From assembly GCA_036924085.1 (NCBI GenBank), contig JAVGWX010000007.1:97362641-97426640 (forward strand): DNA of 64,000 nt, written 5' to 3'. The first letter of the stretch is position 1, and every line of letters begins with the position of its first letter. Below the pieces are notes generated by a model. That model did no database searches, was not told the DNA's origin, and saw nothing but the letters and a program-made list of their open reading frames with translations. This DNA is from Ariolimax columbianus. Lineage: Eukaryota; Mollusca; Gastropoda; Stylommatophora; Arionidae. The position numbers and the translations under genes are program-made. This document shows positions 1 to 64,000 of the stretch, piece by piece.

Positions 1-1012
1 GTGGGCATAGACTGATCAGTTCTATATGTCAGATAACAGTTGTGGGCAGAGACTGATCTGTTCTATATGTCAGATAACAGTTGTGGGCAGAGACTGATCA
101 GTTCTCTATGTCAGATAACAGTTGTGGGCATAGTCTGATCAGTTCTCTATGTCAGATAACAGTTGTGGGCAGAGACTGATCAGTTCTGTATGTCAGATAA
201 CAGTTGTAGGCAGAGACTGATCTGTTCTCTGTCAGATAACAATTGTGGGCAGAGACTGATCAGTTCTGTATGTCAGATAACAGTTGTAGGCAGAGACTGA
301 TCTGTTCTCTGTCAGATAACAGTTGTGGGCATAGACTGATCTGTTCTCTGTCAGATAACAGTTGTGGGCATAGACTGATCAGTTCTATATGTCAGAAAAC
401 AGTTGTGGGCAGAGATTCATCAGTTATGTATGTCAGATAACAGTTGTGCGCATAGACTGATCAGTTCTATAGGTCAGATAACAGTTGTGGGCAGAGATTC
501 ATCAGTTCTATAGGTCAGATAACAGTTGTGGGCAGAGATTCATCAGTTCTATATGTCAGATAACAGTTGTAGGCAGAGACTGATCAGTTCTCTATTTCAG
601 ATAACAGTTGTGGGCAGAGACTGATCAGTTCTATAGGTCAGATAACAGTTGTGGGCAGAGATTCATCAGTTCTATATGTCAGATAACAGTTGTGGGCAGA
701 GACTGGTCAGTTCTCTATTTTAGATAACAGTTGTGGGCAGAGACTGATCAGTTCTATAGGTCAGATAACAGTTGTGGGCAGAGATTCATCAGTTCTATAT
801 GTCAGATAACAGTTGTGGGCATAGACTGATCAGTTCTATAGGTCAGATAACAGTTGTGGGCATAGACTGATCAGTTCTATATGTCAGATAACAGTTGTGG
901 GCAGAGATTCATCAGTTCTATATGTCAGATAACAGTTGTAGGCAGAGTCTGGTCAGTTCTCTATTTCAGATAACAGTTGTGGGCAGAGATTGGTCAGCCC
1001 TGTATGTCAGCA
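1..1012. repeat. 41-bp minisatellite, open at left edge
   Basis: About 25 tandem units built on CAGATAACAGTTGTGGGCAG, followed by an A-T-G-C mixed half ending in GATCAGTTCTATATGT. The usual period is 41 bp; some units are 38 bp where the TATAT part is shortened to a single GTTCTCTGTCAG. Units differ by a few substitutions such as agactgatc versus agattcatc. The array begins before base 1. Small open frames inside it are by-products of the repeat. Confidence 0.95.
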
Positions 1013-1502
1013 CAATTAGAAGGCTATACTTCCTGTTAATACAATTTTTATCAATTATGTGTGTGTGTTTGTTTACTATTGAACATTGCCAATGAAACTT
1101 GCACGTTGTTATTAATAACATTGAATCAATCAAAAAAGCACATACAGTTATTATCATATTATAATATTGGCATGTAACATACGATCAGTTGTAGCTTTTG
1201 TCATGTTTATGCAAGAGTTCCCTGAGACTTGACAATTATTTCTAGGGTTCTTCAAGGTTACAAAATTTGAGAGAGGTTGACCTTTATGTTTATTCTTTTC
1301 TTTTGCCATTGATCGTTCTAATCATCACACGGTTTTTGCATGTAATTTTTTTTCTAATTATGTATCTAATGAATTTTGTAGCACTTCTATGTATTTTATT
1401 TTATGCTATGTTTAATTTAACTGGCATTCCGTGGAAATTTAATTGTATTTTGTTAATATGTATGAACAATACATGTTTATAAATATCACATCTTCTGGAC
1501 AG
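1013..1502. other. intron sequence, no feature seen
   Basis: AT-rich sequence between the 41-bp array and exon 1. I see no coding similarity, repeat or RNA gene here. Confidence 0.5.
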
Positions 1503-1682
1503 AATCCTGCAAAGTGAAACCATCCTATATGAAAACAGGAGGGAAGTCTGAGAAAGGTCTGTCTAGAGGCTGGACTGGCAACGACAACCATGCTAGTAAC
1601 CCACTACAAAGCTCTATAAACAGCATGCCAAACCCAGAGACTGCGCCCTTTTTTGAGAGGGGGACAAAGTACAAGAGTGATG
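1503..1682 (+). CDS. RALGAPA1: RalGAP alpha exon 1 (first in window)
   Basis: The acceptor is TTCTGGACAG and the donor GATG|gtaggg. The exon starts with two bases completing a codon and ends one base into a codon. The peptide includes KSEKGLSRGWT, a Lys/Arg-rich stretch with a conserved GLSRGW core that I associate with the low-complexity region of the alpha subunit ahead of its Ser-rich linker. A downstream alternative donor (CAA|gtgtgt) was rejected because it would put exon 2 out of frame. Recognition rests on this motif and on phase continuity with exon 2, so it is slightly less certain than the central exons. Confidence 0.72.
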
Positions 1683-1784
1683 GTAGGGTTCAAGTGTGTG
1701 TATGCTTTAATAATATATTCTGTTTAGTAGAGAAGAAATTGAAGCATTCTGAGTGATCTGAGTCTGAAATCAATTTGGGACTGA

Positions 1785-2055
1785 AGACGCAGTTGTGAAG
1801 GAACTGGCACTAGCCAACGACTCATCTCATAGCTGGTTGCTTGCATTAGAATCAGCAAATCATAGCTGACCAAGACTCTATTTGGCCTACAAGGGGCTGC
1901 CCTGGAAACAGGCTGCACCCATGCAGCATGGCTGAGAGATTAGGTGTTGAAAAAGAAAGGCAAACCAAGTCCTAAAAGTGCCTTGCTGAAACTGGATGTG
2001 TCAGGACAAAGAGCACAGATATCGCAGCCTCGCTGTACACTTTTTCCAAGGACAG
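1785..2055 (+). mobile_element. SINE family A, + copy
   Basis: Shares a long diverged match with five other places in the window: 12470-12830 and 24700-25090 (both reversed), 33150-33445, 38325-38475 (reversed) and 58540-58790. Common landmarks are a CTCATAGYTGGYTGCTTGCA-like block, a GGCAAACC-AGTCCTAAAA block, GGATGTGTCRG, and ATCGCAGCCTCGCTGTA near the 3' end. A short peptide reading through it is incidental. The family is named here only for cross-reference. Confidence 0.7.
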
Positions 2056-3095
2056 ATATTAAAGAAGAAAGAGAAAATAAATTTAAGATGAGCAGGAAAG
2101 GGCATCCAAGAAGACAAGTCAGAAGTGTGTGATATCACTGGTCTACAAAAGAGTCATCTGCTTACACACACTTGGCTATCTACTGAATGGGACTGATGAC
2201 CTACGAGTCTGCCTGGAATATGGTGATCTTGACGACATAAGTGATAAGAAGTAATTAGTTAGATTTTATCATGCAATGCTAGTTGTTCTCAGAATGTACA
2301 TTAGCATGCATAAATTATCAAAACTTGATAGCCTTGACTATCATCAACTCTGACTTGATTATCATAAGTTCTGGCTTGATTATCGCCGGTCCTGGTTTGA
2401 TTATCACCAATCCAGGATGTTCTTAGTTCTTAGTCGACCTGTACTTCTATAGGGGCAGATGCCCCTGTGCAGGTCCCAGCTCTGGTATGAGCTGGATGTA
2501 GCCGAGAGAAGGTTTTCCTGGTTAATGGGCTAGGCTCGAGTAGCTTATACTCCGCTGCGTTGGAACAAGCGCTTACGGAGGGTGGTTAATCGATGTGTGA
2601 GTCTATCTTAATAGACTCAAACACTAGAGCAAAGTAGACCCACAGCCTGTTAGGCGCCATCTATGCTGCTCTAAACAAACCACCTAACCATGGATGGTGT
2701 TATGCCATGTCACATAATTAGTTGCCTCTTACGACATGCTCTCTGCGAGGCAGTGATGCTATTCTTGTCCTTGTTATACACATAGCAGTACTTTGATGAG
2801 TGACACTATCTTTTTGGAAATACACCAGAAAGAATGCGATTGAAATCGAGGAATAGTTTTCTGCAGACTGTACACCCTCAGAACAGAATCCTGAACGAAA
2901 CCGCACAGAAAAGGGGAACCAAAAGATTGTTGAAGGTTGAATGAAGATTAAAGAATAAAACTTGCACCAGGACATGATTTGCCATATACTATGTGGAGAT
3001 CTCTGGACATGTGAAGGACAGGTGTTTCCAGATGTGGGTCTAACCTGAAAAAGTAGAAATATGAAGACGAATATTGCGAATCTGGGGGTGGCCAG
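2056..3095. other. intron sequence, no gene seen
   Basis: Contains three loose copies of a GATTATCAYMARTYCTGG block near 2350-2415 and a GC-richer stretch at 2430-2720 that may be an unclassified interspersed repeat. I see no coding similarity. Confidence 0.4.
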
Positions 3096-3425
3096 GACCC
3101 GGAACACCTGATTATATGCCCCAGTACGCATGAATCCTGTAGAGTGGAGGACCTGATGGTGGCAAATGTGAGATCATCAAAGACCCGGAACACCTGATTA
3201 TATGCCCCAGTATGCATGAATCCTGTAGAGTGGAGGACTTGATGGTGGTAAATGTGAGATCATCGAAGACCCGGAACACCTGATTATATGCCCCAGTATG
3301 CATGAATCCTGTAGAGTGGAGGACCTGATGGTGGCAAATGTGAGATCATCGAAAGAGTGGAGGACTTGATGGTGGTAAATGTGAGATCATCGAAAGAGTG
3401 GAGGACCTGATGGTGGTAAATGAAA
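3096..3425. repeat. 86-bp tandem repeat plus 41-43-bp half units
   Basis: GACCCGGAACACCTGATTAT recurs at 3096, 3182 and 3268, an 86-bp spacing. After the third copy only the second half of the unit (GAGTGGAGGACYTGATGGTG...) is repeated, at about 41 bp. Confidence 0.9.
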
Positions 3426-3549
3426 GAGCACTGACAGTGGCTGGATTGTTGGTTGCTAAATTATGTGAAGTTGCTGGGCATGGACAGTGATAAAATGTCT
3501 GCGACATATATAGGACAGCTGTTGATGGTGTGGCATGTATTTGTTAAAG

Positions 3550-3800
3550 ACTCCAGCAGATGACGGACGTCAAAGCCAGGCTCACACCTTCAATGCATGG
3601 ATATTCCAGCAGTGGTAGATGGGTGTGGGGTTTGGAGTCTACACAAATCAGACAAAGAGAGGCTTTGAATTAACGAAAAAGCAATGGAGCGTAGCGTTCT
3701 AAATATATCCATTAGAGACCAAATTCTGAAACACCGATATCCGCGACCAAACTGATTTCCAGGATGCCGTCGAATAACCAACAATACAAAGGTAATACTT
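3550..3800 (+). mobile_element. RTE-like LINE relic
   Basis: One frame reads MERSVLNISIRDQILKH, close to the ER-LNISLRD motif found downstream of the reverse transcriptase in RTE-like elements. The preceding CTCACACCTTCAATG block also occurs, reversed, in the relic at 44090-44520. Several stops are present, so this is dead sequence. Confidence 0.5.
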
Positions 3801-3849
3801 TAACGGGGAACATAATTTCTGACTCTAAATTCTTTCTTTGGACGGTACA

Positions 3850-3990
3850 AACAGACTCTATGGCGTGAAGGGATAGCAGACATAGAGGCCTCGAACATTT
3901 AGAATCTCATGTGGATCTACTGCCCTGGTCATGCTGGGGTTTGCAAAAATAAAAGAGCTGACACCCTTGCTTTAAAGGCTTTAGTGGGGA
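3850..3990 (+). pseudogene. RNase H relic of a retroelement
   Basis: One frame contains IYCPGHAGVCKNKRADTLAL, matching the last part of a retroelement RNase H fold in which GHxGxxxNxxAD carries the final catalytic Asp. It differs from the RNase H LINEs at 15.4, 30.8 and 48 kb (WVPSHCNIQGNEEAD). Upstream stops make it a remnant. Confidence 0.6.
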
Positions 3991-4000
3991 TATTGTACAG

Positions 4001-4170
4001 ATAAGTAATGACTAAACACATCCATACGGTGAGATTGTTTCTAGAGAGTAATGGCCCTATAAATGTACATTAGATTACAGATAAGCAATGACTGAACACA
4101 TCCATACGGTGAGATTGTTTCTAGAGAGTAGTGGCCCTATAAATGTACATTAGATTACAGATAAGCAATG
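4001..4170. repeat. 80-bp tandem repeat, about two units
   Basis: ATAAGYAATGACTRAACACA starts at 4001, 4081 and 4161, an exact 80-bp step, with the third unit truncated. Confidence 0.9.
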
Positions 4171-4730
4171 ACTAAACACATGATATTGTTGTTGTCATAG
4201 TATATCATTTTTCATTCCAGTAGGGGGCATTGTTCTATTGCTACATTTGGCCTCATTGTAGGAAGCCTACATTAGATCATTGGTGTACTCTAATACCGAT
4301 GTTGAAAACAAATGTTTTCTTTATCGAAAACACTAAAGCCAAGCAAGCTGTATATGGTACTTGACTTATTGTTATGGAAGGAAATGCAGGGGGAAGAGAA
4401 CTGGCAACTCCAATCTTATAAACAAGCTGTGGTCTCATACAATAAAGTCTTTAACACTTCATTTCTGACAACAGTATCCTTAATAGCGGTGATTTGTGTG
4501 GCAACACTTGACTTTACATGATGTCAGCCCCATGAACTAAAGTCACCTTGTGTGACATTCAAAGTATGGTTTTAGACTGCCAATTCCTTCATCGTCTCTA
4601 TTAAGGGGCCCAGAAATCTATGCGTGGATGTGATATATGTTATATTTGATTAGAAGCTTCAAGTTTTCATTTTGTAAGGATAGAATTTCTCAAGATTGGA
4701 CATCAGCCTGATGTATTATGTTCTTAATAG
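4171..4730. other. intron 1 3' part, no feature seen
   Basis: Unique-looking AT-rich sequence up to the exon 2 acceptor. An open frame at 4312-4521 has no recognisable product. Confidence 0.45.
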
Positions 4731-4895
4731 GTGCTGGAGGCAAAATCAGGCCAGACTTATCAAAGCAGAAATCCTTAAGTGGTGAGCCATCCCCTGCCCA
4801 CTCCAGGTGTGCTTCATCATCTGAATGTCTGGTCAGGTCGAGCAGTGAGGGAAACATTGTAGCAGATCCCAGAGAACTGCTGGAAAAACTTAGAG
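4731..4895 (+). CDS. RALGAPA1: RalGAP alpha exon 2
   Basis: Acceptor ATGTTCTTAATAG, donor CTTAGAG|gtatta. It begins with two bases completing a Gly codon from exon 1 and ends one base into a codon. The peptide is Ser-rich, with LSGEPSP and LVRSSSEGNIV followed by a short charged helix ending LLEKLR. The R-S-S-S cluster resembles the segment of the vertebrate alpha subunits that basophilic kinases act on; regulation by phosphorylation here is inference. Forty-five bases after the donor the intron starts a new minisatellite. Confidence 0.8.
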
Positions 4896-4959
4896 GTATT
4901 AAATCTTCTGTAAACTATGATATTGTTGAGTCAATATAAATATATATAGACTAATAGTT

Positions 4960-5830
4960 TTATGTCCTTAACAACGGGATGATTGATAGTTTTATGTCCG
5001 AGGAACCATGGGAAGATTGATAGCTTTATGTCCTTAACCATGGGAAGATTGATAGCTTTATGTCCTTAACCATGGGAAGATTGATAGTTTTATGTCCGAG
5101 GAACCATGGGAAGATTGAAAGTTTTATGTCCGAGGAACCATGGGAAGATTGATAGCTTTATGTCCGAGGAACCATGGGAAGATTGATAGTTTTATGTCCG
5201 AGGAATCATGGGAAGATTGATAGCTTTATGTCCTTAACCATGGGAAGATTGATAGCTTTATGTCCGAGGAACCATGGGAAGATTGATAGTTTTATGTCCG
5301 AGGAACCATGGGAAGATTGATAGTTTTATGTCCGAGGAATCATGGGAAGATTGATAGCTTCATGTCCTTAACCATGGGAAGATTGATAGCTTTATGTCCG
5401 AGGAACCATGGGAAGATTGATAGTTTTATGTCCGAGGAACCATGGGAAGATTGATAGTTTTATGTCCGAGGAACCATGGGAAGATTGATAGTTTTATGTC
5501 CGAGGAACCATGGGAAGAGTGATAGCTTTATGTCCTTAACCATGGGAAGATTGATAGCTTTATGTCCGAGGAACCATGGGAAGATTGATAGTTTTATGTC
5601 CGAGGAACCATGGGAAGATTGATAGTTTTATGTCCGAGGAACCATGGGAAGATTGATAGCTTTATGTCCTTAACCATGGGAAGATTGATAGCTTTATGTC
5701 CAAGGAACCATGGGAAGATTGATAGCTTTATGTCCGAGGAACCAAGGGAAGATTGATAGTTTTATGTCCTTAACCATGAGAAGATTGATAGCTTTATGTC
5801 CCTAATAATTGATAGATTGATAATGTTGTG
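4960..5830. repeat. 34/32-bp minisatellite in intron 2
   Basis: About 26 units of GATTGATAGTTTTATGTCCG plus AGGAACCATGGGAA. Two main unit types alternate: TCCGAGGAACC (34 bp) and TCCTTAACC (32 bp), with T/C at TAGTTTT/TAGCTTT. The order of the two types repeats in blocks, which suggests local multi-unit duplications. Confidence 0.95.
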
Positions 5831-5917
5831 TCTTAATTATTTTATAGATTGATAGTTTTATCACCTAACAAATTTTTAGACTGATAGTTTCACATCATAG
5901 TTAATTTAGATATTTTA

Positions 5918-6115
5918 GGGCGGCGTGGGCTAGTGGTTAAATGACATGGCTCACAATCCATAGGTGCTGGGTTCACTCCCCCATCACAGCACTGGCCGTT
6001 ACACCTTGGGAGCAAACCCTTAGAAAATGCAAGAGGAAGCAGACTCTTACATAAAATGCATGCCAAAGTCGGATGCACTGGGCTAACAGTTGCAAAATAA
6101 AAACATAGTGCAACT
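5918..6115 (+). mobile_element. tRNA-derived SINE, + copy
   Basis: Begins GGCGGCGTGGGCTAGTGGTT, with an A-box-like TGGGCTAGTGG, and has the B-box-like GGTTCACTCCC about 45 bases on: the internal RNA polymerase III promoter layout of tRNA-derived SINEs. A second copy lies reversed at 40850-41065 with B box GGTTCGATCCC. A fragment of the head also appears near 21240-21275. It is not a tRNA gene: no acceptor stem pairing was found. Confidence 0.75.
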
Positions 6116-6685
6116 CACACTGCATTGAGGAATAGAGAAATAAGGCGAACGTGAAAACATTAAAAAAATATTTATTGTTATATTAAAATTAAATTACAGT
6201 TATAAAGGTTTATGTCTTAAACGTTCATAACTGTATGTCCTACACAGTCTATATATTGATAAAATTATATCCTAAATAATTGATAGTTATATATGTACTA
6301 AATCATTTTCTTGTTTGCTTTAAAAAGGCAAGAAGTGACATCTGGTTTCATTAGTATTAGTTTTTGTGTTGTTGCTACAAGATATTTGTATGAACATTGT
6401 AAGATCACAACAGCTGGAGGATTTTAACAAATAGATTGTGTCAACTATTTGGGATTAAATGTGCACATTTATTATGGCACAGATTCAGTGAACAGATAAC
6501 ATAAGCATGAGTTTTGCTTGACTCAGAATGGCCCTTACTGACTGCATGTTGCATTATCCTTTTCAACTCCCTGTGGATCATAGGTCTTCATCAAATAGAT
6601 GCCACATCATCGAATGTTAGAATGTCCATATCTATTGAAGTTTTTGTGATCTAAAGTTTCTACAGGATGGGAAAGTGGGCCCCCT
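6116..6685. other. intron sequence, nothing recognised
   Basis: AT-rich sequence without repeat structure or coding similarity. Confidence 0.45.
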
Positions 6686-6689
6686 ATCC

Positions 6690-7480
6690 TCAGCCCTCCA
6701 TTAGTCACATCTTATGACATGCCTGTCAGGTTACAGTGTTACTATTCTTTATTCCCCTGTCATACCCCAATTCTCGATCAACTGATGCTATGATTCTAGC
6801 CTGCTGAGGTTTGATGCCTTTGCTGGTCCACCACAGCTTTTTGAGCTTGATTGATTCCCTGGGCCAGACTTTTTTTTTTGGGTCTGCATAGGTAGGGCAG
6901 TCCTGCAGGATATGCTCTGGTATTTGCTTGGGTGCTCCACCATCACACGTGGCGGTGTCTATAAGATTCATTCTGTGGAGGTGAGCCTTGAGTCTGCAAT
7001 GTCCCAATCTGAGTCTGAAGATCTTTGTCTGTCTATCTCTGCCAAGTTTGTCTATGCTGTCATTTTCTTGCTTGTCTTCTTTGTGTTGGTCTCTCATTCC
7101 ATCTTTATGGATCATTTGATGAGTGTCTTTGCTTCTTGATAGCTCTGTGGATGGCAAGTGTTGTCTCAACCAATTCAGTTTTTTGTTAGATCATTTGCTT
7201 TCTCGTTTCCAATGATCTCTTAGTGAGTGGGAATCCACTAGAACCAGATCTGTTATTTTTAAACAGCAATCCTATGTTGTATTTAATTTCATGTGAGAGT
7301 CTATCTTGTTTGTGGCTTGAGATGGCTTGGAGTACACTCCTGGAGTCTGTTAGAATGACCGTTTTCATTGTAGTTGTGGTTTGGCTGATAAGAATCTGAG
7401 TTGCTGTATGAACATGTGTTGCTTGAGCTCTGAAATTGGTCCAGGTCTCTCCTGATGGTATGGAGTGTTTTTTATGGCGT
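6690..7480 (-). pseudogene. LINE RNase H / C-terminal relic
   Basis: On the minus strand, ILTDSRSVLQAI (7186-7368 frame) matches the third catalytic block of RNase H. After a frame change, the 6726-7169 frame has FRLRLGHCRLKAHLHRM, then C-x9-HIL-x2-CPTY, the C-terminal module also seen in the RNase H LINEs at 15.4, 30.8 and 48 kb. Sequence identity to those three is low, so this is a separate and older family. The two pieces are in different frames and stops intervene. Confidence 0.75.
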
Positions 7481-8043
7481 TGTTGGAGTGTGTGATATAG
7501 ATTCTACTGACTCCCCTTTTATTGCTATCCATGGCCGATCATGTACACATATGGCCAGGAGTTGCTAGGGTACTGTCTTACTTTACTTTGTTATCCCTGT
7601 AACCTCTAAGATTATTTTGGACCTGTCCTGGCTCCATGTCCAAGGTTCTGGAATGAGTGTTTTGCACTTTTCAATGTCAATTTCAAATTTGCCTATTTTG
7701 TGTTGTTTTCTCTGGCCAGATGGTTGGGGCTTTTCCTTGGTAGTGTGTTTTTAGTTCTCTCTTGGAACTTCTGGTGTAGAGGCTGATCAGGTAGCCTTTT
7801 TTTCATGCCTCAATAACACTAACGGAAGACCTTTTATGTTTTGGCTTATGAACTTCCATCACTTGACAGTAGAAGAAAAACATACTTTTTTGGTCTCTTT
7901 TTGATAGTTTTAACCAAAATGGGGCTTTCTGTGATTTAAAGGATTAACATTGTGTATGTGATGATTGTAACATGTATAATGACACTAACCATAGTCCTAG
8001 AGCTGAGTGTGAGTATAACCACTGTGGATTGCATGCATTGCAG
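7481..8043. other. intron 2 3' part, nothing certain
   Basis: T-rich sequence that may include more of the minus-strand LINE relic up to about 7800. From there to the exon 3 acceptor I see no feature. Confidence 0.4.
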
Positions 8044-8148
8044 TATCAAATGTCTCAGTTTCTCCAGCTGGCATAGAGAGAACTGGGACACAGGGTGATG
8101 CTACAAACCAGACTCCTCTAACAGCATGTCTAGATTCAGCTTCTGATG
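8044..8148 (+). CDS. RALGAPA1: RalGAP alpha exon 3
   Basis: Acceptor GCATGCATTGCAG, donor TCTGATG|gtatgt, phases 1 to 1. Of the three frames only the one consistent with both neighbours is open. It reads a Ser/Thr/Ala-rich linker ending TACLDSASDG. The sequence is typical of a disordered linker and has no strong motif of its own. It is accepted because the splice signals are good and the phase fits exon 2 and exon 4. No minisatellite lies next to this exon. Confidence 0.7.
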
Positions 8149-8595
8149 GTATGTTCTGTTCACCGAACATCGATACCTTAACTTGCTTTTAGCATACATT
8201 ATGATAATAACAAAAATAGACAGATTTTTATTAAAATAATATTTACTATGAAAATAAATTTAATAAATGTTTAATTGGTACCTTGGCTGTAATTTTATTT
8301 TCCCAGAAAGTTTGTAATTTCATATTGTGCCATGTTTCTGTCAGTAAAACAATCCCAATACACCAGGTACGAATTCAATCGTGTCCAGCTAGGCAGAAGG
8401 TACAGGGTTTTTTCTTGCTTCAATCGCTTCCCTTTGTATGAAATAATAATGACAACCTACAGTACTGCACAACTGCCGAATAACTTAATAGCAGTCAAAT
8501 AGATTGACAATTATAACAGCGACGTTCTGCGAAGGACATGTTACCTACTTTTAAAACAATACACATTCATCAGCTAGGTCCTTCTTGTCCTTGTA
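8149..8595. other. intron 3 5' part, nothing recognised
   Basis: AT-rich sequence between exon 3 and the 57-bp array. Confidence 0.45.
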
Positions 8596-9285
8596 ATGGT
8601 CATTTTTTATGTCTGCACCATTAGACAAGTTCTTTTTTCTTATTCTTGTGATGGTATCTTTGATGTTTGTACCATCAGACAAGTTCCTTATTCCTCTTGC
8701 TCTTGTGAGGTCCTTATTGCTCTTGTTCTTGTGATGTCATCTCTGATGTTTGTACCATCAGACAAGTTCCTTATTGCTCTTGTTCTTGTGATGTCATCTC
8801 TGATGTTTGTACCATCAGACAAGTTCCTTATTGCTATTGTTCTTGTGATGTCATCTCTGATGTTTGTACCATCAGACAAGTTCCTTATTGCTCTTATTCT
8901 TGTGATGTCATCTCTGATGTTTGTACCATCAGACAAGTTCCTTATTGCTCTTGTTCTTGTGATGTCATCTCTGATGTTTGCACCATCAGACAAGTTCCTT
9001 ATTGCTCTTATTCTTGTGATGGCATCTCTGATGTTTGTACCATCAGACACGTTCCTTATTGCTCTTATTCTTGTGATGTCATCTCTGATGTTTGCACCAT
9101 CAGACAAGTTCCTTATTGCTCTTATTCTTGTGATGTCATCTCTGATGTTTGTACCATCAGACACGTTCCTTATTGCTCTTATTCTTGTGATGTCATCTCT
9201 GATGTCTGCACCATCAGACAAGTTCTTTATTGCTCTTATTCTTGTGATGTCATCTCTGATGTTTGTACCATCAGACAAGTTCCTG
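8596..9285. repeat. 57-bp minisatellite in intron 3
   Basis: About 11 units of GTTCCTTATTGCTCTTRTTC followed by TTGTGATGTCATCTCTGATG and TTTGTACCATCAGACAA. The period of 57 bp is a multiple of three and lacks stops on both strands, which gives a 230-codon frame on + and a 196-codon frame on -. Neither has any feature beyond the repeated 19-residue block. The first two units are shorter and more diverged. Confidence 0.95.
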
Positions 9286-9485
9286 TGATGAACTCACCTA
9301 TTGTTTGGAGCTCCTCTTTAGCTCTGTTGAATTTTGAGTCTGTATTTGTTGGGCCAGTATGTCCACCTTAAACTGGCCATATAGGTGACACTTTTGTAGT
9401 ACATACTCAGCAGTTTAGTCTACACGTACAGTCAAAGCTTGCACATATAGTTCCTTATTGTTTATGGTTAAGATTATCTTAATAC

Positions 9486-10077
9486 AGGGCGTCCCACGCA
9501 TTCCCAGCCCCTGATTTTTCCTTATAACTTTTAAACCAATGAATGCAGTTCAATAAAATTTGTCATGGACATACCTCAGTGTGTGAAAAACATAATGAGC
9601 TCATATTAAATGTTGCAAGAGAGAGAAAGAGAGGGAGATAGAGAGACTTTTCCTTTCAGCATGCATCATAGGAAACATATCAGGTGGGATAAAGTCAGGG
9701 ACCTTGGTGGTCAAAGTCCTGTGGAAATGACATAATCTGATCAGTAAAGAAAGCTGCTGAAAATAGCCAGTATGTAGTTCTCCGTCATCTAACTAGTTCT
9801 CGGTATGTCCCTGTCAAATTATATTGAATTACGTTCATTGGTTTAAAAGTTGTAAGGGAAAACCAGGGACCAGCAACAAGTGGAACATCGAGTGTATATA
9901 TAGACACACAGAAACACACACGCACATGCACACACTCTTGTAACATTTAATATGAGCTCATTATGTTTCTCACACACCGAAGTATGTCACTGTCAAATTT
10001 TTTTGAATTACATTCAAATTTTAAAATCTTAAAGTCACAGGAAACCAGGGACAGGGAGGGAGTGCGGTACCCTGATC
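9486..10077. mobile_element. inverted-repeat (MITE-like) element
   Basis: The left arm (about 9486-9625) and the right arm (about 9935-10077) are imperfect inverted copies. TAATGAGCTCATATTAAATG on the left faces CATTTAATATGAGCTCATTA on the right, and CAGGG(...)CCC ends face each other. A third partial copy of the arm lies at about 9790-9875. No transposase is present. The CAGGGCGTCCCA-like end recalls Tc1/mariner-type termini, but the flanking TA is not clean, so the class is uncertain. Confidence 0.6.
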
Positions 10078-10309
10078 TTAATTACACTGGAACAAAAAAA
10101 ATGATTCTAGTCTCATTCATACTTAAGTACCTTTTGCTGTATTAATGCAATGCAATGCAATACTAAGTATCTACACCAGAAAGTCATCCATATTTATTTG
10201 ACTTGTTATATGAACAAATTTGAATTGTAAAAGGAAGATTATGGAATAAGTAAGAAACTGGAAGAAGATTTACAGAAGAGCTGATGTGATGTTGTTGGTC
10301 GAGTTAACT

Positions 10310-10520
10310 CTTGACATTTCTAGCGGGTTGCAGGGGCTCTTCTTACATCTTGAGACATAGTTGAGGAGGACTGGGATCCTCCTGGCTGTAGTGTAATGTA
10401 AGGTTTCTGAGTAAGCTCACCACTATGGGGATTACAGTGTCGATCCCCCACCTTGTTAGTCAGACTACTGTAACACAGCTTGTTTCCAGGAGTATGAATG
10501 AGAGCATAAGGTGAGGTGTA
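10310..10520. mobile_element. SINE family B fragment
   Basis: The block GGGATTACAGTGTCGATCCC, then CACCTTGTTAGTCAG and TTTCCAGG, also appears at 46440-46725 and 47140-47575 (GGGATTACGTCG-CCCC, CACTTCGTTAGCCAGGCTGCC, CCATTTCCAGGGAG). This copy is the most diverged. Confidence 0.5.
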
Positions 10521-11364
10521 TATGAGTATGTTTCACCGGACTCTGATTACTCTTCTCTCACAAAGAACTGATGCAACAGAGTCTGTGGATGGAAAAGATC
10601 ACTGTGCTTCAAGAAGATGTAATAAGAAAGTGAAAAGGATCAATTGGGGCACAGATAGGATGCTGATATTGAAAACATGTTAGACCTTTCAGTTTTGTTT
10701 CACATTTGTAACCATGTTATGAACATCATACTATGATGAGCTGAATACAGCTGGGGAGAGATGCCAGACTCACTCACACACTGAGTGTTGTCCATACAAC
10801 CTCTTGTGGTTATCGAAAAGGCACGACAAACTGCGTTAGATGTCATCCGACCTTTCTACCCTGCGGGTTACATGTTTACGGAAAGGCTTCGGTGGTAACC
10901 CTGAGGCAAAATCTGCATCCTATGCTATCTCCAGTCGTCTCGATGAATGTCTTGCCACTGGCAAAAGGTAGCTTAGGCTCTGTGAGTGAGGTGGACAAAA
11001 GGCGCAGTTTCTTCCTCACTTTAATCCAAATAACAGCGCAAGTCACCCATTTCAGCAGACACAGCAAGAGATACGACTGTCCACACGGCTGAACAAAGAG
11101 AGTGGTCTTCATCACTTGTGATGGACAACTATTATGAACATCTATTTGACTAGTTTGCTATATTCAATAAGAAATGGGTCAAACAGTAATATGTAGCGTA
11201 CGTCACATGTATGCTTAAGAGTGTTTATATAGTGAATATAGAAATTGTTGCTATGAATTATTTCAAAAGACAAAATGATAGAAAACTTTAATTACGAATT
11301 AATGAAACAATCATTGTTAAATCATTGTTCTACCACTATAATCTTTTGCAATAAATGTTCACAG
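10521..11364. other. intron 3 3' part, unclassified
   Basis: The stretch 10800-11120 is more GC-rich than its surroundings and may be an interspersed repeat. I found no second copy in the window and no coding similarity. The rest is AT-rich. Confidence 0.35.
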
Positions 11365-11553
11365 GAGCAATAGTAGCGGTAGAGGATGTGGAAGTGGGCG
11401 CAGCAGGAGATGATTTGGAAGTGGCAACAGCAGGAGAGGACATGGAAGTGGCAGACATCACAACCACCTGCACCGCTGAGCTCAGCAGCATGTTGTGTCC
11501 CAGCTCAGTGCTTGGAGATGGTAGCTATGATGACCATGATGATGCTGCTAGAA
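11365..11553 (+). CDS. RALGAPA1: RalGAP alpha exon 4
   Basis: Acceptor AATGTTCACAG, donor GCTAGAA|gtaaga, phases 1 to 1. The frame is strongly acidic, with VEDVEVGAAGDDLEV and DGSYDDHDDAAR, and leads into the Ser/Pro block of exon 5. Another frame is also open over this stretch (Trp/Met-rich) but does not fit the neighbouring phases. In the family this is the disordered linker ahead of the conserved middle region, so sequence similarity is low. An internal repeat (GAAGTGG-GCAGCAGGAGA, three times) suggests the acidic part itself grew by tandem duplication. Confidence 0.75.
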
Positions 11554-11740
11554 GTAAGATGCTTCTGGCTCCATATAGAAGTCTGCCATTTGTTGTTTTT
11601 TTCATCTTCACGTTGATGTACAATATAAATCTGACATCGACATTGATCTCCACGACTTTCTGCCCCTAGTGCCTTTCTATCAATTCCGTGGTAGACGTTT
11701 TGCTAATGTCTTTTTTCACTTAGTCTCTCTTCTCCTACTC

Positions 11741-11850
11741 TGGGGTGTAGACGTCTGGGGTGTATATGTTTAAGGTGTAGATGCCTGGGGTGTAGACGTC
11801 TGGGGTGTAGATGTCTGGGGTGTAGATGTCTGGAGTGTAGATGTCTTCCT
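11741..11850. repeat. 15-bp minisatellite
   Basis: About seven units of TCTGGGGTGTAGATG with small changes, in intron 4 just after exon 4. Confidence 0.9.
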
Positions 11851-12215
11851 TTGTTTCCTGTGGCTTATAATTTCTGCATAATGGGGTAGCCAGCCGCATG
11901 TCGAACCATCCTTAATCGTCTGTTATAATATGCCTGGCTGGTTACATTGTTCTATTCTTTGTTACTGTTTCAGACTCCAGTAACACACCATTGTTCAACA
12001 CATTAGGAAAATACTTGTTTGAATTTACCAGATTACAAAAATAATCAATAAATGTTCAATGTTTTTATGAAAAGGCAAATGTTGTTAGATGAATATGTAT
12101 CAGAGACTTAGTTTAGATGTTTAGAATGTTCTCATTCTAGACTACACTTACCTGCCACGATTGCAGTCCACAGACTTACAATGGTAGCTTCTGAACTTGT
12201 GCACTTCTGTTGCAG
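11851..12215. other. intron 4 3' part, nothing recognised
   Basis: Ordinary AT-rich intron sequence leading to the exon 5 acceptor. Confidence 0.45.
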
Positions 12216-12383
12216 GTTCACGGACACCATCTCCATTATCCAACCGGTCAAAGTCAGGCAGCCGCACACCATCCCCAACCACTATCATGATATCAGTAGA
12301 CACTCACAAAGACAGTCCCACACCAGACAGAGACTCCTTACACATAGATATCACAGGACCAGACGGCAGTGATGTCAATAGAG
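12216..12383 (+). CDS. RALGAPA1: RalGAP alpha exon 5
   Basis: Acceptor ACTTCTGTTGCAG, donor AATAGAG|gtaagc, phases 1 to 1. Joined to exon 4 it reads SRTPSPLSNRS, with a second SGSRTPSP: two S-R-T-P-S-P boxes 14 residues apart. Vertebrate alpha subunits carry a similar S-R-(S/T)-x-T-P-S-P box just before the conserved middle region, which is the main reason for the call. The boxes look like proline-directed kinase sites; that role is inference. Confidence 0.88.
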
Positions 12384-12469
12384 GTAAGCCAGATATATGT
12401 ATGCATTTCAGTGCATTTGAACAGGTTTGTTTAATTGGAAAAATTTCATTTCATTTGGTTTGGTTTGGC

Positions 12470-12830
12470 TTTGTTCGTTCTCAATCTCCCACTACCAAAC
12501 CCTGACACTGGCTTAAGTAGCAGAATGTAGTCCAGAGAACAGAATGCGTTGTCGTAGTTTACAGCTTGACTGCGGTATTTGCACCTTTCGGTCCAACACA
12601 TCTGACTTCAGCAAGCATTTTTTTAGTACCGGGTTAGCATTCCCTCTTTGATCCCTTCTCCTTAGCCAGTCTGCTCTGTTGCACCCTGTTATCCAGGATC
12701 ACTGCATGGAGGTGTAGAAGGGTCTTGGCAGCTCTGGTTCGCTGGCCCTGAAGCTAGCAGTGAGCTATGGGTTGCTGGCCGCTGCAGCTCATGCGCTGCT
12801 CAGCGTCTTGGCTTGGCTTCACATTTAATT
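12470..12830 (-). mobile_element. SINE family A, reversed copy
   Basis: This is the longest family A copy. Reversed, it shares GACTGGCTAAGGAGAAGGGATC, AGTCAGATGTGTTGG and ACCGCAGTCAAGCTGTAAAC with the + copies. It shares GAACAGAATGCGTTGT with the copy at 38325-38475. Confidence 0.7.
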
Positions 12831-12944
12831 TAAGACCAGAATATCCAATCCTAATTTAGCTGTAGAAAAAGAAATATTCTCGCATACCTCATTGGATGCT
12901 ATTGTTTTTTGGCATATGCTGATTTACAGTGGGCACAAATTTAT

Positions 12945-13055
12945 TGGTTTCTGTGTTCTATATCTCATGTGTCTTCTCTATAATCACATGATTTGATTCT
13001 GTGCTCTATATCTCATGTATCTCTTCTATAATCACATGATTTGATTCTGTGTCAT
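12945..13055. repeat. 48-bp minisatellite, left part
   Basis: Units of ATCACATGATTTGATTCTGT, GCTCTATATCTCATGTATCT, CTTCTATA. The array is split by a SINE and resumes at 13325. Confidence 0.85.
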
Positions 13056-13324
13056 AATCTCGGGATGAAGTGGTTAAGCTGTCGGCCTCGTGATTAGGTG
13101 ATGTTGGTTCGACTCCGGACTCCGCCGTCTTTTCACGTGTGCTTGATGCGGAGTCCCCTGCATCTCATAGTCGCCCCCTAGTCGTCTTGTCCTTGACTTG
13201 CCACTGGGGTCGGGCGGCACGAGACGAGAGAGTGAGGATAAAAAGTAGAGCAGTTAATCCTTACTAAAATTGCGCAAGCAAAATAAATTATGCTGTCATC
13301 GTCTATGATGGACGGGAGGCCTTT
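13056..13324 (+). mobile_element. tRNA-derived SINE inside a minisatellite
   Basis: Starts GGGATGAAGTGGTTAAGCTG and has an exact B-box match, GGTTCGACTCC, about 50 bases in, followed by a non-tRNA body. It differs in body sequence from the SINE at 5918 and 40850. It sits between two halves of the same 48-bp array, so it was inserted after the array formed. Confidence 0.75.
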
Positions 13325-13445
13325 GCCTATATCTTGCGTATCTGTTCTATAATCACATGTTTTGATTCTGTGCTCTATATATCATGTATCTGTTCTATAA
13401 TCACATGATTTGATTCTGTGCTCTATATCTCTTTTGGTTGCCTGA
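13325..13445. repeat. 48-bp minisatellite, right part
   Basis: Continues the unit seen at 12945-13055 (TTCTATAATCACATG, then TTTGATTCTGTGCTCTATAT). Two to three units. Confidence 0.85.
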
Positions 13446-13454
13446 TGATATGTT

Positions 13455-13990
13455 GTAATTGTTTGCCTAGAAGATGTGGTATTGTTGTTGTAACTATCTG
13501 ATAAGTTGTGATTGTTTGACTGACAGATGTGGTATTGTTGTTGTAACTGTCTGATATGTTGTGATTGTTTGACTGAAAGATGTGGTATTGTTGTTGTAAC
13601 TGTCTGATATGTTGTGATTGTTTGACTGAAAGATGTGGTATTGTTGTTGTAACTGTCTGATATGTTGTGATTGTTTGACTGACAGATGTGGTATTGTTGT
13701 TGTAACTGTCTGATATGTTGTGATTGTTTGACTGACAGATGTGGTATTGTTGTTGTAACTGTCTGATATGTTGTGATTGTTTGACTGACAGATGTGGTAT
13801 TGTTGTTGTAACTGTCTGATATGTTGTGATTGTTTGACTGTAAGATGTGGGATTGTTGTTGTAACTGTCTGATATGTTGTGATTGTTTGACTGTAAGATG
13901 TGGGATTGTTGTTGTAACTGTCTGATATGTTGTGATTGTTCGATTGAAAGATGTGGGATTGTTCTTGTGGCTGTCTGATATGTTGTGATT
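13455..13990 (+). repeat. 53-bp minisatellite abutting the exon 6 acceptor
   Basis: About ten units of AGATGTGGTATTGTTGTTGT, AACTGTCTGATATGTTGTGA, TTGTTTGACTGAC. The last unit runs without a break into the real splice acceptor, and the next bases of exon 6 again contain CAGATGTGG, the start of the unit. Each unit therefore contains an acceptor-like TTGTTTGACTGACAG followed by an exon-like ATGTGG. Confidence 0.95.
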
Positions 13991-14000
13991 GTTTTACCAG

Positions 14001-14245
14001 CTAGCAGATGTGGAGGTCAACAATTCTTTCACTCTCATCTAGGTTTAGATCTGTCAGTAGATTCTCTGGATGAACTGAAGAGCATCATTGCAGGTGGCAA
14101 AGTGCCCGGTTGGACACCAGATGTTGCAGTAGTTTTGTGGCAGCGAATGCTAGGATGCCTTGGAAATGTCAACAAAATAGAGGACCCAGAAATTCATGCA
14201 ACCATATTTGATGCCCTTGCTGAGTTGTTGGACACTCTCTGCAGG
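14001..14245 (+). CDS. RALGAPA1: RalGAP alpha exon 6, start of conserved middle region
   Basis: Acceptor GATTGTTTTACCAG, donor TGCAGG|gtaact, phases 1 to 0. Two nearer AGs at 14004 and 14007 would break the frame, so 14001 is chosen. The peptide contains PGWTPDVAVVLWQRMLG and DPEIHATIFDALAELLD, the best-conserved block of the alpha subunit outside the GAP domain. It is predicted helical-repeat and cytosolic. This exon is the firmest anchor for the gene. The preceding array is in register with its acceptor, and the first codons (ASRCGG) are not a conserved family feature, so this edge may have changed recently. Confidence 0.96.
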
Positions 14246-14399
14246 GTAACTCAGCTTTATCTAATGTTTTTGTTTTGCTAACTTTCTTGGTTTTATAACT
14301 TTTGAATAATTAACATTATATTGTTATGTCTAATATATGATACTATCACAAAAAACATGAAAGTTGCTGTTATAATCAGGAAGCACCTTTGATTATTGA

Positions 14400-14665
14400 C
14401 TAACAATTTACAGACTATGCTTGTTAAACTCACTGGTCTATAATTTGCTGGATCTGATTTTTTGCCCTTTTTGAATAAGGGGATCACTCCTGCATCTTTC
14501 CAATCTCGTGGAACAATCCCTTTTGCAAGTGATTGAGTACATAATATAGCCAACAGTTTTACTAGTTGGTCTCTAATTCCATACATCAATTTTGGATGAA
14601 TACCATCTTGACCTGGGCATTTATCCATTTCAACCCCTCCAATTTTAAAAAAACCATATCCTCTG
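14400..14665 (-). pseudogene. CR1/Jockey-type reverse transcriptase fragment
   Basis: Minus-strand frame with CPGQDGIHPKLMYGIRDQL, GIVPRDWKDAGVIPLFKKG and DPANYRPVSLTS: the first conserved blocks of a non-LTR reverse transcriptase. Only about 80 residues remain; the YADD block and everything after it are absent. The open frame continues on both sides into unrelated sequence. Confidence 0.85.
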
Positions 14666-15418
14666 TAATACAGATTGATCTTAGTCACTCTGTATCCAGC
14701 TAGAAGATTTGAACATTGTAGAGGACATAGTTCTATCTCACAGCCAACTCCAATTGCAGAAGAAGACAGGCACACTTGACAGAAACTTCCAGCAAGAACT
14801 TCTAAAGATTCATGCAAAAAAGACACAAATTTTAAACTTATGCAAAATTTGATAAAGTAAAGAGCTTCACTTAATTTAACTAAAACAGACGGTACGACGA
14901 GGATGTAAAACACAGAATAAAACAAGCAAGATTCACCTTAATCATGTTGATAGCCACATTGAACTCTAAAATGATAAAAATGCGTACCACATCTTTAACT
15001 TCAATGTGAGGTTAATCATCTTAAATCGAGCTGAAACTTAGCGGATGATCCAACTTAATTTTAACCCTTTGAACCCTTGCTTACTTGAAATTCTGACTGG
15101 CAAATGCCTGGTAACCGAAGGCTATCTGAAATACGTTCTTTGTTTTGCAAACTTTTACTTACTAGGCCTGGGGAAAGGTAGGTTGCATATTGGGTAGGAA
15201 TGTCGTTTACTTTTTATAACTTTGCCTGGACAGTGGCTAACAGTCTACTCTAACCAATTTTCAACTGACACAGATTCTTTTAAATGCAAACCATGTACAC
15301 AAGATCTCATTTTTTATCAATCTCCAGAGTTACCTTAAAATAGTGGTGCCCAGAAATTTATCACATTTGACAAATTTGTACTGTTTTCATTATGAAATTG
15401 CAGGCTGAAAATTTGAGA
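14666..15418. other. intron 6, nothing recognised
   Basis: AT-rich sequence. The last part (15250-15418) may belong to the piggyBac-like remnant that continues at 16640, because the LINE between them is a later insertion. Confidence 0.4.
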
Positions 15419-15428
15419 TTGGCCGTTC

Positions 15429-16628
15429 TTCTTCTTCTTCTTCTGTGTACACAGTCAGACAGTAACCATTATTTTTTCGAAAAAAGCGGCGATCATCCTG
15501 AGGCTCTCGCCACTGCCATAGAGCTTGTCTTGCAGTTCCACTGGTAATGGCCACATCTGCTCTCTCTGATCCTCGTATGTCGGGCAGTTCTGCAGCAGAT
15601 GTTCAGTGGTCATTTTACCAGTACCGCACGGGCATTCGTCGGTACACCCTATCTTCAATTTGTTGAATAGGTGGTACCTCAGTCTGTTGTGGCCAGTGCG
15701 AAGTCTGAAGACAACGACCTGCTCTCTTCGGTTCAACTGGTAATAGGCATCGTTTTTGGTGTAACCAGTATGTTCGGTTTCCCATTTGGTCATGTATCTG
15801 GCTTTGATAAGCCGTTTTGACTCTTCGTACGTCAAACTAGTATCTGTTTGTGGTAGTCTTGCACCTTCTTTTGCCAGTCTGTCTGCCTCCTCGTTGCCTT
15901 GGATGTTGCAGTGTGACGGAACCCACTGTACCACTACCCTTTTTGGTGCGGACTGCTGGCACAGTTTGCAGAGTGCTGCTCTTAAGTCATTAAGCTCAGT
16001 GTTTTTCTGGCTTTTTAGCGCTGTGACTACGGCGAGAGCATCTGTCAGCAGGACTATATGGCTCTCATTTTCACTGTGTGTCACCATTTCTTCCACTGCC
16101 GCCCTCAGTGCCTCTGCCTCCGCTCTGAAATTGCTTGTGTACTTACCAGTAGCGAATGACAGTGTTATTTTTCTGCCATTTGGTAGGTTCAGGAATGCTC
16201 CTGCCCCTCCGTTCTGTGTAGTGTTTGTTACAGAACCGTCGGTGTATGCATGGGTCCAGTCCATGCTTGGGTAGCTTTTCGTTATGAAGCTTAGGGTAGT
16301 GTCTCTCCTTTCTTTTTCAGTCTGGCAGTTTTTGTTTGCAATACCTGGTATATTTTCTACCACCTCTGGAAATATATCCTGCCTCCAGGTAGGTTTTCGT
16401 ACAGTAGTGATGGGTTTTGGTGTTGTTAGTGCGTTTATGGGATCTTCGTGCATCTTTGCTTTCGCTATTTCTGCAAAGTTTCTCCGCTTTAGTTTCCCAT
16501 TTCCCAAATTGTTTAGTCTCTGGTACATTGGATGGTCGGTCAGTCTTCGGAGTTTCTCTGACTGCAGCTGGGCTCTGCAGTCTCTTCTATCGGTCATGGA
16601 TTGCAGTTTTGTAATCTTTTCAAGTTCT
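15429..16628 (-). mobile_element. RNase H LINE copy 1, 5'-truncated, with TSD
   Basis: The minus-strand reading frame from 16628 to 15455 (about 390 codons) is uninterrupted. It has an N-terminal basic linker, then an RNase H fold with the four acidic blocks YTDGS, FRAEAEAL, LLTDALAVV and NEEADRLAKEGA. A C-terminal module VVFRLRTGHNRLRYHLF and a Cys/His cluster C-P-C-x7-EHLLQNCPTYE follow. The element ends in a (GAA)n tail. TTGGCCGTTC flanks it at 15419-15428 and 16629-16638 as a target-site duplication. Codons read upstream of 16628 are flanking DNA. No reverse transcriptase remains, because of the 5' truncation. Confidence 0.92.
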
Positions 16629-16639
16629 TTGGCCGTTCT

Positions 16640-16835
16640 AAAAGGATAGCAACAAAGCAAGCTGTTGAACTTATTCTTAATGATACGGAGGCTGATAATT
16701 GGATTTAGATGGTGATTATTCTGAAAATGGCATCTAAATTGAATCAGATGATCATTTGAGTGATGAAACATCTGAACTGGATTATGATCAAGCTAGTTCT
16801 TGTCCTGTTACTGGCCCCTCTGGGAATTAGACTAC
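16640..16835 (+). pseudogene. piggyBac-like transposase N-terminal remnant
   Basis: Two short frames read KQAVELILNDTEADNWI and DDHLSDETSELDYDQASS, the helical then acidic Ser/Asp/Glu-rich start typical of PGBD-type transposases. Frameshifts and stops break it, and the catalytic region is missing. LINE copy 1 is inserted at its left side. Evidence is compositional, so the call is tentative. Confidence 0.45.
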
Positions 16836-16999
16836 TATTCAGGGGATTATTCTATGTAGTGTGTCGATGAAATGTAATACAGATTGGTCTTCAACAATAT
16901 GTTCCACAAGCTGCTGACATAATTTGTAGGAGCATTTGAGTTCATCAGACCAGTCAATTAAAGATGGAAATAAAAATTGAGCACATATTGTCAGTGGTG

Positions 17000-17540
17000 A
17001 AGGATCAAAATGTGAGGTGTTGGCCAGAATAGCACAGACAATAGCGGCTTTTGCATGGCTTAACAAAATCTGGCAAGACAAGCGGTTAGCCAAATGCACA
17101 AGGATCAGATTAATGCGTACATTGGTCCTGTCAATATTCCTCTATGCTTGTGAGACATGGACATTTACAGCTGATCTGCAGCGGAGGATACAGACCTTGG
17201 AGATGTGATGTTTCCGAAGAGTTACAAATGAGGAAATACGAGAAATAATTACAAAGGCAATAGGATCTTTTGAAAACCTCCTGGCAACTGTCAAAAGAAG
17301 GAAACTCGCTTGGTACTGTCACATATCGAGATCAAATGGTCTTGCAAACACGATCCTGCATGGAAAGGTGAAAGGCGGATGGCGATGAGGTCATCCCAAA
17401 AAGAGGTGGCAGGACAACATAAAAGAATGGACCAATTTCTGATCAGCAGAGACACAGGCAGCGGCTGCTGACAGAGGGGTGTTGTGGGGGTGTCTTCATG
17501 TGTGCCACAGTGACCTCACAGGTTATGGGATGACTTGACT
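17000..17540 (+). pseudogene. RTE-like LINE C-terminal fragment
   Basis: Frame with VLARIAQTIAAF, WQDKRLAKCTRIRLMRTLV and LSIFLYACETWTFTADLQ, matching the post-RT part of the element at 62155-64000 (ARIAQTTAALTRL, LSIFLYACETWTITADIQ). Stops follow LQRRIQTLEM and later. The 3' end has a TGACTTGACTTGACA tail, comparable to the (TGAAC)n tail of that element. Confidence 0.8.
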
Positions 17541-17699
17541 TGACATAGTTTTAGAAATATAATGAGCCTTGCATATCTGTTTCCATTTTATACATTTTTT
17601 ACTCAGGGTTCCAGTGGAATAGAGTTTTACGAACTGGATGGCCAGGACTCAAAGGGTTAAGCGATTATAAGACTTCATCTCAACAAACCCCTGAGATAA

Positions 17700-18060
17700 A
17701 TTCTTGGCCTGCAATGGTTCAACAAGGTTACAAATGGAAATTTATATGAGGGAACAGGAAAGTAGCAGGTATAAAAGGAAGCCTTCAGAAAAAGGTGCCA
17801 TTGGATAGGCCACACATTGCAAAAAGTCCTAAGTTAGTATAATTTCTTCTGCGGAACCCCAGGAAATATACGACGAAAGAAGGCCAAAGAACACAAGGGA
17901 AAGTGGCCTAGAGGCAAATACTAGAAAAATGGAGAGAAGCTAGAAGTACAGAAATAGTACAGGAGAGGTCTGCTTGGTGAGGACTGGTTGAAGGATAGTG
18001 CACTCCAAGGTGATAAGGACAAAGAAGAATAACCTACCTGCCATGCCATAATATGTAACT
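17700..18060 (+). mobile_element. degraded LINE 3' end
   Basis: Short frames resemble the (R/K)W-x-IGH-T-LRK...GRPKNTWR tail found after LINE reverse transcriptases (here AIG-ATHCKKS and a Lys/Arg-rich stretch). It is heavily shifted, and the family cannot be assigned. Confidence 0.4.
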
Positions 18061-18185
18061 AAGAAGGGCTGGCATGGGGCTTGCTACTAATTCTGGAGAA
18101 ACTAAAGCCACTAGAACAAGATGAGAAAACCTGTGCACCCCAAGTTAGTAGAAATGGAACGACCAAGTCTAGTCGAGTCATCTTC
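18061..18185. mobile_element. SINE family C fragment
   Basis: AACTAAGAAGGGCTGGCATG plus GCTTGCTACTAA and CTAAAGCCACTAGAACAAG resemble blocks at 32085-32390, 39055-39125, 40130-40200 and 61720-61870 (for example AAGAAGGGTTGTACATGGAG and CTAGCAAC). Relationships are weak. Confidence 0.35.
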
Positions 18186-18214
18186 ACCAAATGTTTATGT
18201 TTGCGGGAATTTTA

Positions 18215-18951
18215 CATATTTATCTTTTCAAAGTAGGGGTTTTTGTGTGTTTGTGAATTAAACATATTTATCTTTTCAAAGTAGGGGTTTTTGTGTGTTT
18301 GTGAATTAAACATATTTATCTTTTCAAAGTAGGGGTTTTTGTGTGTTTGTGAATTAAACATATTTATCTTTTCAAAGTAGGGGTTTTTGTGTGTTTGTGA
18401 ATTAAACATATTTATCTTTTCAAAGTAGGGGTTTTTGTGTGTTTGTGAATTAAACATATTTATCTTTTCAAAGTAGGGGTTTTTGTGTGTTTGTGAATTA
18501 AACATATTTATCTTTTCAAAGTAGGGGTTTTTGTGTGTTTGTGAATTAAACATATTTATCTTTTCAAAGTAGGGGTTTTTGTGTGTTTGTGAATTAAACA
18601 TATTTATCTTTTCAAAGTAGGGGTTTTTGTGTGTTTGTGAATTAAACATATTTATCTTTTCAAAGTAGGGGTTTTTGTGTGTTTGTGAATTAAACATATT
18701 TATCTTTTCAAAGTAGGGGTTTTTGTGTGTTTGTGAATTAAACATATTTATCTTTTCAAAGTAGGGGTTTTTGTGTGTTTGTGAATTAAACATATTTATC
18801 TTTTCAAAGTAGGGGTTTTTGTGTGTTTGTGAATTAAACATATTTATCTTTTCAAAGTAGGGGTTTTTGTGTGTTTGTGAATTAAACATATTTATCTTTT
18901 CAAAGTAGGGGTTTTTGTGTGTTTGTGAATTAAACATATTTATCTTTTCAA
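18215..18951. repeat. 48-bp minisatellite, highly homogeneous
   Basis: Fifteen virtually identical units of CATATTTATCTTTTCAAAGT, AGGGGTTTTTGTGTGTTTGT, GAATTAAA. The near-absence of differences points to very recent expansion or to an assembly collapse/expansion. The period is a multiple of three, hence the 260-codon minus-strand frame, which is not a gene. Confidence 0.97.
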
Positions 18952-19135
18952 ATGAGTGATGTTCCTGTTTATATGAAATTTGCATATTTGTCATTTAAAA
19001 TGAGTGATGTTCGTGTATATGCGAATTTGCCATATTTATCATTCGAAATGAATGGTGTTTGTGAATTTGGTATATTTATTTTTTCAAATAAGTGATGTTC
19101 GTGTTTATGTGAATTTTGCATATCTATCTTTTCAG
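18952..19135 (+). repeat. diverged 48-bp units leading into the exon 7 acceptor
   Basis: Four older units (CATATTTGTCATTTAAAATG, CATATTTATCATTCGAAATG and similar) follow the homogeneous block. The fifth unit is the acceptor itself: CATATCTATCTTTTCAG|ATGAATGAC, beside CATATTTATCTTTTCAAATG in the repeats. The array and the splice site are thus one continuous series. Confidence 0.9.
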
Positions 19136-19234
19136 ATGAATGACAATTTGGGCATTACCAAGGACAATATGTCATCTCCTGCTATTCCAGAACTGATACC
19201 CCCAATCCATTTCATCTCCTCATGGCTATTTGAG
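19136..19234 (+). CDS. RALGAPA1: RalGAP alpha exon 7
   Basis: Acceptor ATCTATCTTTTCAG, donor TTTGAG|gtacac, 33 codons in phase 0. DNLGITKDN, ELIPPIHF and SSWLFE match conserved positions of the alpha subunit right after the exon 6 block. The first codons (Met-Asn) are part of the sequence shared with the upstream repeat units. Confidence 0.95.
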
Positions 19235-19659
19235 GTACACGTTATTCACATTTATGTTCTGAATCATTGACTAGCTAACGAGTATACACTCCAAATGTTT
19301 TTAATGATAAGGTTTCTACATCGTCTCTACATTTTCAAAGCTTAAATGAATTACAAGAGGATGTAAATTTGGTCATGCCTGATTAATACTTTATTATCTT
19401 CATTTTTGTCTGACACGCCAGGTAATAGTTCCACGAATGTTCATATTGAGCTGTCAAAAAGTTCATTGTACACAACACAATATACTTGTTTGTTATATCC
19501 TGTGTTTATTCCTTGGCTTCATCAATGTTTAAACCTTAACCACATCACATTAAAAATTGGCACAATTTTCCCTGCAGCTGCAGTATTTTTCAGGGCCTCA
19601 TGTTTTTCTATAGTTGTTTACATAGAGAGCCTGTAACCTTTTTTATTTGTTGGTCTATA
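19235..19659. other. intron 7, nothing recognised
   Basis: AT-rich sequence without feature. Confidence 0.45.
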
Positions 19660-20135
19660 GATATTATTTGTGTGTGTGTGGAGACATAAATGGATAAAGA
19701 ACTTGTTGGTGTTATTGTTTTTGTTGTGTGTGTGTTAGTTTCTGAGATACAAGAAGGTACACATGAAAATGTTAAAAAACAGCACAAACATTTTGACTCA
19801 CCTATTTCTGAGTGTACCAGGTCTGTAGACAATTTTTGAAATTACCGCAGAGGTCTGATAGTGTTCATTTTTAAAGATCGGCATAGATGTTAGTTTCCAC
19901 TACAAACATATTTATTACATCTACATAAACAGATCTACCTCAGAAAAATCTGTTGCAACAACTTAACTTTGGACAGATCTTCAAATTCAAGGGGAAAAGA
20001 GAATAAATCATTTAAAAAATTCACTTTAATATACAAGAAGTCATTTTCTTGGTTCAAACCCAAGTGGCAGAAGTGACGTCGATTTTAAATTCAAATACCC
20101 GTATGTTTAGCCGTTTCTATAGCATTAACGTGGAT
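19660..20135 (+). repeat. dispersed repeat D, copy 1
   Basis: Direct match in the same orientation to 28735-29190. Shared blocks are AACKTGTTGGTGTTATTGT, GAAAAATCTGTTRCAACA and TTCAAATACCCGTATGTT, followed by CATTTCTAT-like sequence. No coding similarity and no clear termini; class unknown. Confidence 0.75.
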
Positions 20136-20617
20136 GTTTATACACAATAAACCAGTGACTATCTATCTGTCACAGTGCAGCGACACTGGCCATGAAACAA
20201 AAGTTTCAGTAGCAGGACAGCAATGCTGGTGCGGTAAAGATTACAATTATGGACACAAAAAACTTTATACAACCCTTGTTTGAAACTTTTTGCAGTGTTG
20301 TATTACCGTGTAACTTGCTGTCCTTAGCGCTGTGTATCAGGTCTCTTGCTGATGTGGTATGATATTCTGTGCCACTCTGATCATCTCTGTTTATCCAGAA
20401 CTTTTGACAACTTTTTTCATATCACATAATAACCCCCAATAAACCATACTAAATAATTGGAGCACTTTATTACTGACACAATATTCTACCTAATTCCACT
20501 CTTAAAAAAATTAGAACACTATGTGTCAGTTAGGATGACTAAAGAGTCAGACGCTCTTTTAGTATGGGTTCAGATCTCAAGTCTAGCTAAAGTGTGTGGT
20601 GACAACAGGCAAACGAA
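20136..20617. other. intron 7, nothing recognised
   Basis: No repeat or coding similarity found. Confidence 0.4.
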
Positions 20618-20922
20618 ATAGGAAACAGAAGCTGAAACAGTTTAACAAACACTTAACATAGGAAACAGAATCTGAAACAGTTTAACAAACACTTAACATA
20701 GGAAACAGAATCTGAAACAGTTTAACAAACACTTAACATAGGAAACAGAAGCTGAAACAGTTTAACAAACACTTAACATAGGAAACAAAATCTGAAACAG
20801 TTTAACAAAACACTTAACATAGGAAACAGAATCTGAAACAGTTTAACAAACACTTAACATAGGAAACAGAATCTGAAACAGTTTAACAAACACTTAACAT
20901 AGGAAACAGAATCTGAAATTGG
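20618..20922. repeat. 40-bp minisatellite in intron 7
   Basis: About 7.5 units of AACATAGGAAACAGAATCTG, AAACAGTTTAACAAACACTT, with little variation (GAATC/GAAGC). Confidence 0.95.
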
Positions 20923-20925
20923 TGA

Positions 20926-21215
20926 CTCATTCACTCCCAAATATTTTGGATCTCTGATTGCAATTTTTTTCTTAGGCAAAACTCAAACACAGCATCACTT
21001 AGTTGTGATCTGTTTATCTTCAATAAAAGTTCACTGAAATAACACATATTATATACCAAACTGTTCACAATTGAGGCCAGAATACAATGGAATACACAGA
21101 TTTTATAAATGGAGGTGAACATTTGTGTATGAGGAATGTTCCCCTTATCAACACATTATTCAGTTCTAAACCAATACACGAATAACGTAATGACTTTCTT
21201 TTAACACTAATCCAC
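20926..21215 (-). mobile_element. piggyBac-like family 2, end fragment
   Basis: Starts with the terminal repeat CTCATTCACTCCCA and continues as the reverse complement of 61200-61494 (CAAATATTTTGGA, then a match through AATAACGTAATGACTTTCTT). It covers roughly the last 290 bases of the family. No TTAA is left at the end. Confidence 0.85.
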
Positions 21216-21503
21216 GTGAGAAGATGTTCTCAAACTTACACCTAAGTGGTTAATGGCACGACTCACAACCCAAACATGCATATGTTCGGAATCAATAAAC
21301 TAGTGTGTCCTATAATAAAGTACACGCTGAAGTCATATCTAAAAGAAACCAACAAAATACAGTACAGAGTACTCCACCTTAAGAAAGAAGGCAAACAAAA
21401 GAAAAAAGAATCAATGACTTCCATTAGTTCATGTCATTTAATGAGCTTTCTGTGTTTTATTGATTTATTTTGTGGTTTTTTTCCTCCATGTTGTGGTTGG
21501 CAG

Positions 21504-21659
21504 TGTTTGACCCTCAGCAACAAGTACAAACGAGGGAAGCTAATGGCCTACCAACTCATCTGTCAGTCTTTACTGAGACGTCACAAAGTCATGCTATCAC
21601 AGCAACTCCTGTGTCAGTTCTATCTTTGTTTGCACACAGGACTAGTGTCCTCCGATCAG
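21504..21659 (+). CDS. RALGAPA1: RalGAP alpha exon 8
   Basis: Acceptor TTGTGGTTGGCAG, donor GATCAG|gtacgg, 52 codons in phase 0. NKYKRGKLMAYQLICQSLLRR and the following CQFYLCLHTGL are strongly conserved helical-repeat sequence. A second AG at 21516-21517 would break the frame. The short piece at 21236-21285 upstream resembles the head of the tRNA-derived SINE at 5918. Confidence 0.97.
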
Positions 21660-21714
21660 GTACGGTTGACTGGCTCAGCATTTCTCAGAAGAATTGGTAT
21701 GTTTAGATAATTAA

Positions 21715-22285
21715 CTGTTGTATGGAGTGGAAACATGGAGAACGACCAAGGCCATACAACAAAGACTCCAGTGCTTTGTTAACAGATGTCAACGAAGGAT
21801 AATGGGCATAAAGTGGCAGGACATGGTGACGAATGGGCATAAAGTGGCAGGACATGGTGACGAATGGGCATAAAGTGGCAGGACATGGTGACAAATGGGC
21901 ATAAAGTGGCAGGGCATGGTGAGAAATGAAAACTTGGAGGAAAAGAGTCAACAACAGCTGTTGGAACAATGCATTAAGAGAAGAAAATGGGGCTGTATAG
22001 GACATTCGCTGAGGAAGGCACTGTCCAATATAGTCAGGCAGGCTCTCACATGGAATCTTCAAGAGTGGAGAAAGAGAGAAGAACCTAAAATATGAGAAGA
22101 AAATGTGACTGTATAGGACATGCGCTGAGGAAGGCACTGTCCAATATAGTCAGGCAGGCTCTCACATGAAATCTTCAAGAGTGGAGAAAGAGAGAAGAAC
22201 CTAAAATATACGGAGAAGAAAATGTGAGAGGGAACTACGATTAAATGGTTACACTTTGAGAGAGGCAGAAAGAGTAAGTTAGGAC
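21715..22285 (+). pseudogene. LINE C-terminal fragment with internal duplications
   Basis: Reads GVETWRTTKAIQQRLQCFVN, CQRRIMGIKWQDM, then RKWGCIGHSLRKALSNIVRQ: the RT-downstream region of an RTE-type LINE. Two local amplifications disrupt it: a 31-bp unit (GGGCATAAAGTGGCAGGACA...) four times at 21803-21925, and a roughly 100-bp block twice at 21990-22210. Confidence 0.75.
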
Positions 22286-22436
22286 TGTGTATGTGTTTAA
22301 AGACGTACATACCGAAAAACAATGAGCTTTGATTGATAGATTAATAAACCATTTTAACATTCAGAATAAGCGCATTCGTTTTCTCTGATCTTTGTCTTTG
22401 CTTGTTTACATATAAATAAACAAAAAATATGTCATT

Positions 22437-22785
22437 ATACATATGATTAATTCTAGTTTTGAGACTCTGAGTTTGGTCATATGATTAATTCTAGTTTTGA
22501 GACTCTGAGGTTGGTCATATGATTAATTCTAGTTTTGAGACTCTGAGTTTGGTCATATGATTAATTATAGTTTTGAGACTCTGAGGTTGGTCATATGATT
22601 AATTCTAGTTTTGAGACTATGAGGTTGGTCATATGATTAATTCTAGTTTTGAGACTCTGAGGTTGGTCATATGATTAATTCTAGTTTTGAGACTATGAGG
22701 TTGGTCATATGATTAATTATAGTTTTGAGACTCTGAGGCTGGTCATATGATTAATTCTAGTTTTGAGACTTTGAGGTTGGTGTCC
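22437..22785. repeat. 38-bp minisatellite in intron 8
   Basis: About nine units of TCATATGATTAATTCTAGTT, TTGAGACTCTGAGGTTGG, with few substitutions. Confidence 0.95.
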
Positions 22786-23270
22786 TAATGAGGTATGATG
22801 CTCAATACAAGAGACAATGTTTCTTAGCCCCTCATGCCCTTGCTTACTTCACCTACAAGAGCGGAAGACTCTCAGTAATCCAGCAGAAGGTTAGGATTCA
22901 ACATTTAGCAGGAAGCTGGATGGGACAGCAGATAAGGTTCAGGTGAAATTATCTTTTCACCCAGTCAGTTTGGGCAGAGATGAGCCAACTCTTCAAATGA
23001 AGAGTTCCTATAGATGGCAACACTGGGCCAGAAATGCACGTAGGAAAACTCAGTATCACACATTTGTCACTGTATATGGATGAATACACAGATAACTTTG
23101 AGGTTAACATTTGATAAACTGCAAATAAAATGGCTTTTTCTCTTCACATTGTGTGTCCAAGTGATAAAATGTTGCAGTTACATACTTTTAAAAGTGTCTT
23201 TATTTTTGTTTCTTTTGCCAGGATAAAAATTAGATTACAATAAATTATTTAGTACCATATTTGTCTCCAG
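22786..23270. other. intron 8 3' part, nothing recognised
   Basis: No repeat or coding similarity; ends at the exon 9 acceptor. Confidence 0.45.
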
Positions 23271-23402
23271 GATATAGTCAATGTTTTAGTGAGAGACTGC
23301 GGGCCCAAATTCTTTTGCCTATCTTTACCTGGCTGTTTGTTGCTTGCTCTCGACTTTATTAAGGCTGCTGGCAGCATTATATCTACAGTGGATTACAAAG
23401 AG
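23271..23402 (+). CDS. RALGAPA1: RalGAP alpha exon 9
   Basis: Acceptor ATTTGTCTCCAG, donor AAAGAG|gtgaga, 44 codons in phase 0. FFCLSLPGCLLLALDFI, then KAAGSII, match the hydrophobic helix pair conserved in the family (F-F-x-L-x-LPG). Confidence 0.96.
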
Positions 23403-23466
23403 GTGAGAATTGGATGTTGTAAAATTGTTTAATTTAATTAAATATTTATGACTGTTAAAACTTAGA

Positions 23467-23725
23467 ACACCAACAAGAACAAAAGAGCAAAGCTACAAAT
23501 TAACTAAAGAAAGGTCCAGATTAGATACTAGGAAATATATTTTAAGTCAGAGAGTGGGGAATGCTTGGAATGCATTGCCACAGGTAAAAATGGAGGCAGG
23601 GTCAATTAATGCATGCACGAATAGATTGGATGCACAAAGTTTAAAGATTAAGTGAAGTAAAAGAAACTGGTTGTGCAGACTTTGTAGAGTCTTCTAAACC
23701 AGTATAAAGATGTTAAGTTTAAGTT
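23467..23725 (+). mobile_element. CR1/Jockey-like LINE 3' end, copy 1
   Basis: Degenerate version of a QLTKERSRLDxRKYxxSQRV-xxWNALP C-terminus, ending in a GTTAAGTTTAAGTT tail. It matches the better-kept copy at 29761-30084. It fills most of the 388-bp intron 9. Confidence 0.8.
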
Positions 23726-23790
23726 ATGAATCTGCATTATTTATGCATGACCTGCCTGTGGTAATCAATTTCATTCTAACCTGTGTCCAG

Positions 23791-23975
23791 CCTCCCAGAA
23801 CTGAAGCGGTGACTGTGTTAGGATCCTTACTGTGCTACCCCTACCACTTACAAGAGCTGCCTGTTCTGGAGGCTGAAATCATGAACACAATTAACATTCC
23901 ATCGGCACATCTCAAAGATTTGGTTCTTGATCAGCTACTCAAGGCAGGCAAACGGGAACCAGCTGGCCTGGCCAG
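23791..23975 (+). CDS. RALGAPA1: RalGAP alpha exon 10
   Basis: Acceptor ACCTGTGTCCAG, donor GGCCAG|gtaggt, phases 0 to 2. EAVTVLGSLLCYP, then ELPVLEAE and REPAGLAR, are conserved. The Arg codon at the 3' edge is split with exon 11. Confidence 0.96.
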
Positions 23976-24479
23976 GTAGGTGTCTCTTTTTATTGTGAAC
24001 TTTGCAAAGACATGACATTTATGTCCTTTACATCTATGCACAAGACATGCCTGTTGACCTTTTATGGGCATGTCTGATTTGAATGGATATAAGCAAGAAC
24101 AAACTACTTTGAATATTTTGTAATTGAATGGGTTATTTGCAGGATCAGCTGGAGGAGGGGACAAACACAATAATGCAGTATTGTTTTTTTTAAACAAATT
24201 GTGACTAAAGGGTTAATGCGAAATAGATAACCTATTTCCTTGCCATAACTTTTTGCTGCTGTAGTGTAGGTGTGCTGCATGAAAACTAGAATAAAAATAA
24301 CAACCTGTTTGTTCTTCTTGCTCTATTTGCCTTTTATTTATCTGAAGAAACATTGATCATGGGACATTTACAAGAGAGACAACGTTCCAACATCTGAATC
24401 ATTTCCAATGTTTAGTAGTTTATAATCTGTATTGATATGTATTTGATTATTTGTGACAACTTGAGTGTTTTGTCTGCAG

Positions 24480-24588
24480 GTGTGTGGCTGTGAGCGGTGT
24501 TGCCATATTTCTGTACAGTGAACTCATGCATGGTACATTGCATCCTAAAATGAAGGAAGCCATCAATGTTTTGTTAGGTGCACTCATG
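24480..24588 (+). CDS. RALGAPA1: RalGAP alpha exon 11
   Basis: Acceptor GTTTTGTCTGCAG, donor CTCATG|gtaaga, phases 2 to 0. It reads CVAVSGVAIFLYSELMHG, then HPKMKEAINVLLGAL, with the conserved R-C-x-A-x-x-x-G-V-x-I core formed across the junction. Confidence 0.96.
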
Positions 24589-24659
24589 GTAAGATCTGTG
24601 TTATCGTGTATCCTGCGTTATATTATTTTATTGTACCTAATATTTGCACAACACTAATC

Positions 24660-25095
24660 TTCTTCTATGTTCGTCCTGACAAGGACATTGTGACTTTGTG
24701 TTGTAGTTTACAGCGAGGCTGACTTTGTGTTGTAGTTTACAGTGAGGCTGCGATATCTAAGCCTTTCGGCCGTACCAATCTTCTTCCTCTACGTTTGTCC
24801 TGAAAAGGACATTGTGACTTTGTGTTGTAGTTTACAGTGCGGCTGCGATATCTAGACCTTTCAGCCGTACCCATCTGGTTTCAGCTGGCTTTTTTAGATA
24901 CCAGGTTTTCCTTCCCACTGCAATCCCTAGTCTCTTAGCCAGACTGCACTAGAGCAGCCTGTTTCTGGGGCCACCACTTGGAGGCGGTAGGGTTTTTGTC
25001 AGTTGTGATTCGCTGATCCTGATGCAAGCAGGTAGCAATGAGTCCCTGATTGCTGTCAGTTGCTGGCTGCTGTCAGCTCATTTACTGCAGCATCT
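24660..25095 (-). mobile_element. SINE family A, reversed copy with head duplication
   Basis: GACTTTGTGTTGTAGTTTAC and GGCTGCGATATCTA occur two to three times in 24700-24860, followed by CTTAGCCAGACTGCAC and AGCAGCCTGTTTCTGGGG. It corresponds, reversed, to the 3' region of family A, with the tail duplicated. Confidence 0.65.
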
Positions 25096-25254
25096 TTGGC
25101 CCCACTTCTAACCCATGTAAATGATCATGTTCATGTATTAGCACTGATTAATTTGGATAGAAAATCACATAATGTGAACTTCGTGGATCATAGATTTCAT
25201 TATGCTTAGATAGAAACTGTAATTGTATTCATGAAACTAACATTATTCTTGGAC

Positions 25255-25495
25255 TTAAATCTGTGAGAGCTCACACCTTCAACAGTGATGAAACCTAAGA
25301 AAAATTAACATTGTGCGGCTCCAAGCTACTCAGTCCGCGATGGAGCACAGAACATTTTCAATCTCACTATGGGACCACATCCACAACACAGCCATCAGGA
25401 GTCAGACTTGCTTCAATGATGTCGTAGATATGACAAGGCAGAGATTTCCTGGCCTATGGGTTCTGAACTCGGGTTTGTAATCTCATTGTACCAGA
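25255..25495 (+). pseudogene. RTE-like LINE relic
   Basis: One frame reads AMEHRTFSISLWDHIHNTAI and a following FNDVVDMTRQRF, a diverged form of the ER-LxISLRDxI block seen at 3550 and, reversed, at 44090. Stops occur outside this part. Confidence 0.5.
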
Positions 25496-26144
25496 TTTTA
25501 ATCACATTGGGCTCAGTTTGACAGAGCTGAGCATGTCAGAGGTTTTCTCATGGTATAACCACTTCTCCCAGTCAACCCAGCTGTTACTATCTGACTCTGA
25601 TTGCTTTCATCAATTATCTTTGAAAATTTTATGTGAGAACCTGCCTGGCTATGTTGATCAGTGCCTTCCTGATCGCGTGTCCTATCCAGCCATATTTTCT
25701 TCTCTTAATTTGTTGTTCCAGTGGCTACTGTTGCTCCTTCTGACAGGGCTTCATTCCTCACTGTGCCCTACCACTTTGGGCTTGTTATCCTTTGTAGGTA
25801 TCTGTTAACAAAGGACTGAAGTCTGTTGTATAGACTTAGTCATTCTCTATGTTTTGGCTCCATAAGGCGTTTCTTGCCTTTTCAATTCTGGTCCTTACAT
25901 TTGCACATGTACCTCCTGATGGATATGGAGGACAGGGATCACGATACGCTGGTTCCCTCTCATTGTGTATTTCTGCATTTTCTTGTAACATCAGGAATTT
26001 GATCACAGGTCTTCCCTGTGACATCCATTTCTAGATTTGGAGAAACAGCAGATCCGTTTAATAGGGTATGATGCGTTGTATATCATAGTTGGAAAATTCA
26101 TTGCAGAAAAAAATTCATAACTGTTGTGCAACAATGAGGAACTT
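25496..26144. other. intron 11, nothing recognised
   Basis: Open frames at 25518-25808 and 25849-26034 show no recognisable domain. 21700-22140 carries similar CTGTCC-type LINE text on the other strand, so part may be an old repeat. Confidence 0.35.
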
Positions 26145-26148
26145 TTAA

Positions 26149-26858
26149 CCCTACCAGACTGTTGTACCCATTTTTAGGTAATTTCCAAATCTGCCGCTAT
26201 ACCGCTGGACCAAATTTTCGGTACTTTGGGTAGTACGTGAAAATATGCATCACAATCTAAAAATAACCAACCAATTGTGGTCAAACTTCATGGTTAGCCA
26301 TTGCAAATGTCTGCCCCCATGTTTGAATTGACTTTGTGTGGTTTAACGTGAAAAAAATTAGGAAAATTCACAATGAAACGAGCGGCTGATGAACCAAGCA
26401 CTTCAACAGGAAAGTGAAGTAGGTCTAGGCTTGTGACAGTCCAACAGGTGATCAATACTTTGGTTGATTCAGACTCTGAGGAGTCAGAATTTCATCAAGA
26501 ATACGTTTCCAGTTCAAGTGGCACAGACGAGAGCTCGAGTGATGAGGAGAATCTTGAACCTTGTAGATCTAGAGCTAGATCGATAGTAAGAGAAGGGGGG
26601 GGGGGGTGGTGGTGTCCCTCAAACACCTGATGGGGGAGATCTAGCTGGTGATGAAGGTTCATCCTGCTGAGGGGATTGGCACACAAAGGTGGAATATTGG
26701 CGCTAGATGAAAGGTAGACCTATTTTCTACAATGTCTCCAAGTTCCATCTTATTCTAACCACTTGTTTGCATGTAACTTACATTTTCTATATCATGTTGG
26801 TTTTTTCTCTTAAATGCTCAGGGGCCCATGTAGGTTCAGGGCCTCACGTCTGGTAGGG
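26149..26858 (+). mobile_element. piggyBac-like element, 710 bp, internally deleted
   Basis: Perfect 11-bp terminal inverted repeats, CCCTACCAGAC at 26149-26159 and GTCTGGTAGGG at 26848-26858, with TTAA directly outside both ends. TTAA is the target duplicated by piggyBac transposases. Inside, a frame near 26370-26640 begins MKRAADEPSTSTGK, has a stop, then continues VQQVINTLVDSDSEESEF and SSSGTDESSSDEE: the acidic N-terminus of a PGBD transposase. The catalytic DDD core is absent, so the element is non-autonomous. Confidence 0.92.
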
Positions 26859-27260
26859 TTAAACTGCTGAGTTTGAATTTAATTTGACATTTTTCCTAAT
26901 TCGTTTTTCCAGAACTAATTTCTCTAGGACTACATTTTTTGTTTTCATTTCTTTCTGTGAAATGTGGCCCAATGATCTATATATCCACATTTCAAAGACA
27001 TCAATTCTCTTCCCCAATTGTTAGTTCATTGTCCACATTTATATGCTGTACAGTAAAGACAAAAATACCTGATCGCTCTCATTTTTTTGTTTTTTTTGTG
27101 AGCGACTAGTTTGGAAATCAATATATGACTCGTGTTGGTTGGTAGAATAGGAGAGACAAAGTCAAGTCAAGTCCGCTAAAATCTAATAACTGATGACTTG
27201 AAAGTTCTAAAGCAGCAATTTTGTTGCATATGAACACAAGCTCAATGTCTAGATTAAGTA
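26859..27260. other. intron 11, nothing recognised
   Basis: T-rich sequence with no feature between the piggyBac-like element and the 26-bp array. Confidence 0.4.
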
Positions 27261-27261
27261 G

Positions 27262-27435
27262 ATGTACGGAATACCTCTGTGCAGGTGTGGTACGGAATAT
27301 CTCTGTGCAGGTGTGGTACGGAATACCTCAGTGCAGGTGTGGTATAAAATACCTCAGTGCAGGTGTGGTACAGAATACCTCTGTGCAGGTGTGGTAAGGA
27401 ATACCTCTGTGCAGGTGTGGTATGGAATACCTCTG
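27262..27435. repeat. 26-bp minisatellite upstream of exon 12
   Basis: About 6.5 units of GTGTGGTACGGAATACCTCT, GTGCAG. It ends 100 bp before the exon 12 acceptor. Each unit contains an acceptor-like CCTCTGTGCAG. Confidence 0.93.
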
Positions 27436-27535
27436 TACACTTTCATTTTAAATAGGCTTGAAAAAAGAAAATGGCACTTTCAAGAAGTTTGCAACATTTG
27501 TTTTCAGTACAATGTCAAATTATCTTTTATTGTAG

Positions 27536-27646
27536 AGTGTGAATAAGAAGGTAGCCAAAGTGGCAACTGACATGCTGCTATTGTTATGTGATCATATGGA
27601 CAGGCTCCAGGACTATCACCCACAAATGCCAAAAAAAATTACAGAG
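27536..27646 (+). CDS. RALGAPA1: RalGAP alpha exon 12 (GC donor)
   Basis: Acceptor CTTTTATTGTAG, 37 codons in phase 0: KVAKVATDMLLLLCDHMDRL, then MPKKITE. The exon must end at GAG to stay in frame with exon 13, and the next six bases are gcaagt, a perfect consensus for the minor GC-AG intron class. The only nearby GT (27651) would add four bases and shift the frame. Confidence 0.94.
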
Positions 27647-28335
27647 GCAAGTAAACTTAATTTCTAACTCCGACCAGGAGATAATTTATGGGCCTTCAGT
27701 TTATTGGTTGTTATTTTATTTGACAAATTAAAAACAATAGACTGCTTGTTTATATCAATTTCTCAATACCTTTGATACCATTTTCAAAACATATTTTGTA
27801 ATTATCTCTTCTAATTCTAGTATATTTTCTACTCTACGAGCTTTCTTATAAAAACTATATGTTTCTTGTTTGTTTCATCCATTTCACAAATGCTTCTCAT
27901 CTTACCTGTTTATATAAAAACTTTTTTTTTCTTTTTTTTTTTGGTGGATTGTCCATTTGTCTGAATAAGAATATTATCTAAAGATCTATATATTTGACTA
28001 ATTTCTCATTACTCATAAATGTGTTGTAATGATTCATTAGGGTAGTACTTAGAAATATTATTTTATAAATACTCTCAATTTCATATAAATACTCCAAATT
28101 TTATATAAGACACATGACTTCCCACATGACTTTAAATGCTGGTGTTTATTATCATTTAACATAATATTGAATTCTTTCACTCTCTCTTTTTTTTTCTCAC
28201 TTTCTGTGCAAGTATATTACTACCTCTATGACTCTGTCACAAGCAGGACATTTCTCATGTATTCTGGCTGCATACAAATTACAATGCAGTTCCTAACATG
28301 CTTTTTAATGGGGTTTTCATAAATATATATAAATT

Positions 28336-28372
<37 letters not shown>

Positions 28373-28495
28373 TTTCGTTATAATCTTTTGATGCCACTTA
28401 CTTTACTTTATTTTTGTAGTTCAACTAGAGTGGATTTTCATATGTATTGTTTCCTTACCATAACTTGATGTCACTTACATTTACTTTTTTTCCAG
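27647..28495. other. intron 12, GC-AG, AT-rich
   Basis: Very AT-rich intron with a (TA)n run at about 28340-28368. No repeat array or coding similarity. It starts with the GC donor and ends CTTTTTTTCCAG. Confidence 0.7.
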
Positions 28496-28558
28496 GCTAT
28501 AGCTTCTACCATATCAGCTCTCATTCCTGGTGCTGCAAATTATGAGGAGGAAAAACGG
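28496..28558 (+). CDS. RALGAPA1: RalGAP alpha exon 13
   Basis: Acceptor TTACTTTTTTTCCAG, donor AAACGG|gtaatt, 21 codons in phase 0: ASTISALIPGAANYEEEKR. The I-x-x-L-x-P-x-x-x-x-Y-E-x-x-K-R spacing is conserved in the family. Confidence 0.93.
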
Positions 28559-28734
28559 GTAATTTTGTCTTATTTAATTTTTTTTGTTAAAAAGTTAATA
28601 CACCACAAAAAAATTACATAATTTCCCTAAAGCCACATTAATTTTCAGCACGTCACAGTCACGTGGCTGTTGACTTTGAGAGACTCTAACCTTTTTTTTA
28701 AATATGATTTTCTCGTGTGTATAGATACATATTA

Positions 28735-29190
28735 ATAAGGAACGTGTTGGTGTTATTGTATTCATTGTGTGTGTATGTATGCATGCGTGATTGTTTTTGT
28801 TTTGTTTGTTTGTGAAGTGTAAAAAGATGAAGTTGAAAATGTCCACAAATATATCACAAACACTTAGACAATTGGGGTCCGCCAGGGTTCAACAAACATT
28901 TTGTATCTGTCACAGAGCACTGCTACTGTTCTTCTATTAGACATATCTGTTAGTTTCCAATTCAGACATAGTTATTACTTTTAAATAAACAAACTATAAT
29001 CAGACCTACCTAAGAAAAATCTGTTACAACACAACTTCATCACCCTCAATAATGGAATAACCTTCAAATTCAAAATTCTCTGTCAAATCAACAAGCCATT
29101 GTTCCACAAGAAATGAGCGAACAAAAGTTGCCTTGGTTTCAGTATTCAAATACCCGTATGTTCAGTCATTTCTATGGCACTAACCTGGAA
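28735..29190 (+). repeat. dispersed repeat D, copy 2
   Basis: Same orientation as copy 1 at 19660-20135, with the block order conserved: GTGTTGGTGTTATTGT, AAAAATCTGTTACAACA, TCAAATACCCGTATGTTCAG. Confidence 0.75.
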
Positions 29191-29424
29191 AAAACCGAGG
29201 GCTACGAGTTAAGCATTCAGCAACACCAATTGTCACAACGAAATTTTGTTGCAGGCGTTGAGCAACGACAAAGGAGCGCTAAAGTATAAATGGAATTTTG
29301 GTAATACTCTCTCTGCCAGGCATAGTAAATATTCTACAAACATTTCTCTTGTGCAGTATTCTGATAACTAAAATCTTTTGAAATCTGCTGCTGGAAAATG
29401 TCAAGCAGAGGAAATTAAGTTGTG
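29191..29424. other. intron 13, nothing recognised
   Basis: Unique-looking sequence between repeat D and the 36-bp array. Confidence 0.4.
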
Positions 29425-29760
29425 TCCCCACCTTGTCCAAATGTTAGCCCTAAAAGAACATCTTCATCTCATCCAAATGTTAGCCCTAAAAAGCATCCTT
29501 ATCTCATCCAAATGTTAGCCCTAAAAGAACATCTTTGCCTCATCCAAATGTTAGCCCTAAAAGAACATCTTCACTTCATCCAAATGTTAGCCTTACCTTC
29601 ACCTCATCCAAATGCTAGCCCTAAAAGAACACCTTCATCTCATCCAAATGTTAGCCCTAAAAGAACATCTTCGCCTCATCCAAATGTTAGCCCTACCTTC
29701 ATCTCATCCAAATGTTAGCCCTAAAAGAACGCCTTCACCTCATCCAAATGTGGTGACTTA
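29425..29760. repeat. 36-bp minisatellite, first block
   Basis: Units of CCAAATGTTAGCCCTAAAAG, AACATCTTCACCTCAT with deletions of AAAAGAACA in some copies. The array is interrupted by a CR1-like LINE end and resumes at 30085. A last remnant lies at 31838-31886. Confidence 0.93.
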
Positions 29761-30084
29761 ATACAGGTTTATAAGATGATCAGAGGAATGGATAAATTAG
29801 ACTATAACAATTTTTTTTAAATACAGCCACCCACAATAATAAGAGGGCATAGCTACAAGCTGACTAAAGAGAGGTCCAGATTAGATATTAGGAAATATTT
29901 TTTTAGTCAGAGAGTTGTGTCTGCTTGGAATGCATTGCCAGGGGAGGTAGTGGAGGCAGGGACAGTTAATGCATTTAAGAATAAACTGGATGCGCATAGC
30001 TTTTATAGCAAGGTGATGTAAATGTAACTGGTTGTATACAGACTCTGCAGGTTCTTCTAAACCAGTACAAAGATGTTAAGTTAA
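29761..30084 (+). mobile_element. CR1/Jockey-like LINE 3' end, copy 2, nested in array
   Basis: Frame with LIQVYKMIRGMDKLDYNNFF, then GHSYKLTKERSRLDIRKYFF, SQRVVSAWNALPGEVV and NAFKNKLDAHSF: the conserved C-terminus of CR1/Jockey-clade LINEs. The 3' tail is GTTAAGTTAAGTTAAG. One stop splits the frame. It sits inside a minisatellite unit (CCAAATG^TTAGCCC) with no obvious target-site duplication. Confidence 0.88.
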
Positions 30085-30235
30085 GTTAAGTTAGCCCTAC
30101 CTTCACCTCATCCAAATGTTAGCCCTACCTTCACCTCATCCAAATGTTAGCCCTACCTTCACCTCATCCAAATGTTAGCACTGCATTCACCCGATCCATA
30201 TGTTAGCCATACCTTCACATCATCCAAATGGTTCT
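30085..30235. repeat. 36-bp minisatellite, second block
   Basis: Continues the unit of 29425-29760 in its short form (TTAGCCCTACCTTCACCTCA, TCCAAATG). Confidence 0.9.
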
Positions 30236-30326
30236 CATGTAGGCCATACATTACTTACCTCCTTGACTATTGTACAAGTACACAAAACCTTTATGACTCT
30301 ATAGCCTTTTTAGAATAATATAATAC

Positions 30327-30330
<4 letters not shown>

Positions 30331-30400
<70 letters not shown>

Positions 30401-30770
30401 CAAATGTGTGTATAAGCAAATATGTATGTACGGATATGTACTCATGTTGCATATATGTATGTGGGTACGTAAGTTAATTCATGTACACATACGTACATAT
30501 ATGTATATGTACATGTGTACATAAATGTGTGTGTATGTATGTGTATACGTATGTATGTATGTATGGAGTGATGGATGGATAGACGGATGAATGCATGTAT
30601 GTATGTATGTATGTATACATGGGTGTAAGCATGAGTGGGTATATATGCATATACATATATATGTGTGTGCGCATGTGTATATATATATATATATATATGT
30701 GCCTGTGGGTGTGAAAAGATGTATGTATATGCAAAATGAATAGGTATGTATCAGCAAGTACACATGTGCA
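30331..30770. repeat. (TA)n and (TGTA)n microsatellite tract
   Basis: A pure TA run of about 70 bp is followed by TGTATG/ACATAC-type tetranucleotide and hexanucleotide repeats. The His/Thr/Tyr-rich minus-strand frames here are by-products. Confidence 0.95.
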
Positions 30771-30789
30771 TTATTTTATTTTGGCATTC

Positions 30790-31643
30790 TTCTTCTTCTT
30801 CATACGCAGTCAGACAGTAACCATTATTTTTTCGAAAAAAGCGGCGGTCATCCTGAGGCTGTCGACACTGCCATAGAGCTTGTCTTGCAGTTCCACTGGT
30901 GATGGCCACATCTGCTCTCTCTGATCCTCGTATGTCGGGCAGTTCTGCAGCAGATGTTCAGCGGTCATTTTACCGGTACCGCACGGGCATTCGTCGGTAC
31001 CACCTATCTTCAATTTGTTGAATAGGTGGTACCTCAGTCTATTGTGGCCAGTGCGAAGTCTGAAGACAACGACCTGCTCTCTTCTGTTCAACTGGTAATA
31101 GGCATCGTTTTTGGTGTAACCAGTATGTTTGGTTTCCCATTTGGTCATGTATCTGGCTTTAATAAGCCGTTTTGACTCTTCGTACATCATACTAGTATCT
31201 GTTTGTGGTAGTCTTGCACCTTCTTTTGCCAGTCTGTCTGCCTCCTCGTTGCCTTGGATGTTGCAGTGTGATGGGACCCACTGTACCACTACCCTTTTTG
31301 GTGCGGACTGCTGGCACAGTTGGCAGAGTGCTGCTCTTAAGTCATTAAGCTCAGTGTTTTTCTGGCTTTTTAGCCCTGTGACTACGGCCAGAGCATCTGT
31401 AAGCAGGACTGTATGGCTTTCATTTTCTTTATGTGTCACCATTTCTTCCACTGCCGCCCTCAGTGCCTCTGCCTCCGCTCTGAAATTGCTTGTGTACTTA
31501 CCAGTAGCGAATGACAGTGTTATTTTTCTGCCATTTGGTAGGTTCAGGAATGCTCCTGCCCCTCCGTTCTGTGTAGTGTTTGTTACAGAACCGTCGGTGT
31601 ATGCATGGGTCCAGTCCATGCTTGGGTAGTTTTTCGATATAAA
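30790..31643 (-). mobile_element. RNase H LINE copy 2, 5'-truncated, with TSD
   Basis: Minus-strand open frame to 30810, closely similar to copy 1: YTDGS, FRAEAEAL, LLTDALAVVTGLKSQ, NEEADRLAKEGA, then C-P-C-x7-EHLLQNCPTYE. The (GAA)n tail is at the left end. The 12-bp ATTTTGGCATTC occurs exactly at 30778-30789 and 31644-31655, a clean target-site duplication. The 5' end is cut just before the RNase H domain. The first ten codons of the open frame are flanking DNA, so there is no native start. Confidence 0.95.
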
Positions 31644-31837
31644 ATTTTGGCATTCATTTATATGTACATTCATTTATGCTTTCACAAATAAATGTATGTC
31701 ACCTTTCACCTCACAAAGTGTAACTCCCACCATCTCACGTTTCATCTCATGGGAATTTTCACCTCACTTCATTTCACATCACACAACATTTTGTTTTAAA
31801 ATTGTGCAATAAAGAATTTTTCAAAACAAAAAAAATT

Positions 31838-31886
31838 CACATCATCCAAATGTTAGCCCTAAAAGAACATCTTCACCTCATCCAAT
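31838..31886. repeat. remnant of the 36-bp array
   Basis: One and a half units (CATCCAAATGTTAGCCCTAA, AAGAACATCTTCACCTCATC) of the array at 29425. The original array probably spanned this whole interval before the insertions. Confidence 0.85.
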
Positions 31887-31939
31887 AATGGGTTCATGTT
31901 GACATGCCACAGTATTATCTGTATCTCATATTTTCCCAG

Positions 31940-32050
31940 CTGATCGTGTCCATGATGTTTACAATGGTGGAGTGGTGCTTGAAGATGCCTGTGCCATTGC
32001 TGACAGAAACCACGGACACAGACAAAAGCTGTATCTATAAAGTATTCAGG
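31940..32050 (+). CDS. RALGAPA1: RalGAP alpha exon 14
   Basis: Acceptor CATATTTTCCCAG, donor TTCAGG|gtatga, 37 codons in phase 0. LIVSMMFTMVEWCLKMPV, then CIYKVFR, match the conserved L-V-V-S-L-L...W-x-x-x-L-P helix and the C-I-Y-K-V motif. Confidence 0.95.
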
Positions 32051-32084
32051 GTATGAGCATTGCTTGTCAGAATAGTCAAACTGT

Positions 32085-32390
32085 AACCTGCCAGCCATGT
32101 CATAAGAGACGATTAAGAAGAATGGGAAATAATATCATCTATCTAGAAGGGGAGGGACAAAGTGAAATCAGACTAAGGAGGGTTGTGTATGGCGATCCTG
32201 AAGAAACAATAAGCCACCAGAACAAGACGAGGACCTCAACATCCCATGGTAGAAGGGGTGTGACTAGGTGAAATCAGACTAATGAGGGTTGTGTATGGGG
32301 ATTCTGAAGAAATAAGCAACCAGAACAAGACAAGAGGACCTCTACATCCCATGGTAGAAGGGGCATGGTCAAGTACAATCATTGATTAAT
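32085..32390. repeat. about 110-bp block duplicated (SINE C-like)
   Basis: GTGAAATCAGACTAAKGAGG, GTTGTGTATGG and CATCCCATGGTAGAAGGGG each occur twice about 110 bp apart. The block resembles short fragments at 39055 and 40130. Confidence 0.7.
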
Positions 32391-32794
32391 ATCATTGAGC
32401 ATCTGAGGGATAACATTTATCTTTCATTACAATGGGACTGAGTTTTCTTCAATCCTTGGGCACCAATGTGCTGCAGTCTCCTAGCTGTAGATGGGTACCT
32501 GACTTGCAGTTAGGGAATGCATAGCAGCAGGAAATAGACCTTTTACAAGAAAGTCTCTAACACCTCATCTTCGACAGCAATGTCTGCTGTGGGACTACCT
32601 TTACATATAACAAAAACAGTGTTTCACAGAGTCTATCTCCTGGCTAAGAAATGGTCAATTTGATTTTGTTTGCTTCTAAATGCATATGCACAGTGGCAGT
32701 TTAAACAGTAGAGTAATCATCATTTTGGTGTAAGTGTACCGTCAAATGGCATATATTTGTTACAGTATAAATGTCTTGTGTGCATGCCTTTCAG
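32391..32794. other. intron 14 3' part, nothing recognised
   Basis: No repeat or coding similarity. Confidence 0.45.
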
Positions 32795-33067
32795 GTGCTG
32801 CACTCTGCTGTGACTGGCCACAGTTCTTCAACTTTAACCAGAGTTAGCAAATCTCTCTCTGACTTCCTTCTGGACACAGATTTCACAAATATCTGGGAGA
32901 CTCAGGCTGGCTTAGTAGGTGCTGTTGGACCTTCGACAACACAGCGACCATTCAGTGCTGATGCAACTCTCTCCGATGCTGTCAACGATTCAGGAAAGAT
33001 GTCATCACAGCAGCTTGAGCATGGATTCAAGTCTGAGACTGATATAGTTAAGTTGGCAGCAAGAGCT
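32795..33067 (+). CDS. RALGAPA1: RalGAP alpha exon 15
   Basis: Acceptor CATGCCTTTCAG, donor AGAGCT|gtaagt, 91 codons in phase 0, the longest exon seen. It opens VLHSAVTG, completing the C-I-Y-K-V-x-x motif of exon 14, and contains SLSDFLLDTDFTNIWET and IVKLAARA. The middle (Ser/Gln/Asp-rich) is less conserved and probably a loop. Confidence 0.94.
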
Positions 33068-33149
33068 GTAAGTTTGTAAACCTTCACGTGTCGTCTTTAG
33101 TTAGCAGAATAATCATGTCTTATTGCTTATGTCTTCTGTCAAACCTAAT

Positions 33150-33445
33150 ATGTAGGACAGAAGATGCAGCAGTGAATGAGCTGATAGCGACTCATAGTTG
33201 GCTGCTTGCATCAGGGTTGGTTGTCCATAATTGACCCAAACCCAATTCGAACTCCATGTGGCAGCCCTGAAAATAAATTGAAACCAGGCCTGGCTAAGAA
33301 ATTAGGGATCGAAGAGGGAAGGCAAACCTGGTCTAAAAAATGCCTTGCTGAAATCGGATGTGTCGGACTGAAAGGCTCAGAAATCACAGCCTTGCTGTAC
33401 ACTATGACACAATGTCATAAACATCATTTCAGGACAAGAATGCCG
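33150..33445 (+). mobile_element. SINE family A, + copy
   Basis: Contains GCGACTCATAGTTGGCTGCT, GAGGGAAGGCAAACCTGGTC, GGATGTGTCGGACTGAAAGG and CAGCCTTGCTGTACAC in the same order as at 1785 and 58540. Confidence 0.75.
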
Positions 33446-33765
33446 AGACTTGATCACTGATTGCTGTGTATATTTATAGCACTAGACTGCACCTGTTACA
33501 CATCTCTAAATGGAAAACAAATTGTGGGGATACAAGTTACGTATGAATGACAGACCTTTGTTTCAAACAGCTTTATTCAAAACTTGCTTAAAAATGGACA
33601 GTCATGATGAAAATTCGATAATTGCCATGTCTTACATCTGGCTTTTGCATGATTCATGTGATTTTTGCCGCCTTTACACAAATGCACACAACCCAACAGA
33701 AAAAAAAAACCCAATTCTTTTGTGTGTGTCAGGTCAAAAGGCACAGATCACCCTCCTTGTATCAC
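33446..33765. other. intron 15, nothing recognised
   Basis: Open frames without recognisable domains; no repeats. Confidence 0.4.
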
Positions 33766-34045
33766 ATCACCCATAATTATAGTGATATACCATTGTACGT
33801 ACCCTAGATCCCACTCATAATTATAATGACAAACCATTGTATCACCCTCACCCATAATTATAGTGACATATCATTGTATCACATCACCCATAATTATAGT
33901 GATAAACCATTGTACGTACCCTAGATCCCACTCATAATTATAGTGACATATCATTGTATCATCCTCACCCATAATTATAATGACAAACCATTGTATCATC
34001 CTCACCCATAATTATAATGACATACCATTGTTTACTAATTCTGAC
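33766..34045. repeat. 37-bp minisatellite
   Basis: Units of ATAATTATAGTGACATATCA, TTGTATCAYCCTCACCC; some carry CGTACCCTAGATCCCACTC instead. About seven units, ending just before the 39-bp array. Confidence 0.9.
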
Positions 34046-34094
34046 TCATTGCAACGTCATGTCCTTCATCGAAGTGAATATTATGCCTGGACCA

Positions 34095-36795
34095 CTCAGT
34101 CCCCAATAAGGGCCACCTCTGTAATGACAACTCAGTACCCAGTAATAAGGGCCACCTCTGTAATGACCACTCAGTCCCCAATAAGGGTCACCTCTGTAAT
34201 GACAACTCAGTACCCAGTAATAAGGGCCACCTCTCTAATGACCACTCAGCCCCCACTAAAAAGGGCCACTTCTGTAATGACAACTCAGCCCCCAGTAATA
34301 AGGGCCACCTCTATAATGACAACTGTCCTCAGTAATAAGGGCCACCTCTGTAATGACCACTCAGCCCCCACTAAAAAGGGCCACTTCTGTAATGACAACT
34401 CAGTCCCCAGTAATAAGGCCCACCTCTGTAATGACCACTCAGTCCCCAATAAGGGTCACCTCTGTAATGACCACTCAGCCCCCACTAAAAAGAGCCACTT
34501 CTGTAATGACAACTCAGTCCCCAGTAATAAGGGCCACCTCTGTAATGACAACTCAGGCTTCAGTAATAAGGGCCACCTCTTTATTGAGCACTCAGTCCCC
34601 AATAAGGGCCTCCTCTGTAAGGACAACTCAGTCCCCAATAAGGGCCACCTCTGTAATGACCACTCAGCCCCTACTAAAAAGGGCCACCTCTGTAATGACA
34701 ACTCAGCCCCTACTAAAAAGGGCCACCTCTGTAATGACAACTCAGTCCACAGTAATAAGGGCCACCTCTGTAATGACCACTCAGTCCCCAATAAGGGCCA
34801 CCTCTGTAAGGACAACTCAGTCCCCAGTAATAAGGGCCACCTCTGTAATGACCACTCAGCCCCTACTAAAAAGGGCCACCTCTGTAATGACAACTCAGCC
34901 CCTACTAAAAAGGGCCACCTCTGTAATGACAACTCAGTCCCCAGTAAAAAGGGCCACCTCTGTAATGACCACTCAGCCCCTACTAAAAAGGGCCACCTCT
35001 GTAATGACAACTCAGTCCCCAGTAAAAAGGGCCACCTCTGTAATGACCACTCAGCCCCTACTAAAAAGGGCCACCTCTGTAATGACAACTCAGTCCACAG
35101 TAATAAGGGCCACCTCTGTAATGACCACTCAGCCCCTACTAAAAAGGGCCACCTCTGTAATGACAACTCAGTCCACAGTAATAAGGGCCACCTCTGTAAT
35201 GACCACTCAGCCCCTACTAAAAAGGGCCACCTCTGTAATGACCACTCAGCCCCTACTAAAAAGGGCCACCTCTGTAATGACAACTCAGCCCCTACTAAAA
35301 AGGGCCACCTCTGTAATGACAACTCAGCCCCTACTAAAAAGGGCCACCTCTGTAATGACAACTCAGCCCCTACTAAAAAGGGCCACCTCTGTAATGACCA
35401 CTCAGCCCCTACTAAAAAGGGCCACCTCTGTAATGACAACTCAGTCCACAGTAATAAGGGCCACCTCTGTAATGACCACTCAGCCCCTACTAAAAAGGGC
35501 CACCTCTGTAATGACAACTCAGCCCCTACTAAAAAGGGCCACCTCTGTAATGACCACTCAGCCCCTACTAAAAAGGGCCACCTCTGTAATGACAACTCAG
35601 TCCACAGTAATAAGGGCCACCTCTGTAATGACCACTCAGTCCCCAATAAGGGCCACCTCTGTAAGGACAACTCAGTCCCCAGTAATAAGGGCCACCTCTG
35701 TAATGACCACTCAGTCCCCAATAAGGGCCACCTCTGTAAGGACAACTCAGTCCCCAGTAAAAAGGGCCACCTCTGTAATGACAACTCAGTCCCCAGTAAA
35801 AAGGGCCACCTCTGTAATGACCACTCAGCCCCTACTAAAAAGGGCCACCTCTGTAATGACAACTCAGTCCACAGTAATAAGGGCCACCTCTGTAATGACC
35901 ACTCAGCCCCTACTAAAAAGGGCCACCTCTGTAATGACAACTCAGTCCACAGTAATAAGGGCCACCTCTGTAATGACCACTCAGCCCCTACTAAAAAGGG
36001 CCACCTCTGTAATGACCACTCAGCCCCTACTAAAAAGGGCCACCTCTGTAATGACAACTCAGCCCCTACTAAAAAGGGCCACCTCTGTAATGACAACTCA
36101 GCCCCTACTAAAAAGGGCCACCTCTGTAATGACAACTCAGCCCCTACTAAAAAGGGCCACCTCTGTAATGACAACTCAGCCCCTACTAAAAAGGGCCACC
36201 TCTGTAATGACCACTCAGCCCCTACTAAAAAGGGCCACCTCTGTAATGACAACTCAGTCCACAGTAATAAGGGCCACCTCTGTAATGACCACTCAGCCCC
36301 TACTAAAAAGGGCCACCTCTGTAATGACAACTCAGCCCCTACTAAAAAGGGCCACCTCTGTAATGACAACTCAGTCCACAGTAATAAGGCCCACCTCTGT
36401 ATTGAGCACTCAGTTCCCAATAAGGGCAACCTCTTTATTGAGCACTCAGTCCTCAATAAGGGACACCTCTGTAATGACCACTCAGTCCCCACTATGGGCC
36501 ACCTCTGTAATGACCACTCAGTCCTCAGTAACAAGGGCCACCTCTGTAATGACCACTCAGTCCCCACTATGGGCCACCTCTGTAATGACCACTCAGTCCC
36601 CAGTAATAAGGCCCACCTCTGTATTGAGCACTCAGTTCCCAATAAGGGCCACCTCTGTAATGACTGCTCAGTCGATGCTAATAAGGGCCACCTGTAATGA
36701 CTACTCAGTCCCCAATATAGGGCCACCTCTGTAATGATCACAACAGTCCCCACTATGGGCCACCTCTGTAATGGCTACTCAGTCAACACTAAAAA
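34095..36795. repeat. 2.7-kb minisatellite of 39-bp (36-bp) units
   Basis: About 69 units of GTAATGACCACTCAGCCCCT, ACTAAAAAGGGCCACCTCT. Unit types differ at CAACTCAGTCCACAGTAATA, CCACTCAGTCCCCAATA (36 bp) and others, in a recurring order. Because 39 and 36 are multiples of three and lack stops, three very long open frames appear (905 and 793 codons on +, 765 on -). They show no start context, domain or splice support and are not called. The array ends 60 bp before exon 16. Confidence 0.97.
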
Positions 36796-36854
36796 GCCCT
36801 CACCATTTAACAAAATGATGAATGTGAAGACTAAAGCTTAGCACCTCCTTCCAG

Positions 36855-37004
36855 CTGATGACCCACCTGGTCAATCACATGTCCCATTTCCCCATGAGCT
36901 CCGGTGCTGCAAGACTACATACAACCATCCAAGAACACCATGATCTGCCTGAATACATTGAGGATGACTTAAGACCAGAGATTTTCAGTGCACCTAACGT
37001 GCAA
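36855..37004 (+). CDS. RALGAPA1: RalGAP alpha exon 16
   Basis: Acceptor CACCTCCTTCCAG, donor GTGCAA|gtatgt, 50 codons in phase 0. LMTHLVNHMSHFPMSSG matches the conserved T-H-L-V-N-H-x-x-H-x-P-M-S block, and PEIFSAPNVQ leads into exon 17. CACCTC, then ATGACCCAC across the acceptor recall CACCTC and ATGACCAC in the upstream repeat unit. Confidence 0.96.
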
Positions 37005-37229
37005 GTATGTCATGTATTCTAAATATATATGTCTCTTTGCTTGTTATTTATTCTCTTTTCCTTTGTTTTGTTCACACTAATCTGCAATGCCACCTTAACT
37101 GCTTCATATGTTAGTCTGTCTGTCTTTCCTTGAATATCCTGCTGCTTATTTGATAGCATACATAATCAAGCTTATACATTTTTCACTGTGAATCCTGTTT
37201 TTTTTTAACCTTGTGTCATTTGGTGCATC

Positions 37230-37885
37230 ACCCAATTCATGACCATGAGAAAGATTGTGAGAGATAGTAGACATCCCTGTCTGACCTCAGTTTGTCACAT
37301 CACCCAGTTCATGAGAAAGATTGTGAGAGATAGTAGACATCCCTGTCTGATCTCAGTTTGTCACATCACCCAGTTCATGAGAAAGATTGTGAGAGATAGT
37401 AGACATCCCTGTCTGACCTCAGTTTGTCACATCACCCAGTTCATGAGAAAGATTGTGAGAGATAGTAGACATCCCTGTCTGACCTCAGTTTGTCACATCA
37501 CCCAGTTCATGACCACAAGACAGATTGTTAGAGATAGTAGACATCCCAGTCTGATCTCAGTTTGTCACATCACCCAGTCCATGAGAAAGATTGTGAGAGA
37601 TAGTAGACATCCCTGTCTGATCTCAGTTTGTCACATCACCCAGTTTACAAGAAAGATTGTGAGAGATAGTAGACATCCCTGTCTGATCTCAGTTTGTCAC
37701 ATCACCCAGTTCATGAGAAAGATTGTGAGAGATAGTAGACATCCCTGTCTGATCTCAGTTTGTCACATCACCCAGTTCATGAGATAGTAGACATCCCTGT
37801 CTGATCTCAGTTTGTCACATCACCCAGTTCATGAGAAAGATTGTGATAGATAGTAGACATCCCTGTCTGACCTCAGTTTGAATTC
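37230..37885. repeat. 66-bp minisatellite in intron 16
   Basis: About ten units of GAGAAAGATTGTGAGAGATA, GTAGACATCCCTGTCTGATC, TCAGTTTGTCACATCACCCA, GTTCAT. The 182-codon + frame (22-residue period) is a by-product. One unit is shortened near 37780. Confidence 0.95.
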
Positions 37886-38324
37886 TAAATTGATCTAACA
37901 ATTTGCCTTAGTAAACTATTCTCCATGTGGCCTCTTCATAGAAATCTGGTAAAATTCTTATAAGTTTATCTGACATTCCATAGTGTTTTAATATTTTCAA
38001 AATTACTGTTCAGTGAGCACTAACAAATGCCTTTTAAAAATCTGTAAAGTTCATATATAATCCATATATATATGACAATTCTGAGCTTTGCTATTTGTTA
38101 AGTGCGAGATATTCCTGCTTAGAATCCTGTATGTTCTTCTCTCAGTTTTAAATCTAAAGTACCTTTTATTTGATCATGGGCATTATTCTGATCTGGACTT
38201 GTCTACTCATTACTGCCAGGGGTGTCATTCTTTGCAGATTTTCCTTCTTTGGTAATTTTGTTAGGTTGTGCCCCCGCCAGATTGATGTTCGTCTTTAGCC
38301 AGTACTCATTTGAAATTCTTCTTC
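37886..38324. other. intron 16, nothing recognised
   Basis: AT-rich sequence. The CCTGTCTGACCTCAGTTTGA-to-TTCTAAATTGATC transition and the text to 38220 look like an old LINE tail, but no frame supports it. Confidence 0.35.
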
Positions 38325-38475
38325 TGAGTTTGTTCTCAATCTTTCACTACCATGCCCTGAACAGGGCTTTGCAAGTAGCAAGATGTAGTCCGAAGAACAG
38401 AATGCGTTGTGTTACTAGTTTACAGCTTGACTGCAATATTTGCACATTGTGGTCTGACACATCCGTCTTCAGCAG
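38325..38475 (-). mobile_element. SINE family A, reversed fragment
   Basis: Shares TTGTTCTCAATCTYYCACTA, GAACAGAATGCGTTGT and GTTTACAGCTTGACTGC with 12475-12610. Confidence 0.75.
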
Positions 38476-38479
38476 AATT

Positions 38480-38855
38480 TGATACTAATATTGATGTTCG
38501 TTTTTAGTCAGTACTCATTTGATGCTAAGATTGATGTTTGTTTTTAGTCAGTACTCATTTGATGCTAAGATTGATATTCGTCTTTAGTCGGGAGTCATTT
38601 TATGCTAATATTTATATTTATCTTTAGCCAGTACTCATTTGATGCTAATATTGATATTTGTCTTTAGTCAGGAGTCATTTGGTGCTAAGATTGATGTTCG
38701 TGTTTAGTCAGGAGTCATTTGATGCTAAGATTGATGTTCATCTTTAGTCAGGAGTCATTTGGTGCTGAGATTGATGTCCGTCTTTAGTCAGGAGTCATTT
38801 GATGCTAATATTGATGTTCATCTTTAGTCAGGAGTCATTTGGTACTGAGATACAC
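38480..38855. repeat. 40-bp minisatellite in intron 16
   Basis: About nine units of GGAGTCATTTGATGCTAAGA, TTGATGTTCGTCTTTAGTCA, more diverged than most other arrays here. Confidence 0.93.
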
Positions 38856-39225
38856 ATTTCTGATTTATTTTAGCTTAAATTTGTCTTCATATTTAAGCAG
38901 CAATTTGTATTAACTTATAGGAAAAAAAATGCAGTTTTTCTTAAATCATTATTTATATAAGCATCTGACAACTGTAATGTTATCAATTCTTGTAGGGTAG
39001 GCACAGTGTCATGAGTGCTAGATCATTTTAGGTGACAGTGAATTGAACCAATGTTGCAACCAATGCATGTAATGAAATAAGATTAAGAAGGGTTGTACAT
39101 GGAGCTAGCAACTTGAGCATGTCAAACACATTGCTATGGACACCTCCACCACAAGAGCACATAATAACCCCATGTTCTAAAAGAAATATGTAAGAACATT
39201 ATCTCTGCTTTGTGTCTGTCTATGA
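38856..39225. other. intron 16, nothing certain
   Basis: Contains a weak SINE C-like fragment (AAGAAGGGTTGTACATGGAG, CTAGCAAC) at about 39085-39125. Confidence 0.35.
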
Positions 39226-39615
39226 GTCCAATGTCTGCTGCAGGTCTGTCTGTCTGCGTCCACTGTCTAAGTCTGTCTGTGTTTACACTGTCTGTATGTC
39301 CACTCGCTGTATTAAGTCTGTCTGTGTCCACTCTTTGTTTAAGTCCATCTGTGTCCCAACTCTGTTAAGTCTGTCTGTGTGTCCACTCTTTGTTTAAGTC
39401 CATCTGTGTCCACTCTTTGTTTAAGTCCATCTGTGTCCCAACTCTGTTAAGTCTGTTTGTGTCCACTCTTTGTTTAAGTCCATCTGTGTCCACTCTTTGT
39501 TTAAGTCCATCTGTGTCCCAACTCTGTTAAGTCTGTCTGTGTCCACTCTTTGTTTAATTCCATCTGTGCCCCAACTCTGTTAAGTCTGTCTGTGTGTCTA
39601 CTCTCTGCTGTAGGT
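39226..39615. repeat. 27-29-bp minisatellite upstream of exon 17
   Basis: Units of TCTGTGTCCACTCTTTGTTT, AAGTCCA mixed with CAACTCTGTTAAGTCTG variants, about 13 in all. The unit segment TCTTTGTTTAAGTC resembles the first bases of exon 17 (TTCTTTGTATTAAATC). Confidence 0.92.
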
Positions 39616-39963
39616 TTGACTGTGTGTTCACTCTGTTGGCTGTACTAGCTGTTGACCTGCCTACTCTATGCTGCTCCTTATGAAGCATAGGACCATCGAT
39701 GTAGTGGTTTTTGTTTATGTAGCAATTTGTTTTACATGATGATATTGCTAGCCTCAACCACAACTTATTGTTGTCACCTTCTGTGACATGTGTAGAGGGA
39801 CAGTGGTCCTATTCTTTACTCCCAGGAAATGCGGAGTCTGCCATTACTTTTGTTACAAAGATTCAACTCTGGAACCTCAACTTTAAGCAGTTGCAGTGCC
39901 TATTTGCACAGAAAACAAATAACATTTATTGTGTATTTAATGTTCTCTTATGTTCTATTGCAG

Positions 39964-40017
39964 TTCTTTGTATTAAATCGTCGTTGCCTGATCTCTTTCA
40001 TAGAACTGCCTGCAGTG
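39964..40017 (+). CDS. RALGAPA1: RalGAP alpha exon 17
   Basis: Acceptor TGTTCTATTGCAG, donor GCAGTG|gtaagt, 18 codons in phase 0: FFVLNRRCLISFIEL. FFVLN-x-x-x-L-x-S-x-I is conserved in the family after the exon 16 block. A micro-exon by the standard of this gene. Confidence 0.94.
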
Positions 40018-40757
40018 GTAAGTATGTGTTTAGTCCTCAGAGGCAGCATGATCTGTGTGTGTTTGGTTAAATATTGTATTGTCCTATATTTGGCAAAATT
40101 ATAGGGCCACTGAATCATACTATTCATGTTGGTAAAGACAAATTAGGAGGGTGTGCATGGAACTAGCCACCTCATGTAATTCAAAGCGCCACATAAATGT
40201 TTTGGTACAAAATGCAATGGTGGTCTGTAGCTACTAGTTGAGTGAATAAAAATGAGAGAAAAATAAGAATGTTGATGTGCGCTGACTTTTCGATATAATC
40301 CTATAACTAGCACTCTAACACGTCATCACTTTCTGTGTGATAAGATATCAAAACAATATCCTCGAGTCCAGTCCCTCAGGTGTGCCGTATGCGAGGTAGT
40401 CAATGTCCTGTATGCAGTCCGATCTTTCGCTGTGTCATACAATTTAAGATAAGATATCATATCTGTTAAATAGAATGTACTCAATAAAGTTGTTTATGAA
40501 GGGGATTGCCGTAACACTGAACATCATTATAAATGATAAACCGAAGAACTGTATACATAGACATGAATGTTATTGTACCTTTGTAAGACTAAACTTTTCT
40601 CACGTAAAAAAGGAATAGTACCAGTCAAATAAAAGTGGGTGTAAGACGATCAGGATGAAAGGCTATTAATTAAACAGATCAGATATGAGAAATAGACATC
40701 TAAAAATATCAATGTTCGGATAGTATAAATATGAAACAATTCAACTGTTACCAGGGG
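40018..40757. other. intron 17, nothing certain
   Basis: A short SINE C-like piece (AGGAGGGTGTGCATGGAACT, AGCCACCTC) lies near 40140-40190. Otherwise unique AT-rich sequence. Confidence 0.4.

Positions 40758-40799
<42 letters not shown>
40758..40799. repeat. (TC)n microsatellite
   Basis: About 20 TC dinucleotides, followed by a short CA run. Confidence 0.97.
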
Positions 40800-40800
<1 letters not shown>

Positions 40801-40849
40801 CATGCATGCACACACACACACCTACCTCTCTCTCTTTATTATTCTAATC

Positions 40850-41065
40850 CCCAAAGGCGGTCTGCATTGCACTGTAGTTTTTATTTTGCGCCTGTCGGCC
40901 CAGTGCATCCGACTTCATCATGCATGTTATGTAATAGCCTGCTTCCTCCTGCATTTTCTAAGAGTTTGCTTCCCCGGGGTAAAGGCCGGTGCTGTGATGG
41001 GGATCGAACCCAGCACCTTCTGGTTGTGAGCCGTGCCACTTAACCACTAGCCCACGCCGTCCCCG
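40850..41065 (-). mobile_element. tRNA-derived SINE, reversed copy
   Basis: Reversed, it starts GGGACGGCGTGGGCTAGTGG and has the B box GGTTCGATCCC, then CATCACAGCACCGGCC and TTAGAAAATGCAGGAGGAAG. It is the better-kept relative of the copy at 5918. Confidence 0.82.
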
Positions 41066-41077
41066 TTACCAGGTCTA

Positions 41078-43450
41078 ATCCTGGGTCTGCTGTCACACCA
41101 TGGCCAACCTAATCCTGGGTCAGCTGTCACACCATCAAGATCATCAACCTAATCCTGGGTCAGCTGTCACATCATGGTCAACCTAATCCTGGGTCAGCTG
41201 TCACACCATGGTCAACCTAATCCTGGGTCAGCTGTCACACCATCAAGATCATCAACCTAATCCTGGGTCAACTGTCACACCATGGCCAACCTAATTCTGG
41301 GTGAGCTGTCACACCATGGCCAACCTAATTCTGGGTGAGCTGTCACACCATGGCCAACCTAATTCTGGGTGAGCTGTCACACCATGGCCAACCTAATTCT
41401 GGGTGAGCTGTCACACCATGGCCAACCTAATTCTGGGTGAGCTGTCACACCATGGCCAACCTAATTCTGGGTGAGCTGTCACACCATGGCCAACCTAATC
41501 CTGGATCAACTGTCACACCATGGTCAACCTAATCCTGGGTCAGCTGTCACACCATCAAGATCATCAACCTAATCCTGGGTCAACTGTCACACCATGGCCA
41601 ACCTAATCCTGGGTCAACTGTCACACCATGGCCAACCTAATCCTGGGTCAACTGTCACACCATGGCCAACCTAATTCTGGGTGAGCTGTCACACCATGGT
41701 CAACCTAATTCTGGGTGAGCTGTCACACCATGGTCAACCTAATTCTGGGTGAGCTGTCACACCATGGCCAACCTAATCCTGGATCAACTGTCACACCATG
41801 GTCAACCTAATTCTGGGTGAGCTGTCACGCCATGGTCAACCTAATTCTGGGTGAGCTGTCACACCATGGTCAACCTAATTCTGGGTGAGCTGTCACACCA
41901 TGGTCAACCTAATTCTGGGTGAGCTGTCACGCCATGGTCAACCTAATTCTGGGTGAGCTGTCACGCCATGGTCAACCTAATTCTGGGTGAGCTGTCACAC
42001 CATGGTCAACCTAATTCTGGGTGAGCTGTCACACCATGGTCAACCTAATTCTGGGTGAGCTGTCACGCCATGGTCAACCTAATTCTGGGTGAGCTGTCAC
42101 GCCATGGTCAACCTAATTCTGGGTGAGCTGTCACGCCATGGTCAACCTAATTCTGGGTGAGCTGTCACACCATGGTCAACCTAATTCTGGGTGAGCTGTC
42201 ACGCCATGGTCAACCTAATTCTGGGTGAGCTGTCACACCATGGTCAACCTAATTCTGGGTGAGCTGCCACACCATGGTCAACCTAATTCTGGGTGAGCTG
42301 CCACACCATGGTCAACCTAATTCTGGGTCAGCTGTCACACAATCAAGATCATCAACCTAATCCTGGGTCAACTGTCACACCATGGTCAACCTAATCCTGG
42401 GTCAGCTGTCACACCATGGCCAACCTAATCCTGGGTCAGCTGTCACACCATGGTCAACCTAATCCTGGGTCAGCTGTCACACCATGGTCAACCTAATCCT
42501 GGGTCAGCTGTCACACCATGGTCAACCTAATCCTGGGTCAGCTGTCACACCATGGTCAACCTAATCCTGGGTCAGCTGTCACACCATGGTTAACCTAATC
42601 CTGGGTCAGCTGTCACACCATGGTCACCCTAATCATGGGTCAGCTGTAACACCATCAAGATCATCAACCTAATCCTGGGTCAACTGTCACACCATGGTCA
42701 ACCTAATCCTGGGTCAGCTGTCACATCATCAACCTAATCCTGGGTCATCTGTCACACCATGGTCAACCTAATCCTGGGTCAGCTGTCACACCATCAAGAT
42801 CATCAACCTAATCCTGGGTCAGCTGTCACACCATGGTCAACCTAATCCTGGATCAACTGTCACACCATGGTCAACCTAATCCTGGGTCAGCTGTCACACC
42901 ATGGTCAACCTAATCCTGAATCAACTGTCACACCATAGTCAACCTAATCCTGGATCAGCTGTGACACCATGGTCAACCTAATCCTGGGTCAGCTGTCACA
43001 CCATGGTCAACCTAATCCTGGGTCAGCTGTCACACCATGGTTAACCTAATCCTGGGTCAGCTGTCACACCATGGTCACCCTAATCCTGGGTCAGCTGTAA
43101 CACCATCAAGATCATCAACCTAATCCTGGGTCAACTGTCACACCATGGTCAACCTAATCCTGGGTCAGCTGCCACATCATCAACCTAATCCTGGGTCATC
43201 TGTCACACCATGGTCAACCTAATCCTGGGTCAGCTGTCACACCATCAAGATCATCAACCTAATCCTGTATCAGCTGTCACACTATGGTCAACCTAATCCT
43301 GGGTCAACTGTCACACCATGGTCAACCTAATCCTCGGTCATCTGTCACACCATGGTCAACCTAATCCTGGGTCAGCTGTCACACCATGGTCAACCTAATC
43401 CTGGGTCAGCTGTGACACCATGGTCAACCTAATTCTAGGTCACCTGCCAT
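41078..43450. repeat. 2.4-kb minisatellite of 34-bp units in intron 17
   Basis: About 70 units of CATGGTCAACCTAATCCTGG, GTCAGCTGTCACAC. Variants include TTCTGGGTGAGC, and a longer CATCAAGATCATCAACC form that recurs at intervals. Two long stretches about 451 bp apart (near 42591 and 43042) carry the same rare variants (GGTTAACC, GGTCACCC, TGTAACACC) in the same order. Confidence 0.97.
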
Positions 43451-43820
43451 ACTAATAAGATGGTCAGCTTGCCATGATATAACTGATAGAACTCTTTCTG
43501 TAGTTGAAAGCTCATGCATCGTCACAAAGTATGGCTATAATTTGGTGTGACGCCACAAAATCAATCACGTCTGCAATTTGAGTTAATAATCATGATATAT
43601 ATAACGAGCAAGTTCTATTAATTATCATTCCTGTTTAATTCATGATTGTTGCAGTGTTAAATCTCCGAAAAATTAGTGTAAAATCCAATGTCATATCTAA
43701 TCCAACTATCAGTAGTTGTCTATCTCAAACCAGGTACCTTTATGTTTTATCACACATGCACAGACACATGCACACACACACATCCAGATCATAATTGAAA
43801 CAATATCATGTTAATTGCAG
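43451..43820. other. intron 17 3' end, nothing recognised
   Basis: AT-rich sequence between the 34-bp array and the exon 18 acceptor. Confidence 0.45.
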
Positions 43821-43968
43821 GATGCACCTGGTGGAGGCGTGACTGCAGGATTAATGACTGCTCGAACTGTTTGCCGCATAATAGTCAGGGATTTGTGTGG
43901 CAAGTACTGCTGGGAAAATTCTGTGCTATACAGTCCACCATGGTGCACAAAAGGGTCATCTCGGCACA
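43821..43968 (+). CDS. RALGAPA1: RalGAP alpha exon 18
   Basis: Acceptor CATGTTAATTGCAG, donor CGGCACA|gtaagt, phases 0 to 1. PGGGVTAGL, then RIIVRDLCGKYCWENSVLY, match the family's P-G-G-G-x-x-x-G-L and R-I-I-V-R-D-x-x-G-K-Y-x-W motifs almost residue for residue. This is one of the firmest exons. It lies in the region that leads to the GAP domain. Confidence 0.97.
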
Positions 43969-44089
43969 GTAAGTTTTAAAAGTACACTGACAATCTTTTT
44001 TGAACATTGTCATTGTACAATAATAAATTATCCTCTTGGGTCTAGTAATGACTATTTTGATTATAGCTTCTCTTACTTGAATCCTGGTA

Positions 44090-44520
44090 TCCAATCAGAC
44101 AAGGTTGCTTGATCCCAGCCATAAGCTGCTTGAATCTGTGTCTGTCCTTCGCCTTGGAGTACCATGATGGTACAAAGGCATGGTGCAGATCATCGCTCCA
44201 TCTCATTGGGGGGTGGCTATGTTGGTGGTTGTAGTTGTATGGCCATCAGAACGACACCCTCCTCATCCATATGTCTTCAGTCATGCGGACCACATGGCCA
44301 ACCCATCTATACTTTCACATTGATGCAGAGTTGACGACATCCCGGAACTCAGTTTTGAACTCACCTCAGATATTTAGGATTCTTCACTCCATTACTCTCA
44401 CAGTAATACAGAGCTTCTCTGCGTTGATTTGTGCAGACTCAAAACCTCACACCCATATACCATTATTGGGGCAACCATAATATTGAAGGTGTGAGCCCTG
44501 GCTTTTACGTCTGTCTTCTA
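44090..44520 (-). pseudogene. RTE-like LINE C-terminal relic
   Basis: Minus-strand frame with EFRDVVNSA, then KYRWVGHVVRMTEDIW and RWSDDLHHAFVPSWY: the post-RT tail of an RTE-type LINE (RW-x-GHV-x-RM). Further on, TTGAAGGTGTGAGCC corresponds to the relic at 3550 in reverse. Several stops and frame changes. Confidence 0.75.
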
Positions 44521-45341
44521 CTTGAGTTTCGGTTTACCTTCTCAACTGAACCATTTAGTAACATGATTAACTTAGGCCAGTGGAAGTTTGAGAATCTTTA
44601 TACCCCTGACCAGTTTATAGGTAGAAGATGACTTGTATTAGCTGGTGCTTGTAATGGAGACCATATACAATTACTTGTCCTGGAAGTAGGGACAGTATAG
44701 TCTGTACTAGTCTGTTTGTTTGTCATTCCCTGTCAAGTATGAGTTACGTTGTGTGCAACATTTTACATTTACTGCGACGTCTGAGCTTTCCGTCTGGCAC
44801 ATCTACTTTTTGAAATATTTTTCTGTTTTGGGATTAACTCTCCCTAGACTTTGACTGTCTTCTACTTACCTGCAAAGCAACAAGTGATTTGTTGGAGTCA
44901 AGATTATTCTTTCTCCTAGACATGCTGCCTTCCAGGCTAACCAAGTTTCATCTATAAGGGTTGTCTTAAGTTGTTTTTAATAGCTTTTGATTGACAGACA
45001 TCTCATCTGTAAGGTAGGAGCTTGTGTGACCCTCTGTCAGTTTTCAACCAAAGAATGCAGGACAAAATAAACTGACCAGTCTATTGGATGAACCATTTCA
45101 CCAATTTTGCTTGTACTGGCCATGCAGAGAATTCTCAGGAATTCATTGCTTCTGTCGAATAAAAACCAGATCAGATGATGTCTATATCACATTGTATTGC
45201 AACGCCTCTACACTTTTGTATCTCTGATTTGAGCCCCCTCCCACTCAACCACACTATTAGTTTCTTTGCAGTTATGTTAGTAAATGACGCCACATTTTTT
45301 GTCTAACCAATACTGTAATACTCTTCTTGTTGTGTGTGCAG
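44521..45341. other. intron 18 3' part, nothing recognised
   Basis: No repeats or coding similarity. Intron 18 is one of the few long introns without a minisatellite. Confidence 0.45.
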
Positions 45342-45511
45342 ATGCTCGAACTTTGCTAGGTCTTGCAACTGGAGCTGAGCTTGATCCGCTATTGATTGAG
45401 GAAGAAGTCGATGATGTTCCTACCACCGCCACTGAGTATACATCTCACCGCCAGGCTGGCCAGCTGCCTCATCATGAAACAACTGGCATGGATGATGACA
45501 ACCTGGACAAT
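45342..45511 (+). CDS. RALGAPA1: RalGAP alpha exon 19
   Basis: Acceptor TTGTGTGTGCAG, donor GACAAT|gtgagc, phases 1 to 0; the first codon (Asn) is shared with exon 18. It reads LLGLATGAELDPLLIEEEVDD and a His/Asp-rich end, HHETTGMDDDNLDN. The sequence itself is poorly conserved, as expected for the loop between the R-I-I-V-R-D block and the T-S-P-E-C-L block. Phase agreement on both sides supports it. Confidence 0.85.
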
Positions 45512-45929
45512 GTGAGCACTTAATAATGGCTGCCTGATCTAAACACAGTTGTTGGAATTAGTCAAGACATAGATATGAGGCCTTTCATGCAACCAGTATA
45601 AGTCCATCACAAATCAGAAGACTTGTAGAAAAATATATGCAAATAACTAAGTTCCTCTTCTATCAATGATGTGAATCACCATTAGGCTGGCTTATTGCTA
45701 TCATTTTAGTTTTTATGGTTGTCTTGCCCTAGTCGTAATGGTTATATTAATCTTTTAATGGCAAAGTCTTTTGTGGCACAGATTTGTGCGCCCCCAACAA
45801 TAGAAAAGAGATTTTAGAATTGAATCGTGATCCTCCAGTCGATGAAAGAACGTTACTGCAAGGAAGAGGTGAGTGAGTTAAGGAAGGTAGTCAGTCAACA
45901 GACCCTAGCAAATTGTTGTAATCATTGTC
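45512..45929. other. intron 19 5' part, nothing recognised
   Basis: AT-rich sequence without feature. Confidence 0.45.
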
Positions 45930-46435
45930 GCTGTTAGACTTTATATTATTATGATATGATAATAGAAAGCTGATTATTATGATATGATAGTAGAAAGCTG
46001 ATTATTATGAGATGTTAGTAGAAAGCTGATTATTATATGATATGATAGTAGAAAGCTGATTATTATGATATGATAGTAGAAAGCTGATTATTATGATATG
46101 ATAATAGAAAGCTGATTATTATGATATGATAGTAGAAAGCTGATTATTTTGATATGATAGTAGAAAGCTGATTATTATGATATGATAGTAGAAAGCTGAT
46201 TATTATGATATGATAGTAGAAAGCTGATTATTATGATATGATAGTAGAAAGCTGATTATTATGATATGATAGTAGAAAGCTGATTATTATGAGATGATAG
46301 TAGAAAGCTGATTATTATGAGATGTTAGTAGAAAGCTGATTATTATGAGATGTTAGTAGAAAGCTGATTATTATGAGATGTTAGTAGAAAGCTGATTATT
46401 ATGAGATGTTTGTAGAAAGCTGATTATTAGATGTT
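45930..46435. repeat. 28-bp minisatellite in intron 19
   Basis: About 17 units of GATATGATAGTAGAAAGCTG, ATTATTAT. The left units carry GATATGATAG, the right ones GAGATGTTAG, so the array is polar. A few diverged units recur at 46725-46850. Confidence 0.95.
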
Positions 46436-46439
46436 TGGT

Positions 46440-46725
46440 TGTTGTTGGTCAATGTCTACAATGAACAATGAGTAAAATTACTCTTTCGTGCGTCCTGAAA
46501 AGAACATTAAGTATCAGGTTGCAGTCGCTTTCCTCACATACTGAGCATGCTGATGAAGGTGGACTGAGGTCACTCACTACTACAGGGATTACGTCGCCCC
46601 CCTCACTTCGTTAGCCAGGCTGCCATGGAAACATCCCATTTCCAGGGAGACCTACCCACATTGTGAGGTGGGAATCTTGGCCAATACATTTGAGCTGACC
46701 AGACGTTAGTCTCCTTTCCTTAGAG
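46440..46725. mobile_element. SINE family B, copy
   Basis: AGTAAAATTACTCTTTCGTG, GTCCTGAAAAGAACATTAAG, CCCCTCACTTCGTTAGCCAG, CCATTTCCAGGGAG and GACCAGACGTTAGTCTCC are in the same order as at 47140-47575. Confidence 0.75.
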
Positions 46726-47139
46726 ATATTTGGTAGAAATCTGCTATGAGATGCTTGGTAGAAATGATTATTATGAGATGTTTAGTAGAAAACTGGATAT
46801 TATGAGATGTTTGGTTGAAAGCTGATGATATTTTATAAGATTTTAAGTTTAAAGGCTGATAAGGTACAATGTTTTTGGGTAGAAATATAACTTGTATTGC
46901 TCTGCCTACAGTGCATAGACATAAGTGGCCTGTTCCTTGACAGGGTAGTTAATCTTGTGTGAGTCTGAACCTTCGTCTCCAGTCATATAGTCTAGTCACA
47001 ACCCTGTCATCTATTGTGTAGTCTTTGCACAAAGTGACAAGAGGACAATTGGATTGTTCATGCCTGCTAAAGTTTTCCTCTTGCGGTCATACTGGCACCG
47101 GAGTCTGGGCTGCTTGTATTGGCCAGCTCTTTCCTGATC

Positions 47140-47575
47140 AGTTGTTGTTTGTTTGCGAATGCCCACAATGAGTAGGTTACTCTTTTGTGAGTTCTGAAAA
47201 GGACGTTAAGTGGCGGGTTGCAGTAGCTTTCCTCACGTCCCGAGCGTGCTGATGAAGGTGGACCAGGTCCTCCAGGCACTTGTGCTATGCTTGGCTTCCT
47301 CTGCATGTCACTTACTACTACAGGCAATCACATCGATCCCTCACCTTGTTAGCCAGGCTGCCATGAAAACAGCCGTTTCCAGGGAAGGCTGCCATGTAAA
47401 CAGCCCATTTCCAGGGAGGGCTACCAGGAAGCCGAGGTGAGGGTCTTGGCCAGTATGTTTTACCTGACCCAGACTAACATGTCTGTTCAGTATATTTTAC
47501 CTGACCAGACGTTAGTTTTCCTTCCCCGTTAGTATTCCTGATCAGTGGACCAGGCTTGAGCAGGGTCATTGGTTT
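47140..47575. mobile_element. SINE family B, second copy
   Basis: Same blocks and orientation as the copy 700 bp upstream, with GCTGCCATG-AAACAGCC-TTTCCAGGG doubled inside and a duplicated TTTTACCTGACC near its end. Confidence 0.78.
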
Positions 47576-48028
47576 CACTAATATTGTCTTGATGCTACAC
47601 GGCTCCCTCTGTTTCCATTACCCTGTTGTTGTTGCCCCTTGCGTAAATTTAAACCCTGCATTAATGAGAAAACCGTAACAGGGTATTCTGCATGGCATCT
47701 CCATGAGAACGAGCTGTGTATACACATTTGTAGTTCAACTGTCAGCCTCGCAAGTATAGTTGACAAAGTCACAGTGATCTATAGCAGTCAATGACATTGA
47801 CCTCGACGTCAGTGAACACGATGTGAAGCATTGGGTAGGATCAAATATAGTGTTCTAAATAACTAGAACACCGCATAATGAGCAAGTTGGTGAATTCCTA
47901 TGTACAAATCCATTTTTATAATATGGTCATTGAGTGATGGTATGGCATAAAAATACTGTGTGATACTGCTCGTGTGACGAAATCAGAACTGGTCGTTCTT
48001 TATGCTTTCACACATAGACCTTAATCTT
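47576..48028. other. intron 19, nothing recognised
   Basis: No repeats or coding similarity between SINE B and the LINE target site. Confidence 0.4.
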
Positions 48029-48040
48029 AAATCTGCGTTG

Positions 48041-49204
48041 CACTAACAACACCAAAGCCTATCCCTACTGTACGCAAACCTACCTGGAGGCAGCATATAT
48101 TTCCAGAGGTGGTAGAAAATATACCAGGTATTGGAAACAAGAACAGCCAGACTGAAAAAGAAAGAAGAGACATAACCCTGAGGTACATAACGAAAAAATA
48201 CCCAAGCATGAACTGGACCCATGCATACACCCATCCCTACTGTACGCAAACCATTCCTGGAGGCAGCACATATTTCCAGAGGTGGTAGAAAATATACCAG
48301 GTATTGGAAACAAGAACAGCCAGACTGAAAAAGAAGAGACATAACCCTGAGGTACATAACGAAAAACTACCTAAGCATGGACTGGACCCATGCATACACC
48401 GACGGCTCTGTAACAAACACAACACAGAACGGAGGGGCAGGGGTATTCCTGAGCCTACCAAATGGCAGAAAAACAACACTATCAGTGGCAACTGGAAAAT
48501 ACTCAAGCAATTTCAGAGCGGAGGCACTGAGGGCTGCAGTAGAAGATATGGTGACATGCAAAAGAAATGAAAGCAATATAGTCCTGTTTACAGATGCCCT
48601 GGCCGTAGTCACAGCACTAAAAAGCCAGAAAAATACTTAACTTAATGATTTAAGAGCAGTACTCTGTCAACTATGCCAGCAGTCCGCACCAAAAAGAGTA
48701 GCGGTACAGTGGGTTCCATCCCACTGTAACATCCAAGGCAATGAGGAGGCAGACAGACTGGCAAAAGAAGGTGCAAGACTACCACAACCAGATACTAGTG
48801 TGACATACGAAGAGTCAAAAAGGCTTATTAGAGCTAGATACATGACCAAATGGGAAACAGAACATATTGGCTACACAAAAAACGATGCCTATTACCAGTT
48901 GAACAGAAGAGAGCAGGTCATGGTCTTCAGACTTCGCACTGGCCACAATAGACTGAGGTACCACCTATTCAATAAATTGAAGATAGGTGGCACTGACAAA
49001 TGCACATGCGGTACTGGGAAAATGACCGCTGAACATCTGCTGCAAAACTGCCCGACATACGAGGATCAGAGAAAGCAGATGTGGCCATCACCAGTGGCAA
49101 CACTAGACAAGCTCTATGGCAGTGTCGACAGCCTCAGGATGACCTCTGCTTTTTTCGAAAAAATAAAGGTTGACGTCTGACAGCGAACGAAGAAGAAGAA
49201 GAAG
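48041..49204 (+). mobile_element. RNase H LINE copy 3, 5'-truncated, with TSD
   Basis: Plus-strand relative of the copies at 15.4 and 30.8 kb. From 48377 one frame runs to 49180 with a single stop at 48638 (TAA where copies 1 and 2 have a Glu codon). It keeps YTDGS, LLFTDALAVV-like (here VLFTDALAVV), NEEADRLAKEGA and EHLLQNCPTYE. One of the C-P-C cysteine contexts has changed to C-T-C. The 5' part carries a 172-bp tandem duplication (48061 and 48233). A (GAA)n tail ends the copy. AAATCTGCGTTG at 48029-48040 and 49205-49216 is the target-site duplication. Confidence 0.94.
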
Positions 49205-49329
49205 AAATCTGCGTTGTAATCACTCTAGAGTAAATAGATATTTATTCTGAAAGATAAGTGACTGAAGAAGTCTTAGGTTGATAGAGGCACTGTAATCAGC
49301 TCATACTATGTAGATATGGGCTGAATACT

Positions 49330-51540
49330 GAAGGTCTTGCTAGCTCACAGTACAGACGCATGAGGCAGATAGCTCACAGTACAGACTCATGAGGCAGATA
49401 GCTCACAGTACAAACTCATGAGGCAGATAGCTCACAGTACAGACTCATGAGACAGATAGCTCACAGTACACTCAAGAGGCAGATAGCTCACAGTACAGAC
49501 TCATGAGACAGATAGCTCACAGTACACTCAAGAGGCAGATAGCTCACAGTACACTCAAGAGGCAGATAGCTCACAGTACAGTCTCATGAGGCAGATAGCT
49601 CACAGTACAGACTCATGAGGCAGATAGCTCACAGTACACTCAAGAGACAGATAGCTCACAGTACAGACTCATGAGACAGATAGCTCACAGTACACTCAAG
49701 AGGCAGATAGCTCACAGTACAGACTCATGTGACAGATAGCTCACAGTACACTCAAGAGGCAGATAGCTCACAGTACAGACTCATGAGGCAGATAGCTTAC
49801 AGTACACTCAAGAGGCAGATAGCTCACAGTACACTCAAGAGACAGATAGCTTACAGTACACTCAAGAGACAGATAGCTCACAGTACAGACTCATGAGGCA
49901 GATAGCTCACAGTACACTCAAGAGACAGATAGCTCACAGTACACTCAAGAGGCAGATAGCTCACAGTACAGACTCATGAGGCAGATAGCTTACAGTACAC
50001 TCAAGAGGCAGATAGCTCACAGTACACTCAAGAGACAGATAGCTCACAGTACACTCAAGAGACAGATAGCTCACAGTACAGACTCATGAGGCAGATAGCT
50101 CACAGTACAGACTCATGAGGCAGATAGCTCACAGTACAGAATCATGAGGCAGATAGCTCACAGTACAGACTCATGAGGCAGATAGCTCACAGTACAGACT
50201 CATGAGGCAGATAGCTCACAATACAGACTCATGAGGCAGATAGCTCACAGTACAGACTCATGAGGCAGATAGCTCACAGTACACTCAAGAGGCAGATAGC
50301 TCACAGTACAGTCTCATGAGGCAGATAGCTCACAGTACAGACTCATGAGGCAGATAGCTCACAGTACACTCAAGAGACAGATAGCTCACAGTACAGACTC
50401 ATGAGACAGATAGCTCACAGTACACTCAAGAGGCAGATAGCTCACAGTACAGACTCATGTGACAGATAGCTCACAGTACACTCAAGAGGCAGATAGCTCA
50501 CAGTACAGACTCATGAGGCAGATAGCTTACAGTACACTCAAGAGGCAGATAGCTCACAGTACACTCAAGAGACAGATAGCTTACAGTACACTCAAGAGAC
50601 AGATAGCTCACAGTACAGACTCATGAGGCAGATAGCTCACAGTACACTCAAGAGACAGATAGCTCACAGTACACTCAAGAGGCAGATAGCTCACAGTACA
50701 GACTCATGAGGCAGATAGCTTACAGTACACTCAAGAGGCAGATAGCTCACAGTACACTCAAGAGACAGATAGCTCACAGTACACTCAAGAGACAGATAGC
50801 TCACAGTACAGACTCATGAGGCAGATAGCTCACAGTACAGACTCATGAGGCAGATAGCTCACAGTACAGAATCATGAGGCAGATAGCTCACAGTACAGAC
50901 TCATGAGGCAGATAGCTCACAGTACAGACTCATGAGGCAGATAGCTCACAATACAGACTCATGAGGCAGATAGCTCACAGTACAGACTCATGAGGCAGAT
51001 AGCTCACAGTACACTCATGAGGCAGATAGCTCACAGTACACTCATGAGGCAGATAGCTCACAGTACAGACTCATGAGGCAGATAGCTCACAATACAGACT
51101 CATGAGGCAGATAGCTCACAGTACAGACTCATGAGGCAGATAGCTCACAGTACACTCATGAGGCAGATAGCTCACAGTACACTCATGAGGCAGATAGCTC
51201 ACAGTACAGACTCAAGCAGATAGCTCACAGTACAGACTCAAGAGGCAGATAGCTCACAGTACAGACTCAAGAGGCAGATAGCTTACAGTACAGACTCAAG
51301 AGGCAGATAGCTTACAGTACATATGTATGAGGCAGATAGCTTACAGTACATATGTATGAGGCAGATAGCTTACAGTACAATCAGAAAGCTTACAGTACAA
51401 ATGTAAGAGACTGATGGCTTACAGTACAGATGTAAGAGACAGATGGCTTACAGTACAGATGTAAGAGATAGATGACTTACAGTACAGATGTAAGAGACTG
51501 TTTGCTTACAGTATTGATGTAAGAGACGGATGGCTTGTTT
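49330..51540. repeat. 2.2-kb minisatellite of 29/27-bp units before exon 20
   Basis: About 78 units: AGATAGCTCACAGTACAGAC, TCATGAGGC (29 bp) and AGATAGCTCACAGTACACTC, AAGAGGC (27 bp). A 730-bp block is present twice in tandem (49532-50286 against 50262-51016) with no difference in the lines compared. Towards the exon the units become GATGTAAGAGACAGATGGCT, TACAGTACA, which resembles the exon 20 boundary. Confidence 0.97.
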
Positions 51541-51563
51541 TACTTTATTTATTACATTTACAG

Positions 51564-51745
51564 ATGCTGGCTTACATTGGCGAGACTAGTCCAGAGTGCC
51601 TTCTGAGACCAGGTCGACCTCTCAATATAGCTGCTCGTCTACCAGATGACATAACTGAGTCAGCAGAAGTTGCCCTCAGCAAGCTATTTCAAGAACAAAA
51701 CCAGGCAGAGAATGAGCATGGTCGGACACACAAGATGGACATCAG
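51564..51745 (+). CDS. RALGAPA1: RalGAP alpha exon 20 (last in window)
   Basis: Acceptor TTATTACATTTACAG, donor GACATCAG|gtaacg, phases 0 to 2. YIGETSPECLLRPGRPLNI matches the conserved Y-x-G-x-T-S-P-E-C-L-x-R-x-G-x-x-L-N-I block, which in the family lies about 90 residues before the GAP domain. The rest is a charged helix rich in Gln, Glu and His. The next exon must begin with one base completing an Arg/Ser codon; I found no candidate before 64000. Confidence 0.97.
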
Positions 51746-52019
51746 GTAACGCAGACACATGCTGTACATAATATTATCTACACTAACTTTTACAAGCTGC
51801 AGGTTTTTAATGACGTAAACTTGTGCTGTGTGGGGTAGATTTAAATTTAAATGTTTGAGTTCGGTTGAGCAATCATTCCCTAATGGCTGCCATGTGATGA
51901 GCAGCAGATTTGAACTCTCGGTGTTGGCTTGGAATTGAATATATGCCTAGTGTTAAAATGCTGTAAACAGCAACAACAAATTTCATTAGGAAAATCCAAG
52001 GGTAGAATATTGTTAAATA

Positions 52020-52620
52020 GGTGAGTGTTACAAATGTAGCTTTATTATTAAGTGTCAATGTGGGTATAGATGGGTGTTACAAATGTAGCTTATTGTGTCA
52101 AGGTGGGAATAGATGGGTGTTACAAATGTAGCTTATTGTGTCAAGGTGGGAATAGATGGGTGTTACAAATGCAGCTTATTGTGTCAAGGTGGGAATAGAT
52201 GGGTGTTACAAATGTAGCTTATTGTGTCAAGGTGGGAATAGATGGGTGTTACAAATGTAGCTTATTGTGTCAAGGTGGGAATAGATGGGTGTTACAAATG
52301 TAGCTTTATTATTAAGTGTCAAGGTGGGTATAGTTGGGTGTTACAAATGTAGCTTATTGTGTCAAGGTGGGAATAGATGGGTGTTACAAATGCAGCTTAT
52401 TGTGTCAAGGTGGGAATAGATGGGTGTTACAAATGTAGCTTATTGTGTCAAGGTGGGAATAGATGGGTGTTACAAATGTAGCTTATTGTGTCAAGGTGGG
52501 AATAGATGGGTGTTACAAATGTAGCTTTATTATTAAGTGTCAAGGTGGGTATAGATGGGTGTTACAAATGTAGCTTATTGTGTCAAGGTGGGAATAGATG
52601 GGTGTTACAAATGTAAGTGT
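52020..52620. repeat. 43-bp minisatellite in intron 20
   Basis: About 13.5 units of GTGTTACAAATGTAGCTTAT, TGTGTCAAGGTGGGAATAGA, TGG. A longer variant with TTATTATTAAGTGTC recurs about every five to six units, giving a higher-order period of roughly 240 bp. Confidence 0.95.
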
Positions 52621-53248
52621 TGCTTTGTATGCTTCTGATACAGACACAAAAATGGATTAGACACAAATTTAATTAAACAAACATTGATAATAGTTACTTT
52701 CCCTTAAAACACATTCAGACAAACTATGGTCAGTTCTCCATAATTTTGCAGATTTATGTCGTTTTGTCCACCTCAAGTACTGTAACTACAAGTGTCAAAA
52801 TTGTATTCAAAGTAAAATATTTTAATATTTTACAAATTGAGTACACAATTACAACGTAAATATCATAATACACATAATTAAACTATTATCTGTGACATGA
52901 AGTATTCATAATAAAGATTATATGTTAGTAGGGAGCATTAAATGGCATTAATGTAGAAGTGGATATTTGAGAGAAAACCAAGTTGTTTTTTGTATTCACT
53001 ATGCTGTGTATATTTCGGCATTAGTCCATCAATTTCATTACTACATGCCTTTCTTCTGTATCCCAGTCAGTCTGTCTCAGATGTGTGTTGAGTATCCAAA
53101 ACTAATCCAGATGCATGATCATTGGTCTGAGCAAATAATAAATTATTTCTTGCGTCTTGAAGCCCGACTTTCCTTGCACTAGATGTGTATTCTTTTAAGC
53201 GTAACAACGTTCTAAAATGTCTACATATCGGAAATAACTACAGTTATC
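52621..53248. other. intron 20, nothing recognised
   Basis: AT-rich sequence; no repeats or coding similarity. Confidence 0.45.
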
Positions 53249-53275
53249 CTTTGCGACTCGGGAGTCAATGCAAAG
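53249..53275. other. nested hairpin in a CpG-rich patch
   Basis: CTTTGC at 53249 pairs with GCAAAG at 53270, and inside it GACTC pairs with GAGTC around a GG loop. The next 80 bases are rich in CpG (GCGACGACGCC, GCGGCGGTCGCCGATAG), unlike the rest of the window. It could be the end of an unrecognised DNA transposon; function unknown. Confidence 0.5.
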
Positions 53276-54304
53276 CGACGACGCCATTTTTATCGTGAAG
53301 CGGCGGTCGCCGATAGTTGGCTGATGTTATCCGTGCATAGCGATGGCGGTTTTAATCAAACTTAAAATAGAACTGCTACGTAGTAATAGTCTAAACAATA
53401 CTGATCTTTTGATTGTGGAGAGTTCCTTCTTCCGTAATGTACGATTAGATACCAACAATGGCGATCGTGGAATTAGTTTTAGGCGTTTGAAAATTATTTC
53501 TTCTGTTTTTCGCTTGGATTTGAAGATTCACCAATTGTTGAGAATGGGGGAGTCAAGTTTCTGCAACGGATTTTTTTGGTGGTTGATCTGTTTATGTTGT
53601 TAATTTAGATAAATAATTATGTTTATAGTCAAAGTGAGAGACATAACCATTACGGCAAACATCGGTAATCCGTTGTCAGAGATTTTTTTTTCCAACCAAG
53701 GGATGCTGAAAGCGGGAGAGTCTAAGTGTGCTGTTTTTTCAACACTATCATCACGTGTTGCTGTTTTTTTTCAACACTATCACCTTAATTTTGTTTAATC
53801 TCATAAACTAACAAACACAACAACAAAACAATAACACCAACAAATTCTTTATTCATTTATTTTTCTACTCACAAACAAATCATATCATTAGACCATCAAA
53901 TAAAAGTAGCAAACATAATTAAACGACGTGACTTATAATGCCACTGCATGGAAAATTCTGTCCATTTTGTATGAAGAGTGAATTGATATTCAACGAACCA
54001 AATGACAAAATGTTGGCACATATGTCATTAGTTTTAGCTGTCGCAATATATGTTATACAGGTAGTTGTATCCAGTGTAAAGAGCTGTAAAGGATTAACAG
54101 AACTCAATTTAAGAATTAGTAATATGAAAAGAGAAAAACAAAATTAAGAAATGGGCTTTCATAATTGCAATAAGAAATCAGAATACTTTGTCAATGTATG
54201 AATGCATTTATTTGTTTCTGATATTCTTTTACCTCTGTTGCATTTCACAATTAATTTTAAAATGACCAAATACAATGTACCAAATTAATAGTACAAATTC
54301 TGAT
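53276..54304. other. unclassified stretch with two open frames
   Basis: Frames at 53343-53603 (86 codons) and 53938-54147 (69 codons, GKFCPFCMKSELIF start) have no domain I recognise. The paired Cys in CPFC are suggestive but not enough for a call. Poly(T) and CAACAA-rich stretches lie between them. Confidence 0.3.
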
Positions 54305-55240
54305 GTCTCAGTGCTGCACCATATTTTGGTCCTAGTCACATCACAGTTAGTGCTGCACCATAGTTTGGTACTAGTCACACATCTTAGTCAGTGCTGCACC
54401 ATAGTTTGGTATTAGTCACACATCTTAGTCAGTGCTGCACCATAGTTTGGTATTAGTCACACATCTTAGTCAGTGTTGCACCATAGTTTGGTACTAGTCA
54501 CACATCTTAGTCAGTGCTGTACCATAGTTTGAAACTAGTCCCACATCTTAGTTAGTGCTGCACCATATTTTGGTACTAGTCACAATCACAGTTAGTGCTG
54601 CACCATATTTTGGTACTAGTCACATCTCAGTTCTGCACTATATTTTGGTACTAGTCACAATCTCAGTTAGTGCTGCACCATATTTTGGTACTAGTCACAA
54701 TCACAGTTAGTGCTGCACCATATTTTGGTACTAGTCACGTCTCAGTTCTGCACTATATTTTGGTACTAGTCACAATCTCAGTTAGTGCTGCACCATATTT
54801 TGGTACTAGTCACAATCACAATTAGTGCTGCACCATATTTTGGTACTAGTCACGTCTCAGTTCTGCACTAAATTTTGGTACTAGTCACAATCTCAGTTAG
54901 TGCTGCACCATATTTTGGTACTAGTCACAATCACAGTTAGTGCTGCACCATATTTTGGTACTAGTCACAATCACAGTTAGTCTGCACTATATTTTTGTAC
55001 TAGTCACAATCTCAGTTAGTGCTGCACCGTAATTTTTGTACTAGTCACAATCTCAGTTAGTGCTGCTACATATTTTGGTACTAGTCACAATCACAGTTAG
55101 TGCTGCACCATATTTTGGTACTAGTCACGTCTCAGTTCTGCACTATATTTTGGTACTAGTCACAATCTCAGTGCTGCACCATATTTTGGTACTAGTCACA
55201 ATCTCAGTGCTGCACCATATTTTGGTACTAGTCACTTTTT
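54305..55240. repeat. 40-bp minisatellite in intron 20
   Basis: About 24 units of CAGTTAGTGCTGCACCATAT, TTTGGTACTAGTCACAATCT. Left units read ATAGTTTGGTATTAGTCACA, CATCTTAGT instead, so the array changes type from left to right. Confidence 0.95.
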
Positions 55241-55466
55241 AGTCAGCTTAGTTTCTTGTAATTATTTAACTGAAACATTGATCTCTCTGCAAGCAAAAAT
55301 AGTTGTCTTATTACATTGCCATTTTATTTCCAGTGATGTTATTGTGTGCACTGTTATTGATTTCAAAGATTTAATTTTGAACACACAAACACTATACAAT
55401 GACAACTTTCAAGTCAAAGCTGAATGTACCTACAGGAGTATATAACCTAACTTGTCTTTATACTGG

Positions 55467-56725
55467 CGATTAAGAGGTCTAGCAGAGCCAAACATGGATG
55501 AAACTCAATGTGGGTTTAGGGCAAACAGAAGTACTCAAGACCTTATCTTTACACTCAGACAGCTAAGTGAAAAGGCTCTTGAATATGATAAAGAGATGCA
55601 TCTCTGCTTTTTGGATTTGGAGAAAGCATTTTATAAAGTTCCTTGGAACAAACTCTGGGAGTGCCTGACAAGGAAGAACATCCCAGGACCCCCGATCTCT
55701 GCCATACAGAGTTTCTATAAAACATGCAGAAATTATGTGCGGACATCAAATCAAAAGTTAGGAGAGTTCAAGACCACTAGCGGAGTAAGATAGGGGGACA
55801 TTCTATCACCGTACCTTTTCATACTCCTCATGGATGAAGTCATCAAAGCCTGCAAGGAACGGACAAAAAAGTATGAAGTAGGGTACTGGAAGATGAGACC
55901 AAGTTACATATCGGAACTAGCATTTGCAGACGATGTGGCTCTGATCACGAAAACCGAAGCACATCTCCAGATCAACTTGTAGGTCTGGGAAGAAGAGTTG
56001 AGGAAGAGAGGAATGCACATCAGCAACTCCAAAACAAAAACCATGGTGATCGCCAGAGATGAAAAGAGACATCAGATAACCCTGGGAACACGAGCACTGG
56101 AGCAGGTCAGCAACTTTAAATATCTAGGAGTGGTAATAGACAGCAGGGGAGGAATCAAAGAGGAGTTAACTGCACGAAGGGCAGCAGCAGGTAGACTGTT
56201 CCATGCAATAAACAGAGGTTTCCTCAGTAGAAGAGAAATAAGCAGGAAAACAAAGATGGATGTATACCGGTCGACCTATGTGCCTGTCCTGACATATGGA
56301 TGCGAGTAATGGACAATGACTACAGCTCAAGAAAGGCAATTACAAACTTCAGAAATGAGGTACCTAAGAAAGGCTGTTCAGGTGACGAAAAGGGACAAGA
56401 TCCGTAACCAGACAATACGTAGCAATCTTGAAGTTCAACCCCTGCAGACACGAGTGGAGCAGTCCCAACTACAGTGGTTTGGCCATGTCTGTAGAATGGA
56501 AGAAGATCGGATACCAAAGCGGTCATGGGAGATCAAAAGTCAAGGACGCAGACCCTGAGGACTTCCCAAAGTACGTTGGGAAGACAACATACGACAGTCC
56601 CTAAGTGATGGAGGGCTGGATTGGAAAGAGGTCAGGAAAAAGACGGCGGATAGAGCAGGGTGGCGTTCTCTTTGGGAAACCTCTACACCTCACGGTAGAA
56701 GAGGAGCGACTAAGTAAGTAAGTAA
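55467..56725 (+). mobile_element. RTE-like LINE, 5'-truncated, with TSD
   Basis: Reverse transcriptase blocks in order: CGFRANRSTQDLIFTLRQL, CFLDLEKAFYKVPWNKLW, then after a stop ILSPYLFILLMDEVIKACKE and ELAFADDVALI (the catalytic FADD), NSKTKTMVIA, FKYLGVVIDSRGG, VLTYGCE and the RM-x-x-DR-x-x-K C-terminal part. Four stops (55791, 55980, 56308, 56557) inactivate it. The 3' tail is (AAGT)n. GTCTTTATACTGG lies exactly at 55454-55466 and 56726-56738, a 13-bp target-site duplication. Confidence 0.94.
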
Positions 56726-56999
56726 GTCTTTATACTGGAACAAAATGGATAGTACTTTTAGACATTTTGAAAGGAGCAGATATACATCAAATATTTTCTC
56801 CAACTGTTCATGAACTCTATTATTAAGGTAAAGGTCAGTGTCATGACAACAATTGCCGTAGGGGATGAAGGTAACTCTTCATGTACTAAGCTGCAGCCTA
56901 TGGCAGGTAGGGTGACCAGGTCCCTTCCTTGATGTTTATACTCTTCTTACATGCTGAGGTGTACTTGAGAAGGTGGCATGAATAAGGTCATTAGGCACG

Positions 57000-57405
57000 G
57001 CATTGATTAGAAGATATTAGGCATAGTATTGATCAGAAGACATTAGGCACGGCATTGATTAGAGGACATTAGGCTCAGTATTGATCAGAGGACATTAGGC
57101 ACGGCATTGATCAGAGGCCATTAGGCTCAGTATTGATCAGAGGACATTAGGCACGGCACTGATCAGAAGACATTAGGCTCAGTATTGATCAGAGGACATT
57201 AGGCACGGCATTGATCAGAAGACATTAGGCTCAGTATTGATCAGAGGACATTAGGCACGGCATTGATCAGAGGACATTAGGCTCAGTATTGATCAGAGGA
57301 CATTAGGCACGGCATTGATCAGAGGACATTAGGCTCAGTATTGATCAGAGGACATTAGGCACGGCATTGATCAGAAGACATTAGGCTCAGTATTGATCAG
57401 TACAT
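57000..57405. repeat. 26-bp minisatellite with 52-bp alternation
   Basis: Units GACATTAGGCACGGCATTGA, TCAGAG and GACATTAGGCTCAGTATTGA, TCAGAG alternate strictly over most of the array, so the working unit is a 52-bp dimer. About 15 monomers. Confidence 0.95.
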
Positions 57406-57684
57406 TTGACCTGACCTAGATTACTCTTCACTCCCACCACTCAGGCAGAATCAATGAAATGAATAGATTGAATATAAACCAACTTATCTGCTAATTATCA
57501 CAGAAAAATGTACCGCTCTTTCTTGGATAAATTTGAAAGTAATGTGTTCTGAAGAAGGGCTGTTTGCCATGCTAAGTGCTTGGAAACTGGTGAATCCATT
57601 CTACCATTCACGTTATTGTAAGAACATGCGTTGCAGTCATTAATGTGAAGATGGTCTACTGGTAAAATTGGATATCCGGCTTTT

Positions 57685-57728
57685 GTGTGTGTGTGCGCGC
57701 ACACATTAATATATGCGCGCGCGTGCGC

Positions 57729-57776
<48 letters not shown>
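57685..57776. repeat. (TG)n/(CG)n/(TA)n microsatellites
   Basis: GTGTGTGTGTGCGCGCAC followed by GCGCGCGTGCGC and a TA run of about 45 bp. The alternating purine-pyrimidine tract could adopt unusual DNA structures. Confidence 0.95.
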
Positions 57777-57777
<1 letters not shown>

Positions 57778-58539
57778 CTATGGAACAATTATAATGAACA
57801 AAGGGATGTACGTGGTAACACATCTACAGTTAAATTACTGGTTTTGTGTTAAATTACTGGTTTTGTAAACACTACAAGTTGACAAGATTATTCATTTCAC
57901 ATCTAACAACAAAAGGGTTGTATGTTTGAATCCCATCATGAAAGAAAATAAACCAACTGATGACACTTAGAAGCCATGATCATTTCATTAGTATATCAAG
58001 AAACTAAAGCTCTAATATATTCGCTGACCATGGGACTTTTTCTGATAACTAAGTTCAGGATCAGTATTATATCAATGTAAATCAATGTATGTTTGTCTAT
58101 TACTTTTAGTCTGAATAAAGTGAGCATATTTACTCTTTGTATGTGTGGACTAGTTATTTAATGAAATAATGTGAATTTTGTTCCTAATGCTTGCTAAGAC
58201 GTAGAAGTCACAGGAGATCAAAACAGTAAGTGAAACTAAACAAGACTCTGCTAACACACACGTAGTGATTCAACATATTCTTGTAATCAGGATTTCATAT
58301 TTTCTGGTTTAGGAAACATTTTTCTCATCAGTTTGACACTTTTATTTCATTGTTTATTCATTGGATATGTGTGTGTGAAAACATCTGTTAGTTTGACATA
58401 TGACCATATTACGTCAGTTCTCACATTCACACATGCCACAGCATTTCAGTATAAGTTAAACATACAAAAAGGCTCATGGTTAGATAGAAACAGAAAGATA
58501 AATAAGCAAAAGGGTTGAAGACACATTGAACGTGATGAC
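57777..58539. other. intron 20 or flank, nothing recognised
   Basis: No repeats or coding similarity. The open frame at 58333-58518 has no recognisable domain. Confidence 0.4.
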
Positions 58540-58790
58540 AGCAGTCCACGACCAATAGCTTGCTTCAGGGTCAGAGCATGACCCTGTTCCACTTCCAAGT
58601 GGAGACTCTGGGAACAGGCTGTGCTCATTTAACCTGGCTAAGAGAATAGGGATCACAGAGGGAAGGCATAACCAGTCCCAAAAATGCAGTGCTGAAACAA
58701 GATGTGTCAGGTCATTCAGGTCAAAAAGTGCATATATCGCAGCCTCGCTGTAACCTTTTCAGGATGAATGCCGAAGAACAACAACACCAC
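58540..58790 (+). mobile_element. SINE family A, + copy
   Basis: CACGACCAATAGCTTGCTTC, GGGAACAGGCTGTGCTC, AGGGAAGGCATAACCAGTCC, AGATGTGTCAGG and ATCGCAGCCTCGCTGTAACC are in the family A order. Confidence 0.78.
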
Positions 58791-58839
58791 AATTGATGGA
58801 AACTATAATTGAAGGCTAATAGGCAAGAGGACGATTAAC

Positions 58840-59880
58840 TTTCATCATGCTGTCCTTGGTCCATTAACTTTCTTCATGCTGTCCTTGGTCTATTAACTTT
58901 CTTCATGCTGTCCTTGGTCTATTAACTTTCTTCATGCTGTCCTTGGTCCATTAACTTTCTTCATGCTGTCCTTGGTCCATTAACTTTCTTCATGCTGTCC
59001 TTGGTCCATTAACTTTTTTCATGCTGTTCTTGGTCCATTAACTTGTCTTTATGCTGTCCTTGGTCCATTAACTTGTCTTTATGCTGTTCTTGGTCCATTA
59101 ACTTTCTTCATGCTTTCCTTGGTCCATTAACTTGTCCTCATGCTGTAATTGGTCCATTAACTTGTCCTCATGCTGTAATTGGTCCATTAACTTATCCTCA
59201 TGCTGTAATTGGTCCATTAACTTATCCTCATGCTGTAATTGGTCCATTAACTTGTCTTCATGCAGTCTATGGTCCATTAACTTGTCTTCATGCAGTCTAT
59301 GGTCCATTAACATGTCTTCATTCGACCCTTGGCTATTGTCTTAATGTAGCTCTTGGTCCATTAGCTTGTTGTTATGCAAACTCTTGGTCTTTTTTGCTCT
59401 TGGTCCATTAACTTGCCTTTATGATACCTATGAGCAAATAACTTGTCTTCATGTAGCTCTTAGTCCATTAACTTGTCTTTATACTATTCATGGTCCATTA
59501 ACTTGTCTAAGCTACCCTTGGTCAATTAACTTGTGTTTATGCTACCAGTATTCCATTAACTTGTCTGTATGTAGCTCTTGATACACTAATTTCCTTTTGT
59601 GCTACCTATTAGTTCATTAACTTGTTGTTTTGCTACCCTTGGTCCATTAACTTGTCATTTTGCTGATCTTGGTCCATTAACTTGTCATTTTGCTACCCTT
59701 GGTCCATTAACTTGTCGTTTTGCTACCCTTGGTCTATTTACTTGTCTTTATGTTACCTTTGGTCAATTAACTTGTTTTTATGCTACCCTTGGTCCATTAA
59801 CTTGTCTTCATGTAGCTCTTTCTCCAATAACTTGCTTTTATGCTAGCTATTGGCTCATTAACTTGTCTTTATGCCTGACT
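58840..59880. repeat. 30-bp minisatellite, strongly diverged
   Basis: About 34 units of GGTCCATTAACTTGTCTTCA, TGCTGTCCTT. The left units are homogeneous; the right ones differ in the half after TTAACTTG (TGCTACCC, TGTAGCTC, TGCAGTCTA). This looks like an old array with a younger end. Confidence 0.94.
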
Positions 59881-60432
59881 ACTATGATGGTTTGAGGTTG
59901 AGACTCTTGATTTATATGATAAGCTCTTCATATGAGTTGTTAGCAAAGATATTATTTTACTAGTAATACCATAAACTTCCTTCTGACTAGTCTCAACTAA
60001 TGATCCAGTCTTGCCATATTTTCAGTCTTATTGTGTACTTACAGAAAAACTTTCCCTTCACAGCAGTTTTTTTTTTCAAAGACAAAATCACAAAAAGAAT
60101 GGAAATAGTTCAAACATTTTGCGTAAGGAAATTCAGAATAGAAGGATGTAACAATATTTTAATAAATCACCAAGGAAAGTTGTAGTGAATGTTAACTGAG
60201 ATTTATGGTGTCAGCCATTCTCTTTATAAGCTATTGTTGCTGATCAATCAAGCACTCTCTTTTCTCTTTCTCTATCTCTCTCACACACGCACACTTTTTT
60301 CTGTCTCTCTCACATACACACACATTTTTTTTTCTGTATCTCTCACACACACTCTTTCTGTATCTATCTTTATGTCTCTCTTCTTGCTCATATTCTCTCT
60401 GTCTCTCTTTTTTTTTTCTTTCAGCAGCTCAA
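59881..60432. other. AT-rich then CT-rich stretch, no gene
   Basis: 60250-60425 is a pyrimidine-rich tract of CTCTCTC, CACACA and TTTCT runs. Otherwise no feature. Confidence 0.5.
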
Positions 60433-61494
60433 CTCATTCACTCCCATGAGCCGATACATCGGCTCCCTATTTTTTTTCTAAAAAACCCAGGAGCCGAACA
60501 TTGGCTTTTGCTACTGTGTTCACAAAATCACATATTTTCCCATTCCTAGTTCTATTAAATGTTTTATTTTGGTTATTAGCGAAAGTCCAGATTTTGCACT
60601 TTTTTTTATTCTGGAAGAGTTAGCCTGAGTTTCGTAGAAAAAATGTTTAGTTTCATAACTTAGAAACCATAATTTTGTTTCCTGGAGCAACATTGAAGCT
60701 ATCCCATGCACTTTCAGCCACACCAAATAGATTTTTTTCAGTACAAGCTCAGGAATAGTTAGATTATATTATTGCTAATGGTAGTGATGATGAAGATATC
60801 AATCATTATGATGGCGCTGTTTCAATTTATTTATCTAGTCTTAGTTCTAAGTCGAGCGATGAAAGTAAAACTAAATCTACCGACGAAGGGGCGGTGCCCT
60901 CTTTTTTCTCAAGCAATATTAATAACTTCACAAATTCAGTTAAGGTTCAAGACAGTCATTCTAGTGTGTATAATATAAATGTATGTATATATATATTGAA
61001 TACAGCAGGAACATTCTTTCCGTGTGCGCATAAATTGTAAACACTCACGCTAATGTTGATTGGGGCTTTTATTTTTTAGCACGTTTTCAACTTCACGTGC
61101 CTTCCGTAAAATATGAATGCTGTGAAAACAACTGCAGCAAATTAGGTGTAACTTTCAGAACATCTTCCCCTGTGGATTACCATCAATAGAAAGTCATTAC
61201 GTTATTCATGTATTAATTTAGAGCTGAAAAGTGAATTAATGAGAGGAACATTTTTGTTCATAATTTTGTTTATTAAACAAACGATTATTCTTTAACCCAT
61301 CGAACACAAATTTACACCTCCATTTTTAAAACATGTGTTCCAGCCTCAATTCTAAACAGTTTGGTATATAATATGTGTTATTTAAGTGAACGTTTATTGA
61401 ATACAAATAGATCGCAACTAAGTTATGCTGCATTTCAGTTTTACATAAGAAAGAAATTGCATCCAGAGGTCCAAAATATTTGGGAGTGAATGAG
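60433..61494 (+). mobile_element. piggyBac-like family 2 element, 1062 bp
   Basis: Perfect 14-bp terminal inverted repeats, CTCATTCACTCCCA at 60433-60446 and TGGGAGTGAATGAG at 61481-61494. The right flank is TTAA and the left TCAA, one base from TTAA. An internal frame near 60770-61035 reads NGSDDEDINHYDGAVS, then SSLSSKSSDESKTKSTDEG, an acidic/Ser-rich stretch like a PGBD N-terminus. No catalytic core is present, so the copy is non-autonomous. The last 290 bp recur, reversed, at 20926-21215. Confidence 0.9.
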
Positions 61495-61498
61495 TTAA

Positions 61499-62154
61499 GA
61501 CAAATTTAACAGCTTTTTATCATTTCTGCTTGTCCAAGACTAACTGATGCTATGTTGATGAAACAGTCCCATTGGTTGATCTTTATATGATCTTCAACAG
61601 TGAAATTAGAAATGTTGTAGTATCACATTAACATCTGAGTTTCTGAAAGGTTAGAGCAAGTCTCTCGCAGTACAGGGATAGGGATCTCAACACGCTCCAG
61701 TGTATCCAGTTGTAAATGGGATATGCCTTATTAGGAAGAGCAAGGTTGTGAGGAAGTGAACTAGTACCCACACCTGAGAAAAAGCTAAAACCTAGCAGAG
61801 TCAACTCTCCAACACTTCATCCCTGCCAGCTATCTGTACTGTTGTACTGCCTTGACCTTATGGTTTAGTGCTATATCAAGAATAAATGAAGAAGATGGTT
61901 GATGTTGGAGCCACCAATATTATAAGCAAATAAATATATAAACCTGTCCAGATTCTTCATAGATGAGCTGTTTCTATAACATAGATGTCTAACTGTTATG
62001 CACTGTAAAACAGGAACATAGCTTTGTCACAACATTCACTGAATGGAGTTATCATTTATTACAATTATGTATTACAACAATGGTTTATGAAGATATTTAG
62101 TAGTTTTTCTTTATACAACAAATAAGAAAGAATTGTTTGTGGTTTGTTATAGTT
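61499..62154. other. no gene; weak SINE C-like fragment
   Basis: A block near 61720-61870 (GAGCAAGGTTGTGAGGAAGT, CTAAAACCTAGCAGAG) weakly resembles the SINE C fragments. The rest is AT-rich. Confidence 0.35.
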
Positions 62155-64000
62155 CAGTTCAGTTCATCCCGTAACCCATCAGGTCGTTGGGGCACACATG
62201 AAGACATGAAAATCCCACGCCAACCCTCTCTGGCTATCGCTGCCTGACGTATCTCACCGGAATGAAGGCCTGACCACTCAGTGATGTTGTCCACCCATCT
62301 CTTCCTTGGACGTCCACGCCCTCTCTGTCCCGGTACGGATCCAAAGAGTATCGAGTTGGGAATTCCATTGGACCTCCCGACGTGCCTGCACCAGGCCATC
62401 TTTCATCTTTTGATAGCTGTGAACAGATCTTCAAAAGGACCAATAGCGTCTTCAACTCTCTGACGGATGCCTACGTTCGTGACACTATCTTTATATGTAA
62501 CATTTAGGAGTTTTCTATAGCACCGCATTTCCATTGCACGTATCCTGCCCTGGATATCTGCTGTAATGGTCCAGGTCTCGCAGGCATACAGAAATATCGA
62601 CAGCACCAAAGAGCGCAGTAGTCTGACTTTTATGCCGAGTGCGAGGCGCTTGTCTCGCCATATAGGTTGCAGCCTAGTCAGCGCCGCTGTTGTTTGTGCT
62701 ATTCTTGCAATTACCTCTGGCTTCGAACCCTCTTCGCTGATCAATGATCCAAGATATTTGAAACGTTTCACCACCTCAAGTACCTGCCCATTTGCCTCTA
62801 TGACAGATTGAAACCCTACTACGTTATTGGTCATAAGCTTCATTTTATCAGCATTTATTTCCATACCAAAACTCAGGGCCGTTCTATCCAATCTACCAAT
62901 CAACTCCTGGAGTTCTCTTTCTGTGCCTGCCAAGACATCAATATCATCAGCAAAGCGGAAGTTTGTGATAAGCCTGTCACCTATTTTAACCGTGCCAACA
63001 TGTCCTTTTAAGGTCGTCTCCATTATTCTCTCCAAGAAGATATTGAAGAGTGTGGGGGAGAGTATACAACCCTGTCTCACACTCACCGTCGTATGGAACC
63101 AATCACCTAGTGTTCCCTCCACTGAGACAGCGCTGGTCGCCTGCTGATAAAGGTTTGCAATTACCCTCACAATATCACTGTTGAATTTATAATGCCTCAT
63201 TGTTGACCATGCCGCCGCATGCCACACTCTGTCAAACGCCTTTCGAAAGTCAATGAAGGCATGGTAGAGTGGTTGATGATACTCTGAGTACTTCTCATTC
63301 AGTAGACGACGATTAAATATCTGCTCGATGGTACTCCTTCCCGTTCGAAGGCCCGCTTGTTCTTCGGCAATGATACTCTCCGCCTGAGGATTCAGTCTGT
63401 TAAGTAATATCTTCAAGAGAACTTTACTTGGATGACTTATCAGACTGATTGTTCGATAGTTCTGACACATATTTAGGTTTCCTGATTTAGGCAGTGGTAT
63501 AATGACTGATTTTGTCCAGCAGGTGGGCCACTCTCCTGTCTGCCAAATTCTATTGCAGATGTAAGTCAGGGTATTAATTGTCGCCTCACCTCCCACTTGT
63601 AGGAGCTCTGCTGGAATATTATCCACACCGACAGCCTTCCCTCTCTTCAGCATTTTCACGGCTTCATATACTTCTTCCCTTGTTATCGTTTGATTTTCCT
63701 CTATCAGACTCACTTCAGGAGACATTGCAATTCTTGGGTCACCTCGATCTTCATGCTCATATAGCTCCGAACAGTACTCTGTCCAGCGCTCACGAATGTC
63801 GGGAGCTTCTGTGAGACATTTCCCACTCTTGTCCTTAATCGTCGTATTTCGACTTTGGACAGGTCTTACTAAGTCCTTGACTAATTTATATGCTCCCTTG
63901 GCATCATTTCGTCCCAGATTTCATTCGATATCTGCTCACTGAGCCGTTATCCATTCCACCTTGGCCTGTTTCATCTTGGTCTTTATGGATCCATTTATCT
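62155..64000 (-). mobile_element. RTE-like LINE, 3' part, runs off right edge
   Basis: Minus-strand frame from 63725 to 62403 (440 codons) is open. It has KRGKAVGVDNIPAELL, CWTKSVIIPLPKSGNL, EEQAGLRTGRSTIEQIFN, AFIDFRKAFDRVWHAA, SVRQGCILSPTLFNIFLERI, FRFADDIDVLAGT (catalytic FADD) and FLYACETWTITADIQGRIRA. Translation continues upstream past 63725 in the same frame to a stop near 63920. A frameshift near 62400 moves the last part (GRPRKRWVDNITEW) to another frame. The tail is (TGAAC)n. Nearly intact, so fairly young. The endonuclease domain would lie outside the window. Confidence 0.94.

Follow-up and report, generated by a model that had tools for sequence, protein, structure and literature searches.

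The RALGAPA-like locus

The window, the whole 64-kb stretch of DNA analysed here, carries a RALGAPA-like gene on its plus strand. Eleven exons were defined within it, of which E6, E7, E8, E10, E11, E13, E15 (weakly) and E16 fall within the alignment to human RalGAP alpha-2 (PDB 9qwp_A), and three (E1, E2 and E12) were defined by an open frame and splice motifs only. Candidates near 1500 and 39720, together with an exon expected between E8 and E10, were omitted from this set. Five exons align to 9qwp_A in consecutive order (E 6.6e-58). The two exons that flank the 48-bp array described below, 14043-14245 and 19136-19234, are homologous to RalGAP alpha and align to 9qwp_A without a gap across their junction (E 2e-26). 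The second of these was named exon 7 in a first-pass annotation of this DNA, a label that need not be its true exon number. At the donor of the preceding exon the frame runs on with V after ...[CF]R in all 11 relatives inspected (of 17), matching the window. We infer that this preceding exon begins at 14043, and that the splice site in use before the following exon lies at 19135/19136. The features discussed in the text are collected in Table 1.

Table 1. Features at the 48-bp array of the RALGAPA-like gene (positions in the window; a slash marks a splice boundary)
Feature	Position	Strand	Basis and remarks
Preceding RALGAPA-like coding exon (exon 6 of the first-pass annotation)	14043..14245	+	Ends ...LDTLCR/GTAACT, phase 0; donor partner of the 19136 exon
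Left-edge partial unit, 24 nt	18191..18214	+	Matches the diverged type at 18/24 and the core type at 15/24
Homogeneous core, 15 identical 48-bp units, CATATTTATCTTTTCAAAGTAGGGGTTTTTGTGTGTTTGTGAATTAAA	18215..18934	+	One distinct sequence among the 15
Four diverged units (48, 48, 40 and 48 bp)	18935..19118	+	Start at 18935, 18983, 19031 and 19071; AA in place of the acceptor AG
Terminal unit 'A', 39 intronic bases and the first 9 exon bases	19097..19144	+	Aligns over 48 bp with the consensus of the array
Presumed functional 3' splice site tract, CATATCTATCTTTTCAG	19119..19135	+	Sequence; Q codon before the exon in 16/20 relatives
RALGAPA-like coding exon, MNDNLGITKDNMSSPAIPELIPPIHFISSWLFE	19136..19234	+	Phase 0 acceptor, donor GAG/GTACAC; gapless to 9qwp_A; protein relatives

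By segmentation, the array occupies 18191-19144, its right end extending over the 3' splice site of the exon at 19136-19234. In the TRF output the array has a period of 48 bp and 19.7 copies at 18207-19143, and overlaps a block at 18207-18952 with 99% matches. The array had earlier been taken to start at 18215; it goes further left by the 24-nt partial unit of the diverged type, whose level of match is attained by none of the 62,957 plus-strand 24-mers outside the array. In the phase of the segmentation the acceptor copy starts at 19119 and reads CATATCTATCTTTTCAG followed by ATGAATGAC. The diverged unit that is its physical neighbour is termed D2, and D3, D4 and D5 follow successively leftward. 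The unit at 19071, quoted in the first-pass annotation as CATATTTATTTTTTCAAATA, begins with TATATTT. The diverged unit at 19031-19070 is 8 bp short and interrupts the 3-periodicity of the array beside the exon.

A minus-strand open frame of 260 aa (18212-18994) runs along the 48-bp array, and a plus-strand open frame of 916 aa (33947-36697) along a repeat array with a period of 39. Neither is probably a gene, since both periods are divisible by three. Five further open reading frames, at 15455-16792 (-), 30810-31673 (-), 48329-49180 (+), 55446-56717 (+) and 62403-63920 (-), resemble by eye the reverse transcriptase and RNase H regions of non-LTR retrotransposons. An Rfam scan and a tRNA scan of the 64-kb window gave no matches.

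The acceptor copy and the units of the array

Segments at the 11 acceptors and 11 donors of the defined exons were scored against the TRF consensus units of all arrays of at least 100 bp. For the acceptor at 19136, a segment of 40 intronic nt reaches a score of 68 with the consensus derived from the whole 48-bp array, and a 40-nt segment spanning the junction reaches 41; among the roughly 20 copies behind that consensus is the acceptor copy itself. When the consensus is taken from the 18207-18952 block, in which the acceptor copy is not included, the scores are 39 and 27. Any other pair of junction and array scores at most 25, and homology above this background is thus found at 1 of the 11 acceptors and at none of the 11 donors in the window. 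Compared with the diverged-unit sequence, the acceptor 26-mer agrees at 22 of 26 positions; the best 26-mer outside the array, on either strand, reaches 18. These values bear out the earlier claim that the array reaches into the acceptor, the acceptor segment being its last unit.

The similarity continues into the coding sequence. The counterparts of the first nine exon bases in the four diverged units are ATGAGTGAT, ATGAGTGAT, ATGAATGGT and ATAAGTGAT, and agree with the exon at 7, 7, 7 and 6 of 9 positions. The resemblance had been noted before from ATGAGTGAT, which was ascribed to one copy and is present in two. A match of 7/9 with any of these units is attained by 9 of the 1770 other coding 9-mers in the 11 defined exons. 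Similarity ends after exon position +9, the next two exon 9-mers matching the consensus at 2/9 and 3/9. The exonic part of the homology, as a match of 7/9 bases, has moderate support.

The uncorrected distance from the acceptor copy is 0.25 for D2, 0.23 for D3, 0.21 for D4, 0.23 for D5 and 0.31 for the identical block. A neighbour-joining tree (unrooted, six unit types, 48 columns) separates the acceptor copy, D3 and D4 from D2, D5 and the core in 96% of 500 bootstraps; the acceptor segment is thereby placed within the array family. The blocks do follow one another from acceptor through diverged to homogeneous units, as the first-pass annotation described, but they do not form the graded series that it saw, with the oldest copies beside the splice site. 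Distances are flat over D2-D5 and then rise in a step, the change from diverged units to the 15 identical ones is abrupt, the left edge is diverged too, and D2, though next to the acceptor, groups with D5 and the core. D5 is closest to the core (distance 0.08), and its four differences all lie, in the phase of the exon, in the nine exon-derived bases. The picture suggested by the units is of an old, diverged array, the interior of which would later have been filled by a burst of one variant. The 15 identical core units are compatible with a recent expansion.

Each of the 19 full upstream copies carries AA in place of the acceptor AG, as had been reported from the first reading of the units; the context is CAAA in 17 of them, AAAA in one and GAAA in one. 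The nearest upstream AG ends 43 bases before that of the acceptor. If the adjacent copy had an AG at this position, its use would insert 48 bases in frame, or 16 residues (ISDVRVYVNFAYLSFQ), which offers a plausible reason for loss of the AG before the unit spread. A crude acceptor score, trained on 10 local acceptors, gives 3.0 for the real site, within a span of 1.5-7.8 for the 11 local acceptors. The CAAAG of the homogeneous units, which had been suggested as a weak acceptor, scores -1.2; a few bases downstream, AGTAG/GGG scores 2.2 in each of the 15 core units. The AGs of the diverged units score at most -2.3. This score separates poorly: it ranks an AG inside the exon (19191) at 3.9, higher than the real site, and of the 4174 AGs in the window 3.0% equal or exceed the 3.0 of that site. 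If a core decoy were used, 15 codons would be read before a stop. The 15 AGTAG/GGG sites, at 18237 + 48n with n from 0 to 14, are moderately acceptor-like on this crude score and are probably ignored most of the time.

Relatives of the exon and other arrays in the window

A protein search with a single ORF found no relatives. A search with a six-row alignment, four rows of which were invented lures, returned 34 candidates, of which 20 are relatives of the exon; all of these relatives are bare translations. Relatives were also sought in viral contigs, where 29 pattern matches were obtained and none was confirmed. The Q that directly precedes the exon in 16 of the 20 relatives is what a phase-0 CAG acceptor would give, and in 8 of those 16 a single translation runs from the preceding exon through an apparent short intron into an exon of the 19136 type. 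Two relatives have both exons continuous and without an intron, and in two others the translation starts at the first codon of the exon. Because a Q before the exon and short introns that are read through are common among the relatives, the intron appears to be old and the acceptor would predate the array.

The start of the exon bears on the same question. Codon 3 is D in 19 of the 20 relatives. In P0021, the most identical relative (77% across 49% of the query), the exon opens with M-S-D-N, and the present exon opens with M-N-D-N; at the corresponding position two units of the array read M-S-D, one I-S-D and one M-N-G. The simplest reading is that the units may keep an older start of the exon, with AGT as the second codon, which is now AAT in the exon itself. 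Codon 2 is R, not S, in 19 of the 20 relatives, and this argument leans on one relative, P0021. Since the position of the intron and the start of the exon are shared with distant relatives, and two units carry the M-S-D of P0021, the direction from junction to array is favoured, in agreement with the splice-site origin proposed in the first-pass annotation.

The window carries a dense load of minisatellites, with 30 arrays of at least 100 bp (TRF periods of 15 to 270 bp) covering 18.8 of the 64 kb. Four of the 11 acceptors have an array ending at most 60 nt upstream, where 0.57 would be expected (P 0.003 from 4000 random placements, for 11 definable exons and with distance limits chosen after the arrays had been seen). 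With other limits the counts are 4/11 at 100 nt (P 0.008), 2/11 at 30 nt (P 0.048) and 1/11 at 10 nt (P 0.18). Arrays starting at most 60 nt downstream of a donor are found at 1 of 11 donors, with 0.55 expected (P 0.43). A broader idea, that 3' splice sites are the favoured birthplaces of minisatellites in this genome, is speculative and has a small chance of being right. The region of the branch point and pyrimidine tract would then be a hotspot of tandem duplication, and AG-less copies would leave rows of decoys, each close to an acceptor in sequence, that could influence exon recognition or seed new acceptors.

The exon at 14043 was considered as a second junction array and rejected. Units of a 53-bp array at 13446-13994 contain CAGATGTGG, which is also present at about 14005-14012; the acceptor was placed at 14043 instead, because the conserved frame of P0001 and the window diverge immediately 5' of LGLD, and a pyrimidine-rich tract precedes this point. 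By its TRF end at 13994, the 53-bp array falls 48 nt short of the acceptor so placed. Several of its units contain TGACAG/ATGTGG, which is acceptor-like, yet is not the boundary assigned to the exon. In the case of the exon at 51564, units of the array at 49341-51536 (TRF row 51388-51490) look like ACAGATGCTGGCTTACA, but the score of 21 lies below the best pair of non-neighbours (25), and at the exon at 36855 junction homology is not above background; both were likewise rejected. The long arrays before these two exons, starting at 49341 and 34090, end 27 and 58 nt upstream of the respective acceptors.

Origin of the array and its relation to known repeats

Taken together, the array is very probably a minisatellite derived from the splice junction, with the same anatomy as the 'mirages' of amphioxus, formed by duplication of the junction, loss of the AG, spread of the unit and expansion of the core. 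The founding event would be a tandem duplication of a segment of some 48 bp, broken at about -39 on the intron side and +9 on the exon side. The duplicated stretch would take in the end of the intron, with its pyrimidine tract, its AG and probably its branch point, as well as codons 1 to 3 of the exon. Loss of the AG from the upstream copy or copies would have left splicing at the original, most 3' copy, and the AG-less unit could then have multiplied by unequal exchange or slippage. Later, a variant identical to D5 over the 39 intron-derived bases and altered at four of the nine exon-derived bases would have expanded to the 15 interior copies. Such an expansion would leave diverged units at both edges; this pattern is seen in the array, and the process is our reading of it. 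The copy facing the exon would have been retained because its splice site and codons are under selection. A counterpoint to its role as founder is that in the unrooted tree it is nested with D3 and D4 and does not stand apart. The array itself is most likely functionless and is removed together with the intron.

Three other explanations were weighed against this origin. An ordinary intronic minisatellite may have arisen beside the acceptor, its last unit overlapping the 3' splice site by accident and resembling the exon by chance. The abundance of minisatellites in the window speaks for this, as do three other acceptors where the array stops 27, 48 or 58 nt short and junction homology does not exceed background. 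We nevertheless regard it as improbable, given that few other coding 9-mers reach the exonic match of 7/9 and that this match is contiguous and in register with the intronic one. Even if the nine exon bases were a chance match, the last 39 intronic bases and the acceptor would still belong to the unit, and the array would derive from the region of the 3' splice site regardless. The order of events could also be reversed, the array coming first and a gene conversion or a shift of the acceptor replacing the original splice site and exon start. Although the nesting of the acceptor copy inside the family, with D3 and D4, would fit such a course, it is very unlikely: the third codon D is shared with nearly all relatives, and the intron position and exon codons align without a gap to distant relatives, which means that nothing was gained or lost at the boundary.

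A third alternative concerns function. The AG-less copies of the intron end and the AGTAG/GGG decoys might together tune recognition of the exon, through splicing that depends on array length or through use of a decoy that leads to the premature stop described above. The scores of the 15 decoys, which are not far below that of the real site and lie within the span of local acceptors, would be compatible with this, and the available part of PMC5954066 describes a human precedent, an intronic VNTR of ABCA7 that correlates with skipping of exon 19. Such a role nonetheless seems doubtful to us, with the score resting on 10 sites and ranking an AG within the exon above the real acceptor, and with the decoy closest to the exon lying 227 nt upstream.

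Tandem repeats that span exon-intron boundaries were named 'mirages' in amphioxus Adh3 and were also seen in globin genes, according to the available text of PMC3087553. In BflGb6, as described there, the 3' end of an intron and the 5' part of exon 2 are duplicated, and the boundaries of the cluster are excluded from homogenisation. Imperfect repeats of the mirage kind are reported for lancelet PGBD5, with Adh and TnC cited alongside (PMC3902484, in the part available). In amphioxus, the authentic junction is reported to be spliced normally despite the copies, and the arrays to be unstable in length from one allele to another. As in these genes, the present array consists of head-to-tail, minisatellite-like units that adjoin and cross a splice boundary and contain both intron and exon bases, and the authentic junction is itself one of the units, with moderate support for its exonic bases. 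As in the account of BflGb6, the end of an intron and the 5' part of the next exon have been copied and the inner units, here 15 identical ones, are homogenised, with diverged units at both edges. The unit length of 48 bp falls inside the 10-72 bp that the same text gives for Adh3.

There are also differences from the amphioxus cases as far as these are described. Many copies there, though not all, retain splice signals (PMC3087553, in the part available), whereas AG is present at the homologous position in none of the 19 full copies here. Against the 15 identical core units here, the two haplotypes of BflGb6 have 6 and 3 units, each of 150-160 bp; only nine exonic bases are included in the present array, and its gene is RALGAPA-like. 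Internal tandem repeats of human segmental duplications are reported to modify genes, some of them at exon-intron boundaries (PMC2812944, in the part available). They resemble the present array in being of the minisatellite type, with units that average 30 bp. Unlike the boundary repeats of that account, which are proposed to cause novel introns, the array described here accompanies an intron that is common to distant relatives and an exon that aligns without a gap. The ABCA7 repeat is likewise an intronic minisatellite in a large gene and serves as a model for length-dependent splicing; the available text of PMC5954066 does not state that its unit originated from a splice junction. In the open literature, with subscription journals mostly outside the scope, boundary-spanning 'mirages' were found only in amphioxus, in addition to the human boundary repeats of PMC2812944, and this does not prove their absence elsewhere.

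By its anatomy, as read from the DNA, the RALGAPA-like array is a further case of the known 'mirage' type. It stands out for having lost the AG in every full upstream copy, for the length of its identical core, and for units in which an older start of the exon may survive. The transposon fragments in the window look molluscan; if the case lies outside the lancelets, the phenomenon would be wider than the literature that was found records. In arrays derived from a junction, earlier copies of the splice site and the exon start persist next to the working one, which makes visible the parts that have been lost, here the AG (19/19). Such arrays may also represent a route to new introns, as has been proposed for the amphioxus globins in the available text of PMC3087553.
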